NCBI GenBank assembly: GCA_001825035.1
Contig: MHUO01000008.1
Coordinates: 1-54,642, forward strand
DNA from: Candidatus Wildermuthbacteria bacterium RIFOXYD1_FULL_50_12
GTDB taxonomy: Bacteria; Patescibacteriota; Minisyncoccia; Minisyncoccales; UBA10102
Direction: 5' to 3'
Length of the DNA: 54,642 bases
Positions 1-54,642 of the stretch are shown here, one piece after another. The notes under the pieces are model-generated. The model was not told the origin of the DNA and searched no databases. It worked only from the letters and a program-made list of their open reading frames with translations. Every line of letters begins with the position of its first letter. Position 1 is the first letter of the stretch. The position numbers and the translations under genes are program-made.

Positions 1-108
1 TTGCGAGGCAGTGCCGTTTTGCGGCACGGCGGCGGAGCGGAGCGATTGGATTTTTTCAGGAATTTTTGATAAAATAGGTTCGAGCGGAATTGTATAAACA
101 CACACTAA

Positions 109-181
109 GGGGCTCATAGTTCAGTGGCAGAACGCTTCGTTGACATCGAAGAGGTGGGAGGTTCAATTCCTCCTGAGCCCA
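109..181 (+). tRNA. tRNA-Val(GAC)
   Basis: Cloverleaf ggggctc...gagccc(a); anticodon loop ttGACat; GGTTCAATTCC T-arm. Confidence 0.93.
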
Positions 182-209
182 CCCTTCAATAATAATTTAG
201 GGTAAACCT

Positions 210-908
210 ATGAAAAACATTCACCAATACTTCACAAAGCGTACTGTTCTTTTCATTGCGGTATTCGCAGTTGTCGGATTTGCGGCGCTCCAAATTCCCG
301 TAACGCAACTCGCGGGATCTCAAGCAAAGTTTACGGTATTTGACGCTTTTGCCCCCATTACCGGCGCTTTCATCGGAAGCATTCCCGGGATTGCCGCCGT
401 ACTGCTTATGCATACGGTAAACTTTCTCTTTCATGGGGCGCAAGTCCAGGACGCAGGCACCATTATCAGATTCTTTCCCATGCTGTTTGCGGTGTTGTAT
501 TTTGCAAGAAAAGGACGGCTCAACATCATTGTTCCGCTTGCCGCAATTGCGGTGTTCTTAGCGCATCCTATTGGGCGCCAGGTCTGGTACTTCTCGCTTT
601 TTTGGACCATTCCTATAATCTCCTATTTTCTGCGGGATCGATTTTTGTTCGCACGCGCGCTGGGAGCCACGTTTTCCAGCCACGCGGTAGGCGGCGCCTC
701 GTGGATTTGGGCTTTCTCGCTTCCGGCTACGGTATGGAATTCTTTGATCCCCATTGTAATCGCAGAACGCTTGCTGTTCGCCCTCGGCATTGCGGTAAGC
801 TACGTTCTCCTCAACAATCTTCTCTACGCCCTTGAACAAAAGCGTATTCTCAGGCCCGGATTGTCCCTTGATCCAAAATACCTCCTCCCTTGGAAACTCA
901 CCTTCTAA
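210..908 (+). CDS. Polytopic membrane protein, ECF-transporter S-component-like
   Basis: 232 aa, many hydrophobic helices, GAFIGSIPGIAAVLL-type segments; immediately after tRNA-Val. Confidence 0.6.
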   Translation: MKNIHQYFTKRTVLFIAVFAVVGFAALQIPVTQLAGSQAKFTVFDAFAPITGAFIGSIPGIAAVLLMHTVNFLFHGAQVQDAGTIIRFFPMLFAVLYFARKGRLNIIVPLAAIAVFLAHPIGRQVWYFSLFWTIPIISYFLRDRFLFARALGATFSSHAVGGASWIWAFSLPATVWNSLIPIVIAERLLFALGIAVSYVLLNNLLYALEQKRILRPGLSLDPKYLLPWKLTF

Positions 909-1586
909 ATGCCCTTGAAAATTCTTCACGAAGATGCTACCCTAGTGGTTATAGATAAGCCGGCGGGCTTGACTATTGAGCAGATCGAAAAAGAGCTTGG
1001 GTATACTCCTGCCTCGCCGGCAGGCGGGCCGGCTCATCGACTGGACAAAGACACGTCAGGCGTCCTGCTTGTTGCTAAAACCCCAGAAGCGCTCGAAGAG
1101 TTTCGAAAGCAGTTTCGGGAAAGACAAGTGGTAAAACGCTATATCTGTCTCATAGAAGGAAATCTCAAGGCGAGCACAGGGACAATTCATACCCTACTCG
1201 CTCGCTCGCTCGCGGATCGGAGAAAACAGCGCACCTTCTCTCTTTCTGAACCAAAGGTGGGCAGGCGCGAAGCGCTTACGGAATGGAAGGTCCTTAAGCG
1301 ATTTGAAGATCCGTCTACCAACAACGCAGGCTACACCCTCCTTGAAATAATTCCCAAAACAGGCAGGAAGCATCAGGTGCGAGCACACATGGCTTCACTA
1401 GGCCATCCGGTAGCCGGCGACCAACTCTACGGATTTAAAAACCAGCGTATCCCCCGAGGCCTGACTCGGCAATTCCTTCATGCTGCGTATCTGAAAATCG
1501 GAAATCTAGAGTGTTCTTCTCAATTGCCGCCGGATTTACAAACGGTATTAGATAACCTTACAGAAACAAATGGCTACACTCACTAA
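909..1586 (+). CDS. RluA-family pseudouridine synthase
   Basis: [16 protein letters not shown] and [24 protein letters not shown] motifs. Confidence 0.92.
1008..1024. repeat. Palindromic element cctgcc-tcgcc-ggcagg in the RluA-family gene
   Basis: 6-bp stem of same family; encodes TPASPAGG immediately before HRLDKDTSG. Confidence 0.6.
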
Positions 1587-1995
1587 AACAACGATAGTAA
1601 CCGAACAGCTCAAAGATCGGGTTACGGATGCAAGGCCCGGAGATACGGTTCGCATACACCAAAAAGTCAAAGAAGGAGACAAAGAGCGCATTCAGGTATT
1701 TGAGGGGGTAGTGCTCGCAAGAAAACACGGAAAAGGATTGAGTGCCACCATTACAGTGCGCAAGGTAAGCCAAGGCGTGGGCGTGGAACGCATCTTCCCT
1801 TTGCACGCGCCTTTTGTTCAAAAAATTGAAGTTGTAAAGAGGGCAAAAACCCGGAGGGCGAAACTCTATTATCTGCGGGAGGCGAAAGGCAAAAAAGCTC
1901 GCTTGAAGGCAAGGGAATTCGGCGTAGAAGTTACGGAACCTGAGCAAATTCCCGCAGAACAAGTAGAACAGACAGGGGAGAAAAAAGAAGCATAA
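1570..1995 (+). CDS. rplS: 50S ribosomal protein L19
   Basis: [30 protein letters not shown]...[34 protein letters not shown]; overlaps preceding CDS by 17 bp. Confidence 0.95.
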
Positions 1996-1998
1996 ATT

Positions 1999-2080
1999 GC
2001 GCGGGTGGTGAAACTGGTAAACACGCTAGGTCGAGGGCCTAGTGCCGCAAGGCTTGGAGGTTCAAGTCCTCTCCCGCGCA
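1999..2080 (+). tRNA. tRNA-Leu(GAG)
   Basis: Long variable arm; acceptor gcgcggg/cccgcgc; anticodon loop tcGAGgg. Confidence 0.9.
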
Positions 2081-2110
2081 CACATGGGGCTTGCCTTGAG
2101 CGAAGTCGAA

Positions 2111-2184
2111 GGGCGGTTAGCTCAGCTGGCTAGAGCGTCTCGTTTACACCGAGAAGGTCGAGGGTTCAAATCCTTCACCGCCCA
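2111..2184 (+). tRNA. tRNA-Val(UAC)
   Basis: Acceptor gggcggt/accgccc; anticodon loop ttTACac. Confidence 0.92.
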
Positions 2185-2192
2185 CTCTTTGT

Positions 2193-2642
2193 ATGGAAGA
2201 AATCCGAAAGCATCAAGATTTCCACGTAGGATTGAAGGCCTTTATTGCGGACGGCGACAAACTTTTGGTCCTTCAAGACGAAGCAGGATTGTGGGAGCTC
2301 CCCGGCGGCAGAATTGAACAATCGGAAATTGCAAACGGCCTCGAGAAAATTCTCCGCCGAGAAACCGGAGAAGAGCTAAGCGCGCAATTTGAGTACGAAG
2401 TCGGCACGATCTTCCACGCTTGGGTACGAAAACCCGATCCCTTAACGGATATAAAACTACAATACAAGAACAAGGATTTTTATATTTTTCTTGTGGGGTT
2501 TCGTTGCGTGTACAAAGGCGGGGAGATAACGTTAAGTCCCGAGCACATAGATTCCCGCTGGATCGCAGAAGACGAAGTGGACGCCTTGAAGTTTGAAAAT
2601 ACCTACAAGGAAACAGTACAAAAGTACTTTCAAACTTATTAA
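2193..2642 (+). CDS. NUDIX hydrolase
   Basis: Nudix box-like ELPGGRIEQSEIANGLEKILRRETGEEL. Confidence 0.9.
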   Translation: MEEIRKHQDFHVGLKAFIADGDKLLVLQDEAGLWELPGGRIEQSEIANGLEKILRRETGEELSAQFEYEVGTIFHAWVRKPDPLTDIKLQYKNKDFYIFLVGFRCVYKGGEITLSPEHIDSRWIAEDEVDALKFENTYKETVQKYFQTY

Positions 2643-2664
2643 AAATGTGGTAGAAAAGCAGCAT

Positions 2665-2736
2665 GCCGCGGTAGCTCAGTGGTAGAGCGCATCCCTGAAG
2701 AGGATGGCGTCGGGGGTTCAATTCCCTCCCGCGGCA
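2665..2736 (+). tRNA. tRNA-Phe(GAA)
   Basis: Acceptor gccgcgg/ccgcggc; anticodon loop ctGAAga. Confidence 0.92.
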
Positions 2737-2756
2737 CAAAATTCATGGCAATTTTT

Positions 2757-2828
2757 GCGGGCGTCGTATAGTGGCTATTATACGTCCTTGCCAAGGACGA
2801 GAGGGGGGTTCAATTCCCCTCGCCCGCT
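2757..2828 (+). tRNA. tRNA-Gly(GCC)
   Basis: Acceptor gcgggcg/cgcccgc; anticodon GCC. Confidence 0.93.
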
Positions 2829-2831
2829 CAC

Positions 2832-2866
2832 AACAAAAACACCGTTGCAAAACGGTGTTTTTGTTT
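2832..2866 (+). terminator. Intrinsic terminator after the tRNA array
   Basis: aacaaaaacaccgtt gcaa aacggtgtttttgttt: long perfect stem with T-tract. Confidence 0.9.
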
Positions 2867-2887
2867 GTATAATCAGCACAATACTCT

Positions 2888-3934
2888 ATGGCGCGAATTC
2901 CTCTTGCTTTAACATTCGACGACGTGCTTTTGGTTCCCCAGAGGTCCGACGTCAGCCCGTCTGAAGTTCAGGTGCGCACGCGGCTGACCAAGCGCATTGC
3001 TCTTGCAACCCCCTTGGTAGCAGCGGCCATGGACACGGTCACGGAAGCAAAAATGGCTATCGCCCTCGCAAAAGAGGGCGGTATTGGTTTTTTACACCGG
3101 AACTGCTCCATTGCAGAAGAGGTCGCAATGGTACAAGCGGTGAAAAAGCAGAACAAACATTTATTGGTGGGGGCCGGAATCGGCCCTCATGATATAGAGC
3201 GGGCAAAAGCCCTTGATGCAGCTGGGGCAGATGTGCTTACGATCGACTGTGCCCACGCGCATAAACCCCAGATTATTGCGGACGCAAAGAAAATCAAAAG
3301 AGCCGTAAAAGCAGACCTTGTTATCGGAAACATAGCCACTGCAGAAGCTGCGCGTGCCCTTGTTGTTTTCGCGGACGCTCTAAAGGTGGGCGTGGGGCCT
3401 GGCTCCATTTGCACTACAAGAGTGGTAAGCGGAGTAGGAATGCCCCAGCTTTCCGCCATCCTTGCGGTCGCAAAGGTAGCGAGAATGAAAAACATCCCCG
3501 TGATTGCAGACGGCGGCATTCGTTTTTCCGGAGATATCACAAAAGCTCTTGCCGCAGGAGCTAACACCGTCATGTTGGGCTCCCTGTTTGCGGGCACCGA
3601 CGAGACGCCGGGAAAAGTTCTGACAATCGAGGGGAAGAAGTACAAATCCTATCGCGGAATGGGCTCTTTGGCCACCATGCAGAAGGGCAAGACGGCAGAC
3701 CGCTACAGTCAAGAGGAGCTTAAAAAACACGTTGCAGAAGGCGTGGAAGCGCTCATACCCTATAAAGGATCCGTGAAAGAAATTATATTCCAGCTGCTCG
3801 GAGGCCTAAAAGCCGGAATGGGATACACAGGCGCAAAAACCATAGAGGAGCTACACCGAAAAGCGAAGTTCGTGCGCATTACTGAGGCCGGCAGAATCGA
3901 AAGCCATCCCCATTCCATTGTTTTGAAAACATGA
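2888..3934 (+). CDS. guaB: IMP dehydrogenase, CBS-less form
   Basis: [50 protein letters not shown]; only 348 aa, no CBS insert. Confidence 0.88.
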
Positions 3935-4947
3935 ATCCCACTCCCGACCAACACATTCATTACCACCACAAACACATTCCTTTAGCTGAATTGCACAGCC
4001 ATCTTGGCGGCGCAGTTGATGCTGCCATCCTCTGGACCACCGCCCACGAACAAGGCATTAAGCTTCCCACGAAAGATTACTGGGAGTTTGAGCGAATGGT
4101 CACGGTACAGGGCACGGGCACGCTCCAAAATGTGCAGCAACTTGATCAGGAAAAATACCGCTGGACAGAGCTCATTCAGTCCTCTCCGCTTGCCATGGAG
4201 GCGGCCGTGCACGGAACGCTCGGAGGAGCATACCGCGCAAACCACATCGTGTTGCACGAGATCCGCTATAACCCAATGAAGCGAAACCGCGGAGGAGAAC
4301 AGGACCTCGACCACATCATTATGGCTACCGTACGGGGCATGGAAAAAGCCCTGCTTGAATATCCGGAAATCAAAGCGGGTATTATCTTGTGTTTGGATAG
4401 AACCTTTCCTTTCAAGCTCAACGAAATCATCTACCAAAAAGCGAAGAGATATCACAGCCGAGGCGTCGTGGGGATAGACCTTGCGGGGCCCTTTGTCCAG
4501 GAATTCCAGATCAAGGATTATATCGATCTCTTTTGCGAGGCAAAACAGCAAGGGCTTGCGCTTACCCTTCATACCGGAGAAGAAGGGCTTCTGGAAGAAA
4601 TGCGGCTCATCGTAGACGAAATTGAGCCCCATCGCATTGGCCATGGAGTGCTCGCGGCGCAAGACAAACGACTTATGCAAAAACTTATTGAGAAGGGGAT
4701 TGTCCTCGAATTATGCCCAACTTCCAACCTGAACGTCCGAATTTTGAAAAACTTGGCAGACATGAAGCGCGTTTACCGCATGCTCCATGAGACAGGGGTT
4801 TCCTTGACCATAAACACCGACGGCCCGGAAATGCACGGAACCAATCTGTGGAAAGAGTTGAATTTCCTCCGCGACAACGAAATTTTCTCGCGGGAAGAAC
4901 TCAACCGGCTTATTGAGAACGCCTTTCGCGCCACCTTTATCAAATAA
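3931..4947 (+). CDS. add: Adenosine deaminase family protein
   Basis: ELHSHLGGAV, LTLHTGEE, HRIGHGV, LELCPTSN, INTDGPEMHGT; 4-bp overlap with guaB. Confidence 0.85.
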   Translation: MNPTPDQHIHYHHKHIPLAELHSHLGGAVDAAILWTTAHEQGIKLPTKDYWEFERMVTVQGTGTLQNVQQLDQEKYRWTELIQSSPLAMEAAVHGTLGGAYRANHIVLHEIRYNPMKRNRGGEQDLDHIIMATVRGMEKALLEYPEIKAGIILCLDRTFPFKLNEIIYQKAKRYHSRGVVGIDLAGPFVQEFQIKDYIDLFCEAKQQGLALTLHTGEEGLLEEMRLIVDEIEPHRIGHGVLAAQDKRLMQKLIEKGIVLELCPTSNLNVRILKNLADMKRVYRMLHETGVSLTINTDGPEMHGTNLWKELNFLRDNEIFSREELNRLIENAFRATFIK

Positions 4948-4957
4948 TCCCCAAGGC

Positions 4958-6493
4958 ATGCTTTACATATTTGACTTTGGCTCCCAGTATTCCCAGCTCA
5001 TTTGCCGGCGCGTGAGAAGCTTGGGGGTGAAAGCCAAACTCGTTCCTCATCAATACCCTCTGAAAAGATTACGCGACGCCAAGGGCATTATCCTCTCTGG
5101 GGGACCGGACTCGGTTTACGAAAGAAATGCCGCAACCATTTCCAAAAAAATCTTCCCTTTGGGCGTGCCAGTACTGGGCATTTGTTACGGCATGCAGCTG
5201 ATGGCCCATCTCACGGGAGGAAAGGTACAGCGATCGCAAAAGAAGGAATACGGGCCCGCCGTCCTCGAGCTCGCACCCGGCCAAAAAAGCAAGCTGTTTT
5301 TAGGTCTGCCCTCTTCTTTTTCGGTTTGGATGTCCCACGGCGACCAGGTCGTGCGGCTCTCCAAAGGATTTTCGCGAACGGCGGCAACCTCAACTTCAGA
5401 CAACGCATCCATGGAGGATTCTCGGCGAAATCTTTACGGCATTCAGTTTCATCCGGAAGTTGAACATACGCAATATGGGAAAGAGATTCTGCAAAATTTT
5501 GCGTTTGGTATCTGCAAGTGCGAGAGGTCACATGGCGTAGAAGAGCTCATTGACTCAAAAATAGCGCAAATAAGAAAAGCCGTGGGGAAAGAACATGTTA
5601 TCTGTGCTACATCAGGCGGCGTTGACTCTTCAGTGACGGCGGCCCTCGTCTCCAAAGCAATCGGCAATCAGCTCACCTGCATATTTGTGAATCCGGGCAC
5701 ACTACGGAAAGGAGAAGCGCGGGAAGCGCGAAAACTTTTACAAGACACCCTCCACCTCAACGTAAAATATGTGAACGCGGAAGCTCAATTTCTGCGCGCT
5801 TTAAAAGGAGTGTCATACGGGGAAACAAAAAGGAAAATCATTGGCAGGGAATTTATCCGCGTGTTTGATAAATCGGCAAGGGGAATCAAGCCTGCTCCCT
5901 CCTTTCTCGCCCAAGGCACCATTCATTCAGACGTAGTGGAGTCGGCAAGGACGGACACAGGGGGAAAAACGCAAACCATAAAATCCCATCACAATGTGGC
6001 AGGCCTGCCAAAAAAACTCCGGCTCCGGCTTTTGGAGCCTTTGCGTGATTTGTTCAAAGACGAGGTTCGCCAACTTGGTTTAGCGCTCGGCTTGCCCGAC
6101 TACGCCCTATGGCGCCAACCCTTTCCGGGGCCCGGTTTGGCGATCCGCGTGGTGGGCGAGGTTACCAAGCCAAAGCTCGATATTCTGCGCGAAGCAGATA
6201 CCATTGTGCGGGAGGAAATCGAAAACGCGGGGCTTGCCCGCGACTTTTATCAATACTTCGCCATTCTTTTAAATGATAAAACAGTGGGGGTAAGAGGAGA
6301 CCAACGCGCCTATGCCTATCCTGTCGTGGTAAAGGCAGTCGTAAGCTCAGATATTATGACATCTGACTGGGCGCGCCTACCCCATGACTTTTTGTCCCAC
6401 CTCTCTTGGCGCATTACTTCAGAAGTGCCGCAAATCACCCGCGTGCTCTACGACATCACCCCCAAACCTCCTGGCACCACCGAGTGGGAGTAA
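4958..6493 (+). CDS. guaA: GMP synthase (glutamine-hydrolysing)
   Basis: ILSGGPDSVY, VLGICYGMQLM, GIQFHPEVEHT, ATSGGVDSSVTAAL, RQPFPGPGLAIR; start MLYIFDFGSQYSQL chosen over upstream ATG. Confidence 0.95.
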   Translation: MLYIFDFGSQYSQLICRRVRSLGVKAKLVPHQYPLKRLRDAKGIILSGGPDSVYERNAATISKKIFPLGVPVLGICYGMQLMAHLTGGKVQRSQKKEYGPAVLELAPGQKSKLFLGLPSSFSVWMSHGDQVVRLSKGFSRTAATSTSDNASMEDSRRNLYGIQFHPEVEHTQYGKEILQNFAFGICKCERSHGVEELIDSKIAQIRKAVGKEHVICATSGGVDSSVTAALVSKAIGNQLTCIFVNPGTLRKGEAREARKLLQDTLHLNVKYVNAEAQFLRALKGVSYGETKRKIIGREFIRVFDKSARGIKPAPSFLAQGTIHSDVVESARTDTGGKTQTIKSHHNVAGLPKKLRLRLLEPLRDLFKDEVRQLGLALGLPDYALWRQPFPGPGLAIRVVGEVTKPKLDILREADTIVREEIENAGLARDFYQYFAILLNDKTVGVRGDQRAYAYPVVVKAVVSSDIMTSDWARLPHDFLSHLSWRITSEVPQITRVLYDITPKPPGTTEWE

Positions 6494-7041
6494 ACGGCTG
6501 TTGCTGGTTTATAGCGATATCTATAACTCAAACTTGTAATGAGTCCGTAGGCGCCGAAGAAAAGGGCAACATAGAAGAGATCTCCCAGGAGAGTGAATTT
6601 AAAGAAGGGAAGGGCCATATAGTAAGAGAGCAAGAGGCCCCCGAGTGTGGGGGCGTACATTCCAGAAAAAGCCCATACGGCAAAGTTGGTGGTAAGGTAA
6701 AAAAGAATGGATCCTGTGAGCGCTGCTAGGGTGATGGCGCCGATCCGCCAAGTGGCGGATTTGTATTTTCGAACTAAAAGTCCGAATAAACCGATGACAA
6801 AGAAACTTGCGTACACCACCGCCATTATTTCCCATTCGTAGAGCCCGATAAAAAGGTCTGAGACCAGCATTGCGGCCAAAGGCGCAAGAAGATACCACTT
6901 TGAGATTTTGGAAGCGTACGCTCCAGCGAACAAGGCCACAGCTGCTATGGGAGTAAAGTTAGGAGGGTGCGGCAGCAGCCGCGCCACAATACTTATTCCC
7001 ACAACCGTTAGCAGAAAAATAAGGAAAAATTTTTTATTCAT
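6448..7041 (-). CDS. Polytopic membrane protein (DUF6580-like)
   Basis: MNKKFFLIFLLTVVGISIVARLLPHPPNFTPIAAVALFAGAY...; start chosen at MNKKFF. Confidence 0.75.
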   Translation of the reverse strand: MNKKFFLIFLLTVVGISIVARLLPHPPNFTPIAAVALFAGAYASKISKWYLLAPLAAMLVSDLFIGLYEWEIMAVVYASFFVIGLFGLLVRKYKSATWRIGAITLAALTGSILFYLTTNFAVWAFSGMYAPTLGGLLLSYYMALPFFKFTLLGDLFYVALFFGAYGLITSLSYRYRYKPATAVYSHSVVPGGLGVMS

Positions 7042-7576
7042 ATCTCGGTTTTGGTTCTTTGACTTCTGCCTTAAATGCTTCATGCCGCGCGAGGGCATAC
7101 AAATAACTGGAGAGGCGGTTCATGTACTTGAGGATTTCGGGCGGGAGCGGGTGCTTTTTGTGCACGGTGTCTATTCTGCGCTCCACGCGCCTTGCAACCG
7201 CGCGAACATAATCCAACTGGGCGGCAGTTCGCTCCTCGCCAGGAATGATAAACCCGCGCTCCGGCTTAATCTTCTCTTCGACAACATCAATCTCTTTTTC
7301 TAACTCCTCAATACGTGTTTGTGCAAGTTCTTTTGCTTTATGTTCAGGAAACAGTATCCAGGCCACCCGTGCCTGGATAATAAATAACGCTTCCTGAACC
7401 TGTTTTAATTTTTTGGTCAGCTCACTATCTTCCAAACCGCTCCTCGCAACACCAATAAGGCTGTTCAACTCATCTAAATCTCCTAGTGCCTCCAACAGCG
7501 GTGAATCCTTGGGAACTTTCTTTTTCCCGACCTGCGAAGTCCCCGCGTCTCCCTTCCCTGTGTAAAACAAGGGCAT
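7034..7576 (-). CDS. PduO-type cob(I)alamin adenosyltransferase
   Basis: YTGKGDAGTSQVG, LGDLDELNSLIGVARS, FIIPGEERTAAQLDYVRAVARRVERR, LSSYLYALAR. Confidence 0.93.
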   Translation of the reverse strand: MPLFYTGKGDAGTSQVGKKKVPKDSPLLEALGDLDELNSLIGVARSGLEDSELTKKLKQVQEALFIIQARVAWILFPEHKAKELAQTRIEELEKEIDVVEEKIKPERGFIIPGEERTAAQLDYVRAVARRVERRIDTVHKKHPLPPEILKYMNRLSSYLYALARHEAFKAEVKEPKPRYE

Positions 7577-7577
7577 A

Positions 7578-10064
7578 CTACATACATCGGCTAAATCCGC
7601 AGGCCTTACAACTAATGCACCCTTCTGCCATTACAAGCTGAGCGCCGCAGTCCGGGCACCCCGGCATAAAACCAAAGTCCGCCATGGAAAGGTCTTCTTC
7701 TTTGGCAAACGCGAACACCTCCTGCTTTTCGGGCCGCTTTAAAATATCTTCTACCTGCTTCACGCCCGTGACATGTTCTTCAAGAACTCTGCCGATGGCG
7801 TCTGGAAGAGAAAGGACTGTGCCTTTTTCCGTGAATATCGGCATGGGACCCCGAATTCCTTTAAGGTCGCTGATCACTTCCTCCACGCGGATGCCAGCCC
7901 TCATAGCAAGAGAAGAAAGCCTGCAGATTGCCTCTGATTGTTCCTGGAAAAACCCGCCACTCTTGCCAATGGTCGCAAACACCTCAAAGGGCTTGCCGTC
8001 TTCGTCATCGTTAATCGTAATATACAGGTTTCCGTATCCCGTTTTCATGCGATATGTTTTCCCCACCATTACTTCCGGGCGCTTGCGCGGCACAACTCCT
8101 GCCTGCGCCCCGCCTGCGCGGACAGGAGGCAGGCTTGCCTGCGTAGATTGCGCGCTTCCTTGCACCGGAACCGCCACCCGGTGTTTTGTTTTCAAGACAG
8201 CGCCGGGTTTTTCTGTGGTGGAGACCATGTTGTCGCCGTTCCCAACATTCAAAATCTGAATGGTGCGGCTTCCGTCGCGATATACCGTTGCCGATTTGCA
8301 CCCCAATTTCCAAGCCGCAATAAAGCTCTCGGCAACCTCTTCTTTGGTAGCAGAATTGGGGAAGTTTATGGTTTTGGAAATGGAGTTATCCACATGGCAC
8401 TGGAATGCCGCCTGCATCTCCATATGCGATTTGCCCGGGATATCCATAGCAACCACGAACGTATCGCGAAGCTCCTTTTGAAGCTGCTCAATGCCCTGAA
8501 TGCTTCCTTTTTCCATAACCTGATCCATAATTTCTTTTTGCTGCTCTGAAGTAAGCTCAAGCTTATTCAGGGCCTCTTGGAAATATCGGTTAAAGTAGCG
8601 GTACTGCTGCCCATCTTTGTCTTGCTTCACGTAAGCCAACGCAAAATTCGGCTCTATCCCGGAAGAACAATCAAACATCATAGAAATTGACCCTGTCGGA
8701 GCCACCGTAGTCAGGGCGGCGTTGCGCCGCTGGATGCCTTGGGCCGGGAAAATGCTTTTGTCCGAGTTAGGAAATTCACCCTTCTCCTGCGCCAGCTCCT
8801 CGGACATTTTATGCGCCTCCTCATTGATAAAACCCATGAGTTCTTCTGCCGTACGAATGCCGTTTGGAGAATCATACCGAATACCCAGCTGATAAAGCAT
8901 GTCCCCGAATCCCATGATTCCCAAGCCGATTCTGCGGTTTTTCCGCGCAAGCTCCGTAACTTGCGGAACAGGGAAATCAAACGTATCAATCACATTGTCC
9001 ATTAAGCGTATGGCTGTCCTAGTGACAAATCGAAGGCGCTCCCAGTCAATCTTTCTTTCCTTCACGAACTTAGCAAGATTGATGGAACCCAAATTGCAGT
9101 TGTCGTAAGCATGCAAAAATTGCTCGCCGCAGGGGTTGGAAGCAGCAATGGGCCCCAATCCGGGCAGGGGATTTGTTCGGTTTATCGTGTCCAAAAAGGC
9201 AATGCCGGGCTCTCCATTAAGCCAGGCGTGCTCCACGAGCATGTCAAAAAGCTCTTTCACCGTGATATCTACTTCAACCGCGTCGTACACCGCGCCGTTT
9301 GGATGCCGGAGAACCTTGTGGGGCTTTGTTTGTTTCCCGTTGAACTGACAATACCACTGGGCATTGGAATCCTCCTCAAGCTGACGCATAAATTCGTCGG
9401 TCACGGTTACGGAAATGTTGAAATTCCGCATTTCTCCCTCCACGGTCTTGCATTCAATAAAATCAAGTATATCGGGGTGATCTACCCGCATCATTGCCAT
9501 ATTCGCTCCGTGCCTGCCTTGCTGCTTTATGGTGCCAAAAGCGGCGTCGTACACTTTCAAAAAGGTCACGGGACCTGACGCCCTACCTCGGGACTTTTTC
9601 GTGGGGGAGTTAGCGGGGCGCATTTCAGACAAATCAAATCCAAGCCCGCACCCTGCCTGCTGAAGAAGCGCCGCTTCCTTCAGTGTCTGAAAAATACTCT
9701 CCATGGAGTCCTCAATGCGCAGAACGATGCAGTTTGCGATAAGCGGAGTTGCTCCTCCGGCATTGGTAAGGGTCCTTCCTGCGGGCGCGTATTCTTTGGC
9801 AGCCATTATGTCAAAAAAATCTGTTACCACCCGCTCTACGAACTCTCCGCTCTTCTCGTATCGTTTCTCTACCTGAGCCAAGGCGTTTGCCACTCTCTCG
9901 AACATATCGGCCGGCGTTTCCTGGCCACCGTTATCATACGGCAGCAAGTACCGCTTTTGCATCATTTTAAGAGAATTCTCTGAAAAAGAGTTGTTAATGC
10001 GCTCTTTTTGCTCTTGGGAAATCCGCATGGTGTTATTGTTGAAGTTTTTGAATTTCTTTTTCAA
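7578..10064 (-). CDS. nrdJ: Adenosylcobalamin-dependent (class II) ribonucleotide reductase; start may be 10028 (MRISQEQK)
   Basis: [65 protein letters not shown]-terminal Zn ribbon [15 protein letters not shown]. Confidence 0.95.
8098..8142. repeat. Compound palindromic GC-rich insertion in the nrdJ linker
   Basis: cctgcctgcgccccgcctgcgcggacaggaggcagg...; encodes [13 protein letters not shown]. Confidence 0.55.
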
Positions 10065-10479
10065 ACGCTTTGGGGCTCCGGAAATTCCGGTACACCGAGG
10101 CGAACCTTAAATACGCGACCTTATCGAATTGCTTCAAGTGCGCGAGCACCGTTTGGCCGATGTGCGAGGACTCAACAACATCTTTGTTGAGATTAAAGAT
10201 GTCGTTTTCAATGCTGGAGATAAGCTTCTGAAGCTGTTCTTCCGTGTAGGGCCGCTTTTCAAGCGCCTTTCTGATGCCAGCCTCCAGTTTATGGCGTAAA
10301 AAGGGCTCTCTGGAGCCGTTGCGCTTTGCTACTTCGATGCCGAGAAGTTCAAGGCGCTCATAAGTAGTAAAGCGACGCCCGCAGGAAGTACACCAGCGAC
10401 GCCTCTTAATCGTCCTGCCCTGATCGGCATTTCGGGAGTTCGTTACCTTGGTATCTGCCTGGCAGATGGGGCAGCGCAT
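10033..10479 (-). CDS. nrdR: Transcriptional repressor NrdR
   Basis: MRCPICQADTKVTNSRNADQGRTIKRRRWCTSCGRRFTTYERLE plus ATP-cone. Confidence 0.97.
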   Translation of the reverse strand: MRCPICQADTKVTNSRNADQGRTIKRRRWCTSCGRRFTTYERLELLGIEVAKRNGSREPFLRHKLEAGIRKALEKRPYTEEQLQKLISSIENDIFNLNKDVVESSHIGQTVLAHLKQFDKVAYLRFASVYRNFRSPKAFEKEIQKLQQ

Positions 10480-10489
10480 ATGCTAAAAC

Positions 10490-10505
10490 CGTCAATATAT
10501 AGTAT
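10490..10505 (-). promoter_or_regulatory. Candidate NrdR box
   Basis: cgtcaatatatagtat matches 12/16 of the recalled consensus acaCwATATATwGtgt; upstream of nrdR. Confidence 0.4.
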
Positions 10506-10587
10506 AGAAAGGGAGGAAATTTGTACAAAAGCTCCGCTGATGCACTTCAGATTTTATCATTCCAACCGATGCTGTCAAACAGCGTAC

Positions 10588-10596
10588 TGTGGATAA
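10588..10596 (-). promoter_or_regulatory. Perfect DnaA-box sequence TTATCCACA
   Basis: tgtggataa on + strand, ~110 bp upstream of nrdR. Confidence 0.5.
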
Positions 10597-10656
10597 ATTC
10601 GCCTGTCCTATGCTATCTCTTGACTCCGCCTCCCTGCTCCAACCAGGGCCGGGGTA

Positions 10657-10685
10657 TTGACTTTTCTTGCCAGATCTGCTATACT
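10657..10685 (+). promoter_or_regulatory. Sigma70-like promoter for the 3D-domain gene
   Basis: TTGACT (10657-10662) - 17 bp - TATACT (10680-10685). Confidence 0.8.
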
Positions 10686-10725
10686 ATCACAATCCCCAAA
10701 ACGGGGATTTTTGATAGAAAAACAT

Positions 10726-11202
10726 ATGAAACACCTTCATAATACCGTGTTAACTGCTGTTATGGTCCCCATGCTGGGAATCGTGCCGACCTTGGGCGCT
10801 TCTACCCAAAAACCAGACGAAGACCCTTCGAGTATTGAGGAGAGGTTGGTGCTTACTCAGGCCAACACTCTCCTTCCCGTAAGCTCTCCCCTGGGTCCCC
10901 AACGAATTGTGAATACCATGCGAGTGGTTGTTACCGCGTATTCTTCGACACCCGAACAAACGGACGGCACTCCCTTCACTACCGCTTCAGGAAAGAAAGT
11001 TCGTGACGGAATTGTAGCTGCGAACATGCTGCCCTTGGGCACCAAGATTAAAATCCCGGCGCTCTTTGGAGACAAGATCTTCGTAGTAGAAGACCGTATG
11101 CACCCAAAAAACTATGGAAAGGTGGACATCTGGTTTCCTTCCCGCCAAGAAGCTAAGATCTTCGGAGTGAAGCAAACAAGCATCGTCGTCTTGGAAAGCT
11201 AA
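10726..11202 (+). CDS. Secreted 3D-domain (RlpA/double-psi barrel-like) protein
   Basis: Signal peptide; VVVTAYSSTPEQTDGTPFTTASGKKVRDGIVAANMLPLGTKIKIP..VEDRMH; start 10726 because the 10657 start lies in the promoter. Confidence 0.85.
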   Translation: MKHLHNTVLTAVMVPMLGIVPTLGASTQKPDEDPSSIEERLVLTQANTLLPVSSPLGPQRIVNTMRVVVTAYSSTPEQTDGTPFTTASGKKVRDGIVAANMLPLGTKIKIPALFGDKIFVVEDRMHPKNYGKVDIWFPSRQEAKIFGVKQTSIVVLES

Positions 11203-11217
11203 ACTGAAGCTAACACG

Positions 11218-11255
11218 CAAACAAAAACCCGCCCCATGAGGCGGGTTTTTGTTTG
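11218..11255 (+). terminator. Bidirectional intrinsic terminator
   Basis: caaacaaaaacccgcc ccat gaggcgggtttttgtttg. Confidence 0.9.
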
Positions 11256-11337
11256 TGCCCGGGGTGGGGTTCGAACCCACAAGCCTTTCGGCAGAAAGTT
11301 TTAAGCCTTCCGTGTATCCCAATTCCACCACCCGGGC
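11256..11337 (-). tRNA. tRNA-Leu(UAA)
   Basis: Acceptor gcccggg/cccgggc; long variable arm; anticodon loop ctTAAaa. Confidence 0.9.
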
Positions 11338-11370
11338 ATGCCTCGCCCGTGGCCTGGCTACGGCCGAGGG

Positions 11371-11442
11371 AGGCACGGGCGGGAATCGAACCCGCGTATA
11401 AGGGTTTTGCAGACCCTTGGCTTGCCACTTGCCTACCGTGCC
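11371..11442 (-). tRNA. tRNA-Cys(GCA)
   Basis: Acceptor ggcacgg/ccgtgcc; anticodon loop ctGCAaa. Confidence 0.92.
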
Positions 11443-11453
11443 GCACTTCTATT

Positions 11454-11795
11454 TTACCCCTCTTTTTTCAACTGATCCAAAAGGCCTTCGATGCGTTGGG
11501 CTTCGGCTCCCGCCGTTTCTGCTATCCAGCGAATACGCGGCACCGGCCGCATCTTGAGGCGTTCATTCAGCATCTGCTGAATATTGTATACGTTTTGTTC
11601 CAGCATCTTCATTACTTCGGAAGCTCGCGCATCTGGCACTACACTAATAAAAACTTTTGCTTCTTGCAAGTTGCCCGATGCCACCACGCGTGTAAGCGTA
11701 ACCAGAGCGTCCTCCGGCATCTCAAACTCCCTCAGAATAATCTGGCCGAGTTCCTGTTTGATAAGCTCTTGTACCTGAACTGGGCGGTTCTTCAT
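11454..11795 (-). CDS. rbfA: Ribosome-binding factor A
   Basis: RPVQVQELIKQELGQIILRE..VTLTRVVASGNLQEAKVFISV..MLNERLKMRPVPRIRWI. Confidence 0.93.
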   Translation of the reverse strand: MKNRPVQVQELIKQELGQIILREFEMPEDALVTLTRVVASGNLQEAKVFISVVPDARASEVMKMLEQNVYNIQQMLNERLKMRPVPRIRWIAETAGAEAQRIEGLLDQLKKEG

Positions 11796-11872
11796 CCCGT
11801 ACGAAATTTCGTTTGTAGTCCTCTCTTATTACCCGACAGAAATGCCCTTCCTCTTGGGATTTCGTACGGGAT
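11794..11872 (-). repeat. ~79-bp MITE-like element with 14-bp terminal inverted repeats (atcccgtacgaaat / atttcgtacgggat)
   Basis: Perfect 14-bp IR arms 11794-11807 and 11859-11872, 51-nt interior. Confidence 0.75.
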
Positions 11873-13366
11873 TCATCCAGTAAAAAACTGCAGACGATCT
11901 CCCCTTTGAATGCTTACTGCCCCCTCATAGGCAAGCCCGCATTCTTGGCCTTTGCCTACCAAAGAAACGTTCTTTTTGTCTCGCTGGACATTGGCGATTT
12001 CCCCTTGCCCCACGATCTCCCCTTCGCGCATTACCTCAACCATAACGCCCTTTCGAACCTCTCCCTCCAGAACCTTTCCACCCACGACCTGGCGTTTTTT
12101 ATCGGTGAGAAACACTGCCAACACAAGCAGGGAGCCCACCTCTTTCCTTCCCTCTTCCTTTTTAGCCGACGTTTCCAAGAGCTCCCGGACCGCCTGGATT
12201 AACTCATAAATAATGTCAAACTGCTGAATGGAAACGCCTTCTTTTTCCGCCAAATCCAGAGCTGCCGCGCTTGCCTTCGTGCGAAAACTAAAGATGTGGG
12301 CGCTTGCCGAGCGCGCAAGCTTTATGTTGCTCTCCTGCACTTCGCCAACTCCGTAGTGCATAACGCGAAGCACAGAACCCTCTTGGGGGATATTCCGCAA
12401 TACCTCTTCTAATGCTTCCAGAGAGCCCGCGACGTCTGCCTTCACGATAATGTTCACCACCCTTGCAGCAGGATCAAGCGTAACCACGTTTTCCGTTTCT
12501 TTCGGCGTTTCTTCTGGAAAATGAGTCCTGAGCGACTCCTCGTCTTCAAACACGCGGAATTGCTCGCCAACGCGCGGCGCATCCAAAAATCCAATTACCA
12601 AGGCCGGCATGGAGGGAGACGCCGTCTCAATATCTTTGCCCTGAAAATCTTCCAAGATGCGCACTTTCCCCGCAGCGGTTCTTGTGCCGATAACATCCCC
12701 GACGCGCACTTCGCCTGCCTGCACCAGCAAGGTAGCGGTTGGGCCTCGCTTTGCGTCCATAAAAGATTCAATGATCACGCCCTGTCCACGCACATTCTTA
12801 TCCGCACGGATATCTTCCACTTCCGCCATCAAGAGTATCATCTCCAAAAGATCTTTTATCCCTTGTTTTGTGGTCGCCGAGGTCTCCACCGAAGGTACCT
12901 TCCCTCCGTATGATTCCACAACCACGCCGTGCTGAGACAACTCCTGCCTTACCCGTTGGGCGTTGGCTCCGGGCTTATCCATTTTGTTAATCGCCACCAC
13001 CACGGGAATTCCCGCTTTCTTAATCTGCCCGATTGCCTCTATGGTTTGGGGCTTTACGCTTTCGTCTGCCGCAACCACCAAAACGGCAATGTCCGCCACC
13101 TTGGCTCCGCGGGACCGCATTGCAGAAAAAATTTCGTGGCCCGGCGTATCAATAAACGTAATCTTCCTGCCTTCGTGATCCACTTGATAGGCACCGATGT
13201 GCTGGGTAATGCCGCCTGCTTCCCGGGAGGTAATGCGAAAGTCCTCGCGGATTGCCTCCAAAAGAGAGGATTTCCCGTGGTCCACATGCCCCAACACCAC
13301 CACGACCGGAGGCCGCGTTATCGTATCATTTTTTTCAATTATTTTTTCCGCGTTTTGCGTAACCAT
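11873..13366 (-). CDS. infB: Translation initiation factor IF-2 (short, no long N-terminal extension)
   Basis: [37 protein letters not shown]. Confidence 0.95.
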
Positions 13367-13369
13367 ACC

Positions 13370-13732
13370 TTACTTCGCTTTTCCTATGGCCTGGTTGACT
13401 GCTTCTTTCTCCTCTTCTGTCAATTCGTGTTCAGAGACGCCGTTTTGGATTGCCTTGGCATATATCCGGTGCTCCCTGCCGTAATAGCTCGTTATGACCA
13501 CCCCGTTGCGTCTGTCATCCAGCAACGCGATAGAAAAGCTTTGATCGCCTCCAATTTCCCGAAACGGATTAAACCTTGTGATTCCTACTCTACTCAAGGC
13601 GCCCTGCATATGTTTCTTTAGGCCGTTGAGCTCTTCGTTCGTCTGCTCAAGCTTGGCCTCCAGTTCCAGCACGCGCCTCACAAGCTCCTTTGAGCTCACC
13701 TCCGCTGGTTTTTCCCGTTTGAATATTCCCAT
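13370..13732 (-). CDS. DUF4446-like protein
   Basis: MGIFKREKP... coiled coil then GITRFNPFREIGGDQSFSIALLDDRRNGVVITSYYGRE; upstream part of tracked ORF is tRNA antisense. Confidence 0.75.
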   Translation of the reverse strand: MGIFKREKPAEVSSKELVRRVLELEAKLEQTNEELNGLKKHMQGALSRVGITRFNPFREIGGDQSFSIALLDDRRNGVVITSYYGREHRIYAKAIQNGVSEHELTEEEKEAVNQAIGKAK

Positions 13733-13744
13733 ATGTTTTTGGGG

Positions 13745-13829
13745 CGGAGATGGGAGGATTCGAACCTCCGATACCTTGCGGTATAGCGGTTTTCGAGACC
13801 GCCCCGTTCGGCCGCTCCGGCACATCTCC
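13745..13829 (-). tRNA. tRNA-Ser(CGA)
   Basis: Acceptor ggagatg/catctcc; long variable arm; anticodon loop ctCGAaa. Confidence 0.9.
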
Positions 13830-13834
13830 TTTTG

Positions 13835-13905
13835 TGGACCTACGGGGAATTGAACCCCGCCCTCCTCCATGCCATGGAGGCGTAATGCCGATTTACTATA
13901 GGCCC
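13835..13905 (-). tRNA. tRNA-Ala(GGC)
   Basis: Acceptor gggccta/taggtcc with G3:U70; anticodon GGC. Confidence 0.85.
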
Positions 13906-13959
13906 CCATCATCGCTCCGCTCCTCAACGTAAACTGTTTACACTGAACGAAGTGGAGTG

Positions 13960-14031
13960 TGTCCCCGGCAGGAATTGAACCTACATCAGGAGCTTAGGAG
14001 TCTCCTGTTCTATCCGTTGAACTACGGGGAC
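13960..14031 (-). tRNA. tRNA-Arg(CCU)
   Basis: Acceptor gtccccg/cggggac; anticodon loop ctCCTaa. Confidence 0.88.
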
Positions 14032-14093
14032 GTGTTAGAAAATAAGCGCAGGGTGATTATACCACAATCTGTTAATAACTTCCAGAGAAGGGG

Positions 14094-14121
14094 TTGACAA
14101 GAAGTTTCTGATTTTTATAAT
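14094..14121 (+). promoter_or_regulatory. Consensus sigma70 promoter
   Basis: TTGACA (14094-14099) - 16 bp - TATAAT (14116-14121). Confidence 0.85.
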
Positions 14122-14227
14122 AGGGTTTATGCGTAAATAGCAAAGGTCAAATTACGAAAGATTTTTTCTCAAAACATTAATGATTTCAGACACATTTTTG
14201 TTCACGACAGGAGATGAGGAGGATACA

Positions 14228-14338
14228 ATGGACGACGATTTGATGGACGATGACGATGTAGAGGGTGACGATGTTGATGAGGACGACGAGAAAGAGGAAA
14301 GCGAAGAAGGAGACGATTTGGGGACAGAAGAGGCATAA
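14228..14338 (+). CDS. Small ultra-acidic protein (36 aa; alternative start 14180 gives 52 aa)
   Basis: Manual translation MDDDLMDDDDVEGDDVDEDDEKEESEEGDDLGTEEA; gaggagg SD upstream of ATG; promoter and terminator flank it. Confidence 0.65.
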   Translation: MDDDLMDDDDVEGDDVDEDDEKEESEEGDDLGTEEA

Positions 14339-14371
14339 TTCAGCGCGTTCCGTTTTTTGAGTTGAGCATTG

Positions 14372-14405
14372 CAAAATCCCGCTGTGAAGCGGGATTTTGT
14401 TTTTC
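14372..14405 (+). terminator. Intrinsic terminator of the acidic microprotein unit
   Basis: caaaatcccgct gtga agcgggattttg + tttttc. Confidence 0.88.
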
Positions 14406-14409
14406 TGGG

Positions 14410-14447
14410 GGTGCGCTAAGCGCACCTGTACCCAAGCTTAGCTTGGG
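14410..14447. repeat. Two adjacent 17-bp palindromic hairpins
   Basis: ggtgcgc-taa-gcgcacc (14410-14426) and cccaagc-tta-gcttggg (14431-14447). Confidence 0.75.
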
Positions 14448-14489
14448 GTCGCCTATGGGACGCCATTAGAACTAGAACCCGTGCGCAAG

Positions 14490-15062
14490 TTATATCAATC
14501 TCTTTTCACGAAACTTTTCTATATCCTGCGGGAGCAGAAGGCGCGAAAGATCGGCATATTTTTGCATTCCTAAAGAAGGAGCGTGAGCAAATCCAACATA
14601 TTCAAATCTTTTACTCTTATATTTTATATAACGAATGGCAGGGATGAGGTCTGTATCTGAACTTACCAAAATAGCTGTATCGTATAAATCATCCACTGCA
14701 CCAACAATCAAATCCACCGCGATTTTTACATCTGTTCCCTTCTCCTTATACACTTTATCGATCGGCATAATTCTCCCACGCTTAATAGCGAAACCATCTT
14801 TCTCGAGGTTTGAGAAAAATTTTTGCTGACCCATAACAAGCTTTTTACTCTTTTCGCTTCCGTCCAGATTCCTGAAAACTCCCGTATAATATCTCTTTGA
14901 GATACAATCTCTTTCATCCCCGGCTAAAAAATCAACGAACGTTCTAAAATCAAACTTTGTTCCTCTCGAAAAATTTATTTCTTTATCTTTCAAATAACCA
15001 TAAAAATTACTCCCATCAATATAAACAGCAACTCTTTCTTTTCTATCAATTCTCCTATTCAT
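14490..15062 (-). CDS. NYN-domain (PIN-like) nuclease, LabA/DUF88 family
   Basis: RVAVYIDGSNFYGYL..KGTDVKIAVDLIVGAVDDLYDTAILVSSDTDLIPAIRYIK. Confidence 0.9.
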   Translation of the reverse strand: MNRRIDRKERVAVYIDGSNFYGYLKDKEINFSRGTKFDFRTFVDFLAGDERDCISKRYYTGVFRNLDGSEKSKKLVMGQQKFFSNLEKDGFAIKRGRIMPIDKVYKEKGTDVKIAVDLIVGAVDDLYDTAILVSSDTDLIPAIRYIKYKSKRFEYVGFAHAPSLGMQKYADLSRLLLPQDIEKFREKRLI

Positions 15063-15089
15063 ACAAAGAATTATAGAACAATAATAAAC

Positions 15090-15120
15090 GAAAAACTACC
15101 CTTGCCGAAGCAGGGGTAGT
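15090..15120 (-). terminator. Intrinsic terminator (minus strand) with UUCG tetraloop
   Basis: Minus strand actacccctgc-TTCG-gcaagggtagt followed by TTTTT. Confidence 0.8.
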
Positions 15121-15216
15121 GTTCATAGTGAGTTCATTATAGCGTTTTGTATCTCCTTGTCAAGGCGCCACAGAGACGATTCCACGATGCTGAATATCGG
15201 ATACTTTTGACGGGTG

Positions 15217-15291
15217 GGTGGACGACCGGATTTGAACCGGCGATCTTCGCTGCCACAGAGCGACGCTTTAAACCGCTAAGCTACGTCCACC
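15217..15291 (-). tRNA. tRNA-His(GUG)
   Basis: Acceptor gtggacg/cgtccac plus G-1:C73; anticodon loop ctGTGgc. Confidence 0.92.
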
Positions 15292-15785
15292 ATATTTTTA
15301 TCTCTTTGCGGAATCGCAGTACCATAATGATGCACCAAATAATGACAATTGTGGCACAGCCATATTAAATTTTCCAGAGCATTATTTCTTCTATTCCTAT
15401 CAAGATGGTGCGCGCAAAGTATCCTTTTATCACTGGTGCCGCAAACTCGGCACCACTCCTTAATGCCGCTACCCCGGAGGCGATCTCTATATTCTATATG
15501 TTCGCCGCCTTTCCAATTCCAATGATTTTCTCCCACGTATACAATTGAGTTCCGCCAAATTGTCTGGCATCTTTTCGAACAAAAATATTTCTTACTCTGC
15601 GATACTCGCAACTCTTTTCTTGTCTTATAAACTTCTTTCTGGCAAATAAAACACTTTGCGAATCTGCCATTCTTTTGCCCTTTGTGCTTACACTCTCTTG
15701 AGCAATATTTGCCCCACCCTCTTCTTAGCCAATTAGGTTTGGCATAAAAATCCTTCCCGCAAATTTTACATTCTACACGAGGCAT
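15276..15785 (-). CDS. HNH endonuclease with N-terminal zinc-finger motifs
   Basis: Cys pairs CKICGKDF..CSRECKHK, CFICQKEV..CSKRC; HNH core CRVCG..CAHHLDRNRRNNALENLIWLCHNCHYLVH. Confidence 0.85.
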   Translation of the reverse strand: MPRVECKICGKDFYAKPNWLRRGWGKYCSRECKHKGQKNGRFAKCFICQKEVYKTRKELRVSQSKKYFCSKRCQTIWRNSIVYVGENHWNWKGGEHIEYRDRLRGSGIKEWCRVCGTSDKRILCAHHLDRNRRNNALENLIWLCHNCHYLVHHYGTAIPQRDKNMVDVA

Positions 15786-15906
15786 TATGTTTTTATCTTA
15801 TATCCTCTACCTCTTTATGTCAAAGAACTGATTTGTGGAACTTTTCCACAAACTCCTGTGCTGCCATTACACCATAGCCACCACAAACAACCCTATCCCT
15901 CGATTG

Positions 15907-15980
15907 TCTCCCTGGCAGGACTCGAACCTGCAACCTACTCCTTAGAAGGGAGTCGCTCTATCCAGTTGAGCTACAAGGAG
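15907..15980 (-). tRNA. tRNA-Arg(UCU)
   Basis: Acceptor ctccttg/cagggag; anticodon loop ctTCTaa. Confidence 0.9.
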
Positions 15981-16013
15981 GCGGTTAGTGTGGGGGCGTG
16001 CCTCAATCTATGG

Positions 16014-16060
16014 CTTAGAAGTCCGCCAGCTGGCGGATCTATCCATTGAGCTATAAGGAC
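16014..16060 (-). pseudogene. 5'-half fragment of a tRNA-Arg(UCU)-like gene interrupted by a palindromic element
   Basis: gtccttatagctcaatggatagat - ccgccagctggcgga - cttctaa; D-arm and anticodon loop retained, T-arm missing. Confidence 0.6.
16022..16037. repeat. Palindromic element TCCGCCAGCTGGCGGA
   Basis: Perfect 16-bp palindrome, identical to copies at 33996 and 43148. Confidence 0.85.
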
Positions 16061-16071
16061 GAGAACTTCGC

Positions 16072-16092
16072 GCCTGCCTCCGCCGGCAGGCC
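16072..16092. repeat. Palindromic element gcctgcc-tccgcc-ggcaggc
   Basis: 7-bp stem of the CCTGCC/GGCAGG family, intergenic. Confidence 0.65.
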
Positions 16093-16114
16093 TATTATAA
16101 AGGAAAAGGCCTGT

Positions 16115-16423
16115 TCAGTCAACCGATGGGACAAAGATGTTTCTCCCGGGGGCAACCCCCGCTTGATTGAGCATTTCTTCGCGTTCCCGCCATATCTGCA
16201 TAATCTGCTGGAATGTTTGCTGACTAAAGCGCGTCTGAACAATCTCATTGGAAGATATGTCGTCCTGCACCGTAAACACATATTGATAAAACACCAAGCC
16301 AGAAATGAGAAGCGCGAGGAAGAGCAAAATCAGAAAGCTCAAAAAGGGATGCTCTCCCATCCATCGCAGAATTCCGGGCAAGGATCGAACAATGCTGTTT
16401 AGTCGAAGTTGAAACATGCTCAT
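16115..16423 (-). CDS. Small single-TM protein in pilus cluster
   Basis: 102 aa, FLSFLILLFLALLISGLVFYQYVF; overlaps PilO-like CDS by 4 bp. Confidence 0.6.
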   Translation of the reverse strand: MSMFQLRLNSIVRSLPGILRWMGEHPFLSFLILLFLALLISGLVFYQYVFTVQDDISSNEIVQTRFSQQTFQQIMQIWREREEMLNQAGVAPGRNIFVPSVD

Positions 16424-16956
16424 TTCATAAATACTTTCATAGAAAGAGAAAATTCAATCCGCTCCTGACTTTGCTGCACCCCACGCTTCTGAGACATATT
16501 GAAGGTCTTCACTTCAAGAAGATACGGGGCATTCTCAATCTTTTGCAGGAAAGCCATAATATCGGGATACGAGCCGTCTCCTGCCAGCCGAACCTCGAGG
16601 GAGGACCAACGATCTCCTCGCAGGCGCTGTAAAGAGCCCAGCGCTTTTTCTGCTCGCAACCCAAAAGAGGCGGCCGCCTCGTCAAGAAACCGGAAGAGGG
16701 CAATGGGTGCGTCGCCGTCCACAAAAAGATTTTCCATTCTCTGAAATTCGCCAGCGTATTGCCCAGCAATCTTTCCAAATTCGCTTGAACCCTCCTGATC
16801 TGCCCGCAACTGAAGAAGCTCGCGTCTGTACGCCAGCACCTCTTTATGGTCTCTCACTACTCCCTGGAATACCGGATAGAGCACCAAGCCAAGAAATAGT
16901 ATGCTGAAAGTTCCGAAAGAGAGAACGGCGACGATAATTTTTTGTCTTGCCCTCAT
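16420..16956 (-). CDS. PilO-like type IV pilus assembly protein
   Basis: N-terminal TM, coiled coil, position after PilM/PilN. Confidence 0.75.
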   Translation of the reverse strand: MRARQKIIVAVLSFGTFSILFLGLVLYPVFQGVVRDHKEVLAYRRELLQLRADQEGSSEFGKIAGQYAGEFQRMENLFVDGDAPIALFRFLDEAAASFGLRAEKALGSLQRLRGDRWSSLEVRLAGDGSYPDIMAFLQKIENAPYLLEVKTFNMSQKRGVQQSQERIEFSLSMKVFMK

Positions 16957-17474
16957 AGCTCAAAATCAAAAGAAAAATCTATATCTGCTGCGCGAATCCA
17001 GTTTGACTGAGGAAAAGAAAAATTCTCAAAAGTGGGGTCTCTCTCAAGATTTGCCCTGAAAGCAACCAAATCTTCCGTCAGAGGAGCAAATCCCTTTAAG
17101 GATACTTTCGCCTTCGGAGATCCCGCCGCGTAGCTAAGAGAAGTAAGATACACGTTCTCGGGCAAAGCGCCTTCAACGCGGGCGACGACGTCTGCAAACG
17201 ACACCCTCTCTGTGTAAAAATCCATGATCGCCGCAACATCCGCGTTAAGTTCCCGTATACGGGCAGAGTCCGACTCTCCGCCTTCCTGTCTCTGTGCTTC
17301 CACCAAAATTTGCTGCGCATTAATTTCGCCCCATACATACACCCGAATGGACAAGAGCGCCAGCGCCAAGCAAACAAGGAATACTCCAAGAAGTATGCCC
17401 AAGATGAGCACGAGGCGAAATCGCTCTCCCCCTCGCAATTCTTCTTTGTGCTGCGGCGGCAAAAGATTAATCAT
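16953..17474 (-). CDS. PilN-like type IV pilus assembly protein
   Basis: MINLLPPQHKEELRGGERFRLVL.. + TM. Confidence 0.85.
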   Translation of the reverse strand: MINLLPPQHKEELRGGERFRLVLILGILLGVFLVCLALALLSIRVYVWGEINAQQILVEAQRQEGGESDSARIRELNADVAAIMDFYTERVSFADVVARVEGALPENVYLTSLSYAAGSPKAKVSLKGFAPLTEDLVAFRANLERDPTFENFSFPQSNWIRAADIDFSFDFEL

Positions 17475-18576
17475 AGGACTTTCCGCGCTGTGCTCCCCTA
17501 AGCGCCAGCCCGAGAGCGCAGCTGTAACTCAACGATTCCTGGAACGGAAGCAGGGGCAACTCCTGAGCGTTGCGAGGAAGGATATTCACCCAAGGATCTC
17601 CTATCACAACCTCAACCTTGAGAGAACGCATCAAAAATTCTGGAAATCCCTTGAGATTTGCCCCTCCTCCGCACAGCATAACTTTCTTAATCGTTGTTTG
17701 AGATTTCCCGAGATGCTGATGAGGGAGATGCGTCTCGTAGTACTCAAGGTACTTGCTTATTTGCTCAATAAAATCGTTCGCCACGGGAACTATCGCCCGA
17801 AATACTTCCTGCCCGAGCGCGTCTTCGGGCACGTATAAGCCGTACTGACGCTTAAATTCCTCTGCCTTTTCCTCGTCCACGTGAAGGGTACGCGCGACTG
17901 CCTCGGTAAACTGTTGAGAGGAAAGCGAAAGAGATGTGGTGAACCGCACGCTGTACCCGGAAAAAATGCTCAATTTCGTGCGCACTTTCCCGACATCCAC
18001 AAGCAAAATAGGTATGGGGGAGACCCCCTTTCCCACGACCGCCCGCGTGAGCGCAATTGCGTCAATCTCAAGCGCCGCAGGTACCAATCCCGCCTTCTCA
18101 AGCGCAGACATATACGAATCCACTATTGCGCGGGGGAGAGAAGCAACGAGCACGTCGAGATGATCAAGATGATTGTGAACGGGAGGAATAACGGCAGAAT
18201 CTATGTACAGCGTATCAATCGGGTATGGGATAAAGTTTTCCGCCTGAAAACGGACGGCAACCATCATTTCTTCTCTTTTCATGCGGGGAATCTGAATTAC
18301 CTGCACAAACGCCCTCTCTTCGGGAAGAGCGGCTACCACGTAGCGGGTGTGAATTTTTTTGCCCTTTACCTGCTTAAGCGCTTTTTGGATTGAAGCTGCG
18401 AGCTTCTCTTCATCTTTGATTTCGCCCCCCTCAATAACCCCTTCTGCGAGCTCTCCTCCTCCATAGGAAACCAAGCGAAATCCTTGCCGCTTCTTTTCAA
18501 GCTGGGCGACTTTGAGCGAAAGGTCGGAAAGATCCAATCCGAAAGCCCGCGGATGGAGTGTAAGAAATCCCATCAT
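17467..18576 (-). CDS. pilM: PilM-like actin-fold pilus assembly protein
   Basis: FGLDLSDLSLKVAQLEK, LVDVGKVRTKLSIFSGYSVRFTTSL, MLCGGGANLKGFPEFL. Confidence 0.9.
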   Translation of the reverse strand: MMGFLTLHPRAFGLDLSDLSLKVAQLEKKRQGFRLVSYGGGELAEGVIEGGEIKDEEKLAASIQKALKQVKGKKIHTRYVVAALPEERAFVQVIQIPRMKREEMMVAVRFQAENFIPYPIDTLYIDSAVIPPVHNHLDHLDVLVASLPRAIVDSYMSALEKAGLVPAALEIDAIALTRAVVGKGVSPIPILLVDVGKVRTKLSIFSGYSVRFTTSLSLSSQQFTEAVARTLHVDEEKAEEFKRQYGLYVPEDALGQEVFRAIVPVANDFIEQISKYLEYYETHLPHQHLGKSQTTIKKVMLCGGGANLKGFPEFLMRSLKVEVVIGDPWVNILPRNAQELPLLPFQESLSYSCALGLALRGAQRGKSYD

Positions 18577-18594
18577 TACTGTCTATTGTACTCT

Positions 18595-19902
18595 TTATTC
18601 AATTTCTTTCCAACTTGTTACTTCCCATCCTCCTCCCGTGCCATTCACAAACGTAACGTTCTGAAGCCCAATTTCATACACAAGGCGCGCATTATTTCCC
18701 AAACGGATACCATCCCCTGCCACTTCGCGAAGCCGAGCGTTGTTATCAATTAAGATAGTGCTATTATTGGTGTACAAAATATCTGCCTGGGCATTGTTTT
18801 TAAGGGCGATCGCTTCCGATCCTGCATCAGTGCTAGTTGAAAGATACATAAGGTAGCTTCCTGCCTGCCCAGAGCCCGAAGATACGCTATTGTTGTCAAG
18901 AAGAATTTTCCCGTCCGCAACAATAATGCCGCTCGTAGATCCATATCCGGCATCAAGGTGTACATCTGCATCGTTTTTCACGTCAATATTTCCAACAACC
19001 CATAAGGTACCGGTGACTACCAATGTTGCGCCGTTATCTACGAGAAGGTTACCAGTGATTTTCTTTCGCCCAAGCGATACGGTTGTAAATGCAGGCACTG
19101 TATAGTCCCCAGTAATTGTCCCGCCGGCCGCTGCAGTATCCTTCCATCCCTGGATGAGAGCTGGATCGTCAAATGGCAAAGGAATGGAAGCTGGGGGCGC
19201 ACCAAGAGGCGTATCGATGGCACCGCAACCATTGCTTGTATTTGCATTTAAATCGTTCACAATAAGCACCTCTTCACAAATATCAACAGTGGCATTCCCA
19301 TTGACAAATGGCGGAGAGGCACCTCCACAACCAGCTGTGCAGTACAATCTTCCTCCTACTTTTGCAATTTCCACAGAACCAGAAATTCCGCCAAAAATAG
19401 TTCCTATGCCCGCATTATTCCCAAGCGATACATCCCCATTTGAAAACACGTTCCCCAATACATCACTTTGATTCCCCAGTTCCAATCCGCCCTCACCTAC
19501 ATGAGCTCCGAAGAAGAATTCGGCATCTGTTGCCTTAATTTCATATACCGCTTCTGCGATCCTGACGCGCCCGAGTGAGTTTCCAGACGATGTAACGGTG
19601 CGCGAACCGAAGAACAAAGGAGAAATAGTAATTTGGGCTTGAGCAGATCCGACTTCGAGCGAATAAGGATACGCACCGGGGAGCGTCAGGGAATTATGCA
19701 AGCGCAAAAGTCCGTCTTCAAGGCCGGATTCGGCGGCGGCATACGCCCGCGCGGATTGGACGGTATTTTTGATAATACGCTGCTGAGCAAGCACGCCAAA
19801 GGCAATGCTGGTAATGATGCCCAGCATCAATACGAGCACCACAACAGCAAGGTATAAGCCCACAAATCCTCGTTCGCGCATCTTTTTCAACATCTTATTC
19901 AT
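18595..19902 (-). CDS. PilX-like pilus-associated protein with bactofilin-like repeats
   Basis: RGFVGLYLAVVVLVLMLGIITSIAFGVLAQQRIIKNTVQSARAYAAAESGLEDGL then VLGNVFSNGDVSLGNNA.. repeats. Confidence 0.7.
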   Translation of the reverse strand: MNKMLKKMRERGFVGLYLAVVVLVLMLGIITSIAFGVLAQQRIIKNTVQSARAYAAAESGLEDGLLRLHNSLTLPGAYPYSLEVGSAQAQITISPLFFGSRTVTSSGNSLGRVRIAEAVYEIKATDAEFFFGAHVGEGGLELGNQSDVLGNVFSNGDVSLGNNAGIGTIFGGISGSVEIAKVGGRLYCTAGCGGASPPFVNGNATVDICEEVLIVNDLNANTSNGCGAIDTPLGAPPASIPLPFDDPALIQGWKDTAAAGGTITGDYTVPAFTTVSLGRKKITGNLLVDNGATLVVTGTLWVVGNIDVKNDADVHLDAGYGSTSGIIVADGKILLDNNSVSSGSGQAGSYLMYLSTSTDAGSEAIALKNNAQADILYTNNSTILIDNNARLREVAGDGIRLGNNARLVYEIGLQNVTFVNGTGGGWEVTSWKEIE

Positions 19903-20419
19903 GCATCCTTAAAGAAACCGTTGTTTGCATTTCTTGGACGGCGGCCCGATACGCGGCTCCCAGCGTTATTTGAATTGACCTAGCGGATCCCGTCTGCACG
20001 GGCGCAAACTCAAGGTTTTGAATCTCAATCTTTTCTGTAGTAATCGCAAGAGGTAACTGAGATTCTCGTTTCACGCAAAGCCGCGTGCCGCAAAGGAAAA
20101 AATCAATATACGTGGAGGATTCGTCGGCAGGAACGCTGTTTCTCGTTTTAAGAGAAAGTTGACCCGGACTGCTCTCAAACACGCTCGTGGGCGCATACAC
20201 GCTCTGGGCCTCTCTGATTTCATTGCTCATGAGGATGAGCGCATGCTCAATGTTCGCGGCCAGCTCGTTTTTCACGTGAACCTCGTTGCTTGCGCGCACA
20301 AGCCACACCAACATCGCGGCAACCGTTCCGATCACCAGCACGAGCGAAGCAACATATATGAGCATTTCAATCAGAGTGAACCCGCCAAATTTTTTTTCTT
20401 TTTTCTTTTCTCTTTTCAT
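19895..20419 (-). CDS. Type IV prepilin (PilW-like)
   Basis: KKFGGFTLIEMLIYVASLVLVIGT class III signal; start at MKREKKK. Confidence 0.85.
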   Translation of the reverse strand: MKREKKKEKKFGGFTLIEMLIYVASLVLVIGTVAAMLVWLVRASNEVHVKNELAANIEHALILMSNEIREAQSVYAPTSVFESSPGQLSLKTRNSVPADESSTYIDFFLCGTRLCVKRESQLPLAITTEKIEIQNLEFAPVQTGSARSIQITLGAAYRAAVQEMQTTVSLRMHE

Positions 20420-20426
20420 TTTCTTA

Positions 20427-20924
20427 TTACCGCCAGTTCGTGAAGTAAGCAACCAATTCTACTCGGTGAGTCCTTCCTCTTTCCTCCCACGAAACTACTG
20501 CGACTGTCTTCACGGTGTCTGGGTCAAGGCTACCGCCGCTTGGATAGATGTTGTCGCTCCCGTCGCGATATACCTCTTCAAACACGATTTGCCTTGCGAA
20601 TTCATCTATAGTCTCTGAACCAGCAACCAAAGTCCACTCGGGCGGAGGACCGCCCAACTGTTCCGGGTGATACAGATCTCCAAGCGTAAACGTCCCCAGC
20701 CCGTCAACTGACCACTCCGTACCGTCTCTTATGTTCCGCACGATTTCCAAAGCCTCCTGCGCCAAGGCGGTTGCTTGGCTTGTCTGCTGTACAACCTGCG
20801 AGGTTGCCAAAAAAAATGCGGCCAGGCCAAGAATAACCGCGAGCGAACCCACGATGATTCCTGCAATGACGACAATCTCCACAAGCGATCCTCCTCTATT
20901 ATTGAGGGATGACTGCGCTAACAT
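20427..20924 (-). CDS. Prepilin-like protein (PilV-like)
   Basis: NRGGSLVEIVVIAGIIVGSLAVILGLAAFFLA. Confidence 0.75.
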   Translation of the reverse strand: MLAQSSLNNRGGSLVEIVVIAGIIVGSLAVILGLAAFFLATSQVVQQTSQATALAQEALEIVRNIRDGTEWSVDGLGTFTLGDLYHPEQLGGPPPEWTLVAGSETIDEFARQIVFEEVYRDGSDNIYPSGGSLDPDTVKTVAVVSWEERGRTHRVELVAYFTNWR

Positions 20925-21843
20925 AGATTGATTCTCCTCCGCTTATAATTTCTCCGTCCGCGGCGTACTCAATAAGTTTCCCCGTGATATCCCCGCTCAG
21001 GGTGATACTAAGGGGTTTTGTATTGAGGCGACGATTGCGATGCACGGAAAACTGACTGTCAAATCCGCTATTAAGCACGTGGGTGTGAATCTTAAGCTTC
21101 TGTTCTTCCCCGTCCACCTCAATCGTTCCTTCCCACACAATTTGACCGCCGGCCAAATAATCGCTTATGGCGATCACCTCTGTAGCAGTGCCAAAATCCA
21201 GAATTAGTTCTTCGGTCGCAGTATCAATGGGCGGATTTCTCGTGTAGTCAATATGCACATGACGGGAGTCCTTGACGCGGTCGTCGTCGTTCGGGGCAGC
21301 GCCGCTGTCAATTTCCACGGCGCCCGAGCTCCCCACATACACAGTCCTCGCGTTGGCAGGATCTGCCTTCCCCCGCAAAATCGCGCTTCCCGGATTACCC
21401 GTGGTGCCCTGAATCCGGTTAAACACCACTTCTTGCCCTCCCCCAAAAGAAACGGCGCCAAACTCAATCGTGTCGCGAAGTTGGTATACTTCCTCGCTCA
21501 CACGCGAAAGATAGTCATCTCCCTGGAACAGCACATATCGGTGAGGGGCGACGCTCGTATCCACGTACACTCCATACCTTGCAGCCCCCTCAGAAGCAAT
21601 CGTTCTGTTTCTCGCGAGCTCTAGTACACGAGAAAGACCTCGGGCTTCCGCCTCCAGATCAGCTCCACCCCTCAGAACTGTGAGCCCAACAACGGATGAA
21701 CCCAATAACAATCCAAAAATGGCAAATACGACGAGGATTTCAACAAGTGTGAGCCCTTTCACCCCGTTAGAAATTCCCCTTCCCATGTGCTGTAGTCGTG
21801 GGAGTATCCTATTGCTTGTGAGGATGATTTCTAACGGGGTCAT
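20899..21843 (-). CDS. Type IV prepilin (GspH/PilE-like) with long leader
   Basis: NGVKGLTLVEILVVFAIFGLLLGSSVVG; leader encoded by the repeat element. Confidence 0.82.
   Translation of the reverse strand: MTPLEIILTSNRILPRLQHMGRGISNGVKGLTLVEILVVFAIFGLLLGSSVVGLTVLRGGADLEAEARGLSRVLELARNRTIASEGAARYGVYVDTSVAPHRYVLFQGDDYLSRVSEEVYQLRDTIEFGAVSFGGGQEVVFNRIQGTTGNPGSAILRGKADPANARTVYVGSSGAVEIDSGAAPNDDDRVKDSRHVHIDYTRNPPIDTATEELILDFGTATEVIAISDYLAGGQIVWEGTIEVDGEEQKLKIHTHVLNSGFDSQFSVHRNRRLNTKPLSITLSGDITGKLIEYAADGEIISGGESIYVSAVIPQ
21761..21840 (-). repeat. 80-bp MITE-like element with 14-bp terminal inverted repeats (accccgttagaaat / atttctaacggggt)
   Basis: Arms 21761-21774 and 21827-21840, 52-nt interior; arms share 11/14 bases with the element at 11794. 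Confidence 0.78.
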
Positions 21844-23063
21844 TGAATTGCTGAAAGCATGCCGTAAATCGGTTGTATCATAGAAATTGCGAAAAATCCG
21901 ACTGCGGCTCCGATGAGAAGCATTACGATAGGCTCAATAACAGAAGTTAAATTTTTGGTGACCTGATTCACTTCTTCTTCATAAAAATCGGCGAGTTTTG
22001 CAAGAATGTTGCCCGTTTCTCCGGTCTCTTCTCCCACCTCCACCATCTGAACAACCGCGACAGGGTACAGATGCGCGTATTCTTTCAGCGCCCCGGAAAG
22101 CTTCTCTCCCTTTCCCACCCGTTGCGCACAGACGGAAAGAGAATCGCTGAAATACGTATTCCCCAGAACGCGGGAGGTGATCTCTAAAGATCGCATAATG
22201 GGTACGCCAGAGGCAATTAGAGAACTCAGGGTCCTTGTCATGAGCGCAGCGTTCAGCTTTATCACGATGCCGCCGAGCAAGGGCGCCCGCAGTAAAAAGG
22301 CGTCAAACGCCCGCTTGCCAGGTTTTGTTTTTATCGCCCGAAACGCGAGCACCAGCAGTAAAAACAGCACGGGGAAGGCAATATACCAACGCTCCGAGAG
22401 AAAAGTTCCGATGGCAACCACCACTCGCGTGGTCAAGGGAAGGGGGACTTCAAGTTCCTCAAAGGTCTGAGCAAGCAAAGGGATCACGACCATGAGCATG
22501 AGCGTTCCCACTCCTAACATCGCGACAATCACGACCGAGGGATACATTAAGGCGCCCACCACTCTTGATCGCAATTCATGAGAACGCTCAAGCTGCAGGC
22601 TAAGCTGCGAAAGCACTTGCTCTAAGGTGCCTGACTCCTCGCCCACCTTAATCATATTGGTAAAAAGATCGGGGAAAACCGAAGGATGATTCTCCATCGC
22701 CTCAGAAAGACTTTTCCCTTCCAGCACTTCCTTCTTTACATCCGAAAGAATGGCTCTGAATCCCTTATTGCTCGTCTGGGCAGAAAGGATATCCAGGGCC
22801 TTTGGAAGCGGGACACCAGCCGCAACCATCACCTGAAGATTTCTCGTGAATAAAAACTTATCGGTAAGGGAAACACGTCGCATCCCCTTGAGAAAGGAGA
22901 GCGGAGAGCGCATTCTGCCTCCCTCTTCCCCCGTCTTTACCGTGGTCAGCAAATATCCTTTTTCCCGAAGAATGCGGGCCAATCGGCGTTCATCCGCCGC
23001 GATCTCAGAGCCAGAGATTTTCTCGCCGGTTGAAGTAATTGCGGTATAAAAATACTTAGGCAT
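21840..23063 (-). CDS. pilC: Type IV pilus inner-membrane platform protein PilC/GspF
   Basis: FTRNLQVMVAAGVPLPKALDIL, MIKVGEESGTLEQVLSQL, EVGEETGETGNILAKLADFYEEEV. Confidence 0.95.
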   Translation of the reverse strand: MPKYFYTAITSTGEKISGSEIAADERRLARILREKGYLLTTVKTGEEGGRMRSPLSFLKGMRRVSLTDKFLFTRNLQVMVAAGVPLPKALDILSAQTSNKGFRAILSDVKKEVLEGKSLSEAMENHPSVFPDLFTNMIKVGEESGTLEQVLSQLSLQLERSHELRSRVVGALMYPSVVIVAMLGVGTLMLMVVIPLLAQTFEELEVPLPLTTRVVVAIGTFLSERWYIAFPVLFLLLVLAFRAIKTKPGKRAFDAFLLRAPLLGGIVIKLNAALMTRTLSSLIASGVPIMRSLEITSRVLGNTYFSDSLSVCAQRVGKGEKLSGALKEYAHLYPVAVVQMVEVGEETGETGNILAKLADFYEEEVNQVTKNLTSVIEPIVMLLIGAAVGFFAISMIQPIYGMLSAIQ

Positions 23064-23066
23064 GCG

Positions 23067-24821
23067 TTACTCGGTAATTACTCTGAGCACTTCTTCAATC
23101 GTAGTTAACCCTTGGGCGGCTTTCACAATTCCATCTTCCACCATCGTCACCATCCCCTCCTGCTCTGCCTGCCCTTGAATCTTGTCTGAGGTGGCGCGGG
23201 AGACAATGAGCTCCTTTATGCTTTCGGTAACGGGTAGTACTTCGTAGATGCCGATTCTGCCTTGATATCCGTCGGGCGCTTCGGAACTCGGTCTGGGCTT
23301 GAAAAAGACAACATCCTGAAGGGTTTCTTTCGGCTTGATGATTTTTTCCTTCAAAAGCAGATCAATCACTTTTTTCTCATTGCAGTACTCTGCCAAATCC
23401 TGCACGTCTTTGGCAGAAAGCTTGTATTTTTCTTTTTCCCCGGAGAGACGCCGTACTAAACGCTGCGCTATAACCGCATTCAGGGTGGAAGAAATTAAAA
23501 AGGGCTCTGCCCCCATATCAAGGAGGCGCGGGATACTCCCTGCCGCGCTGTTTGTGTGAAGCGTGGAGAGCACCAAGTGGCCAGTGAGAGCGGCGTTAAT
23601 TGCAAGGTTTGCGGTTTCCTGATCGCGAATCTCTCCCACCATCAAAATGTCGGGATCTTGACGGAGGAGAGAGCGCAGGCCCGAGGCGAACGTGAGGCCC
23701 ACTTTGGGGTTTATCTGCGTCTGGTTCACACGGGGCATCCGATACTCAATGGGATCTTCCACCGTGGAAATATTCACCTCAGGAGTATTGAGGAGTTCCA
23801 TCATGGTGTACAAAGTCGTCGTTTTTCCGGAACCCGTAGGGCCGGTCACGAGAATCATGCCCACTGGTCTCTTCAGGTTTTGCTGCACGTGCTCTAATGC
23901 CTCTCCCCGAAATCCGAGTTCTTCCAGCGAAAATGCCTGAGATCCTTCTGCCAGCAAACGCATCACCACTTTCTCTCCGTCAAATACCGGCAACGCGGAA
24001 ACGCGAGCTGAATATTTATATTCATCGGTCTCAATTTTAAATCTGCCGTCTTGGGGCAGACGGTGTTCGTCAAGCTTTAAACTCGCGAGCACTTTGATGC
24101 GCGCCACGATGCCAGCTGACGCCTGCTTGGGTAGTACCATAGCATCGCGCAGAATGCCGTCGATCCGGTAGCGCACCACAACTTCTTTCTCTGTGGGTTC
24201 AATATGAATATCGGAGGCACGCTGCAAAATAGCATGCTTCAAAAGCGTGTCCACAATGCGAATAACCGGAAGTTCCTGTGCAACCTTCTGCAGCTCTTCT
24301 TGACCCTTGTCGGATTCTCCCTCTCCCTCCTGAAAGGACTTGATGCCTGTTACCTCTTTTTGAATAATGTCTCCAAATTCTGCCTGAAGCGTTTTTGAAT
24401 ACTGCTGGAGCACATACCTGATGCTTTCTTGCGTAGTGAGGCGAGGAAGAATCTTGAGGTTCGCCTTCTTTTTAATAAAATCAATGGTCGCGAGGTCATC
24501 CGGATCCAGCATCGCAACCTCCAGCTCCTGTCCTCTTTTCCGGAAGGCGACGATATTGTGAGCCTTGGCAACGGGTTCTGGAATAATTTTGAGCACCGCA
24601 GGGTCAATTTTTTCTTTCTCAAGATTTACAAACGGGATCCCCAAAATATATCCTTCCAGCTTCGTCAATTCTTCTTCCGACACAAGTCCGTCTGCGAGCA
24701 GTATCTCTTTCAACCCTTTGTCTGATTTTTTCGCCTTGCTCAAGGCGGCCTTAAGATCTTTTTCTTTGACCAAACCCGCATCCAAAAGAAACGCTTTCAA
24801 TTGTGCCTCGTCAACGCGCAT
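23067..24821 (-). CDS. pilB: Type IV pilus extension ATPase PilB/GspE
   Basis: RASDIHIEPTEKEVVVRYRIDG, GPTGSGKTTTLYTMM, RSLLRQDPDILMVGEIRDQETANLAINAALTGHLVLSTLHTN. Confidence 0.96.
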   Translation of the reverse strand: MRVDEAQLKAFLLDAGLVKEKDLKAALSKAKKSDKGLKEILLADGLVSEEELTKLEGYILGIPFVNLEKEKIDPAVLKIIPEPVAKAHNIVAFRKRGQELEVAMLDPDDLATIDFIKKKANLKILPRLTTQESIRYVLQQYSKTLQAEFGDIIQKEVTGIKSFQEGEGESDKGQEELQKVAQELPVIRIVDTLLKHAILQRASDIHIEPTEKEVVVRYRIDGILRDAMVLPKQASAGIVARIKVLASLKLDEHRLPQDGRFKIETDEYKYSARVSALPVFDGEKVVMRLLAEGSQAFSLEELGFRGEALEHVQQNLKRPVGMILVTGPTGSGKTTTLYTMMELLNTPEVNISTVEDPIEYRMPRVNQTQINPKVGLTFASGLRSLLRQDPDILMVGEIRDQETANLAINAALTGHLVLSTLHTNSAAGSIPRLLDMGAEPFLISSTLNAVIAQRLVRRLSGEKEKYKLSAKDVQDLAEYCNEKKVIDLLLKEKIIKPKETLQDVVFFKPRPSSEAPDGYQGRIGIYEVLPVTESIKELIVSRATSDKIQGQAEQEGMVTMVEDGIVKAAQGLTTIEEVLRVITE

Positions 24822-24833
24822 GGGAAATTACGC

Positions 24834-25205
24834 CTACGCCTCTTCCGTTGCTTTTTTAACCATATCCACAACCTCTTGCAGGTCGTAGTTTGACTTCACG
24901 AGGTATGTTCTCGCTCCCAAGTCAATTGCTTTTTGAATATCCTCCATCTGCTCGAGATTAGTGAGCACAATCACGGGAATATCTTTTGTCGCTTCGTCCG
25001 CCTTGAGGGCTTTCAGCACCTCAAAGCCGTCCATCTTGGGAAGCACCAGATCAAGCAACACAAGATCCGGCCTTTTCTCTTTTGCAAGACGCAATCCGAT
25101 TTCTCCGTCCAGCGCCGAAATGATGGTAAACTCTTCTTTTTCGAGCGCATCGGAAAACGTTTTGTGAATTGCGGACTCGTCTTCTATGAACAAGATTGTT
25201 TTCAT
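24834..25205 (-). CDS. CheY-like response regulator
   Basis: MKTILFIEDESAIHKTF..LVLLDLVLPKMDGFEVL..IPVIVLTNL; start corrected from 25346. Confidence 0.93.
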   Translation of the reverse strand: MKTILFIEDESAIHKTFSDALEKEEFTIISALDGEIGLRLAKEKRPDLVLLDLVLPKMDGFEVLKALKADEATKDIPVIVLTNLEQMEDIQKAIDLGARTYLVKSNYDLQEVVDMVKKATEEA

Positions 25206-25209
25206 GTTC

Positions 25210-26250
25210 TCAATTATGTTGCGCTTTCCCTCGCGTTTTTGTCCGGCCCGCCTCGACTCGCCCGTGCCGCTGGCGAGGCTGGAGGGGCAGCGTGAACCAA
25301 AACGTCGACCCTTTATCTTCCACGGAGCGGAATCCAATTGTCCCACCCGTGCTCTCCAACAGCGATTTCACGATAAATAGCCCGAGGCCCGACCCTTCGG
25401 TCTGGCGACGCACCGCGTTGGTGGAACGAAAGAACTTCTGAAAAATGAACTTCTGGTCGTGCGCCGGAATGCCCACGCCGTTATCTTCTACCTCCACGCG
25501 CACGCTCTGTTCTTCCGGCCGGTACCGAATCACCATGAGATTCTTCCGCCTGTTTTCCGCGGGCACCGCGCTCTCGTCTTTCCAAGCGTATCTGATGGCG
25601 TTGTCCACCAAATTCCCCAGCACATGGCGCACAAGCGAGGGATCGTTAAAGATCTCGGGAACGTGCGTGCCCTCTATTCTTATCTCGATGTTTGAGGCCT
25701 GGGAGGCCGACCGAAATTCCAACAGCACCTGTTTGATGACTTCCTCGAGATCAAATTCTTTTTCCTGAAAAGGAAACGTCCCCTGTTCCACCCGGGAAAC
25801 CGTGAGCAAATCGTTCACCAGCTCGTGCATTCTGCCGATATTTTCCTTCAAGATATGAAAATAGCTTGTTTCCTGCTCGTTCCGCACAGCTCCCTCTCCC
25901 ATTAAAAAATCCAGGCCCCACTTTAAATTGGTGAGGGGAGAACGAAGCTGATGGGAAACGATGCTGATAAACTCGGTCTTCAGGCGGTTGGCTTCGGCCA
26001 GCTGCTCAAAGCTTCGCGTAATGATAAACGCAATGGACATTAATACCCCTGTAAGCGCCAGGATGAGGAGCACTGTAATCTGGGGGTCTGCAATATATTG
26101 TCTTCCGATGGCGAAAGACGCAATTACCGAAACAATGATAAGCAGCCCCATCATCAAAAAAAGAAACTGGGGACACTGCCACAAGAGGGTGCCGTATTTT
26201 CTGCATTCCTGGACAACGTTCATCTTCTGGAAAAATTCGCGAAACGTCAT
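25210..26250 (-). CDS. Membrane sensor histidine kinase
   Basis: FISIVSHQLRSPLTNLKWGLDFL, NLVDNAIRYAW, VEDNGVGIP, GSGLGLFIVKSLLE. Confidence 0.94.
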   Translation of the reverse strand: MTFREFFQKMNVVQECRKYGTLLWQCPQFLFLMMGLLIIVSVIASFAIGRQYIADPQITVLLILALTGVLMSIAFIITRSFEQLAEANRLKTEFISIVSHQLRSPLTNLKWGLDFLMGEGAVRNEQETSYFHILKENIGRMHELVNDLLTVSRVEQGTFPFQEKEFDLEEVIKQVLLEFRSASQASNIEIRIEGTHVPEIFNDPSLVRHVLGNLVDNAIRYAWKDESAVPAENRRKNLMVIRYRPEEQSVRVEVEDNGVGIPAHDQKFIFQKFFRSTNAVRRQTEGSGLGLFIVKSLLESTGGTIGFRSVEDKGSTFWFTLPLQPRQRHGRVEAGRTKTRGKAQHN

Positions 26251-26309
26251 TCAGAAATTATACCACGTCTTGAGAAAAGTACGCAAAAATGCTATACAAA
26301 ATCCACAAT

Positions 26310-26380
26310 CGGGATGTGGTGTAACGGCAGCACGCGTCCTTTGGGAGGATGTAGTTCGAGTTCGAATCTCGACATCCCGA
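26310..26380 (+). tRNA. tRNA-Pro(UGG)
   Basis: C1:G72 acceptor cgggatg/catcccg; anticodon loop ttTGGga. Confidence 0.88.
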
Positions 26381-26381
26381 C

Positions 26382-26452
26382 GCGGGTGTAGCACAGTGGT
26401 AGTGCATCAGGTTTCCAACCTGACCACGTGGGTTCGATTCCCATCACCCGCT
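26382..26452 (+). tRNA. tRNA-Gly(UCC)
   Basis: Acceptor gcgggtg/cacccgc; anticodon loop ttTCCaa. Confidence 0.9.
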
Positions 26453-26464
26453 CCACAAAAAATC

Positions 26465-26505
26465 AAGATGAAACGAAAAATGGGAAAGCCGGCTTTCCTA
26501 TTTTT
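26465..26505. repeat. Left copy of 41-bp direct repeat (terminator hairpin)
   Basis: aagatgaaacgaaaaatgggaaagccggctttcctattttt; 39/41 identical to 30971-31011. Confidence 0.9.
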
Positions 26506-26758
26506 GGGGGCGGTACACCACCCCTCTCCCGATATCACCCACCTGCTCAATCTTTCCCTCTTTCTCCAGTTCTGTTGTATAGTTTACGGCCGATCGGCGC
26601 GAGACGGCCAAAACCGCACGGATGTCGGAATTGCTCAGTTCTCCTTTTCCCTGCAAGAGGTCAAGAATCTTTTGCTTGTTGTCTTGCTTCTGCACGGTCT
26701 GGTCCAGCACAAACCCGCAAATCCCCATGGCTTTTTCCCTCGCCGGCCTATACAGCAA
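26498..26758 (-). CDS. Small winged-helix DNA-binding protein
   Basis: QKILDLLQGKGELSNSDIRAVLAVSRRSAVNYTTELEKEGKIEQVGDIGRGVVYRPQK; possible start 26728. Confidence 0.7.
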   Translation of the reverse strand: MLYRPAREKAMGICGFVLDQTVQKQDNKQKILDLLQGKGELSNSDIRAVLAVSRRSAVNYTTELEKEGKIEQVGDIGRGVVYRPQK

Positions 26759-26828
26759 CTACAGCAACAGAACAACAACCCCAATTCCGATAACAACCAA
26801 AATCGTCTGGGGCATCTTTCACTCTATC

Positions 26829-26856
26829 AAAAAACCGCCCTTTTGGCGATTTTTTG
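26829..26856 (-). terminator. Intrinsic terminator
   Basis: Minus strand aatcgccaaaagggcggttttttg. Confidence 0.7.
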
Positions 26857-26892
26857 CCCGCCTGTCGGAGATAGGACGAAAGGAAGTTTGAG

Positions 26893-27186
26893 CTACGTCA
26901 ATCGTTTCTTCCCTTTATACAGTTTTATCTTGCGTTCTTCTCCATACTCCAATGCTGGTTCGGTGAATCCGCTTTTGCTAATAAACTTCGTTACGCCCTT
27001 CCTACGCGCCTTCACAACTTCTGGTCTGGGGACTGGCTGTTTCCAATCCTTGATTTCCAGCTTCTGCCTTCCTTTCTCTGCATCAGGATTACCTGGGCCA
27101 CCTATGTGTTTTGCCCCATGATCCCTCGCCTTCTTTCTTTCGTAGTTGACGCCTCGCCTTTGAGGCTGACCTTTCCTGTTATTCAT
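26893..27186 (-). CDS. Putative minimal PD-(D/E)XK nuclease-like protein
   Basis: HIGGPGNPDAEKGRQKLEIKDWKQPVPRPEVVKARRKG: GG..NPD..EIK arrangement. Confidence 0.5.
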   Translation of the reverse strand: MNNRKGQPQRRGVNYERKKARDHGAKHIGGPGNPDAEKGRQKLEIKDWKQPVPRPEVVKARRKGVTKFISKSGFTEPALEYGEERKIKLYKGKKRLT

Positions 27187-27206
27187 AAATAATATAGAAG
27201 GTTCTT

Positions 27207-28526
27207 TTATGGCTTATACTTACTCGACGTTTCCCCACTTTCTTCCTCCTCGTTGTCTTCTTCGAGTTCTCCAGCTTCAAGTGCTGGAATAGACTGCATT
27301 GAAGGACCAATAAGCCCCTGCAAATCACCATGCATCCCCGCAATCGCCGCAATAACTCTGCCCATATCTTTCTCACGTTTTGCCCAGCGAGTTATCGTCA
27401 GCCGTTTCTCCTTATCTAGATCTTGCTTCATACCATTGAATGTTTCAACTGCCGCTTGTACTCGTTGCGTGAACTCTGGGCCTGTCAGGTATCTGAATAG
27501 AACTTCCATCTTTTCGTCCTTGCTTTCTGCTGCTAGCTTGATTTGAGCCACTCGTATAAGTGAAGAACGAAGCAAATTCGCAACTCCAAATACAAAAGCT
27601 GGTTTGGTTATCCATACTCCATTTCGTGGTCCGAAACTGGAAATATCCTTTGGCAATGTCTCTGTTACAAATACTGCGAGATCTGCCTTCGCTTCTCTTT
27701 GGTCGTCTTTGAGCTTTGTAATCCACTCCTCGTTCCAATTTTTAGTTCTCTTTGATTCCCATAGAATCGCACCGCAAGCACTTCCCCTTGGCGTATAAAC
27801 TCCCTGTAAAACGTCAGCGCCCCCTACTCCCTTTGCAACTGGCTGAATGTTATCTGAGGGGAAACTATCTTTGAGCAACTCTTCTAAGTCAAGCTCTTGT
27901 GCTTCGCCCTGTAGTTGTTGCGAACCCTGCTCAGCCTTTCTCTTGAGATCCTCAATTTGTTTCCGCATGCCAACCATCTGTATCTCCTTTTCCTTGTCCG
28001 TGAGCCGGTGTTCTTCCAAGACCTTCTCCGTAGCTATTTCTTCTATCTTTTTCCGCTCTGTATCAACCCGGCGAACAACTTCTACCTCAAGGTCCTTTTT
28101 CGCTTCTTCAAGCTTATGCGTTCGTTGCAGTAGCTCAAGTTCTTTTTTTCGATTCTCTTCAATCTTTCGATCTTTCTCTTTTATCTGGTTCTCTGCATCC
28201 AAGAGCTTAACGGCGAGGTCTTCTTCTGCCTTCTTCTTTGCGGTAAGTTCCATCTTTGGCCTCTCCTGTTTCAATTGTTCCTGAACCTGTTGGTCGATAC
28301 TCTGCTGTGTTTCAAGGAGCTTTGCCTCTTGCTCCTTTAGTTTTTTAGCTTGTGCAAGTATATTCTTCTCGCGCTCGGCATATCTCTTTTCAGACTCCTT
28401 TTCTATCTGTTCTGCCAAGCTATGTTTGATAGCTTCAGAAACAGGAAAAAATTCCCCGCATTTGGGGCATACCACTTGGTCCAGACTATTTTGGGATTCC
28501 TGTTCTGGCATATAGAATTTAGACAT
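27207..28526 (-). CDS. DUF2130 family protein (coiled coil plus nuclease-like domain)
   Basis: VCPKCGEFFPVSEAI, long coiled coil, GSACGAILWESKRTKNWNEEWITKLKDDQREAKADLAVFVTE. Confidence 0.88.
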   Translation of the reverse strand: MSKFYMPEQESQNSLDQVVCPKCGEFFPVSEAIKHSLAEQIEKESEKRYAEREKNILAQAKKLKEQEAKLLETQQSIDQQVQEQLKQERPKMELTAKKKAEEDLAVKLLDAENQIKEKDRKIEENRKKELELLQRTHKLEEAKKDLEVEVVRRVDTERKKIEEIATEKVLEEHRLTDKEKEIQMVGMRKQIEDLKRKAEQGSQQLQGEAQELDLEELLKDSFPSDNIQPVAKGVGGADVLQGVYTPRGSACGAILWESKRTKNWNEEWITKLKDDQREAKADLAVFVTETLPKDISSFGPRNGVWITKPAFVFGVANLLRSSLIRVAQIKLAAESKDEKMEVLFRYLTGPEFTQRVQAAVETFNGMKQDLDKEKRLTITRWAKREKDMGRVIAAIAGMHGDLQGLIGPSMQSIPALEAGELEEDNEEEESGETSSKYKP

Positions 28527-28635
28527 AACGATATAAATTTCCAGTTTCTCCAGGTGCCACAAAGGGATGTGGAAAACTTCGCTTGCGTTAGGTTTTCATT
28601 AGGTAGTATAATTGAAGCAAGAAAAAGAGTCAAGT

Positions 28636-29244
28636 ATGCCGACCCAAAAACCGACAAAGAAGCAACGCGAAGTCCTGGATTTCATTAAGCGTTTCCAGAA
28701 GAAACACCACTACTCTCCTTCTCTCAAGGAAATTGCAAAACATTTTGGCGTTTCCGCTCCAACCATCCATCAGCATGTCCAAGCATTAAGAAAGAAAGGT
28801 TACGTCAGTGCCGCCAAAGGAGAAAAACGCTCAGTTGAAGCATACGAATTCGGACAGAGCGAAATAGCCACAATTCCTCTCATGGGACTAATCCCCGCAG
28901 GCGGCCCCATAGAGGCAATCAGCAACCCCGAACCCATCCAAGTGCCAAAAAGTATGCTCTCGCGCACAGGAAGACACTATGCTCTAGAGGTGAGAGGACG
29001 CAGTATGATTGAGGAAGGCATATCAGATGGAGATATTGTAATTATCCGCGACCAGCCCACCGTTGAGAACGGAGAGAGCGCAGTCGCCTATCTGCCAGAG
29101 AAAAACGAAGTAACCCTAAAGAAAATATACCACGAAGGCGACCGAATTCGGCTCCAGCCGGCTAACAAAGAAATGCAATCTTTCTACGAAAAAAAAGTTG
29201 ATATACAAGGAAAAGTGCTAGGGGTAATTAGAAAGGTAAAGTAA
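28636..29244 (+). CDS. lexA: LexA-like repressor
   Basis: KKQREVLDFIKRFQKKHHYSPSLKEIAKHFGVSAPTIHQHV, cleavage site IPAGGP, catalytic GRSMIEEGI and VTLKKIY. Confidence 0.93.
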   Translation: MPTQKPTKKQREVLDFIKRFQKKHHYSPSLKEIAKHFGVSAPTIHQHVQALRKKGYVSAAKGEKRSVEAYEFGQSEIATIPLMGLIPAGGPIEAISNPEPIQVPKSMLSRTGRHYALEVRGRSMIEEGISDGDIVIIRDQPTVENGESAVAYLPEKNEVTLKKIYHEGDRIRLQPANKEMQSFYEKKVDIQGKVLGVIRKVK

Positions 29245-29278
29245 TTTATATTATTATGTATAGTAGCAAAACAATACT

Positions 29279-30160
29279 ATGACACAAGAAATCAATTCAC
29301 CATTTCGATACGCCGGAGGGAAATTTTATGCCCGAAAACTTATCGCTGAGTATATTCCCGAACACGATTTTTATATAGAACCATTTGCTGGTGGGGCCTC
29401 TATTTTCTTTGCAAAGAGTAAAGTGGACAAAAACTTACTTAATGATATTGATGAAGACTTGATAAATTGTTTAATGACAATCCGGGATCACTCAGACGTG
29501 TTGATTGAGAGATTAAAAGGTGAACAAGCAACGAAAGAAAGACACGCGTATTACAAAAATGAATATAGGCCGAGAACCAAACTAGATCGCGCTGTGCGTT
29601 GGTTTTATGTAAACCGTACTTCCTACTCAGGAATTATGAAAACACAAAATTGTTATTGGGGTTATGGTGAAAAATACAGTATGAGGCCAGAAAATTGGCC
29701 AAGGAATATTTTACGAACGTCGGCAAAATTGCAAGAAGTAGAACTTACTTCTTGCGACTTTGAAAAAGTTATAGAAGAAGCTCCCGATAATTCTTTTCTG
29801 TTTATCGACCCACCATATTTCAATGCTGATCAAGAGAAATTCTACGTGCATTCGTTTGAAAAAGAGGATCACTTTCGCTTAAGCAGGACTCTTAAAAAAC
29901 ATAGCGGACGGTTGAAATTTTTGCTCACCTATGATGATAGTCCTGAGGTGCACGAATTGTATAATTGGGTACATGCAATTTATGAAAAAACTTGGAATTA
30001 TACAATTAATCGTACAGATGACCAGAAAAACGGAACAAACATAAAGGGAGCCCGGTACAAAGGGCACGAATTATTTATCGTAAATTACGATCCCTTCAAA
30101 CAAAGAAACTTATTCGACAGTACCTTAGATACCCAAAAAATCCTTGAAAAAGTTCTCTGA
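29279..30160 (+). CDS. DNA adenine methyltransferase (Dam/DpnM-like)
   Basis: SPFRYAGGKFYARKLIAEYIPEHDFYIEPFAGGASIFF, FLFIDPPYFNADQE. Confidence 0.93.
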   Translation: MTQEINSPFRYAGGKFYARKLIAEYIPEHDFYIEPFAGGASIFFAKSKVDKNLLNDIDEDLINCLMTIRDHSDVLIERLKGEQATKERHAYYKNEYRPRTKLDRAVRWFYVNRTSYSGIMKTQNCYWGYGEKYSMRPENWPRNILRTSAKLQEVELTSCDFEKVIEEAPDNSFLFIDPPYFNADQEKFYVHSFEKEDHFRLSRTLKKHSGRLKFLLTYDDSPEVHELYNWVHAIYEKTWNYTINRTDDQKNGTNIKGARYKGHELFIVNYDPFKQRNLFDSTLDTQKILEKVL

Positions 30161-30928
30161 ATTCTCAGCGGCCACCCACGGTGCTTCTGGCAATCTCTTA
30201 CCCTGCTTAAATCTTATAATGGGGTAATTTGGAATAAAGCCGCACGTCGTTTTTGCCTTACACTTCTTTCTTGTACATTGAACACCATTTTTACCTTTTA
30301 TAGAAAGTGCATTGGCGGGAGCAATATACATTCTGTTAAAAGCAAAATCTTTAAGATTATTCTCGGTCTTCGCCCTGCGCAAAGTTTCCAAGAAAGCGAT
30401 CCCTTCCTGTGAGGGCGCCCAGTCAAAAAACCCACTGCTATTTGTCTCGTAAAATGCGTTGCCAATTGAGGTAACAACGAAGTCAAAATCTTCTGGACGG
30501 TATTGATCGTTATGTACTGTAAGCTGTTTTTCGCTGACTCCGAATTTTGGTGCTAGGTGTCTTACCATGCTCTCTCCCAGTGTTCTACTTCGCATACACT
30601 TTACCCTAATTATACTGTCTCCCGTTTGGAGTAACCTAAACCCTCCTTTCGCCGCAAGCTTGCATTCAAGACGAGCTTCCTTCTGAGTTTCTTTGTGGCG
30701 CACAATAACATCGATATCATGAAGCCCTTGCTGTGCATTCATCGGAATTTTCTCAACCTCCCAAGTTTGTGCTGATAGTATATCTTCAAGAGCTAACTTC
30801 ATATTGAACTCAAAAGCCTTTCCGCGAATCATCGGGACCACCTTCGGCTCATACAGGGTATCTGATAAGTATTCGAGGGGAATATTGTATCTATAGCAGT
30901 ACTCTTTTATTTTATCTTGCCAGTTCAT
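30125..30928 (-). CDS. Putative type II restriction endonuclease partner
   Basis: Convergent with and overlapping the methylase; PD-(D/E)XK-like GLHDIDVIVRHKETQKEARLECKLA; C-terminal Cys motif CTRKKCKAKTTC. Confidence 0.7.
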   Translation of the reverse strand: MNWQDKIKEYCYRYNIPLEYLSDTLYEPKVVPMIRGKAFEFNMKLALEDILSAQTWEVEKIPMNAQQGLHDIDVIVRHKETQKEARLECKLAAKGGFRLLQTGDSIIRVKCMRSRTLGESMVRHLAPKFGVSEKQLTVHNDQYRPEDFDFVVTSIGNAFYETNSSGFFDWAPSQEGIAFLETLRRAKTENNLKDFAFNRMYIAPANALSIKGKNGVQCTRKKCKAKTTCGFIPNYPIIRFKQGKRLPEAPWVAAENSENFFKDFLGI

Positions 30929-30970
30929 GAATTCACCCTACCGAAAAACTAGCGCAAAAGCAACGGGATA

Positions 30971-31011
30971 AAGACGAAACGAAAAATGGGAAAGCCGGCT
31001 TTCCCATTTTT
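30971..31011. repeat. Right copy of 41-bp direct repeat (terminator hairpin)
   Basis: aagacgaaacgaaaaatgggaaagccggctttcccattttt. Confidence 0.9.
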
Positions 31012-31034
31012 CGTTTGATGGATTTTGCGCAGGA

Positions 31035-32567
31035 TTATCTCGCGTACTCCACAAAACGATTCTCACGCACCAAGGTTACTTTAATCTCGCCTGGATAATG
31101 GAGTTCTTCTTCAATTCTATTGGCAATGTCCCTCGCGAGCTGGTGGGAGCCCTTGTCGTCAATCTTTTCCGGATGCACGAACACGCGAATTTCCCGTCCC
31201 GCCTGAATGGCGTACGCCTTTTCCACGCCCTCAAAGGACGAGGCGAGGGACTCCAGCTCCCCGATGCGCTTTAAGTAATTCTCCAGCGTGTCCTTTCTCG
31301 CGCCGGGCCGGGAAGCCGAGATTGCGTCCGCCGTCTGCACCAGCACCGCTTCAACGGACTCGTAGGGATAATCTCCGTGGTGCGACTTCATGGCTGAAAT
31401 CACCTCTTTTTCCACTCCGAACTTCTCTAAGATGTGCATGCCGATTTCCACGTGCGAACCCTCCACCTGATGGTCAAGCGCTTTCCCGATATCGTGGAAC
31501 AACCCTGCCTTCTTTGCCACAGCGAGGTCAGCTCCAATTTCAGCCGCAAGCGCCGAAGCCAAATACGCCACTTCTATGGAATGCAAAAGCACATTCTGCC
31601 CGTAACTCGTGCGAAACTTCATCCTCCCCAAAAGCTGGATGAGCTTAGGATCCAACCCCACAATTCCGAGATCGTACGTGGCCGCCTCCCCGGCCTCCTT
31701 CATTTGCCCTTCTATTTCCGCCTGGACCTTGGCAACCTCCTCTTCAACCCGCGCGGGGTGGATTCTTCCATCTTTAATCAAGCGCTCCAGCGCCACTTTG
31801 GCAATATGCCGGCGGAGCGGGTCAAACCCGGAGATCACCACGGCTTCGGGCGTCTCGTCCACCACAATCTCCACACCGGCCAAGCGCTCCAAAGAACGGA
31901 TATTCCTTCCTTCTTTTCCGATGATTTTCCCCTTAAGGTCCTCGGACGGCAAAACCACTGTGGTCGTGGTAATCTCCTGGGCTTGGGAAACCGCCGTCTT
32001 TTGAACCGCGTACGCCACTATCTCTTTTGCCCTTCTGTCAAAACGCTCCTGTCCCTCTGCTTCCAGCTTGCGAATTCTCCCCCTCAAATCCTGCTCGTAT
32101 TCCTTCTCCGCGCGCGAAAACAGCTCCTCTCGCGCCTCCTGGCGGGAAAGCTGAGCTACTTCCTCCAGTTTTTTAGAAACCTCTTCTTGCGCCTTCTCCA
32201 GATTTTTTCCGATTGCCTGGAGCCGTTCCGCTTTACCCCTCAGGTCTTCTTCCCTTGCTTCAAAATCAGAAATTCTCGCTGCCAGTGTTTCTTCGCGCCG
32301 CAAGAGGAGCTGTTCGGTTTTGAGAAGGGCTTGTCTCTGCCGCTCTTGCTCTGCTTTTGCAGACGAGACAATCTCTTGTGCCTGGACCTTGGCCGAAGAA
32401 ATAATTTCTTCCCGCTGGCCTTCCGCTTCCTTAACTTTCTTTTGAAGTTTCTGCTCTAAAGTCCCCGCCTGTCTTCTGGCTATGGACTGCCGAGCAAAGT
32501 ATCCGAGGATAGATCCTATGGCAAGCGAAAGCACCCCTGCCATAAGCAAGATCAATTGTTCTGTCAT
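31035..32567 (-). CDS. rny: Ribonuclease Y
   Basis: N-terminal TM, coiled coil, VVLPSEDLKGKIIGKEGRNIRSLERLAGVEIVVDETPEAVVISGFDP KH, HD domain AGLFHDIGKALDH. Confidence 0.96.
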   Translation of the reverse strand: MTEQLILLMAGVLSLAIGSILGYFARQSIARRQAGTLEQKLQKKVKEAEGQREEIISSAKVQAQEIVSSAKAEQERQRQALLKTEQLLLRREETLAARISDFEAREEDLRGKAERLQAIGKNLEKAQEEVSKKLEEVAQLSRQEAREELFSRAEKEYEQDLRGRIRKLEAEGQERFDRRAKEIVAYAVQKTAVSQAQEITTTTVVLPSEDLKGKIIGKEGRNIRSLERLAGVEIVVDETPEAVVISGFDPLRRHIAKVALERLIKDGRIHPARVEEEVAKVQAEIEGQMKEAGEAATYDLGIVGLDPKLIQLLGRMKFRTSYGQNVLLHSIEVAYLASALAAEIGADLAVAKKAGLFHDIGKALDHQVEGSHVEIGMHILEKFGVEKEVISAMKSHHGDYPYESVEAVLVQTADAISASRPGARKDTLENYLKRIGELESLASSFEGVEKAYAIQAGREIRVFVHPEKIDDKGSHQLARDIANRIEEELHYPGEIKVTLVRENRFVEYAR

Positions 32568-32679
32568 ATATTCGGTTGATCGATTGGATCTCCATAAAAC
32601 TTACTGGATTAAATCCAAAAGTCAAGGTAAATTTCTCTACCTCGGAATATACCAAACCTTCGCTTTCTTGTCAAAAATT

Positions 32680-33261
32680 CTATTTCTCCGCGATGACTTT
32701 GTCTATGAGGCCGTATTCCTTGGCCTCCGAAGCCGTGAGGTAAAAGTCGCGGTCCGTGTCTTTTTCCACTTTCTCAAACGGCTGCCCCGTATGCCTTGAG
32801 AGAATCTGGTTGAGCTTTTCTTTAATCTTCACAATTTGCTTTGCGGTAATTTCAATCTCCACCGCCTGCCCGGTAGCCCCTCCCATGGGCTGGTGGAGCA
32901 TAATCTGGGAATTGGGCAGGGCGAAGCGCTTCCCTTTGGCTCCTCCGGCCAAAAGCACCGCTCCCATGGATGCCGCCATGCCAACGCACACCGTGGAAAT
33001 GAGACATTTCACGTACTGCATGGTGTCGTAAATGGCGAGCCCGGCGGTAACCACGCCTCCGGGAGTATTGATGTAAAGCTGTATGTCTTTCTTTGGATCT
33101 CTGGATTCCAAAAACAAAAGCTGGGCAATGACTGAGTTTGCCACAATGTCGTTGATGGGCGCTCCCAAAAAGATGATGCGCTCTTTGAGCAAGCGCGAAT
33201 AAATGTCGTATGCCCTCTCTCCGTATTGACTCTTTTCTATGACGGTAGGGATTAGATTCAT
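32680..33261 (-). CDS. clpP: ATP-dependent Clp protease proteolytic subunit
   Basis: [47 protein letters not shown]. Confidence 0.97.
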
Positions 33262-34328
33262 GATTTCACAAAGCTTTCTAAAAATTGCAGTGTTTTTTCA
33301 TGCCGGAGTACGCCTTCAGTATACTCTTTCAGCCGCTCAGGATCAAGGGCCTGCTTTGCCTGCCTCGCACCAAGGCGGGTCTGCTCCGCGCTCCCTGCCC
33401 GTCCGGCAGGCGGGGCCAAGTGCTGAAGAATTGCCTGCGCCTCCTGCTCTATTTCCTCTTGGGTGGGGCTGATTCGTTCTCGTTTGGCAACCTCCCGAAT
33501 CACCAAGAACCGCTTTATCCTTTGCTCTGCTTCCTGTGAGAATGAGTCCCGCAGCTCTTGTTCGGTCTTCCCCGCTTTTTGCTTATATTCCTCAAAGGAC
33601 ATGCGCAGCACCTGCCCAATTCCCTGCTTTACCTGGGAAAGCAGCACCTGTTTTTCCCGCTCCACGAGCACATCCGGCACCTCAAGCTTGGATTGCCGGG
33701 CAACCTGCTCCACGATCTCCTGGCGCAGGCGATCGCGCTCCTGCAATTCTTTTTCGTGCTGGAGACCCTCCTGAATGCTCGCTCTCAAGCTCGCCAAATC
33801 GGAGAAATTGCCCACGTTTTTTGCAAACTCGTTGGTTGCCGCGCTCGCCCCTCTGCTTTTTCTCAGCCATTCCAAAGCTTCGTCCACCTCCTTTTCCTGC
33901 ACGGAAACGGTCTTTTTTTGCGCGAAAAGCGCGATTTTTTTGTAGTCGGGCAATTCAACATCCGGCAGCACTGCCACTTGCACGCGGAATTCCAATCCGC
34001 CAGCTGGCGGACCGAATGCAAGCTTTGTTACCCGCACTTCCGGTTCCCCGATTGCGTCAAGACGTTCCTGCTCCACAATGCGCAGGTAGGCCTCGGAAAT
34101 AGCAAGCCGCGCGGCCTCGCTAAGCACTGCGGCTTCTCCCAGATGCTTTTCTGCGACTTCGGCAGGAACGTGCCCCGGGCGAAATCCCTCAAGACGCACA
34201 TCCTTTGCCAAGGCCGCAACCGCCGCCGATCTTTTGTTCTCAAGGTCTTGGGCGGGAAGCTGCACCTCAAGGGCAATCTGGGATTTTGGGAGTTTCTTTA
34301 TGGAGTGCTTCATTTCATGCGGATTCAT
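33258..34328 (-). CDS. tig: Trigger factor
   Basis: [41 protein letters not shown]; 4-bp overlap with nusA and clpP. Confidence 0.88.
33394..33410. repeat. Palindromic element cctgcc-cgtcc-ggcagg in tig
   Basis: Same stem as CCTGCC/GGCAGG family; encodes ..APPAGRAG.. Confidence 0.65.
33996..34011. repeat. Palindromic element TCCGCCAGCTGGCGGA in tig
   Basis: Perfect 16-bp palindrome; encodes GPPAGG. Confidence 0.85.
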
Positions 34329-35494
34329 GCCTCCTCGGGCGAACTTTGCGCAAGCACTTCTTCCCCTTCGGGAGCTCGCACGTCAATCTTCCAGCCCGTG
34401 AGCTTGGCGGCCAAACGCACATTCTGGCCGTCTCTCCCGATCGCGAGAGAAAGCTGATCTTCTGCAACAATCGCCACTGCCTTGTTTTTCTCTTCAATCT
34501 CCACTTGCAGCACTCTTGCGGGCGAAAGAGCGTGCGCAATGTATGCGGCAGGATCCTCTGCCCACTGCACAATGTCTATTTTTTCTCCTCCCAATTCATT
34601 AATAACCGCAGAGACCCGCGTGCCCCGCTGCCCCACCATGGAACCGACCGGATCCACTCCTTCTTCCGTGGAAACCACTGCAACCTTACTGCGCGATCCG
34701 GCTTCCCTCGTAATTCCCTTGATTTCCACGGCGCCGGTTCCAATTTCCGGAACCTCCAGCTCAAAGAGCTTTGAGATGAACTTTGGATACGCCCGGGAAA
34801 GATAAATAAGGGGGCCGCGCGGGGAATCCTCCACCCGCAGAAGGAAAAACCTCAAGCGCTGACCAATGCGGTAGAATTCACCCGGCACCTGCTCTTCTGC
34901 GGGAAGCATGCCCAAGGTCTTTCCCAAATCCACAAATACTGCCCGTCCTTCCACGCGCTGAACCACGCCGGAAACCAGCTCTCCTTCTTTTGCTTTAAAC
35001 TCGCTCAGCACCGACTCGCGCTCCGCTTCCCTGATTTTCTGCAAGATAACTTGTTTTGCCGTTTGCGCCGCTATCCTGCCGTAATCGGTTTTTGTCTCAA
35101 GTTTAAGTTTGATCTCGTCGCCCGGCTTTGCGTCCTTTTGTATCTTTTTGGCTTCCCCGACCATGATGTGCCGCTCCTCGTTAAACCGCAGCTTTTTCTC
35201 TTCGCCCGCAACCTCCTCCTCTCCGCCCAAGGGCGCGCCAGCTTCCTTCATTGCCTCCAGCTCTTCCTCTGAATAGAGCATGCTCTCGTCCACCACGAGC
35301 TTGGTTTGCCAAAACTCAACATTCCCTGTTTTGATATCAAGGGATGCGTGAATGTTCTGTCCTCTCTTCCCAAACTCTTTTTTGTAGGCGGCGGCCAAGG
35401 CCTGTTCCACGCTTTCCAAAACCTTTTCCTTGGGTAGTCCTTTTTCGTCCGCGATGCTGTCAAGCAGCAAGCCGAAATTTTTAAAATCAATCAT
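34325..35494 (-). CDS. nusA: Transcription termination/antitermination factor NusA
   Basis: KVLESVEQALAAAYKKEFGKRGQNI, S1 and KH segments, VDPVGSMVGQRGTRVSAVINELGGEKIDIVQW. Confidence 0.93.
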   Translation of the reverse strand: MIDFKNFGLLLDSIADEKGLPKEKVLESVEQALAAAYKKEFGKRGQNIHASLDIKTGNVEFWQTKLVVDESMLYSEEELEAMKEAGAPLGGEEEVAGEEKKLRFNEERHIMVGEAKKIQKDAKPGDEIKLKLETKTDYGRIAAQTAKQVILQKIREAERESVLSEFKAKEGELVSGVVQRVEGRAVFVDLGKTLGMLPAEEQVPGEFYRIGQRLRFFLLRVEDSPRGPLIYLSRAYPKFISKLFELEVPEIGTGAVEIKGITREAGSRSKVAVVSTEEGVDPVGSMVGQRGTRVSAVINELGGEKIDIVQWAEDPAAYIAHALSPARVLQVEIEEKNKAVAIVAEDQLSLAIGRDGQNVRLAAKLTGWKIDVRAPEGEEVLAQSSPEEA

Positions 35495-35564
35495 ATTTAT
35501 AAAATAATGCCCGCTCCGCGGACATTTCATTCATATTTGACCCTATCATGCGCCTCTCAAAATG

Positions 35565-36473
35565 TCAAGTGGTTATCTCCCACAATCGTCCCTTGCCGAT
35601 TGTTTCCGCTTTTCGGGTCTGCAGATTGATGAAGACGGCCGTATGCTCGTCTATGCCCCAAAGCTTTTCGCCCTCGGGAAGCATTTGGATCAGCTTTTCA
35701 AATCGTTCTTTGCCCATCCATGCACGGGAGGTATCATGTTTCTCTCCGCCCTCATTGTTATTGAAATGGGGGATTACCGTAAGTTCCCGAAAAACCTCTG
35801 CATAAAAATCCAAGCCGTCTGCCCAGTATACATCAAAACCCGCTTTGTAAATTTCGTACACCGGCAAGCAAAAACGGGAAAACGCCATGGTGGCAGCGGA
35901 AGCCAAACCGAGCGAGGCACCTGCTTTCACGCGCTCTCGTATTTTCGCCAACAGCGCAGAACCCCGCAGATTGCGCACCGCATACGTCGGACTGCCCGGT
36001 CCCGCGAAAATATAGTCGGCCGCATCGAGCGGCTGCAGAAGTAGTGGGTTGTTAGCCTGTTCTAAGGTATTGGCGTACACGATCTGGACGTGAGGATGGT
36101 AGTTTTTAAGATGCTCCTTGAAAAAATCCGCCATTCCCTCGCACACCGCCCTTACATTCGGCTGAAATCCGGCGGGCGTTGAGAAAATAACAACAGAGGG
36201 TTCCTCTTTGCCGATTCCCTTGAGCACGCGATCGTGCACTTTCTGCGCGGAGGGTGCAATCTCGCCGGATCCGAAAAGAACCATGTATGGTACTGCCAGC
36301 GCTTTTTGCCTGGCTTTTTCCATCGCTTCGGTCTCTTTCCCCGTATCTTTCACTTCATATCCCAACGCCTCAATTCGCCTCCGAATCGCGTCGCCTTCCT
36401 CGTAACTTCCGTGCGCGCGCAATTTATCGCGTTCTTCAACGAGTTTTTGAACTTGTCTGGGAATAGCTCCCAT
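35565..36473 (-). CDS. CysRS C-terminal-like helix fused to peptidase S51/cyanophycinase-like domain
   Basis: N-term RQVQKLVEERDKLRAHGSYEEGDAIRRRIEALGYEVKDT; then FGSGEIAPSAQKVHDRVL.., GPGSPTYAVRNL, LASAATMAF. Confidence 0.65.
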   Translation of the reverse strand: MGAIPRQVQKLVEERDKLRAHGSYEEGDAIRRRIEALGYEVKDTGKETEAMEKARQKALAVPYMVLFGSGEIAPSAQKVHDRVLKGIGKEEPSVVIFSTPAGFQPNVRAVCEGMADFFKEHLKNYHPHVQIVYANTLEQANNPLLLQPLDAADYIFAGPGSPTYAVRNLRGSALLAKIRERVKAGASLGLASAATMAFSRFCLPVYEIYKAGFDVYWADGLDFYAEVFRELTVIPHFNNNEGGEKHDTSRAWMGKERFEKLIQMLPEGEKLWGIDEHTAVFINLQTRKAETIGKGRLWEITT

Positions 36474-36478
36474 ACGTG

Positions 36479-36551
36479 TGGACCGTGGGGGATTCGAACC
36501 CCCGACCTCATCAATGCGAATGATGCGCTCTACCAACTGAGCTAACGGCCC
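36479..36551 (-). tRNA. tRNA-Ala(CGC)
   Basis: Acceptor gggccgt/acggtcc with G3:U70; anticodon loop ttCGCat. Confidence 0.88.
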
Positions 36552-36572
36552 GCGGTCACGCGGTTCCTCCCG

Positions 36573-36971
36573 TCAATTTTGTTCTGTTGTATGTCCGTCG
36601 AAATGCTCCTCGCTTGCCATTGCTTCTTCTTTGGTGGTACGGACAATACCATCTTTGTGCTCGGGCGGGGAATAAATCGTGTACAATTTCATTTCAGTAT
36701 TGCCGGTATTGATAATGTTGTGTTGGGTTCCTTGCGGGATTACCACTGCAAATTCAGCCGCAATGTCGTGCTCAACACCGTCAAACACAGCTTTTCCCGT
36801 GCCTTGCTCAACGCGAATGAACTGATCCAGATCGTGTACTTCCATACCAATATCCTCTCCGGGCTTCAAGCTCATCACCACCAATTGACTGCTTCTGCCA
36901 GTGTACAGCACTTTTCTGAAATTAGAATTTTCTTTTGTTTCTTTCTCGATATTTACGACGTATCCTTTCAT
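36573..36971 (-). CDS. Cupin-domain protein
   Basis: SLKPGEDIGMEVHDLDQFIRVEQGTGKAVFDG..VVIPQGTQHNIINTGN. Confidence 0.88.
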   Translation of the reverse strand: MKGYVVNIEKETKENSNFRKVLYTGRSSQLVVMSLKPGEDIGMEVHDLDQFIRVEQGTGKAVFDGVEHDIAAEFAVVIPQGTQHNIINTGNTEMKLYTIYSPPEHKDGIVRTTKEEAMASEEHFDGHTTEQN

Positions 36972-37003
36972 ATTTTTTATTATTTGTTTAAGCCCTTAAT
37001 TCG

Positions 37004-37075
37004 TCGGGGATGTGGGAGTTGAACCCACCATCTCATGGACCCGAACCATGCGTGTTGCCGCTACACTAATCCCCG
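37004..37075 (-). tRNA. tRNA-Pro(CGG)
   Basis: C1:G72 acceptor cggggat/atccccg; anticodon loop ttCGGgt. Confidence 0.9.
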
Positions 37076-37085
37076 CCTCAAATCT

Positions 37086-38546
37086 TTATTTCACAAGATA
37101 CTTCCGTTTGATCTCCTGATCAATACGCTCTTGCGCATTTTGGGCAGATTGCTTTGCCTTTCTGGCAATATCCTGCAGTTCTTGCTCTGAAAGCTGTCCA
37201 AGCTCGCGGACTCGTTTTTGCAAATACTCTTTTGAATTTCGGGTTGGATCCTCCAATACCCCTTCGAGTAGTATTGCCAGAGCAGCTCCCACTTTGGGAC
37301 CCGGCTCAATGCCGAGAGTTTTCATAATATCATCTCCGTTGATTTTCAGCATCCTCGGACTTACCGGATCCTGCCTCACCTTTTCTACCATTGCTTTTAA
37401 ATAACGCAAGCGGTAGGGCTGGGCTTTGGGAACTCCTGAACCTATGCGATCTGCCTCGCGCAATTCAAAAAGGTTATCAATATTTTCGGCTCCAACGCGA
37501 GCCAACAGCCGCCGCACCCCTTTGAGAGTTACAGTTTCGGGATCGTATACGAACATGTGTTCTCGAATCATGAGCACGATTTTCTCAACGCTTTCTTTGG
37601 GGAAATGCAAACGTTCCAAAATCTTGCGCGCCGTTCTCGCGCCCACTACCTGGTGGCCGTAAAATGTGGCATCGGGTCCTTCGCCTCTTTTGGTTTTTGG
37701 TTTGCCGACATCATGCAAAAGGGAAGCCAAACGCACCTCAAACGAATAATTCTTTTGAGTCGCGTATTCAAGAGATTTTACGTTATGCTCCCATACCGTA
37801 TATTTATGGTGCTTATTTTGGGTCACTCCGTAGCCCTCTGCGAGCTCTGGCATAATATAGGTAAGCAATCTGACCTCGTAAAGAAGCTCCATGCCCCCTG
37901 CCGCCCGTTCTGACCGGATGATTTTAATGAGCTCATCTCGGATGCGCTCTTGTGAAATTTCTTTTATAAGCGCTGCGTTTTTTATGATTGCTTCCCTCGT
38001 GATTTTTTCTATCCCAAAGCCCAGTTGCGCGCTCAACCTGACCGCACGCATCATTCTCAAAGCATCCTCATTGAAGCGTTCGTTGGGATCGCGAACCGCG
38101 CGGATAATTTTTGCTTTCAAGTCCTTCTGCCCTTCGTAGGGATCCAGAAGTTCTTGGGTCCTATCTTTTACGCGTAACGCAATGACATTTATGGTGAAAT
38201 CTCGGCGCGAGAGGTCCTCTTCAATTGTCTTTGCGTATTCTACACGGCCAGGACGCCTTCTGTCGCCATACTCAAAATCCGATCTATAGGTTGTAATTTC
38301 AATTTCTTTGAGCGAAGGGTCGACGCTTTCCGTGGCGACAGTTACGGTGAAAAATTTGTTTTCGTAAAAGTTCTTCGGAAAAATCCTTTGGATTTCTTCC
38401 GGCTTTGCATTGGTTGCCACGTCCCAGTCGCCGGGCTTTTTCCCGACAAGCAAATCTCTCACGCATCCGCCCACCACGTACGCTTCAAATCCCGCCTTCT
38501 CAAGCTCAAAAATCACCTCCTGCACTTCTCTGGGGATTTTTTTCAT
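37086..38546 (-). CDS. cca: tRNA nucleotidyltransferase (CCA-adding) with HD domain
   Basis: AYVVGGCVRDLLVGKKPGDWDVATNAKPEEI, RRDFTINVIAL, RFNEDALRMMRAVRLSAQLGF, LLHDVGKPKTK. Confidence 0.93.
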   Translation of the reverse strand: MKKIPREVQEVIFELEKAGFEAYVVGGCVRDLLVGKKPGDWDVATNAKPEEIQRIFPKNFYENKFFTVTVATESVDPSLKEIEITTYRSDFEYGDRRRPGRVEYAKTIEEDLSRRDFTINVIALRVKDRTQELLDPYEGQKDLKAKIIRAVRDPNERFNEDALRMMRAVRLSAQLGFGIEKITREAIIKNAALIKEISQERIRDELIKIIRSERAAGGMELLYEVRLLTYIMPELAEGYGVTQNKHHKYTVWEHNVKSLEYATQKNYSFEVRLASLLHDVGKPKTKRGEGPDATFYGHQVVGARTARKILERLHFPKESVEKIVLMIREHMFVYDPETVTLKGVRRLLARVGAENIDNLFELREADRIGSGVPKAQPYRLRYLKAMVEKVRQDPVSPRMLKINGDDIMKTLGIEPGPKVGAALAILLEGVLEDPTRNSKEYLQKRVRELGQLSEQELQDIARKAKQSAQNAQERIDQEIKRKYLVK

Positions 38547-38606
38547 ACCCTTAATCTATCTGAAATCGTTGAATTTTTCAATTTTTGTGGTAGAATTAGA
38601 GGGCGC

Positions 38607-38678
38607 GTCCCCGTAGCTTAACGGATAGAGTACTGGGCTTCGGACCCAGTGATGGGGGTTCAAATCCTCCCGGGGACA
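38607..38678 (+). tRNA. tRNA-Arg(UCG)
   Basis: Acceptor gtccccg/cggggac; anticodon loop ctTCGga. Confidence 0.92.
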
Positions 38679-38679
38679 C

Positions 38680-38752
38680 GCCCTGCTAGCTCAATTGGTA
38701 GAGCAGAGGACTCTTAATCCTTTGGTTCCGCGTTCGAGTCGCGGGCGGGGCA
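38680..38752 (+). tRNA. tRNA-Lys(CUU)
   Basis: Acceptor gccctgc/gcggggc; anticodon loop ctCTTaa. Confidence 0.9.
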
Positions 38753-38754
38753 CT

Positions 38755-38783
38755 TTGTTTTCCTCCTCTCTTTGGCATATAAT
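38755..38783 (+). promoter_or_regulatory. Promoter with -10 six nt before the ATG (leaderless)
   Basis: TTGTTT (38755-38760)-17-TATAAT (38778-38783)-agggta-ATG. Confidence 0.75.
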
Positions 38784-38789
38784 AGGGTA

Positions 38790-39905
38790 ATGTCTAAATT
38801 GTTTGCGCTCGGATTTCTCGGGATTGTGGCCTTCGGCGCTGTAAGCTTGTTTGCCGCGCCGGAGATTGCGCAGGCCCAAGCAGGATTAATACCCTGCGGC
38901 ACCGGAAGCCCGACAGCCCCTGGCTATGTGCCCTGCCAACTTTGCCACGTCTTTGTGCTCGGCAACAACATTGTCAAATTTCTCCTTGTACCAAGCGCTC
39001 TCAACCCCATCCCCATTGTTCTCGTGATCGCAACCTTTCTGTTTGCGTGGGGCGGTTTTGTGTGGGTTACGGCGATGGGAAATCCCTCGCGAGTTCAGCA
39101 GGGACAGCAAATACTCCTTGCCACGGTCATAGGCCTGCTCATTGTGTATGGCGCATGGCTGTTTATCAGTTTAGCTCTTGATGTTTTCGGAGTAGCAACT
39201 TTCACCGGCACTGGCAATTGGTGGGAAATCGACTGCTCCTCGCCCATCGTTGGCGGACCTCCTCCACCTCCACCGCCACCCATACCCGGATGCTGGGCCT
39301 TGGGAGCCCCCTGTGTGATGGCCCCACCGGGATGCTGTGCTCCCAATGTTTGCGATGTAGGCGGAACAAATACCTGTATTGCCCCTCCTCCCGCAGGAAA
39401 GCAAGTGTTCGTTACCTCAACTCCATTTCAAGGAAATCTCGGAGGGCCTATTGGGGCTGACGCCATTTGTCAGGGCCTGGCGGATGCCGCGGGGATAGGG
39501 GGACTTAGAGCTTGGAATGCATGGGTTTCCAAAATTGGTCCTCCGCCAGACCACGCAAAAGACCGCATCGCAGATCATCCGTATTTCCGCCTTGACAATA
39601 CGCCGGTTGCGAATGGCGTAGCCGATCTTCAAAGCGGTACGATTCTTGCTCCTATCAACCAGGACGAATTTAGGAATACGGTAATCGGAGGGCTCGGGAA
39701 TCCAAACTCACAGGTATGGACAGGCACTGAAGACAATGGGAATGTTTCGGGCAATGAATGTAGTGGTTGGATGGACAGTGGAGGACCTCCGTTCGGAAGC
39801 AGAGGAACGATCGGAAACGCTACGCAAATAGACAGTAATTGGACCGACGAAACCTCCAGCCCTTGGTGCAACAGTCAATATCGCTTGTATTGTTTTGAGC
39901 AGTAG
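38790..39905 (+). CDS. VirB2/TrbC-like membrane N-terminus fused to DUF1554 (C-type-lectin-like) ectodomain
   Basis: Signal peptide, two TM segments, Pro-rich linker, then FVTSTPFQGNLGGPIGADAICQGLADAAG..AWVS..VWTGTEDNG..C..W..RLYCFEQ. Confidence 0.75.
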   Translation: MSKLFALGFLGIVAFGAVSLFAAPEIAQAQAGLIPCGTGSPTAPGYVPCQLCHVFVLGNNIVKFLLVPSALNPIPIVLVIATFLFAWGGFVWVTAMGNPSRVQQGQQILLATVIGLLIVYGAWLFISLALDVFGVATFTGTGNWWEIDCSSPIVGGPPPPPPPPIPGCWALGAPCVMAPPGCCAPNVCDVGGTNTCIAPPPAGKQVFVTSTPFQGNLGGPIGADAICQGLADAAGIGGLRAWNAWVSKIGPPPDHAKDRIADHPYFRLDNTPVANGVADLQSGTILAPINQDEFRNTVIGGLGNPNSQVWTGTEDNGNVSGNECSGWMDSGGPPFGSRGTIGNATQIDSNWTDETSSPWCNSQYRLYCFEQ

Positions 39906-39950
39906 GCCAAGAGGGTTGCGTTTTTCCTGCTTTTGGGGTATGCTTCAAAT

Positions 39951-40223
39951 ATGCTTACCTTAAAGGAGAAAGAAAAGGTTATGGAAGGAGTGAAAACACA
40001 CAAAGACGACACCGGGTCGCCTGAGGTCCAGGTCGCCCTTCTTTCCAGAGAAATTGAGAAGCTTCTCCTCCATCTCAAAAAGCACGCGAAGGACTTCCAT
40101 TCCAAGCGCGGCCTGCTACGCATGGTGGCAAAGCGCCGCATTCTTTTGAGCTATCTTAAGCGTGAAAACGAAAAACGATATCTAAGTTTGCTCAGGAAGC
40201 TCGGCCTCAAGAGCAAAGTATAA
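39951..40223 (+). CDS. rpsO: 30S ribosomal protein S15
   Basis: [69 protein letters not shown]. Confidence 0.97.
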
Positions 40224-40231
40224 TTCTCTGT

Positions 40232-40762
40232 ATGAGTCCGAAGCACAAAGATCAAAGGGTTACCGTACTCATTGACGTTCAAAATCTGTATTATTCCGCA
40301 AAGAATCTTCACGGTTCCCGCGTGAATTTTCGGGAGATCGTGAAAACAGCGGTTGCCAACCGAAAACTTATTCGCGCGTTCGCTTACGTGGTGCGCACGA
40401 AAACGGGCGAAGAAAGGCCGTTTTTTGACGCGCTCGCCAATCTCGGAATTGAAACGCGGGTAAAAGACCTGCAGGAATATTACGGCGGATTAAAAAAGGC
40501 AGATTGGGACGTAGGCATTGCGGTGGACGCCATAAAGACCTCTGGCTCCGTTGACGCAATCGTACTCGTGTCGGGAGACGGGGATTATGTGCCGCTCGTG
40601 GACTACCTGAAAAATCAGGGGAAGCGAGTGGAGATAATGGCGTTCGGAAAATCCACCTCCTCGCGTTTGCGGGAAGTGGCAGACGAGTTTATTGACCTTG
40701 ATGAGGAAGGCGGGAAATACCTTCTCAAAAAATCCAGATGGCCTCTCAAGATTTCGAGATGA
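40232..40762 (+). CDS. NYN-domain nuclease, LabA/DUF88 family
   Basis: RVTVLIDVQNLYYSAK..KKADWDVGIAVDAIKTSGSVDAIVLVSGDGDYVPLVDYLKNQGKRVEIMAF. Confidence 0.93.
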   Translation: MSPKHKDQRVTVLIDVQNLYYSAKNLHGSRVNFREIVKTAVANRKLIRAFAYVVRTKTGEERPFFDALANLGIETRVKDLQEYYGGLKKADWDVGIAVDAIKTSGSVDAIVLVSGDGDYVPLVDYLKNQGKRVEIMAFGKSTSSRLREVADEFIDLDEEGGKYLLKKSRWPLKISR

Positions 40763-42909
40763 CGAATTTTACCTGCCAGCTTGGCGAAAAAAGCTTCCAT
40801 ATAGAGCTTCCCAACTGGGCCGAACAAGCAAACGGAAACGTCCTCGTAAAATCGGGGGAGACGGTTACGCTTGTTACCGCGGTCATGGGAAACGAACTCC
40901 CCAATCAGGGGTTTTTTCCGCTTACCGTGGATTATGAGGAGCGGTTTTACGCCGCGGGAAAAATTTTGGGATCGCGATTTATGCGCAGGGAGGGAAGGCC
41001 TTCGGACGAAGCCATTATCACCGCGCGGCTCATAGACCGCGCCATCAGACCCCTCTTCCCCAAAAATTTCCTCCGCGAAGTGCAGGTTATCTGCACGTGC
41101 CTCTCGTGGGACGCGCAAAACGACCCCGACCTTTCCGGATTGCTCGGCGCGTCCTTAGCGCTTTCGCTGTCCAACATTCCGTGGAAGGGGCCAATCGCGG
41201 CGGTCAGGATAGGAAGAGTGCAGGGGAATTTTGTGCTCAACCCCGCGTACCAAGAGCGCGCAGAAAGCGATCTGGATTTCGTGCTGGCGGGCCAGCAGCT
41301 CGCTTCGCCGCGAGGCGAGCAAGACGGCGAGCTGGTGTTCAACATGATAGAAGCCGAAGGCGACGAAATTCCGGAAGAAACGTATGAACAGGCCCTTGCT
41401 TTTGCCGAGCCCTTTCTTATTCAGCTCTTGGAATTCCAGAAACAAATTATCGCCCGCGGCGGCGTGCAAAAGATACTTCATAAAGAGAGAGATTCTTCGT
41501 TTGAGGATTTTGAAAAAGAATTCCGGGCGTGGCTGGATCCCAAACTTGAACAAGCCCTGTTTCAGGGAGAGAAACAGAAGCGGATGGCGTCTTTGGACGA
41601 GGTGAAAAAAGAATACACCGCCCTCGTGACAGAAAAATACAGCGACCTGCCTGCGCAGGCAGGCGCACAAATTCAAAAATATGCGGAACTTTTCTTTGAA
41701 GAAGAAATTGACCGCATTGTGCACAAAGGGATTTTGGAGCGAGATCAGCGCGTAGACGACCGGAAGCCCGACGAGATTCGACCCCTCGCAGCCAATGCCG
41801 GCTTTCTCCCCAGAACGCATGGATCTGGCCTGTTTGAGCGCGGCCAAACCCGCACCCTTTCCATTTTGACGCTGGGGGCACCCGGCGACCAACGACTTTT
41901 GGAGGGCATGGAGTTTATCGGGAAAAAGCGCTTTATGCATCACTATAACTTTCCTCCGTACGCGCCCGGAGAGGTAAAACCCATGCGCGGCCCCGGACGC
42001 AGGGAAATCGGACACGGAATACTGGCGGAAAAATCGCTCTTCCCCGTCATCCCGGCCCCGGAAGAATTTCCTTACACCATACGCATCGTAACCGAAGTGG
42101 TTTCTTCAAACGGCTCCACATCCATGGCCGCAGTATGCTCATCTACCTTGGCGCTGCTGGATGCGGGCGTTCCCATTAAGCGGCCGGTTGCCGGCATTTC
42201 CATGGGGCTTATGAAGGGCGAAGGGGACGCATACAAACTCTTAACCGACATTCAAGGGCCAGAAGACAAGCACGGCGATATGGACTTTAAGGTTGCAGGC
42301 ACCAAGCAGGGAATCTGCGCCATTCAGCTTGATGTAAAGGTAACGGGGATTACCAAGCAAATGTTTAAAGAAACGCTGGCGGCGGCAAGGAAGGCGCGCT
42401 GGCGCATTATTGACGAAGTGATCGCAAAAGTGTTGCCGGAGCCCCGCGCCGAACTTTCTCCCTGGGCGCCCAAAATCGCCACCTTTAATATCAACCCAGA
42501 AAAAATCGGCCTGCTTATTGGCTCCGGAGGCAAAACCATCAATCGCATTTCAGAGGAATACGGCGTGGAAATTGATATTGAAGAAACTGGGCAGGTATTC
42601 ATAACCAGCCAAGACAAAGAACAACTCGCCAAAGCGGTGGAGTTCGTGCAAAACCTCACGCACGAAGTGCAGGTGGGGGACATCTTTGTGGGAAAAGTGA
42701 AGCGCATTCTGGAGTTTGGCGCATTTGTGGAGATACCGGGAGGCCAGGAAGGTCTCGTGCACATTTCCCAGCTTGCCCCCCATCGCGTGAACAAGGTGCA
42801 AGACGTGGTGAAACTCGGGCAAACCGTTTCGGTAAAAGTTATTGAAATTGACGAGCTCGGACGAGTCAACTTATCGATGAAGGAAACACGCGAACACCAG
42901 CAAGGGTAA
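40738..42909 (+). CDS. pnp: Polyribonucleotide nucleotidyltransferase
   Basis: DYEERFYAAGKILGSRFMRREGRPSDEAIITARLIDRAIRPLFP, EVVSSNGSTSMAAVC, IGSGGKTINRI KH, S1. Confidence 0.97.
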   Translation: MASQDFEMTNFTCQLGEKSFHIELPNWAEQANGNVLVKSGETVTLVTAVMGNELPNQGFFPLTVDYEERFYAAGKILGSRFMRREGRPSDEAIITARLIDRAIRPLFPKNFLREVQVICTCLSWDAQNDPDLSGLLGASLALSLSNIPWKGPIAAVRIGRVQGNFVLNPAYQERAESDLDFVLAGQQLASPRGEQDGELVFNMIEAEGDEIPEETYEQALAFAEPFLIQLLEFQKQIIARGGVQKILHKERDSSFEDFEKEFRAWLDPKLEQALFQGEKQKRMASLDEVKKEYTALVTEKYSDLPAQAGAQIQKYAELFFEEEIDRIVHKGILERDQRVDDRKPDEIRPLAANAGFLPRTHGSGLFERGQTRTLSILTLGAPGDQRLLEGMEFIGKKRFMHHYNFPPYAPGEVKPMRGPGRREIGHGILAEKSLFPVIPAPEEFPYTIRIVTEVVSSNGSTSMAAVCSSTLALLDAGVPIKRPVAGISMGLMKGEGDAYKLLTDIQGPEDKHGDMDFKVAGTKQGICAIQLDVKVTGITKQMFKETLAAARKARWRIIDEVIAKVLPEPRAELSPWAPKIATFNINPEKIGLLIGSGGKTINRISEEYGVEIDIEETGQVFITSQDKEQLAKAVEFVQNLTHEVQVGDIFVGKVKRILEFGAFVEIPGGQEGLVHISQLAPHRVNKVQDVVKLGQTVSVKVIEIDELGRVNLSMKETREHQQG
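41646..41663. repeat. Palindromic element CCTGCCTGCGCAGGCAGG in pnp
   Basis: Perfect 18-bp palindrome identical to 47335-47352; encodes LPAQAG. Confidence 0.88.
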
Positions 42910-43022
42910 GAGACCCCGTACGCGAACAAGTTCTGCACTGGGCTGTACTCCGCTTGAGTTTTCCACAGATGAACGGCATTGACGGGCTGGTAAATATTTT
43001 TGAGAAATGAGAAAATAGGGAA

Positions 43023-45350
43023 ATGGACGAGCCTCGCAAACAACCTCCTCCTCCGAATATTCCCTCTGAACCCACGACGAAAGCGGACGAATCATCTTTG
43101 CAGCGACCTGAGCCGCCAAGTCAGAATATTCCTCAACCCGTCCCTCCTCCGCCAGCTGGCGGACCGCCTCCGCAAATTCGCAAGGAGGCGCAGCCGTTTG
43201 GACCCGAGCAAAAACGCACGTTTCTCAATCGCGGAGAAGTGCGCGGCATGCAAAAAGATATGGCGCAAGTCAGGGAAGGGGAGGCAAAAAAAGAGCGAGA
43301 GCGCATTGTCTCGCTCAAGACGCAGCAAGAAGCGCAAAGAGAACACGAGGCGATAGAAAAAATCCGCGCTTCGGCGATTGCCACAAAACGACAGGAGGAA
43401 ACGCAAAGAAAACAGGAGCTCGAGCACATCCGCAATTCTATTCTGCCTCCGGGCGAAGAGCAAAGAGTGCGCAATCTCCCCACCCCTCCCTCTCCCGGGA
43501 AAAAATTCTTTGTGCGCCTGCTCATCCTCATCTTCTTTGGGTTTATCGCCCTAAACCTCGTGCTGTTTGCCGCATGGGTTTTCTTTTTCCGCGACCAGGC
43601 GGCTCCCTTCCAGTTATCCGAAATTCCTTTCATCTCCCAATTCTTTTCCCAAAGGGAAATTCCAACCCCCCCTGCACCGCCTGAGCCCCTCCCCCCTCCG
43701 CCGCCAGAGGAACCCGAATCTCCTCCGCCGGCCGGCGGACCGCCCTCTGCGATAACGATAGAAGACGCACTGCGCCCCGCGCACACAGCGACTCTCCAGT
43801 TTGACGAAAGCGGAGATCTCGCTACTCTTCTTGAGCAATTCCTGCAGGCAGAACAACGACCCGCATTCACCAAAATTCTTTTCCGCCAAAAGGAAAGCAA
43901 CGAATTTATTGAAAGCGCCTCTGCGTTCTTCAATCTATTTGGCGTCACGCCGCCAGAAAACCTCGCCCCTCACTTTTCTCAAGATACCTTCTTTTTCCTT
44001 TATTCCTACGAGCGAGGGAACCGCTTTGGCATGATTATGAAAACCCCCTCGCCCCAAGAAGCCCGTGCGGCGCTTGAGCAGTGGGAAAGCCAGGTGGAAC
44101 AAGATTTGACGCCTGTGATGTCGTTTTGGGATCAAAAAGGATCGGCGTACACGACCGCATGGCGCTCAAGAGATCGCCACGGAGTAGAGATCCGTTTTCA
44201 GACCTTCTCCCTCTCCGACTACGGCATCGTGTACGCTCTTGTAGACAATTACGTTATCTTTGCTTCTTCGTTTGAGGCGACAGCGGATGCCATCGAGGCT
44301 CTCCTTTCTGCTCTGGAGAGCAGCGATGCAAACACCTTCAAGCCCCCTCCTCCTCTCTCCCTTCAGCAAGCGTTGGGGCAGGTCTTAATGATAGGATTCC
44401 CAGACGCAACCCTCACTCAAGAACTCAAAGATACCATAAAACGTCTCCAGCCAGGGGGCGTTCTCCTTTTGTCAAGAAACATTCAGGATCCAGAGCAATT
44501 GCGTCAGCTGACCGCAGACCTCCAACACCTCTCCCTTGAGTATTCCTCTCTTCCTTTGTTCATCGCGGTTGACCAGGAGGGCGGGGCCATTTCCCGCATT
44601 GACTTTGGCAAAGAAAAAACTGCCCAGGCAACGATTCAAGACGCGGAACACGCCTACCAAGTAGGCCGTCTGCGCGCGGAAGAATTGAGGTCTCTCGGAG
44701 TGAACCTGAACCTTTCGCCCGTATTAGACAGCACGGAACCCCAAGATTTTCTTTTTGGGCGTACGTTCCAAGCAGGATCACTCCAGACAGCCCAGCTTGC
44801 AAAGGCCTTTCTCCAAGGCCAAAAAGAATACGGCATCCTCTCCACGGCAAAACATTTCCCGGGATACGGAGGCATTGCATTCAATCCTGAGCGCACGCTT
44901 GCTGCCGTGCAGGACTTTCCCGATATTTCCCCGTTTGTCTTCACTCTGTCTGCTGAGCCGGAATTCCTCCTGCTCTCCAACGTCATCTATGCGAGCTTGG
45001 ATCCTACCCGCCCTTTCTCCTTTTCTCCCAAAGGAATATCGCTCGTCAGAACCGATCTCAACTTCCAGGGGATTATTCTCACTGACGACTTAACGCAACC
45101 CTCGCTCCTCAACAATTACGACTTACAGACGCTCGCCGCGTCTCCCCTGATGGCCGGAGCGAATATGCTTATGTTCTCAAGCGAAGAGTACGCAACGAAA
45201 GCGCATGAGGCCTTGACTCAACTTGCCTCTCAGGATTCTTCTTTGAGAAAAAACGTGGAGGAGTCGGCGGCAAGAATTTTGCAGCTCAAAAAGGAGTTTT
45301 TCTTTGTCGGGGAGTTTCCGGCGTCGCCTGAACACCTTTCACAAAAATAA
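43023..45350 (+). CDS. Membrane-anchored GH3 (NagZ-like) domain protein with Pro-rich regions
   Basis: TM at ~res 165-190; PGGVLLLSRNIQDPEQL, FIAVDQEGGAISRI, LGVNLNLSPVLD, STAKHFPGYGG, FQGIILTDDL. Confidence 0.8.
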   Translation: MDEPRKQPPPPNIPSEPTTKADESSLQRPEPPSQNIPQPVPPPPAGGPPPQIRKEAQPFGPEQKRTFLNRGEVRGMQKDMAQVREGEAKKERERIVSLKTQQEAQREHEAIEKIRASAIATKRQEETQRKQELEHIRNSILPPGEEQRVRNLPTPPSPGKKFFVRLLILIFFGFIALNLVLFAAWVFFFRDQAAPFQLSEIPFISQFFSQREIPTPPAPPEPLPPPPPEEPESPPPAGGPPSAITIEDALRPAHTATLQFDESGDLATLLEQFLQAEQRPAFTKILFRQKESNEFIESASAFFNLFGVTPPENLAPHFSQDTFFFLYSYERGNRFGMIMKTPSPQEARAALEQWESQVEQDLTPVMSFWDQKGSAYTTAWRSRDRHGVEIRFQTFSLSDYGIVYALVDNYVIFASSFEATADAIEALLSALESSDANTFKPPPPLSLQQALGQVLMIGFPDATLTQELKDTIKRLQPGGVLLLSRNIQDPEQLRQLTADLQHLSLEYSSLPLFIAVDQEGGAISRIDFGKEKTAQATIQDAEHAYQVGRLRAEELRSLGVNLNLSPVLDSTEPQDFLFGRTFQAGSLQTAQLAKAFLQGQKEYGILSTAKHFPGYGGIAFNPERTLAAVQDFPDISPFVFTLSAEPEFLLLSNVIYASLDPTRPFSFSPKGISLVRTDLNFQGIILTDDLTQPSLLNNYDLQTLAASPLMAGANMLMFSSEEYATKAHEALTQLASQDSSLRKNVEESAARILQLKKEFFFVGEFPASPEHLSQK
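43148..43163. repeat. Palindromic element TCCGCCAGCTGGCGGA
   Basis: Perfect 16-bp palindrome; encodes PPAGGP. Confidence 0.85.
43724..43739. repeat. Palindromic element TCCGCCGGCCGGCGGA
   Basis: Perfect 16-bp palindrome, variant of the same family; encodes PPAGGP in the same ORF. Confidence 0.8.
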
Positions 45351-45366
45351 TTTAATTTCTAAATGC

Positions 45367-45723
45367 ATGGAGCCAAAACTTCTCCAAGAACTACAAAATA
45401 AACTCCAAGAGAAAAAGAGTCGGCTTGAAGCGCAGCTCAGTTCCTTTGCAACAAAGGATCCAAACCTTAAAGACGACTGGGACACCAAATATCCCCGCGT
45501 GCCCGGAAGCAACCTTGAAGAGGCCGCAGACGAAGTGGAAGAATATTCCACAAAACTTCATCTGGAATTCAATTTGGAAACGCAGTTAAAAGACGTAAAC
45601 GCCGCGTTAGAGAAAATCGCAAAGGACACATACGGACTCTGCGAACAATGCGGAAATCCCATTGCTCCAGAGCGCCTTCAGGCCTCTCCGGAAGCCCGCC
45701 TCTGCGGAAATTGCAATAAATAA
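45367..45723 (+). CDS. DksA/TraR-type zinc-finger protein
   Basis: YGLCEQCGNPIAPERLQASPEARLCGNCNK; start at MEPKLLQEL. Confidence 0.88.
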   Translation: MEPKLLQELQNKLQEKKSRLEAQLSSFATKDPNLKDDWDTKYPRVPGSNLEEAADEVEEYSTKLHLEFNLETQLKDVNAALEKIAKDTYGLCEQCGNPIAPERLQASPEARLCGNCNK

Positions 45724-45725
45724 AC

Positions 45726-46796
45726 TTAGCCGGCGAAGGGATTCTTCGCCCCCCGAACCTCAAAATGGAGATGGCAGCCAGCGGGGCCTGCGGGAATGGT
45801 GTATCCTGAATACCCAACGTATCCAACGGTCTGCCCCACTCCCACCGATTCTCCGGGAGTTACAGCTTGACCCGAAAGATGGCCGTAAAATGTAACCACG
45901 CTGTTTGGATGGAGGATGCGCACGTAGTTTCCGGCGGCACTGTCATATCCCACCCGTTGCACAATTCCCCCTGCCGCCGCATATACCGGGCCTCCGCAGG
46001 TCCCGTTCCCAAGGTCAATCGCGTTAAACGGATGCAAGCCCTGCGTAATGCGGTAAGAGTTCGGCACCGGCTTGATAAATGCAGTGCCGGGCAATGTTAC
46101 GAGCCGGCCGGCGGGAAGCTGGGCGGGTTTGGTTCCGTCGGGGATAATCAACAGGTCTCCCACGAAAATCTGATCTGCGTCTGTAATATCGTTAAAGTAC
46201 AAAATCTCTTCTATGTCCGCTTTATACCAAAGAGCGATCTCGCTTGGAGTATCGCCCGGCCGCACCAGGTGCAGAGCCCCTGAAACGGGCAAAATGACGA
46301 TCTGCTTTCCCACAGGAAGCTGGGAGGATGCGGCCAAATCGTTCGCCCAGAGAATTGTGTTTGCTGAAACGCCAAAGCGTTCCGCCAAAGAGTCAATCGT
46401 ATCTCCTTCTTCCACCACATACTGAATGATTTCCCGCCTGTTCTTCAGGTCGGCGAAATCTCCGATAAGAGATCCGAGAACCTTCGCGCTGATGGTCTGA
46501 GGCGGAGTAATCGCCTTCACGCTTGTTTTGCCAAGCAAGATAAGCTCGGGGGGTTCAAACGCCGAGACCGCGCCCGACCTGGCCTGGTAAGAAAACAGTC
46601 CGCCTCCTCCTTGAGACAATCCTCCTGTAGAGGAGACCTGCCCCAAAAGCAGCATATCCACCTGCGAGCTGGAAGGGCTGGTTATTGCGTTTAAGCCTAA
46701 GGCGACTCCAGCCAACAAAAAAATAGCTCCCAGAGCTACGTAGAAAAGGGGGATTCGCGCTCTACGATTACTCGACGATTCCTCGTTTTTCCTCAT
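45726..46796 (-). CDS. LysM + M23 peptidase-family protein
   Basis: VVEEGDTIDSLAERFGVSANTILWAND and LVRPGDTPSEIALWY LysM; AIDLGNGTCGGPVYAAAGGIVQRVG..HLHFEVRG. Confidence 0.92.
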   Translation of the reverse strand: MRKNEESSSNRRARIPLFYVALGAIFLLAGVALGLNAITSPSSSQVDMLLLGQVSSTGGLSQGGGGLFSYQARSGAVSAFEPPELILLGKTSVKAITPPQTISAKVLGSLIGDFADLKNRREIIQYVVEEGDTIDSLAERFGVSANTILWANDLAASSQLPVGKQIVILPVSGALHLVRPGDTPSEIALWYKADIEEILYFNDITDADQIFVGDLLIIPDGTKPAQLPAGRLVTLPGTAFIKPVPNSYRITQGLHPFNAIDLGNGTCGGPVYAAAGGIVQRVGYDSAAGNYVRILHPNSVVTFYGHLSGQAVTPGESVGVGQTVGYVGYSGYTIPAGPAGCHLHFEVRGAKNPFAG

Positions 46797-46845
46797 AGGC
46801 CTAATTTGTCTATGATACCTCTACCCCCTTTTTGGGTCAATACTT

Positions 46846-46854
46846 TTATCCACA
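46846..46854 (+). promoter_or_regulatory. Perfect DnaA-box sequence TTATCCACA
   Basis: Intergenic between the LysM/M23 gene and rsmA. Confidence 0.5.
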
Positions 46855-46878
46855 AGGCAAAACTGGTACATTGTGAGT

Positions 46879-47757
46879 ATGCGCTTGGCTTCTCCCCGTG
46901 TTGTCAAAGAAATCCTTGCCAAACAAAGCATCAAACCCAGCCGCGGCCTTGGGCAGAATTTTTTAATTGACGGCAATGTCGTGAAAAAGCTGGCTGACAC
47001 AGCCAACATAGACCCCAACGACACTGTGTTGGAAATCGGCCCGGGCATTGGCACCCTCACTCAAGAACTTGCTCCCCGCGCCAAAAAAGTAATCGCCGTG
47101 GAAAAAGACCGAAAAATGGTTGAAATACTCAAAGAAACCCTCGCGGGGCTCCAAAACATAGAAATTGTATGCACAGATGTCTTAAAACTCGATACCCAGC
47201 CCAAGGATTGCTCCAGAGGCGCATCCGCCTTGGGCGGAGGTCCGCCTCGGGCGGAAAACTACAAAGTAGTGGCAAACTTGCCCTACTATATTACAGCTCC
47301 TGTCATACGGAAATTTTTGGAGGGGGAACACAAACCTGCCTGCGCAGGCAGGCCAGAATCTTTGACGCTTATTGTGCAGAAAGAGGTTGCCCAACGAATC
47401 TGCGCAAAACCTCCGGATATGAACATCCTTGCCGTATCCGTGCAAATATACGCAGTGCCGAAAATTATCGCATATATAAAGAAAACGTCGTTCTGGCCTC
47501 AGCCAAAAGTTGACGCCGCCATACTGCAAATCACACCTCTTGCACACCCTTATCCCATACATTTCCCCAAATTCTTCACAATCGTGAAAGCCGGGTTTAA
47601 ACAGCCGAGAAAGCAGCTTATGAATAACTTGTCTGTGGGGTTTGGTTTTTCGCGGCAAAAAACAGAACAATGGCTTTACAAAAACAATATCCACTCCACT
47701 CGCCGCGCCGAAACCCTATCCTTGCAGGATTGGATAAACCTTGCAAATACCTTATAA
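46879..47757 (+). CDS. rsmA: 16S rRNA dimethyladenosine transferase
   Basis: SRGLGQNFLIDGNVVKKLADTANIDPNDTVLEIGPGIGTLTQEL, NYKVVANLPYYITAPVIR. Confidence 0.95.
   Translation: MRLASPRVVKEILAKQSIKPSRGLGQNFLIDGNVVKKLADTANIDPNDTVLEIGPGIGTLTQELAPRAKKVIAVEKDRKMVEILKETLAGLQNIEIVCTDVLKLDTQPKDCSRGASALGGGPPRAENYKVVANLPYYITAPVIRKFLEGEHKPACAGRPESLTLIVQKEVAQRICAKPPDMNILAVSVQIYAVPKIIAYIKKTSFWPQPKVDAAILQITPLAHPYPIHFPKFFTIVKAGFKQPRKQLMNNLSVGFGFSRQKTEQWLYKNNIHSTRRAETLSLQDWINLANTL
47224..47255. repeat. Tandem palindromic elements in rsmA
   Basis: tccgcc-ttg-ggcgga (47224-47238) and tccgcc-tcg-ggcgga (47241-47255). Confidence 0.8.
47335..47352. repeat. Palindromic element CCTGCCTGCGCAGGCAGG in rsmA
   Basis: Perfect 18-bp palindrome; encodes PACAGR. 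Confidence 0.88.
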
Positions 47758-47764
47758 TAAAGAA

Positions 47765-48202
47765 ATGCGGCTCCCCACCCTTGGCATCGTCACCGCCGTT
47801 TTGATTATCGCGCTTGTTGCCAGCATCTGGTTTTGGATTGCAATGTTTGGCCGGCAAACTCCTTCCGGTACAGGAGAACCGCTCACTAACTGCGCTGCCT
47901 TCGGAGAAGCTCGCGAGAGCTGCGAAAAAAGCATTGCGGTCGCGACAACGACCTTTTCTGGCACCGTTCTTGAAAGCAAACCCCTTTCTCACGAAGAAGC
48001 AAAACAGAAATACGGCGTACTGCTCAACAAATGGAACACAACGGTATGGGAAATTAAAATTGAGCTCTCGCCCTCAATTCCTTTCTCCAAGCCACAAGCC
48101 CAAAGAGAAGAATCTCCTATCAACGTTCGGCGAATTGTTGTTCTCACGGATCCCTCAGCCAAAATTGCGTTTCCAGTGAAATATGAAGTGGACACTCCAT
48201 GA
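47765..48202 (+). CDS. Small membrane-anchored protein
   Basis: MRLPTLGIVTAVLIIALVASIWFWIAMFG; 4-bp overlap with next CDS. Confidence 0.6.
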   Translation: MRLPTLGIVTAVLIIALVASIWFWIAMFGRQTPSGTGEPLTNCAAFGEARESCEKSIAVATTTFSGTVLESKPLSHEEAKQKYGVLLNKWNTTVWEIKIELSPSIPFSKPQAQREESPINVRRIVVLTDPSAKIAFPVKYEVDTP

Positions 48203-50172
48203 GAAAGTATAGATATTATCACAAGGCCTTCTCCCTGGGACTTTCCTTTATATTCTTTTTGGGTTTATTGTTTCTTTTTGCGACGATCCTCCCGGACACT
48301 GCAAAAGCCGATTGGTCTTGTTTCGGCCAGGCATATCCAGTTAATAACTGCCCCTTCCCCCCGTCTGGATTCACTGGCGCCTGCAAGGGCTCCGATGTCG
48401 CGGGAGTATGCGAAAACATGGGCGGGAGTTCCATAGGGTGGTCTGTTTGTGTTGAATGTCTTTTTGGTTGCGTACTCGATGCTTGGCTGCTGCCCCAATG
48501 CTTTATACCTCCGCCACCCCTGCCAACTGTTTCTATCTCTGCAGCCCCTTCGTCAATCATAGCAGGACAAAGTTCGACGCTCTCGTGGAACACCACAAAC
48601 GCTGTATCTTGTTGGGCATGGGGAGATTGGGGTGGAGTAAAACCCACTTCTGGCGCTCAGGCCGTAAGCCCTGGTACAACATCCACGTATGGAATTACCT
48701 GTCTAAATGCCATCGGTAATCAAGCTTTTGACACCACTACTATTACCGTTACTCCTCTGTGCGCAGCCCCCAATTCCTGCGTTGCGAATGCGGCTGTTTG
48801 TGCTGCTACGGGCGGAAGCGTCGACGCCGGCTATGCGTGCCTCCCGGCAGGAGTATGCTGCTCTCCGGCGCCGTGCGTGCCAACAACGGTTTGCGCGGGA
48901 GGACACCTGAGGGATTCTTGCACAGGAGCTATCACTACTGACTGCGGAGGAAGAGGGTGCACATCCGTTCCCCTTCAGTGTAATCCCATACAGTACACAC
49001 TCATCGTTTCAAGGGCAGGCGGCGGGGCCGGCACGGTAACGAGCGCTCCGGCTGGCATCAACTGCGGAGGCGCTTGTTCTGCCTTCTATAACGACGGTAC
49101 CACCATAACCCTGACGGCAGCGCCCGCAGGAGCTGATTCGTTTCAAAGCTGGTCTGTAAACTGCACTCCGCTCGCTGATCCCCGCCAATGCCAGATTACT
49201 CTCACTTCTAACCAAACCGTAACGGCTACGTTTAATCAGGCGCCGCAGGTGGACGCTGGGGCGGACCAGAGCGTTCCTCTTACCTGCCCCCCGACCGGAT
49301 GTTCCGTGAATGCCACGCTTTCGGGCATCGTGACAGACGACGGAATTCCAGGACCCTACACCGTAGAGTGGCGCCTTGTTGCGGGAGATGCCACAAAGGT
49401 GACAATAGCTGCGCCGGATTTAGAAACCACAACTGTAACCATTACCGGAAGCGGATATTACCGCTTTGAACTTACGGCAAACGACGGCTCTGCCACCGGT
49501 TCAGACAGGGTTGATGTAAGAGTGCTCAACGACCCACCTCAGGTAAACATAGCCGGGCCCGCTGTGGTGGAAGTTAAGTTCGGATTTCTCCCCATTATGC
49601 TTCAGGGAATCGCAAACGATGACGGGCGCCCCGCCCCTCCGGGAAATCTTGAGGTGCGGTGGAGCGGATTGGGACCTGGCATCGCAACCTTCAGCAATCC
49701 GGAAGAAAGAAATACCGAACTGCGCTTTTCTCAAGCCGGCGTCTATATTATCACGTTCGGTGCTGAAGACGGCGAGCTTCCAAGGGAAGCAAACGTGGAG
49801 GTCAGGTACGGCGCGCCCGAGCGCTACGGCTTAATTCCCTGCGGGGTGATTATTGACAATCCTGCCACTCCTTGGAACGAAACCGAGGGTTGCCAACTGC
49901 GGCACACGCTTTTGCTCTTGCGGAATGTCATTGATTTTACCCTTTGGCGGCTCATCCCGCTCGTCATTGCCGTGCTCGTGGTTGCCACCGGAGCCATTTT
50001 CTTCTTCCAGTTCGGAGGACCCGAAGTTATGGCAAAAGTGCGGCGCATCTGGTCTGCGATATTCAAGGGAGTACTCATCTTGCTGTTCTCGTGGCTCTTC
50101 CTTAACTTTCTTCTCGGCATTCTCGGCTTTGACATCTCCATCTTCGGCCAGTGGTACGCGATCACACCTTGA
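48199..50172 (+). CDS. Secreted/membrane multidomain protein (InlB-type repeat, PKD-like) with VirB2-like C-terminal TMs
   Basis: Signal peptide; YTLIVSRAGGGAGTVTSAPAGINCGGACSAFYNDGTTITLTAAP; Ig/PKD-like; C-terminal two TM helices. Confidence 0.75.
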   Translation: MRKYRYYHKAFSLGLSFIFFLGLLFLFATILPDTAKADWSCFGQAYPVNNCPFPPSGFTGACKGSDVAGVCENMGGSSIGWSVCVECLFGCVLDAWLLPQCFIPPPPLPTVSISAAPSSIIAGQSSTLSWNTTNAVSCWAWGDWGGVKPTSGAQAVSPGTTSTYGITCLNAIGNQAFDTTTITVTPLCAAPNSCVANAAVCAATGGSVDAGYACLPAGVCCSPAPCVPTTVCAGGHLRDSCTGAITTDCGGRGCTSVPLQCNPIQYTLIVSRAGGGAGTVTSAPAGINCGGACSAFYNDGTTITLTAAPAGADSFQSWSVNCTPLADPRQCQITLTSNQTVTATFNQAPQVDAGADQSVPLTCPPTGCSVNATLSGIVTDDGIPGPYTVEWRLVAGDATKVTIAAPDLETTTVTITGSGYYRFELTANDGSATGSDRVDVRVLNDPPQVNIAGPAVVEVKFGFLPIMLQGIANDDGRPAPPGNLEVRWSGLGPGIATFSNPEERNTELRFSQAGVYIITFGAEDGELPREANVEVRYGAPERYGLIPCGVIIDNPATPWNETEGCQLRHTLLLLRNVIDFTLWRLIPLVIAVLVVATGAIFFFQFGGPEVMAKVRRIWSAIFKGVLILLFSWLFLNFLLGILGFDISIFGQWYAITP

Positions 50173-50214
50173 CTTTTGTTTTCAAATCAAATCCGCGTTC
50201 TCCCTTTCAAATCC

Positions 50215-50244
50215 TTGACATTTTCGGGGGAATATAGGTATAAT
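50215..50244 (+). promoter_or_regulatory. Consensus sigma70 promoter
   Basis: TTGACA (50215-50220)-18-TATAAT (50239-50244). Confidence 0.8.
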
Positions 50245-50313
50245 TAAAATAGCGCAATCTGCCCATTTTAATCTGGGCAAAAGCAAAAGTACATACTAGG
50301 AAGGAGGTGGCCA

Positions 50314-50859
50314 ATGGTCACCATCGGACTACCAAGGAAAAAGGAATTCCGGATCCCGTGGTGGATACTCGGCGTCGCCATCGCGGCCATTGTCGTTGGC
50401 GCCGCGCTGGGCGCCGTTCTGCCGACGATGATCTTCGGCGGCAAGACCGCCGCCACCGACGTTCCGGCCGCTCCGGTGGTCAACACTGCCCAGATTGAGC
50501 GGCCAGCACCGCCTGCCCCAGTGACGAACAACCTTGGCTTCCAGGGACGCGCGGCACCAAGTGCCGCCTTCCCCCTCAGCGACGAGGAGTACCTCGCGGC
50601 CTCGCAACAAGCACTCGCGGACCCAAACACCCAAGGTGTGCAAGACGCTTTCGCAACACTCGGCCTGTTTGGAGATTCCTCGCGTATCGTCGTTTCTCCT
50701 CGTCGAGTGGATGAAGTAAGGGGCGCTTTGTACATTACCTATGAGGCGAAAACGCCGGAGGGGGATCTCTTCCGGCGCATGGGGAGAACCCTCGATATTA
50801 TGGTGGGGTTTGAACCCGCCACGGGTTGGAGGGCATCCGTGCAACCTCGCTCTCAATAG
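50314..50859 (+). CDS. Single-TM protein of unknown function
   Basis: aaggaggtg SD before ATG; PWWILGVAIAAIVVGAALGAVLPTMIFG. Confidence 0.75.
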   Translation: MVTIGLPRKKEFRIPWWILGVAIAAIVVGAALGAVLPTMIFGGKTAATDVPAAPVVNTAQIERPAPPAPVTNNLGFQGRAAPSAAFPLSDEEYLAASQQALADPNTQGVQDAFATLGLFGDSSRIVVSPRRVDEVRGALYITYEAKTPEGDLFRRMGRTLDIMVGFEPATGWRASVQPRSQ

Positions 50860-50880
50860 GTCGCCGGTAGGGCGCTCATG

Positions 50881-50920
50881 CGGGGGAGGAACTTTGAGTT
50901 CCTCCCCCGTCTTAATTTTC
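50881..50920 (+). terminator. Hairpin terminator between convergent genes
   Basis: gggggaggaac-tttga-gttcctccccc, then short T-rich tail. Confidence 0.75.
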
Positions 50921-50952
50921 AGGCACTCTCTTTTAAACTATACTCTATGGGA

Positions 50953-52068
50953 TCAGGGCTCCAAGATATTCATAATTACTTCGTCCCTGGCGCTTTGACC
51001 TGTGGCATTAAAACAGGTTACATCAAATATGACCTGATATGGAGGAGGATAACCTACATACGGACCCCTCCTAACTTTCGTATTAAATTCCGGGTCAGTG
51101 ATTGGCGCTCCATTAAAGACCCCTCCCACCAGTTCGGGCCCTCCAAAGCACTTTGTAGCATTGCTCGTAAACAGATAAACATCGACGTCTGGAACCGCTG
51201 GAACTGTCAAGGGACCATCGGAGCGCTCCAGGGGACCAACACGATCAGGATCAACTTTAAGATCGACGACTGGCAGAGGTTCAGGGGGGCCCGCAGAGGC
51301 AACACCCACAGGCAGTATAGCGTGCATCGTAGTCCCAAAACCAGGTCTATAGCAATCAAGCATGAAAAATGTCGGCGAAGTAGTAATGGGACCAACCGTC
51401 GCGCTCCCTCTAAAATCGGCGGGGTTGAGCGTAACAGTCCATAATCCTCCGGGATCGCTCGTTCCATCGCAGCGATCGAAAGCCGGATCTACGTTCCATG
51501 CCAATTCCGCAGAATTCCCGGAGTCCACGGTCGCACTTTTCCCGCCATTTACTGTAAAATCGAGGCCGAAAACTGGGGTTGGCATTCTGAGAGGATCGCA
51601 CGCCCCCTCTCTAAGTTTCGTACAATCAACCGGCTCAAAAATCGATCCGCTCAACACCGTAAGCTCTGGATTGATTACCTGAACAATAAGAAAAGACGAC
51701 ACTACAAGGAGGAGCCCGATGATGGCATTGCGTATTTTGTCGCGCGCTTCGCCAGCCATGGAAGGAGCGGCCCCCGAAACCAGCCATTGCACCCCGCCCC
51801 ACACGAGCATTACAAACGCAGACAATGCCGCAATCCCGACGATAAAATAGTATAAGTAAGCAATGATTTCGGCGAGATTTTGGTTTATGTTCAGGTTAAA
51901 GGGCCCGAATTTTGGATAGCTTAAATTTAAGCATATATTGTCTTCCGGGACGCACGTACTGCCGCATAGTTTCTCGCCGGACGCGCATGCTTGAGCCAGT
52001 GCAAAGACAGGAGCAAGGAGCACAATAAGCAAAGCGCAAGTAAGAAATACCCCAAAGAAACTTCTCAT
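50953..52068 (-). CDS. VirB2/TrbC-like membrane protein with extracellular domain
   Basis: MRSFFGVFLTCALLIVLLAPVFALAQA signal; IIAYLYYFIVGIAALSAFVMLVWGGVQWLVSG..GEARDKIRNAIIGLLLVVSSFLIVQVINPEL; start corrected from 52350. Confidence 0.75.
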   Translation of the reverse strand: MRSFFGVFLTCALLIVLLAPVFALAQACASGEKLCGSTCVPEDNICLNLSYPKFGPFNLNINQNLAEIIAYLYYFIVGIAALSAFVMLVWGGVQWLVSGAAPSMAGEARDKIRNAIIGLLLVVSSFLIVQVINPELTVLSGSIFEPVDCTKLREGACDPLRMPTPVFGLDFTVNGGKSATVDSGNSAELAWNVDPAFDRCDGTSDPGGLWTVTLNPADFRGSATVGPITTSPTFFMLDCYRPGFGTTMHAILPVGVASAGPPEPLPVVDLKVDPDRVGPLERSDGPLTVPAVPDVDVYLFTSNATKCFGGPELVGGVFNGAPITDPEFNTKVRRGPYVGYPPPYQVIFDVTCFNATGQSARDEVIMNILEP

Positions 52069-52132
52069 TAGTTTTATTATACCCTCTTGCAAATATTTTG
52101 TACACAAGAACAATTTGCTATATAATAGGTGA

Positions 52133-54642
52133 ATGGCGCACCAAAAAGCAAAAATCTTCTGGGGAGCGTTTGCGCTTCTGGTTTTTGTTTCTCTTTTTAC
52201 GCCCCGCCCGGCCGATGCCTTCGCTTGGATTCCTGTCATCCTAATCGGCGCCGCTCTGTTTACCCCCCTCCGAGGATTCCTTACCGATCCCATTGCACGC
52301 GCGCTGTACGAAGCTCTCTTAGCCGTTGTAAACGGCATTATCGCCCTCATTGCCTCAATCCTCCAAGGAATTTTTATTGGGATAGGAGAACTTTTAGTTT
52401 CTGCAATAAACTACTTTATTTCAATCCCGGTTTCCCCTGCCAACCCGCTTACGCCCCCTATGATTGTGGCGGCTTTCGACTTTACGCGACTGCTCGTCAA
52501 TGGCTTCTTCCTGCTTATACTTGTTTTTATCGGACTGGCAACCATTCTCCGCTGGCGGGAATACGAATTTCAGCAGACCCTCCCTCGACTTATCATCATC
52601 GTCCTTCTCGTGAACTTTAGCGGCGTGTTTGTCGGACTCGTGGTGGACATTGCGAATCTTGTTACCCACTTTTTCCTAAATGCGGTAGCCGGTGTAGGCG
52701 CTTTGTATTCTTCAAATCCGTGGGGAGCGTTCGCCCCCGAAGAAGCAAAGGTTGGGCAGAATATTGCACGTATTCTCTTTTACCTTATCGGCACTCTCAT
52801 TTATCTTTTCGTGATGCTTATTTTCGGATTTCGCGTTCTCGTACTGTGGGTGCTCACCATTCTCGCGCCCCTTGCTTTTGCCGCCTATATTCTGCCTATA
52901 ACAAGACGATGGTGGAGCCAATGGCTTGGATCGCTCATCCAATGGTCAATCATTGGCATCCCCATTTCCTTCTTTCTCGTCCTTGCGGGATTTATAATCT
53001 CGGCAGACCCCCCCGGTAATCCTTCAGCTTACGGTATTGGCACTGAAATAAGCGGGGCATTCGCCCCCCTTACCGCTCTTCTATTGCTTGCTCTCGGAGT
53101 CAGCATTGCTATAAGTTTGGCGCCCGCAAGCGCGCGCGGCATTCTCAATTTTGGCAGGAAAACCGCTGCCATTGCCAGCGGATTCCTTGTAGCGCAGGCA
53201 GTTATGAGAGCTGCTGAAAGCAAGAAGGTTCGCGGCGGCTTAGATAAATTAAGCTCTCCCGAAAATCCGAGATGGGGTTACGATAAAACAACGGGCGAGG
53301 CGAAGAGCGGCTTTTGGGCTGCCGCCCAAAGAGGACTGGGGGGCACAGTTGGGTTTGGCAGGAGAGCGGCCACAAAGCCTATGCAGCATGTCCTTACCGC
53401 GACAGAGAAGGATGCAGAGGAGAAGACAAATCGGGAGGCGATGAAAGCAAACGATATTGAACTTCGTACGGCGATGCTCCAGGCGGGCGCCGGGGCACAG
53501 AAACGAGGTGTATGGCGGGCGATATTGCAACGACGCCGGGTACGCCAGTTTTTTGACGCCGATACAATGAGCGGCACGCCGGAAAAGAGAGCATTTGCGA
53601 AAGCCAGACTGGAAGATGCTGCTCTCGCAGCGCACGACAACGCACTTGCAGAAGGAGATAGCGACACCGCTGAGGCAACGCAACGGGCGCTCTGGCACAA
53701 CGACAGGGCAATGAAACATATGGCAACGCTAGAAGACCAACGCACTGCAAGCGCTCAGGATGCGTATCGAGACAGGACGGGCTACACAGATCCCGAAACA
53801 AGGACATACATCGCAGGCGTCTCTGAAGCAGAATATGACCGAGGAGTTAGAAGTTTTCGCGAAAAGATTTTCCGCGAAGCAAAAACTCAGGACGACTTCA
53901 AGCAATTCCAACGAAGCGCCGTGCTTCGAGATGACTTTATCGATTTGATGCACAGCCAGCATGGCAGCGCCCATCAGGCAGCGGCATTCGTGAATGCATA
54001 CGGACAAGAGGGCATACAAAGACTTGAGGCCCGCAAGAAGGATGCTGCCCATTATGCCAGATTGGTTCAGAAAGGAGTTGAAACGGACCGGGAGGGAAAG
54101 CCCGTTCTCAGAAACTCTGCCGGAGAGATAGACCCCAAAGGAGAAAAGCAACGAATCTGGGGAGATAGAAACTTATCGCTGGCACGTTGGGAAGCTACAA
54201 CCGGAGGCCAAAACGTGGGTATCTCTGCAAAGGAAGGGGCAGAGCGCGCGGAAGACGTAAGACGACTCCAGCGGATCACGGCCAATTGGGCGGGACACTA
54301 TAATGAACTCCGAGACGAGTACGAACAGCTGATGGGAGATGAAGAAGGACGCGTAACAAGAGGCATCCTTGGGCTCCAACGCGAAATTGAGGACTTAAGG
54401 AGTTATCCTGAAGAGCATCGGACACCATCACAACGCGCTGGGCTTGAAGCATTACGCATAGAATACGGCCGTCGCTTGGGAACCCTGGGAGATAGGATGC
54501 GAGTTGACCCTGACCCAGAGGTCCGACGTTTATGGGAAACGACAGAAAGAGACCTTGTACGCCCTCGCGCACAAGAAAGAAGGCGCAGAACCGGCGAAGA
54601 AGATGAGGAAGAGAATGGAGAAGAAGATGGGGGGGAAGAAGA
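52133..54642 (+). CDS. VirB6/TrbL-like polytopic membrane protein with long charged cytoplasmic region (runs off window)
   Basis: Manually translated, at least 836 codons without stop: MAHQKAKIFWGAFALLVFVSLFTPRPADAFAW..; multiple TM; not in supplied ORF track. Confidence 0.85.
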   Translation, partial: MAHQKAKIFWGAFALLVFVSLFTPRPADAFAWIPVILIGAALFTPLRGFLTDPIARALYEALLAVVNGIIALIASILQGIFIGIGELLVSAINYFISIPVSPANPLTPPMIVAAFDFTRLLVNGFFLLILVFIGLATILRWREYEFQQTLPRLIIIVLLVNFSGVFVGLVVDIANLVTHFFLNAVAGVGALYSSNPWGAFAPEEAKVGQNIARILFYLIGTLIYLFVMLIFGFRVLVLWVLTILAPLAFAAYILPITRRWWSQWLGSLIQWSIIGIPISFFLVLAGFIISADPPGNPSAYGIGTEISGAFAPLTALLLLALGVSIAISLAPASARGILNFGRKTAAIASGFLVAQAVMRAAESKKVRGGLDKLSSPENPRWGYDKTTGEAKSGFWAAAQRGLGGTVGFGRRAATKPMQHVLTATEKDAEEKTNREAMKANDIELRTAMLQAGAGAQKRGVWRAILQRRRVRQFFDADTMSGTPEKRAFAKARLEDAALAAHDNALAEGDSDTAEATQRALWHNDRAMKHMATLEDQRTASAQDAYRDRTGYTDPETRTYIAGVSEAEYDRGVRSFREKIFREAKTQDDFKQFQRSAVLRDDFIDLMHSQHGSAHQAAAFVNAYGQEGIQRLEARKKDAAHYARLVQKGVETDREGKPVLRNSAGEIDPKGEKQRIWGDRNLSLARWEATTGGQNVGISAKEGAERAEDVRRLQRITANWAGHYNELRDEYEQLMGDEEGRVTRGILGLQREIEDLRSYPEEHRTPSQRAGLEALRIEYGRRLGTLGDRMRVDPDPEVRRLWETTERDLVRPRAQERRRRTGEEDEEENGEEDGGEE

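Follow-up and report, generated by a model that had tools for sequence, protein, structure and literature searches.

Restriction–modification (RM) systems have been described to insert with long and variable target duplications in Helicobacter pylori and others (Nobusato 2000 and Furuta 2010, as relayed by PMC3031569 and PMC3874152). By analogy, these insertions appear to be the nearest precedent for the island analyzed in this study, which lies in a 54,642-nt stretch of DNA (the window) from a Candidatus Wildermuthbacteria bacterium. The common feature is a direct repeat of the target at both island ends, which stands beyond the controls; however, the described duplications measure roughly 100 bp, whereas here the repeat comprises 44 nt of an intergenic terminator hairpin and the island has three further genes. 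The island is also comparable with the microcin H47 island of E. coli (PMC5426353), which is likewise small, bounded by short direct repeats and without an encoded recombinase; excision was detected there, whereas the present island is known from sequence alone.

Concerning regulation, autorepression by the HTH domains of methylases is established in type II RM systems such as SsoII, and unbalanced RM induces the SOS response (both PMC3874152). The island shares with SsoII-type methylases an HTH linked to a methylase, a predicted repression and a predicted operator over its own promoter. Unlike in those enzymes, the HTH here comes with a full S24 self-cleavage domain, which makes the regulator a LexA, and methylases of at least four classes are linked to this single LexA family. 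C-protein-controlled RM systems similarly have a dedicated regulator adjoining the RM genes, but C proteins are small HTH proteins lacking a protease domain, whereas the regulator here is LexA and its operator is not generally found upstream of the restriction endonuclease (REase) gene. The LexA boxes of alphaproteobacteria are direct repeats of the form GTTC-N7-GTTC. The island LexA resembles the alphaproteobacterial protein in its domain order, cleavage residues and predicted period-11 direct-repeat operator, although members of its family are fused to a methylase or encoded alongside one, and are tied to RM instead of repair genes. In Patescibacteria, a study of genomic islands reported an RM island with no LexA link (PMC12455944).

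As a whole explanation of the locus, we favor, with somewhat better than even confidence, an acquired island whose entry duplicated a 44-nt terminator and whose core is a LexA-controlled type II RM system.

Island and insertion site

The features of the island and its flanks are listed below, with positions in the window.

26310–26381, + strand: tRNA-Pro (tgg; ARAGORN), left flank; adjoins an HK gene in relatives (conserved)
26382–26455, + strand: tRNA-Gly (tcc; ARAGORN), left flank of the site; adjoins rny or other cargo in 19 relatives
26462–26505, no strand: left 44-nt repeat copy; bidirectional terminator of the tRNAs (+) and of the HTH/DUF2130 operon (−)
26498–26758, − strand: winged-HTH protein (HTH_24; Pfam), with its stop codon within the left repeat
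26893–27186, − strand: 97-aa Mrr_cat-like (PF04471) nuclease-type protein, a marginal match (Pfam E 4e-4, 20.9 bits against a cut-off of 21)
27207–28562, − strand: DUF2130 protein (PF09903; Pfam E 1.6e-65)
28568–28576, + strand: TGTGGAAAA, a variant DnaA-box-like element upstream of lexA
28586–28603, + strand: CGTTAGGTTTTCATTAGG, predicted LexA operator, a period-11 direct repeat just upstream of TATAAT
28636–29244, + strand: LexA-family repressor (TIGR00498 E 5e-52), with cleavage site A88-G89 and catalytic S123/K162 (conservation among 41 proteins)
29279–30160, + strand: D12/Dam-type DNA adenine methyltransferase (PF02086; PADLOC MTase_II PDLC03247, E 6e-78)
30125–30928, − strand: type II restriction endonuclease, convergent with the methylase (PADLOC REase_II PDLC03516, E 4e-83)
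30937–30954, − strand: CGCTAGTTTTTCGGTAGG, a suggestive operator-like site (14/18) upstream of the REase, best of 66 tiles
30968–31011, no strand: right repeat copy, inside a perfect 40-bp palindrome (30977–31016); terminator of rny
31035–32567, − strand: rny (RNase Y; Pfam), right flank; present in 57/60 relatives

The earlier note on this DNA had named the tRNA-Pro and tRNA-Gly genes, rny and six interior genes, and the ARAGORN, Pfam, PADLOC and TIGR00498 results agree with it. Its naming of a methylase, LexA and a putative restriction enzyme was likewise right, while it missed that the three form a single RM unit, of a LexA-linked type that recurs.

The island interior spans 26506–30967 (~4.5 kb, six genes). 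The gene order pilC-pilB-RR-HK-tRNA-Pro-tRNA-Gly-rny is conserved widely among relatives, and the regions around rny were read in 20 of the 57 rny-positive ones. The empty tRNA-Gly/rny junctions that the earlier note had proposed to look for were found in 10 relatives, with spacers of 8–112 bp, most of them containing one bidirectional terminator; these are distant relatives, and their terminators are not homologous in sequence to the island repeat. Removing one repeat copy together with the interior, which gives the simple junction postulated by the earlier note, would leave a spacer of 73–74 bp here. In nine other relatives, the spacer is filled with unrelated genes, for example those for a Na/H exchanger, a citrate transporter, a VKOR-type protein or an ABC transporter; the two closest relatives belong to this group and have the Na/H exchanger inside, which counts against the favored explanation. 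The 10 empty and nine otherwise filled spacers therefore indicate that the tRNA-Gly/rny site tolerates insertions and has received them on several occasions.

Among 247 genomes from the order, only this one encodes the REase, and the absence of the enzyme from the other 246 leads us to regard the island as acquired, as the earlier note did in calling it an accessory insertion. In the phylum sample, the REase family occurs in one of 384 genomes, i.e., its own genome only. No match to the REase was obtained in Pfam, and no relative was confirmed by a peptide scan of 85,000 genomes; a homologue with 50% identity lies opposite an adenine methylase on Acinetobacter plasmids of 9.8 kb.

With respect to the left half, an upstream in-frame start of the HTH gene would encode a membrane helix, which is cut off by an in-frame TAG (26759–26761, − strand) situated within a tandemly duplicated 9-mer, GTTGCTGTA. 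A similar TM-plus-HTH protein adjoins the LexA-methylase (LexA-MTase) in genome G209 (locus L113).

The GC content is about 0.43–0.49 in the left half of the island and 0.36–0.42 over the methylase and REase genes, and the closest kin of the island LexA have other neighbours. Both observations would suit a composite island, in which the LexA-MTase-REase unit and the HTH, Mrr-like and DUF2130 genes entered separately, with only the outer event marked by the repeats. On the other hand, a short divergent promoter region with the operator is common to DUF2130 and lexA, and G209 also has a small HTH gene beside its LexA-MTase. We consider this composite origin doubtful, though not far-fetched; it is compatible with the favored acquisition with terminator duplication, and the likelihood that we assign to it does not exclude the other explanations.

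Flanking terminator repeats

The direct repeats were first noted as 41 bp at 26465–26505 and 30971–31011 (39/41 identical); they are present as such, and the match is widest at 44 nt (26462–26505 and 30968–31011, 41/44 identical). Since the repeat core is palindromic, an inverted-repeat reading is also possible (38 nt, 95%); nine further flanking bases outside the palindrome match at seven of nine positions, in the direct orientation only. The left copy equals the palindrome minus the outer CGTTT of the right arm, which is where the island starts. RNA folding yielded −15.9 kcal/mol for the left hairpin (+ strand) and about −24 kcal/mol for the right hairpin on both strands; both copies are therefore taken as terminator hairpins, in line with the bidirectional terminator that the earlier note had placed after the tRNAs and after rny. 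The insertion is not recent, because the two copies differ at three positions.

The repeat score was 35 here, compared with at most 20 in 140 control windows of the same geometry from its own and related genomes. A search with the repeat pattern (up to three mismatches) detected no third site in the 677-kb, 98.8%-complete genome, and pairwise comparison of 51 hairpins from a 209-kb sample of this genome revealed no other pair resembling the island repeats. The exact 21-nt core was found in none of 85,462 other genomes and not in IMG/VR. The hairpin as a genome-wide terminator repeat is thus ruled out in its own genome, where the pair is unique and occupies two sites only; the earlier note's idea that the repeat might flank further cassettes found no example there.

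Dispersed hairpins were nevertheless seen as separate cases. In G209 (L113 and L144–L147), a look-alike hairpin, AACGGCTCAACCTGTTT...TGAGCCGTT, is dispersed at seven places as a repeated terminator family; its copies lie mostly near the ends of core genes, e.g., groEL, and it flanks the LexA-RM unit there as well. In the window, the palindrome CCTGCCTGCGCAGGCAGG occurs identically at 41646–41663 and 47335–47352, and once more in the sampled region L153, as a small dispersed repeat.

At the nine other spacer fillings, no shared end repeats were detected, and the best scores (8–11) were at chance level. Entry with a repeat at the terminator is therefore not general at the tRNA-Gly/rny site, and the repeat belongs to this insertion rather than to the site. 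That all nine of these insertions are repeat-free would also accord with a repeat-free illegitimate recombination, the hairpins having become alike by gene conversion or a terminator having been recruited to insulate rny; another terminator in the genome does have the same outer stem, AAACGAAAAAT. However, the identity extends into the 9-nt non-palindromic flank in the direct orientation only, and the repeat pair is far outside the controls. A repeat-free insertion is therefore judged unlikely.

The earlier note had suggested recombination at the terminator, of which the insertion at that place is sustained, while the role of the repeat as a recombination site is not. Under such a role, the hairpin would be an attachment site, and a circular element with the same 44-nt sequence would have recombined into the terminator and could excise again, by means of a recombinase supplied in trans, a recombinase since lost, or the host Xer proteins. 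The direct repeats at the exact island ends and the flanks fitting attL/attR are what this predicts, and the recombinase-less H47 island excises at short direct repeats (PMC5426353). Against it, the Pfam, PADLOC and TIGR00498 searches found no integrase or recombinase among the interior proteins, the repeat flanks no other cassette in the genome, the nine other fillings of the site have no repeats, and the repeat sequence was encountered in none of the genome and virus collections searched. Moreover, the core is perfectly palindromic, unlike known dif sites. As duplication of the target at insertion explains the same facts, we regard an attachment site as quite improbable.

LexA joined to methylases

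The island contains a methyltransferase gene and a separate, adjoining restriction endonuclease gene, as type II RM systems do. LexA, the D12 methylase and the convergent nuclease constitute a type II RM unit, with cutting and modification predicted from the encoded proteins.

AGNCT was considered as its recognition site, as the observed/expected ratio was 0.27 in the window and the own-genome sample. The depletion is patchy in relatives (0.03, 0.12 and 0.13 in L045, L036 and L118, respectively; median 0.70), and AGNCT was rejected as the recognition site because depletion also occurs in relatives without this REase. These data suggest a pressure targeting AGNCT that is independent of the island RM system.

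The island LexA, which has both LexA_DNA_bind and Peptidase_S24 domains, was searched in 120 genomes, and 40 strong loci were kept and fetched with their flanks, lower-scoring matches (25–30% identity) being left out. These homologous loci (41–61% identity) occur in 28 of 119 relatives. In all 40, either LexA forms the N-terminal part of a protein with a methylase-like C-terminus, or a methylase gene or ORF starts no more than 35 bp downstream of it. Pfam analysis of 38 proteins identified LexA_DNA_bind and S24 in each of the 35 fusions; the methylase models matched in these loci belong to the N6_N4, D12, Eco57I/N6 and C5 families. On the LexA tree, with methylase classes assigned by BLAST and motif, the methylase class switches at least six times, while the fused or separate state switches once. 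The island LexA falls within a supported set of seven unfused LexAs, which stem partly from the same order and partly from other parts of the phylum and whose partners are C5, N6_N4 and D12 methylases.

In most LexA loci, a convergent ORF directly follows the methylase, as in the window. The ORFs behind the methylases, convergent or not, form 23 sequence clusters besides that of the window, a few of them plainly non-nuclease, e.g., second methylases. Among 20 partners tested against the PADLOC REase_II models, 10 matched, the REase role of about half of the tested partners being assigned by position alone. The switches of methylase class and the varied partners therefore indicate that regulator, methylase and nuclease have been shuffled with LexA kept constant. 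In locus L139 (G240), the LexA-methylase fusion is followed in the same direction by a second, D12-type methylase.

In the literature, no description of a LexA-methylase fusion was found among open-access full texts, which does not prove priority, and no record in phage and plasmid collections covers 80% of the LexA-Dam fusion. LexA fused to, or beside, a protective methylase is apparently an undescribed RM group. The genome has no LexA match besides the island LexA, and LexA proteins that stand alone are common in other parts of the phylum. Even so, it is very improbable that lexA is the host SOS repressor located here by chance and unrelated to the RM genes, since its nearest kin, in the same order and in other classes, directly precede methylases of varied class.

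Insertion between flanking repeats was rejected as a rule for LexA-RM loci, as few exceed the controls. Scores clearly above controls were obtained only for the window (35), L134 (99) and L121 (35), the last probably representing paralogous coding sequence, while L113, L116, L105 and L140 scored at or near the control level. In L134 (G024), the repeat is a 114-bp direct repeat of coding sequence located about −1114 and +4370 from LexA, and its position around the LexA-MTase-REase unit resembles RM insertion with a long target duplication. As a separate observation, the LexA-RM loci L106, L131, L133 and L140 lie between inverted repeats of 95–122 bp (122 bp and perfect in L140).

The A-G cleavage site and the catalytic Ser and Lys are kept in 40 of 41 LexA proteins, and a recA gene is present in the genome. 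An upstream 7-mer repeated at period 11 was found in 36 of 38 LexA promoters (25 perfect) versus 40 of 222 other genes (12 perfect), no other repeat period being comparably enriched in the LexA promoters. The repeat typically adjoins a TATAAT-like box. In the island, the predicted operator (28586–28603) also adjoins a promoter-like site of the divergent DUF2130 gene, and the operator-like repeat in the nearest kin of the island LexA is TTTAGGTTATCTTTAGGTAGTATA. DnaA-box-like nonamers (TTATCCACA/TGTGGATAA or a variant) occur near the operator in 30 of 38 LexA-MTase promoters, surveyed across L104–L143, versus nine of 222 other genes. Upstream of the REases in other loci, no general signal for a LexA operator was detected (mean rank 0.53), and direct control of restriction by LexA is for this reason not claimed. 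From the conserved residues and the operator-like repeat, we infer that LexA acts as a damage-released, self-repressing controller of the methylase.

Proposed mechanism and its meaning

According to the favored explanation, the island was acquired horizontally and inserted into the short terminator that separates tRNA-Gly from rny. The 44-nt terminator would have been duplicated upon entry, leaving one copy at each end of the island, so that the tRNAs and rny would each retain a terminator. In the core, LexA and the D12 adenine methylase, predicted to form one operon, face the convergent restriction endonuclease. LexA most likely binds the direct-repeat operator over its own promoter and thereby holds methylase expression down. 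When DNA breaks pile up, through damage or through restriction outrunning methylation, RecA filaments would form and LexA would cut itself; the resulting increase in methylase would then protect the chromosome.

More broadly, we tentatively propose, as a possibility rather than an expectation, that the type II RM systems of Patescibacteria include a modular class built from one damage-cleaved LexA family, exchangeable methylases of four or more classes and many unrelated nucleases, in which breaks caused by under-methylation raise the protective methylase.

With this locus, terminator hairpins join the sites at which RM islands enter, and its relatives clearly illustrate how methylases and nucleases are exchanged in very small genomes while the regulator stays the same. 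If the LexA link functions as proposed, it would couple DNA damage directly to RM control and would be one way in which a mobile RM system spares its host.
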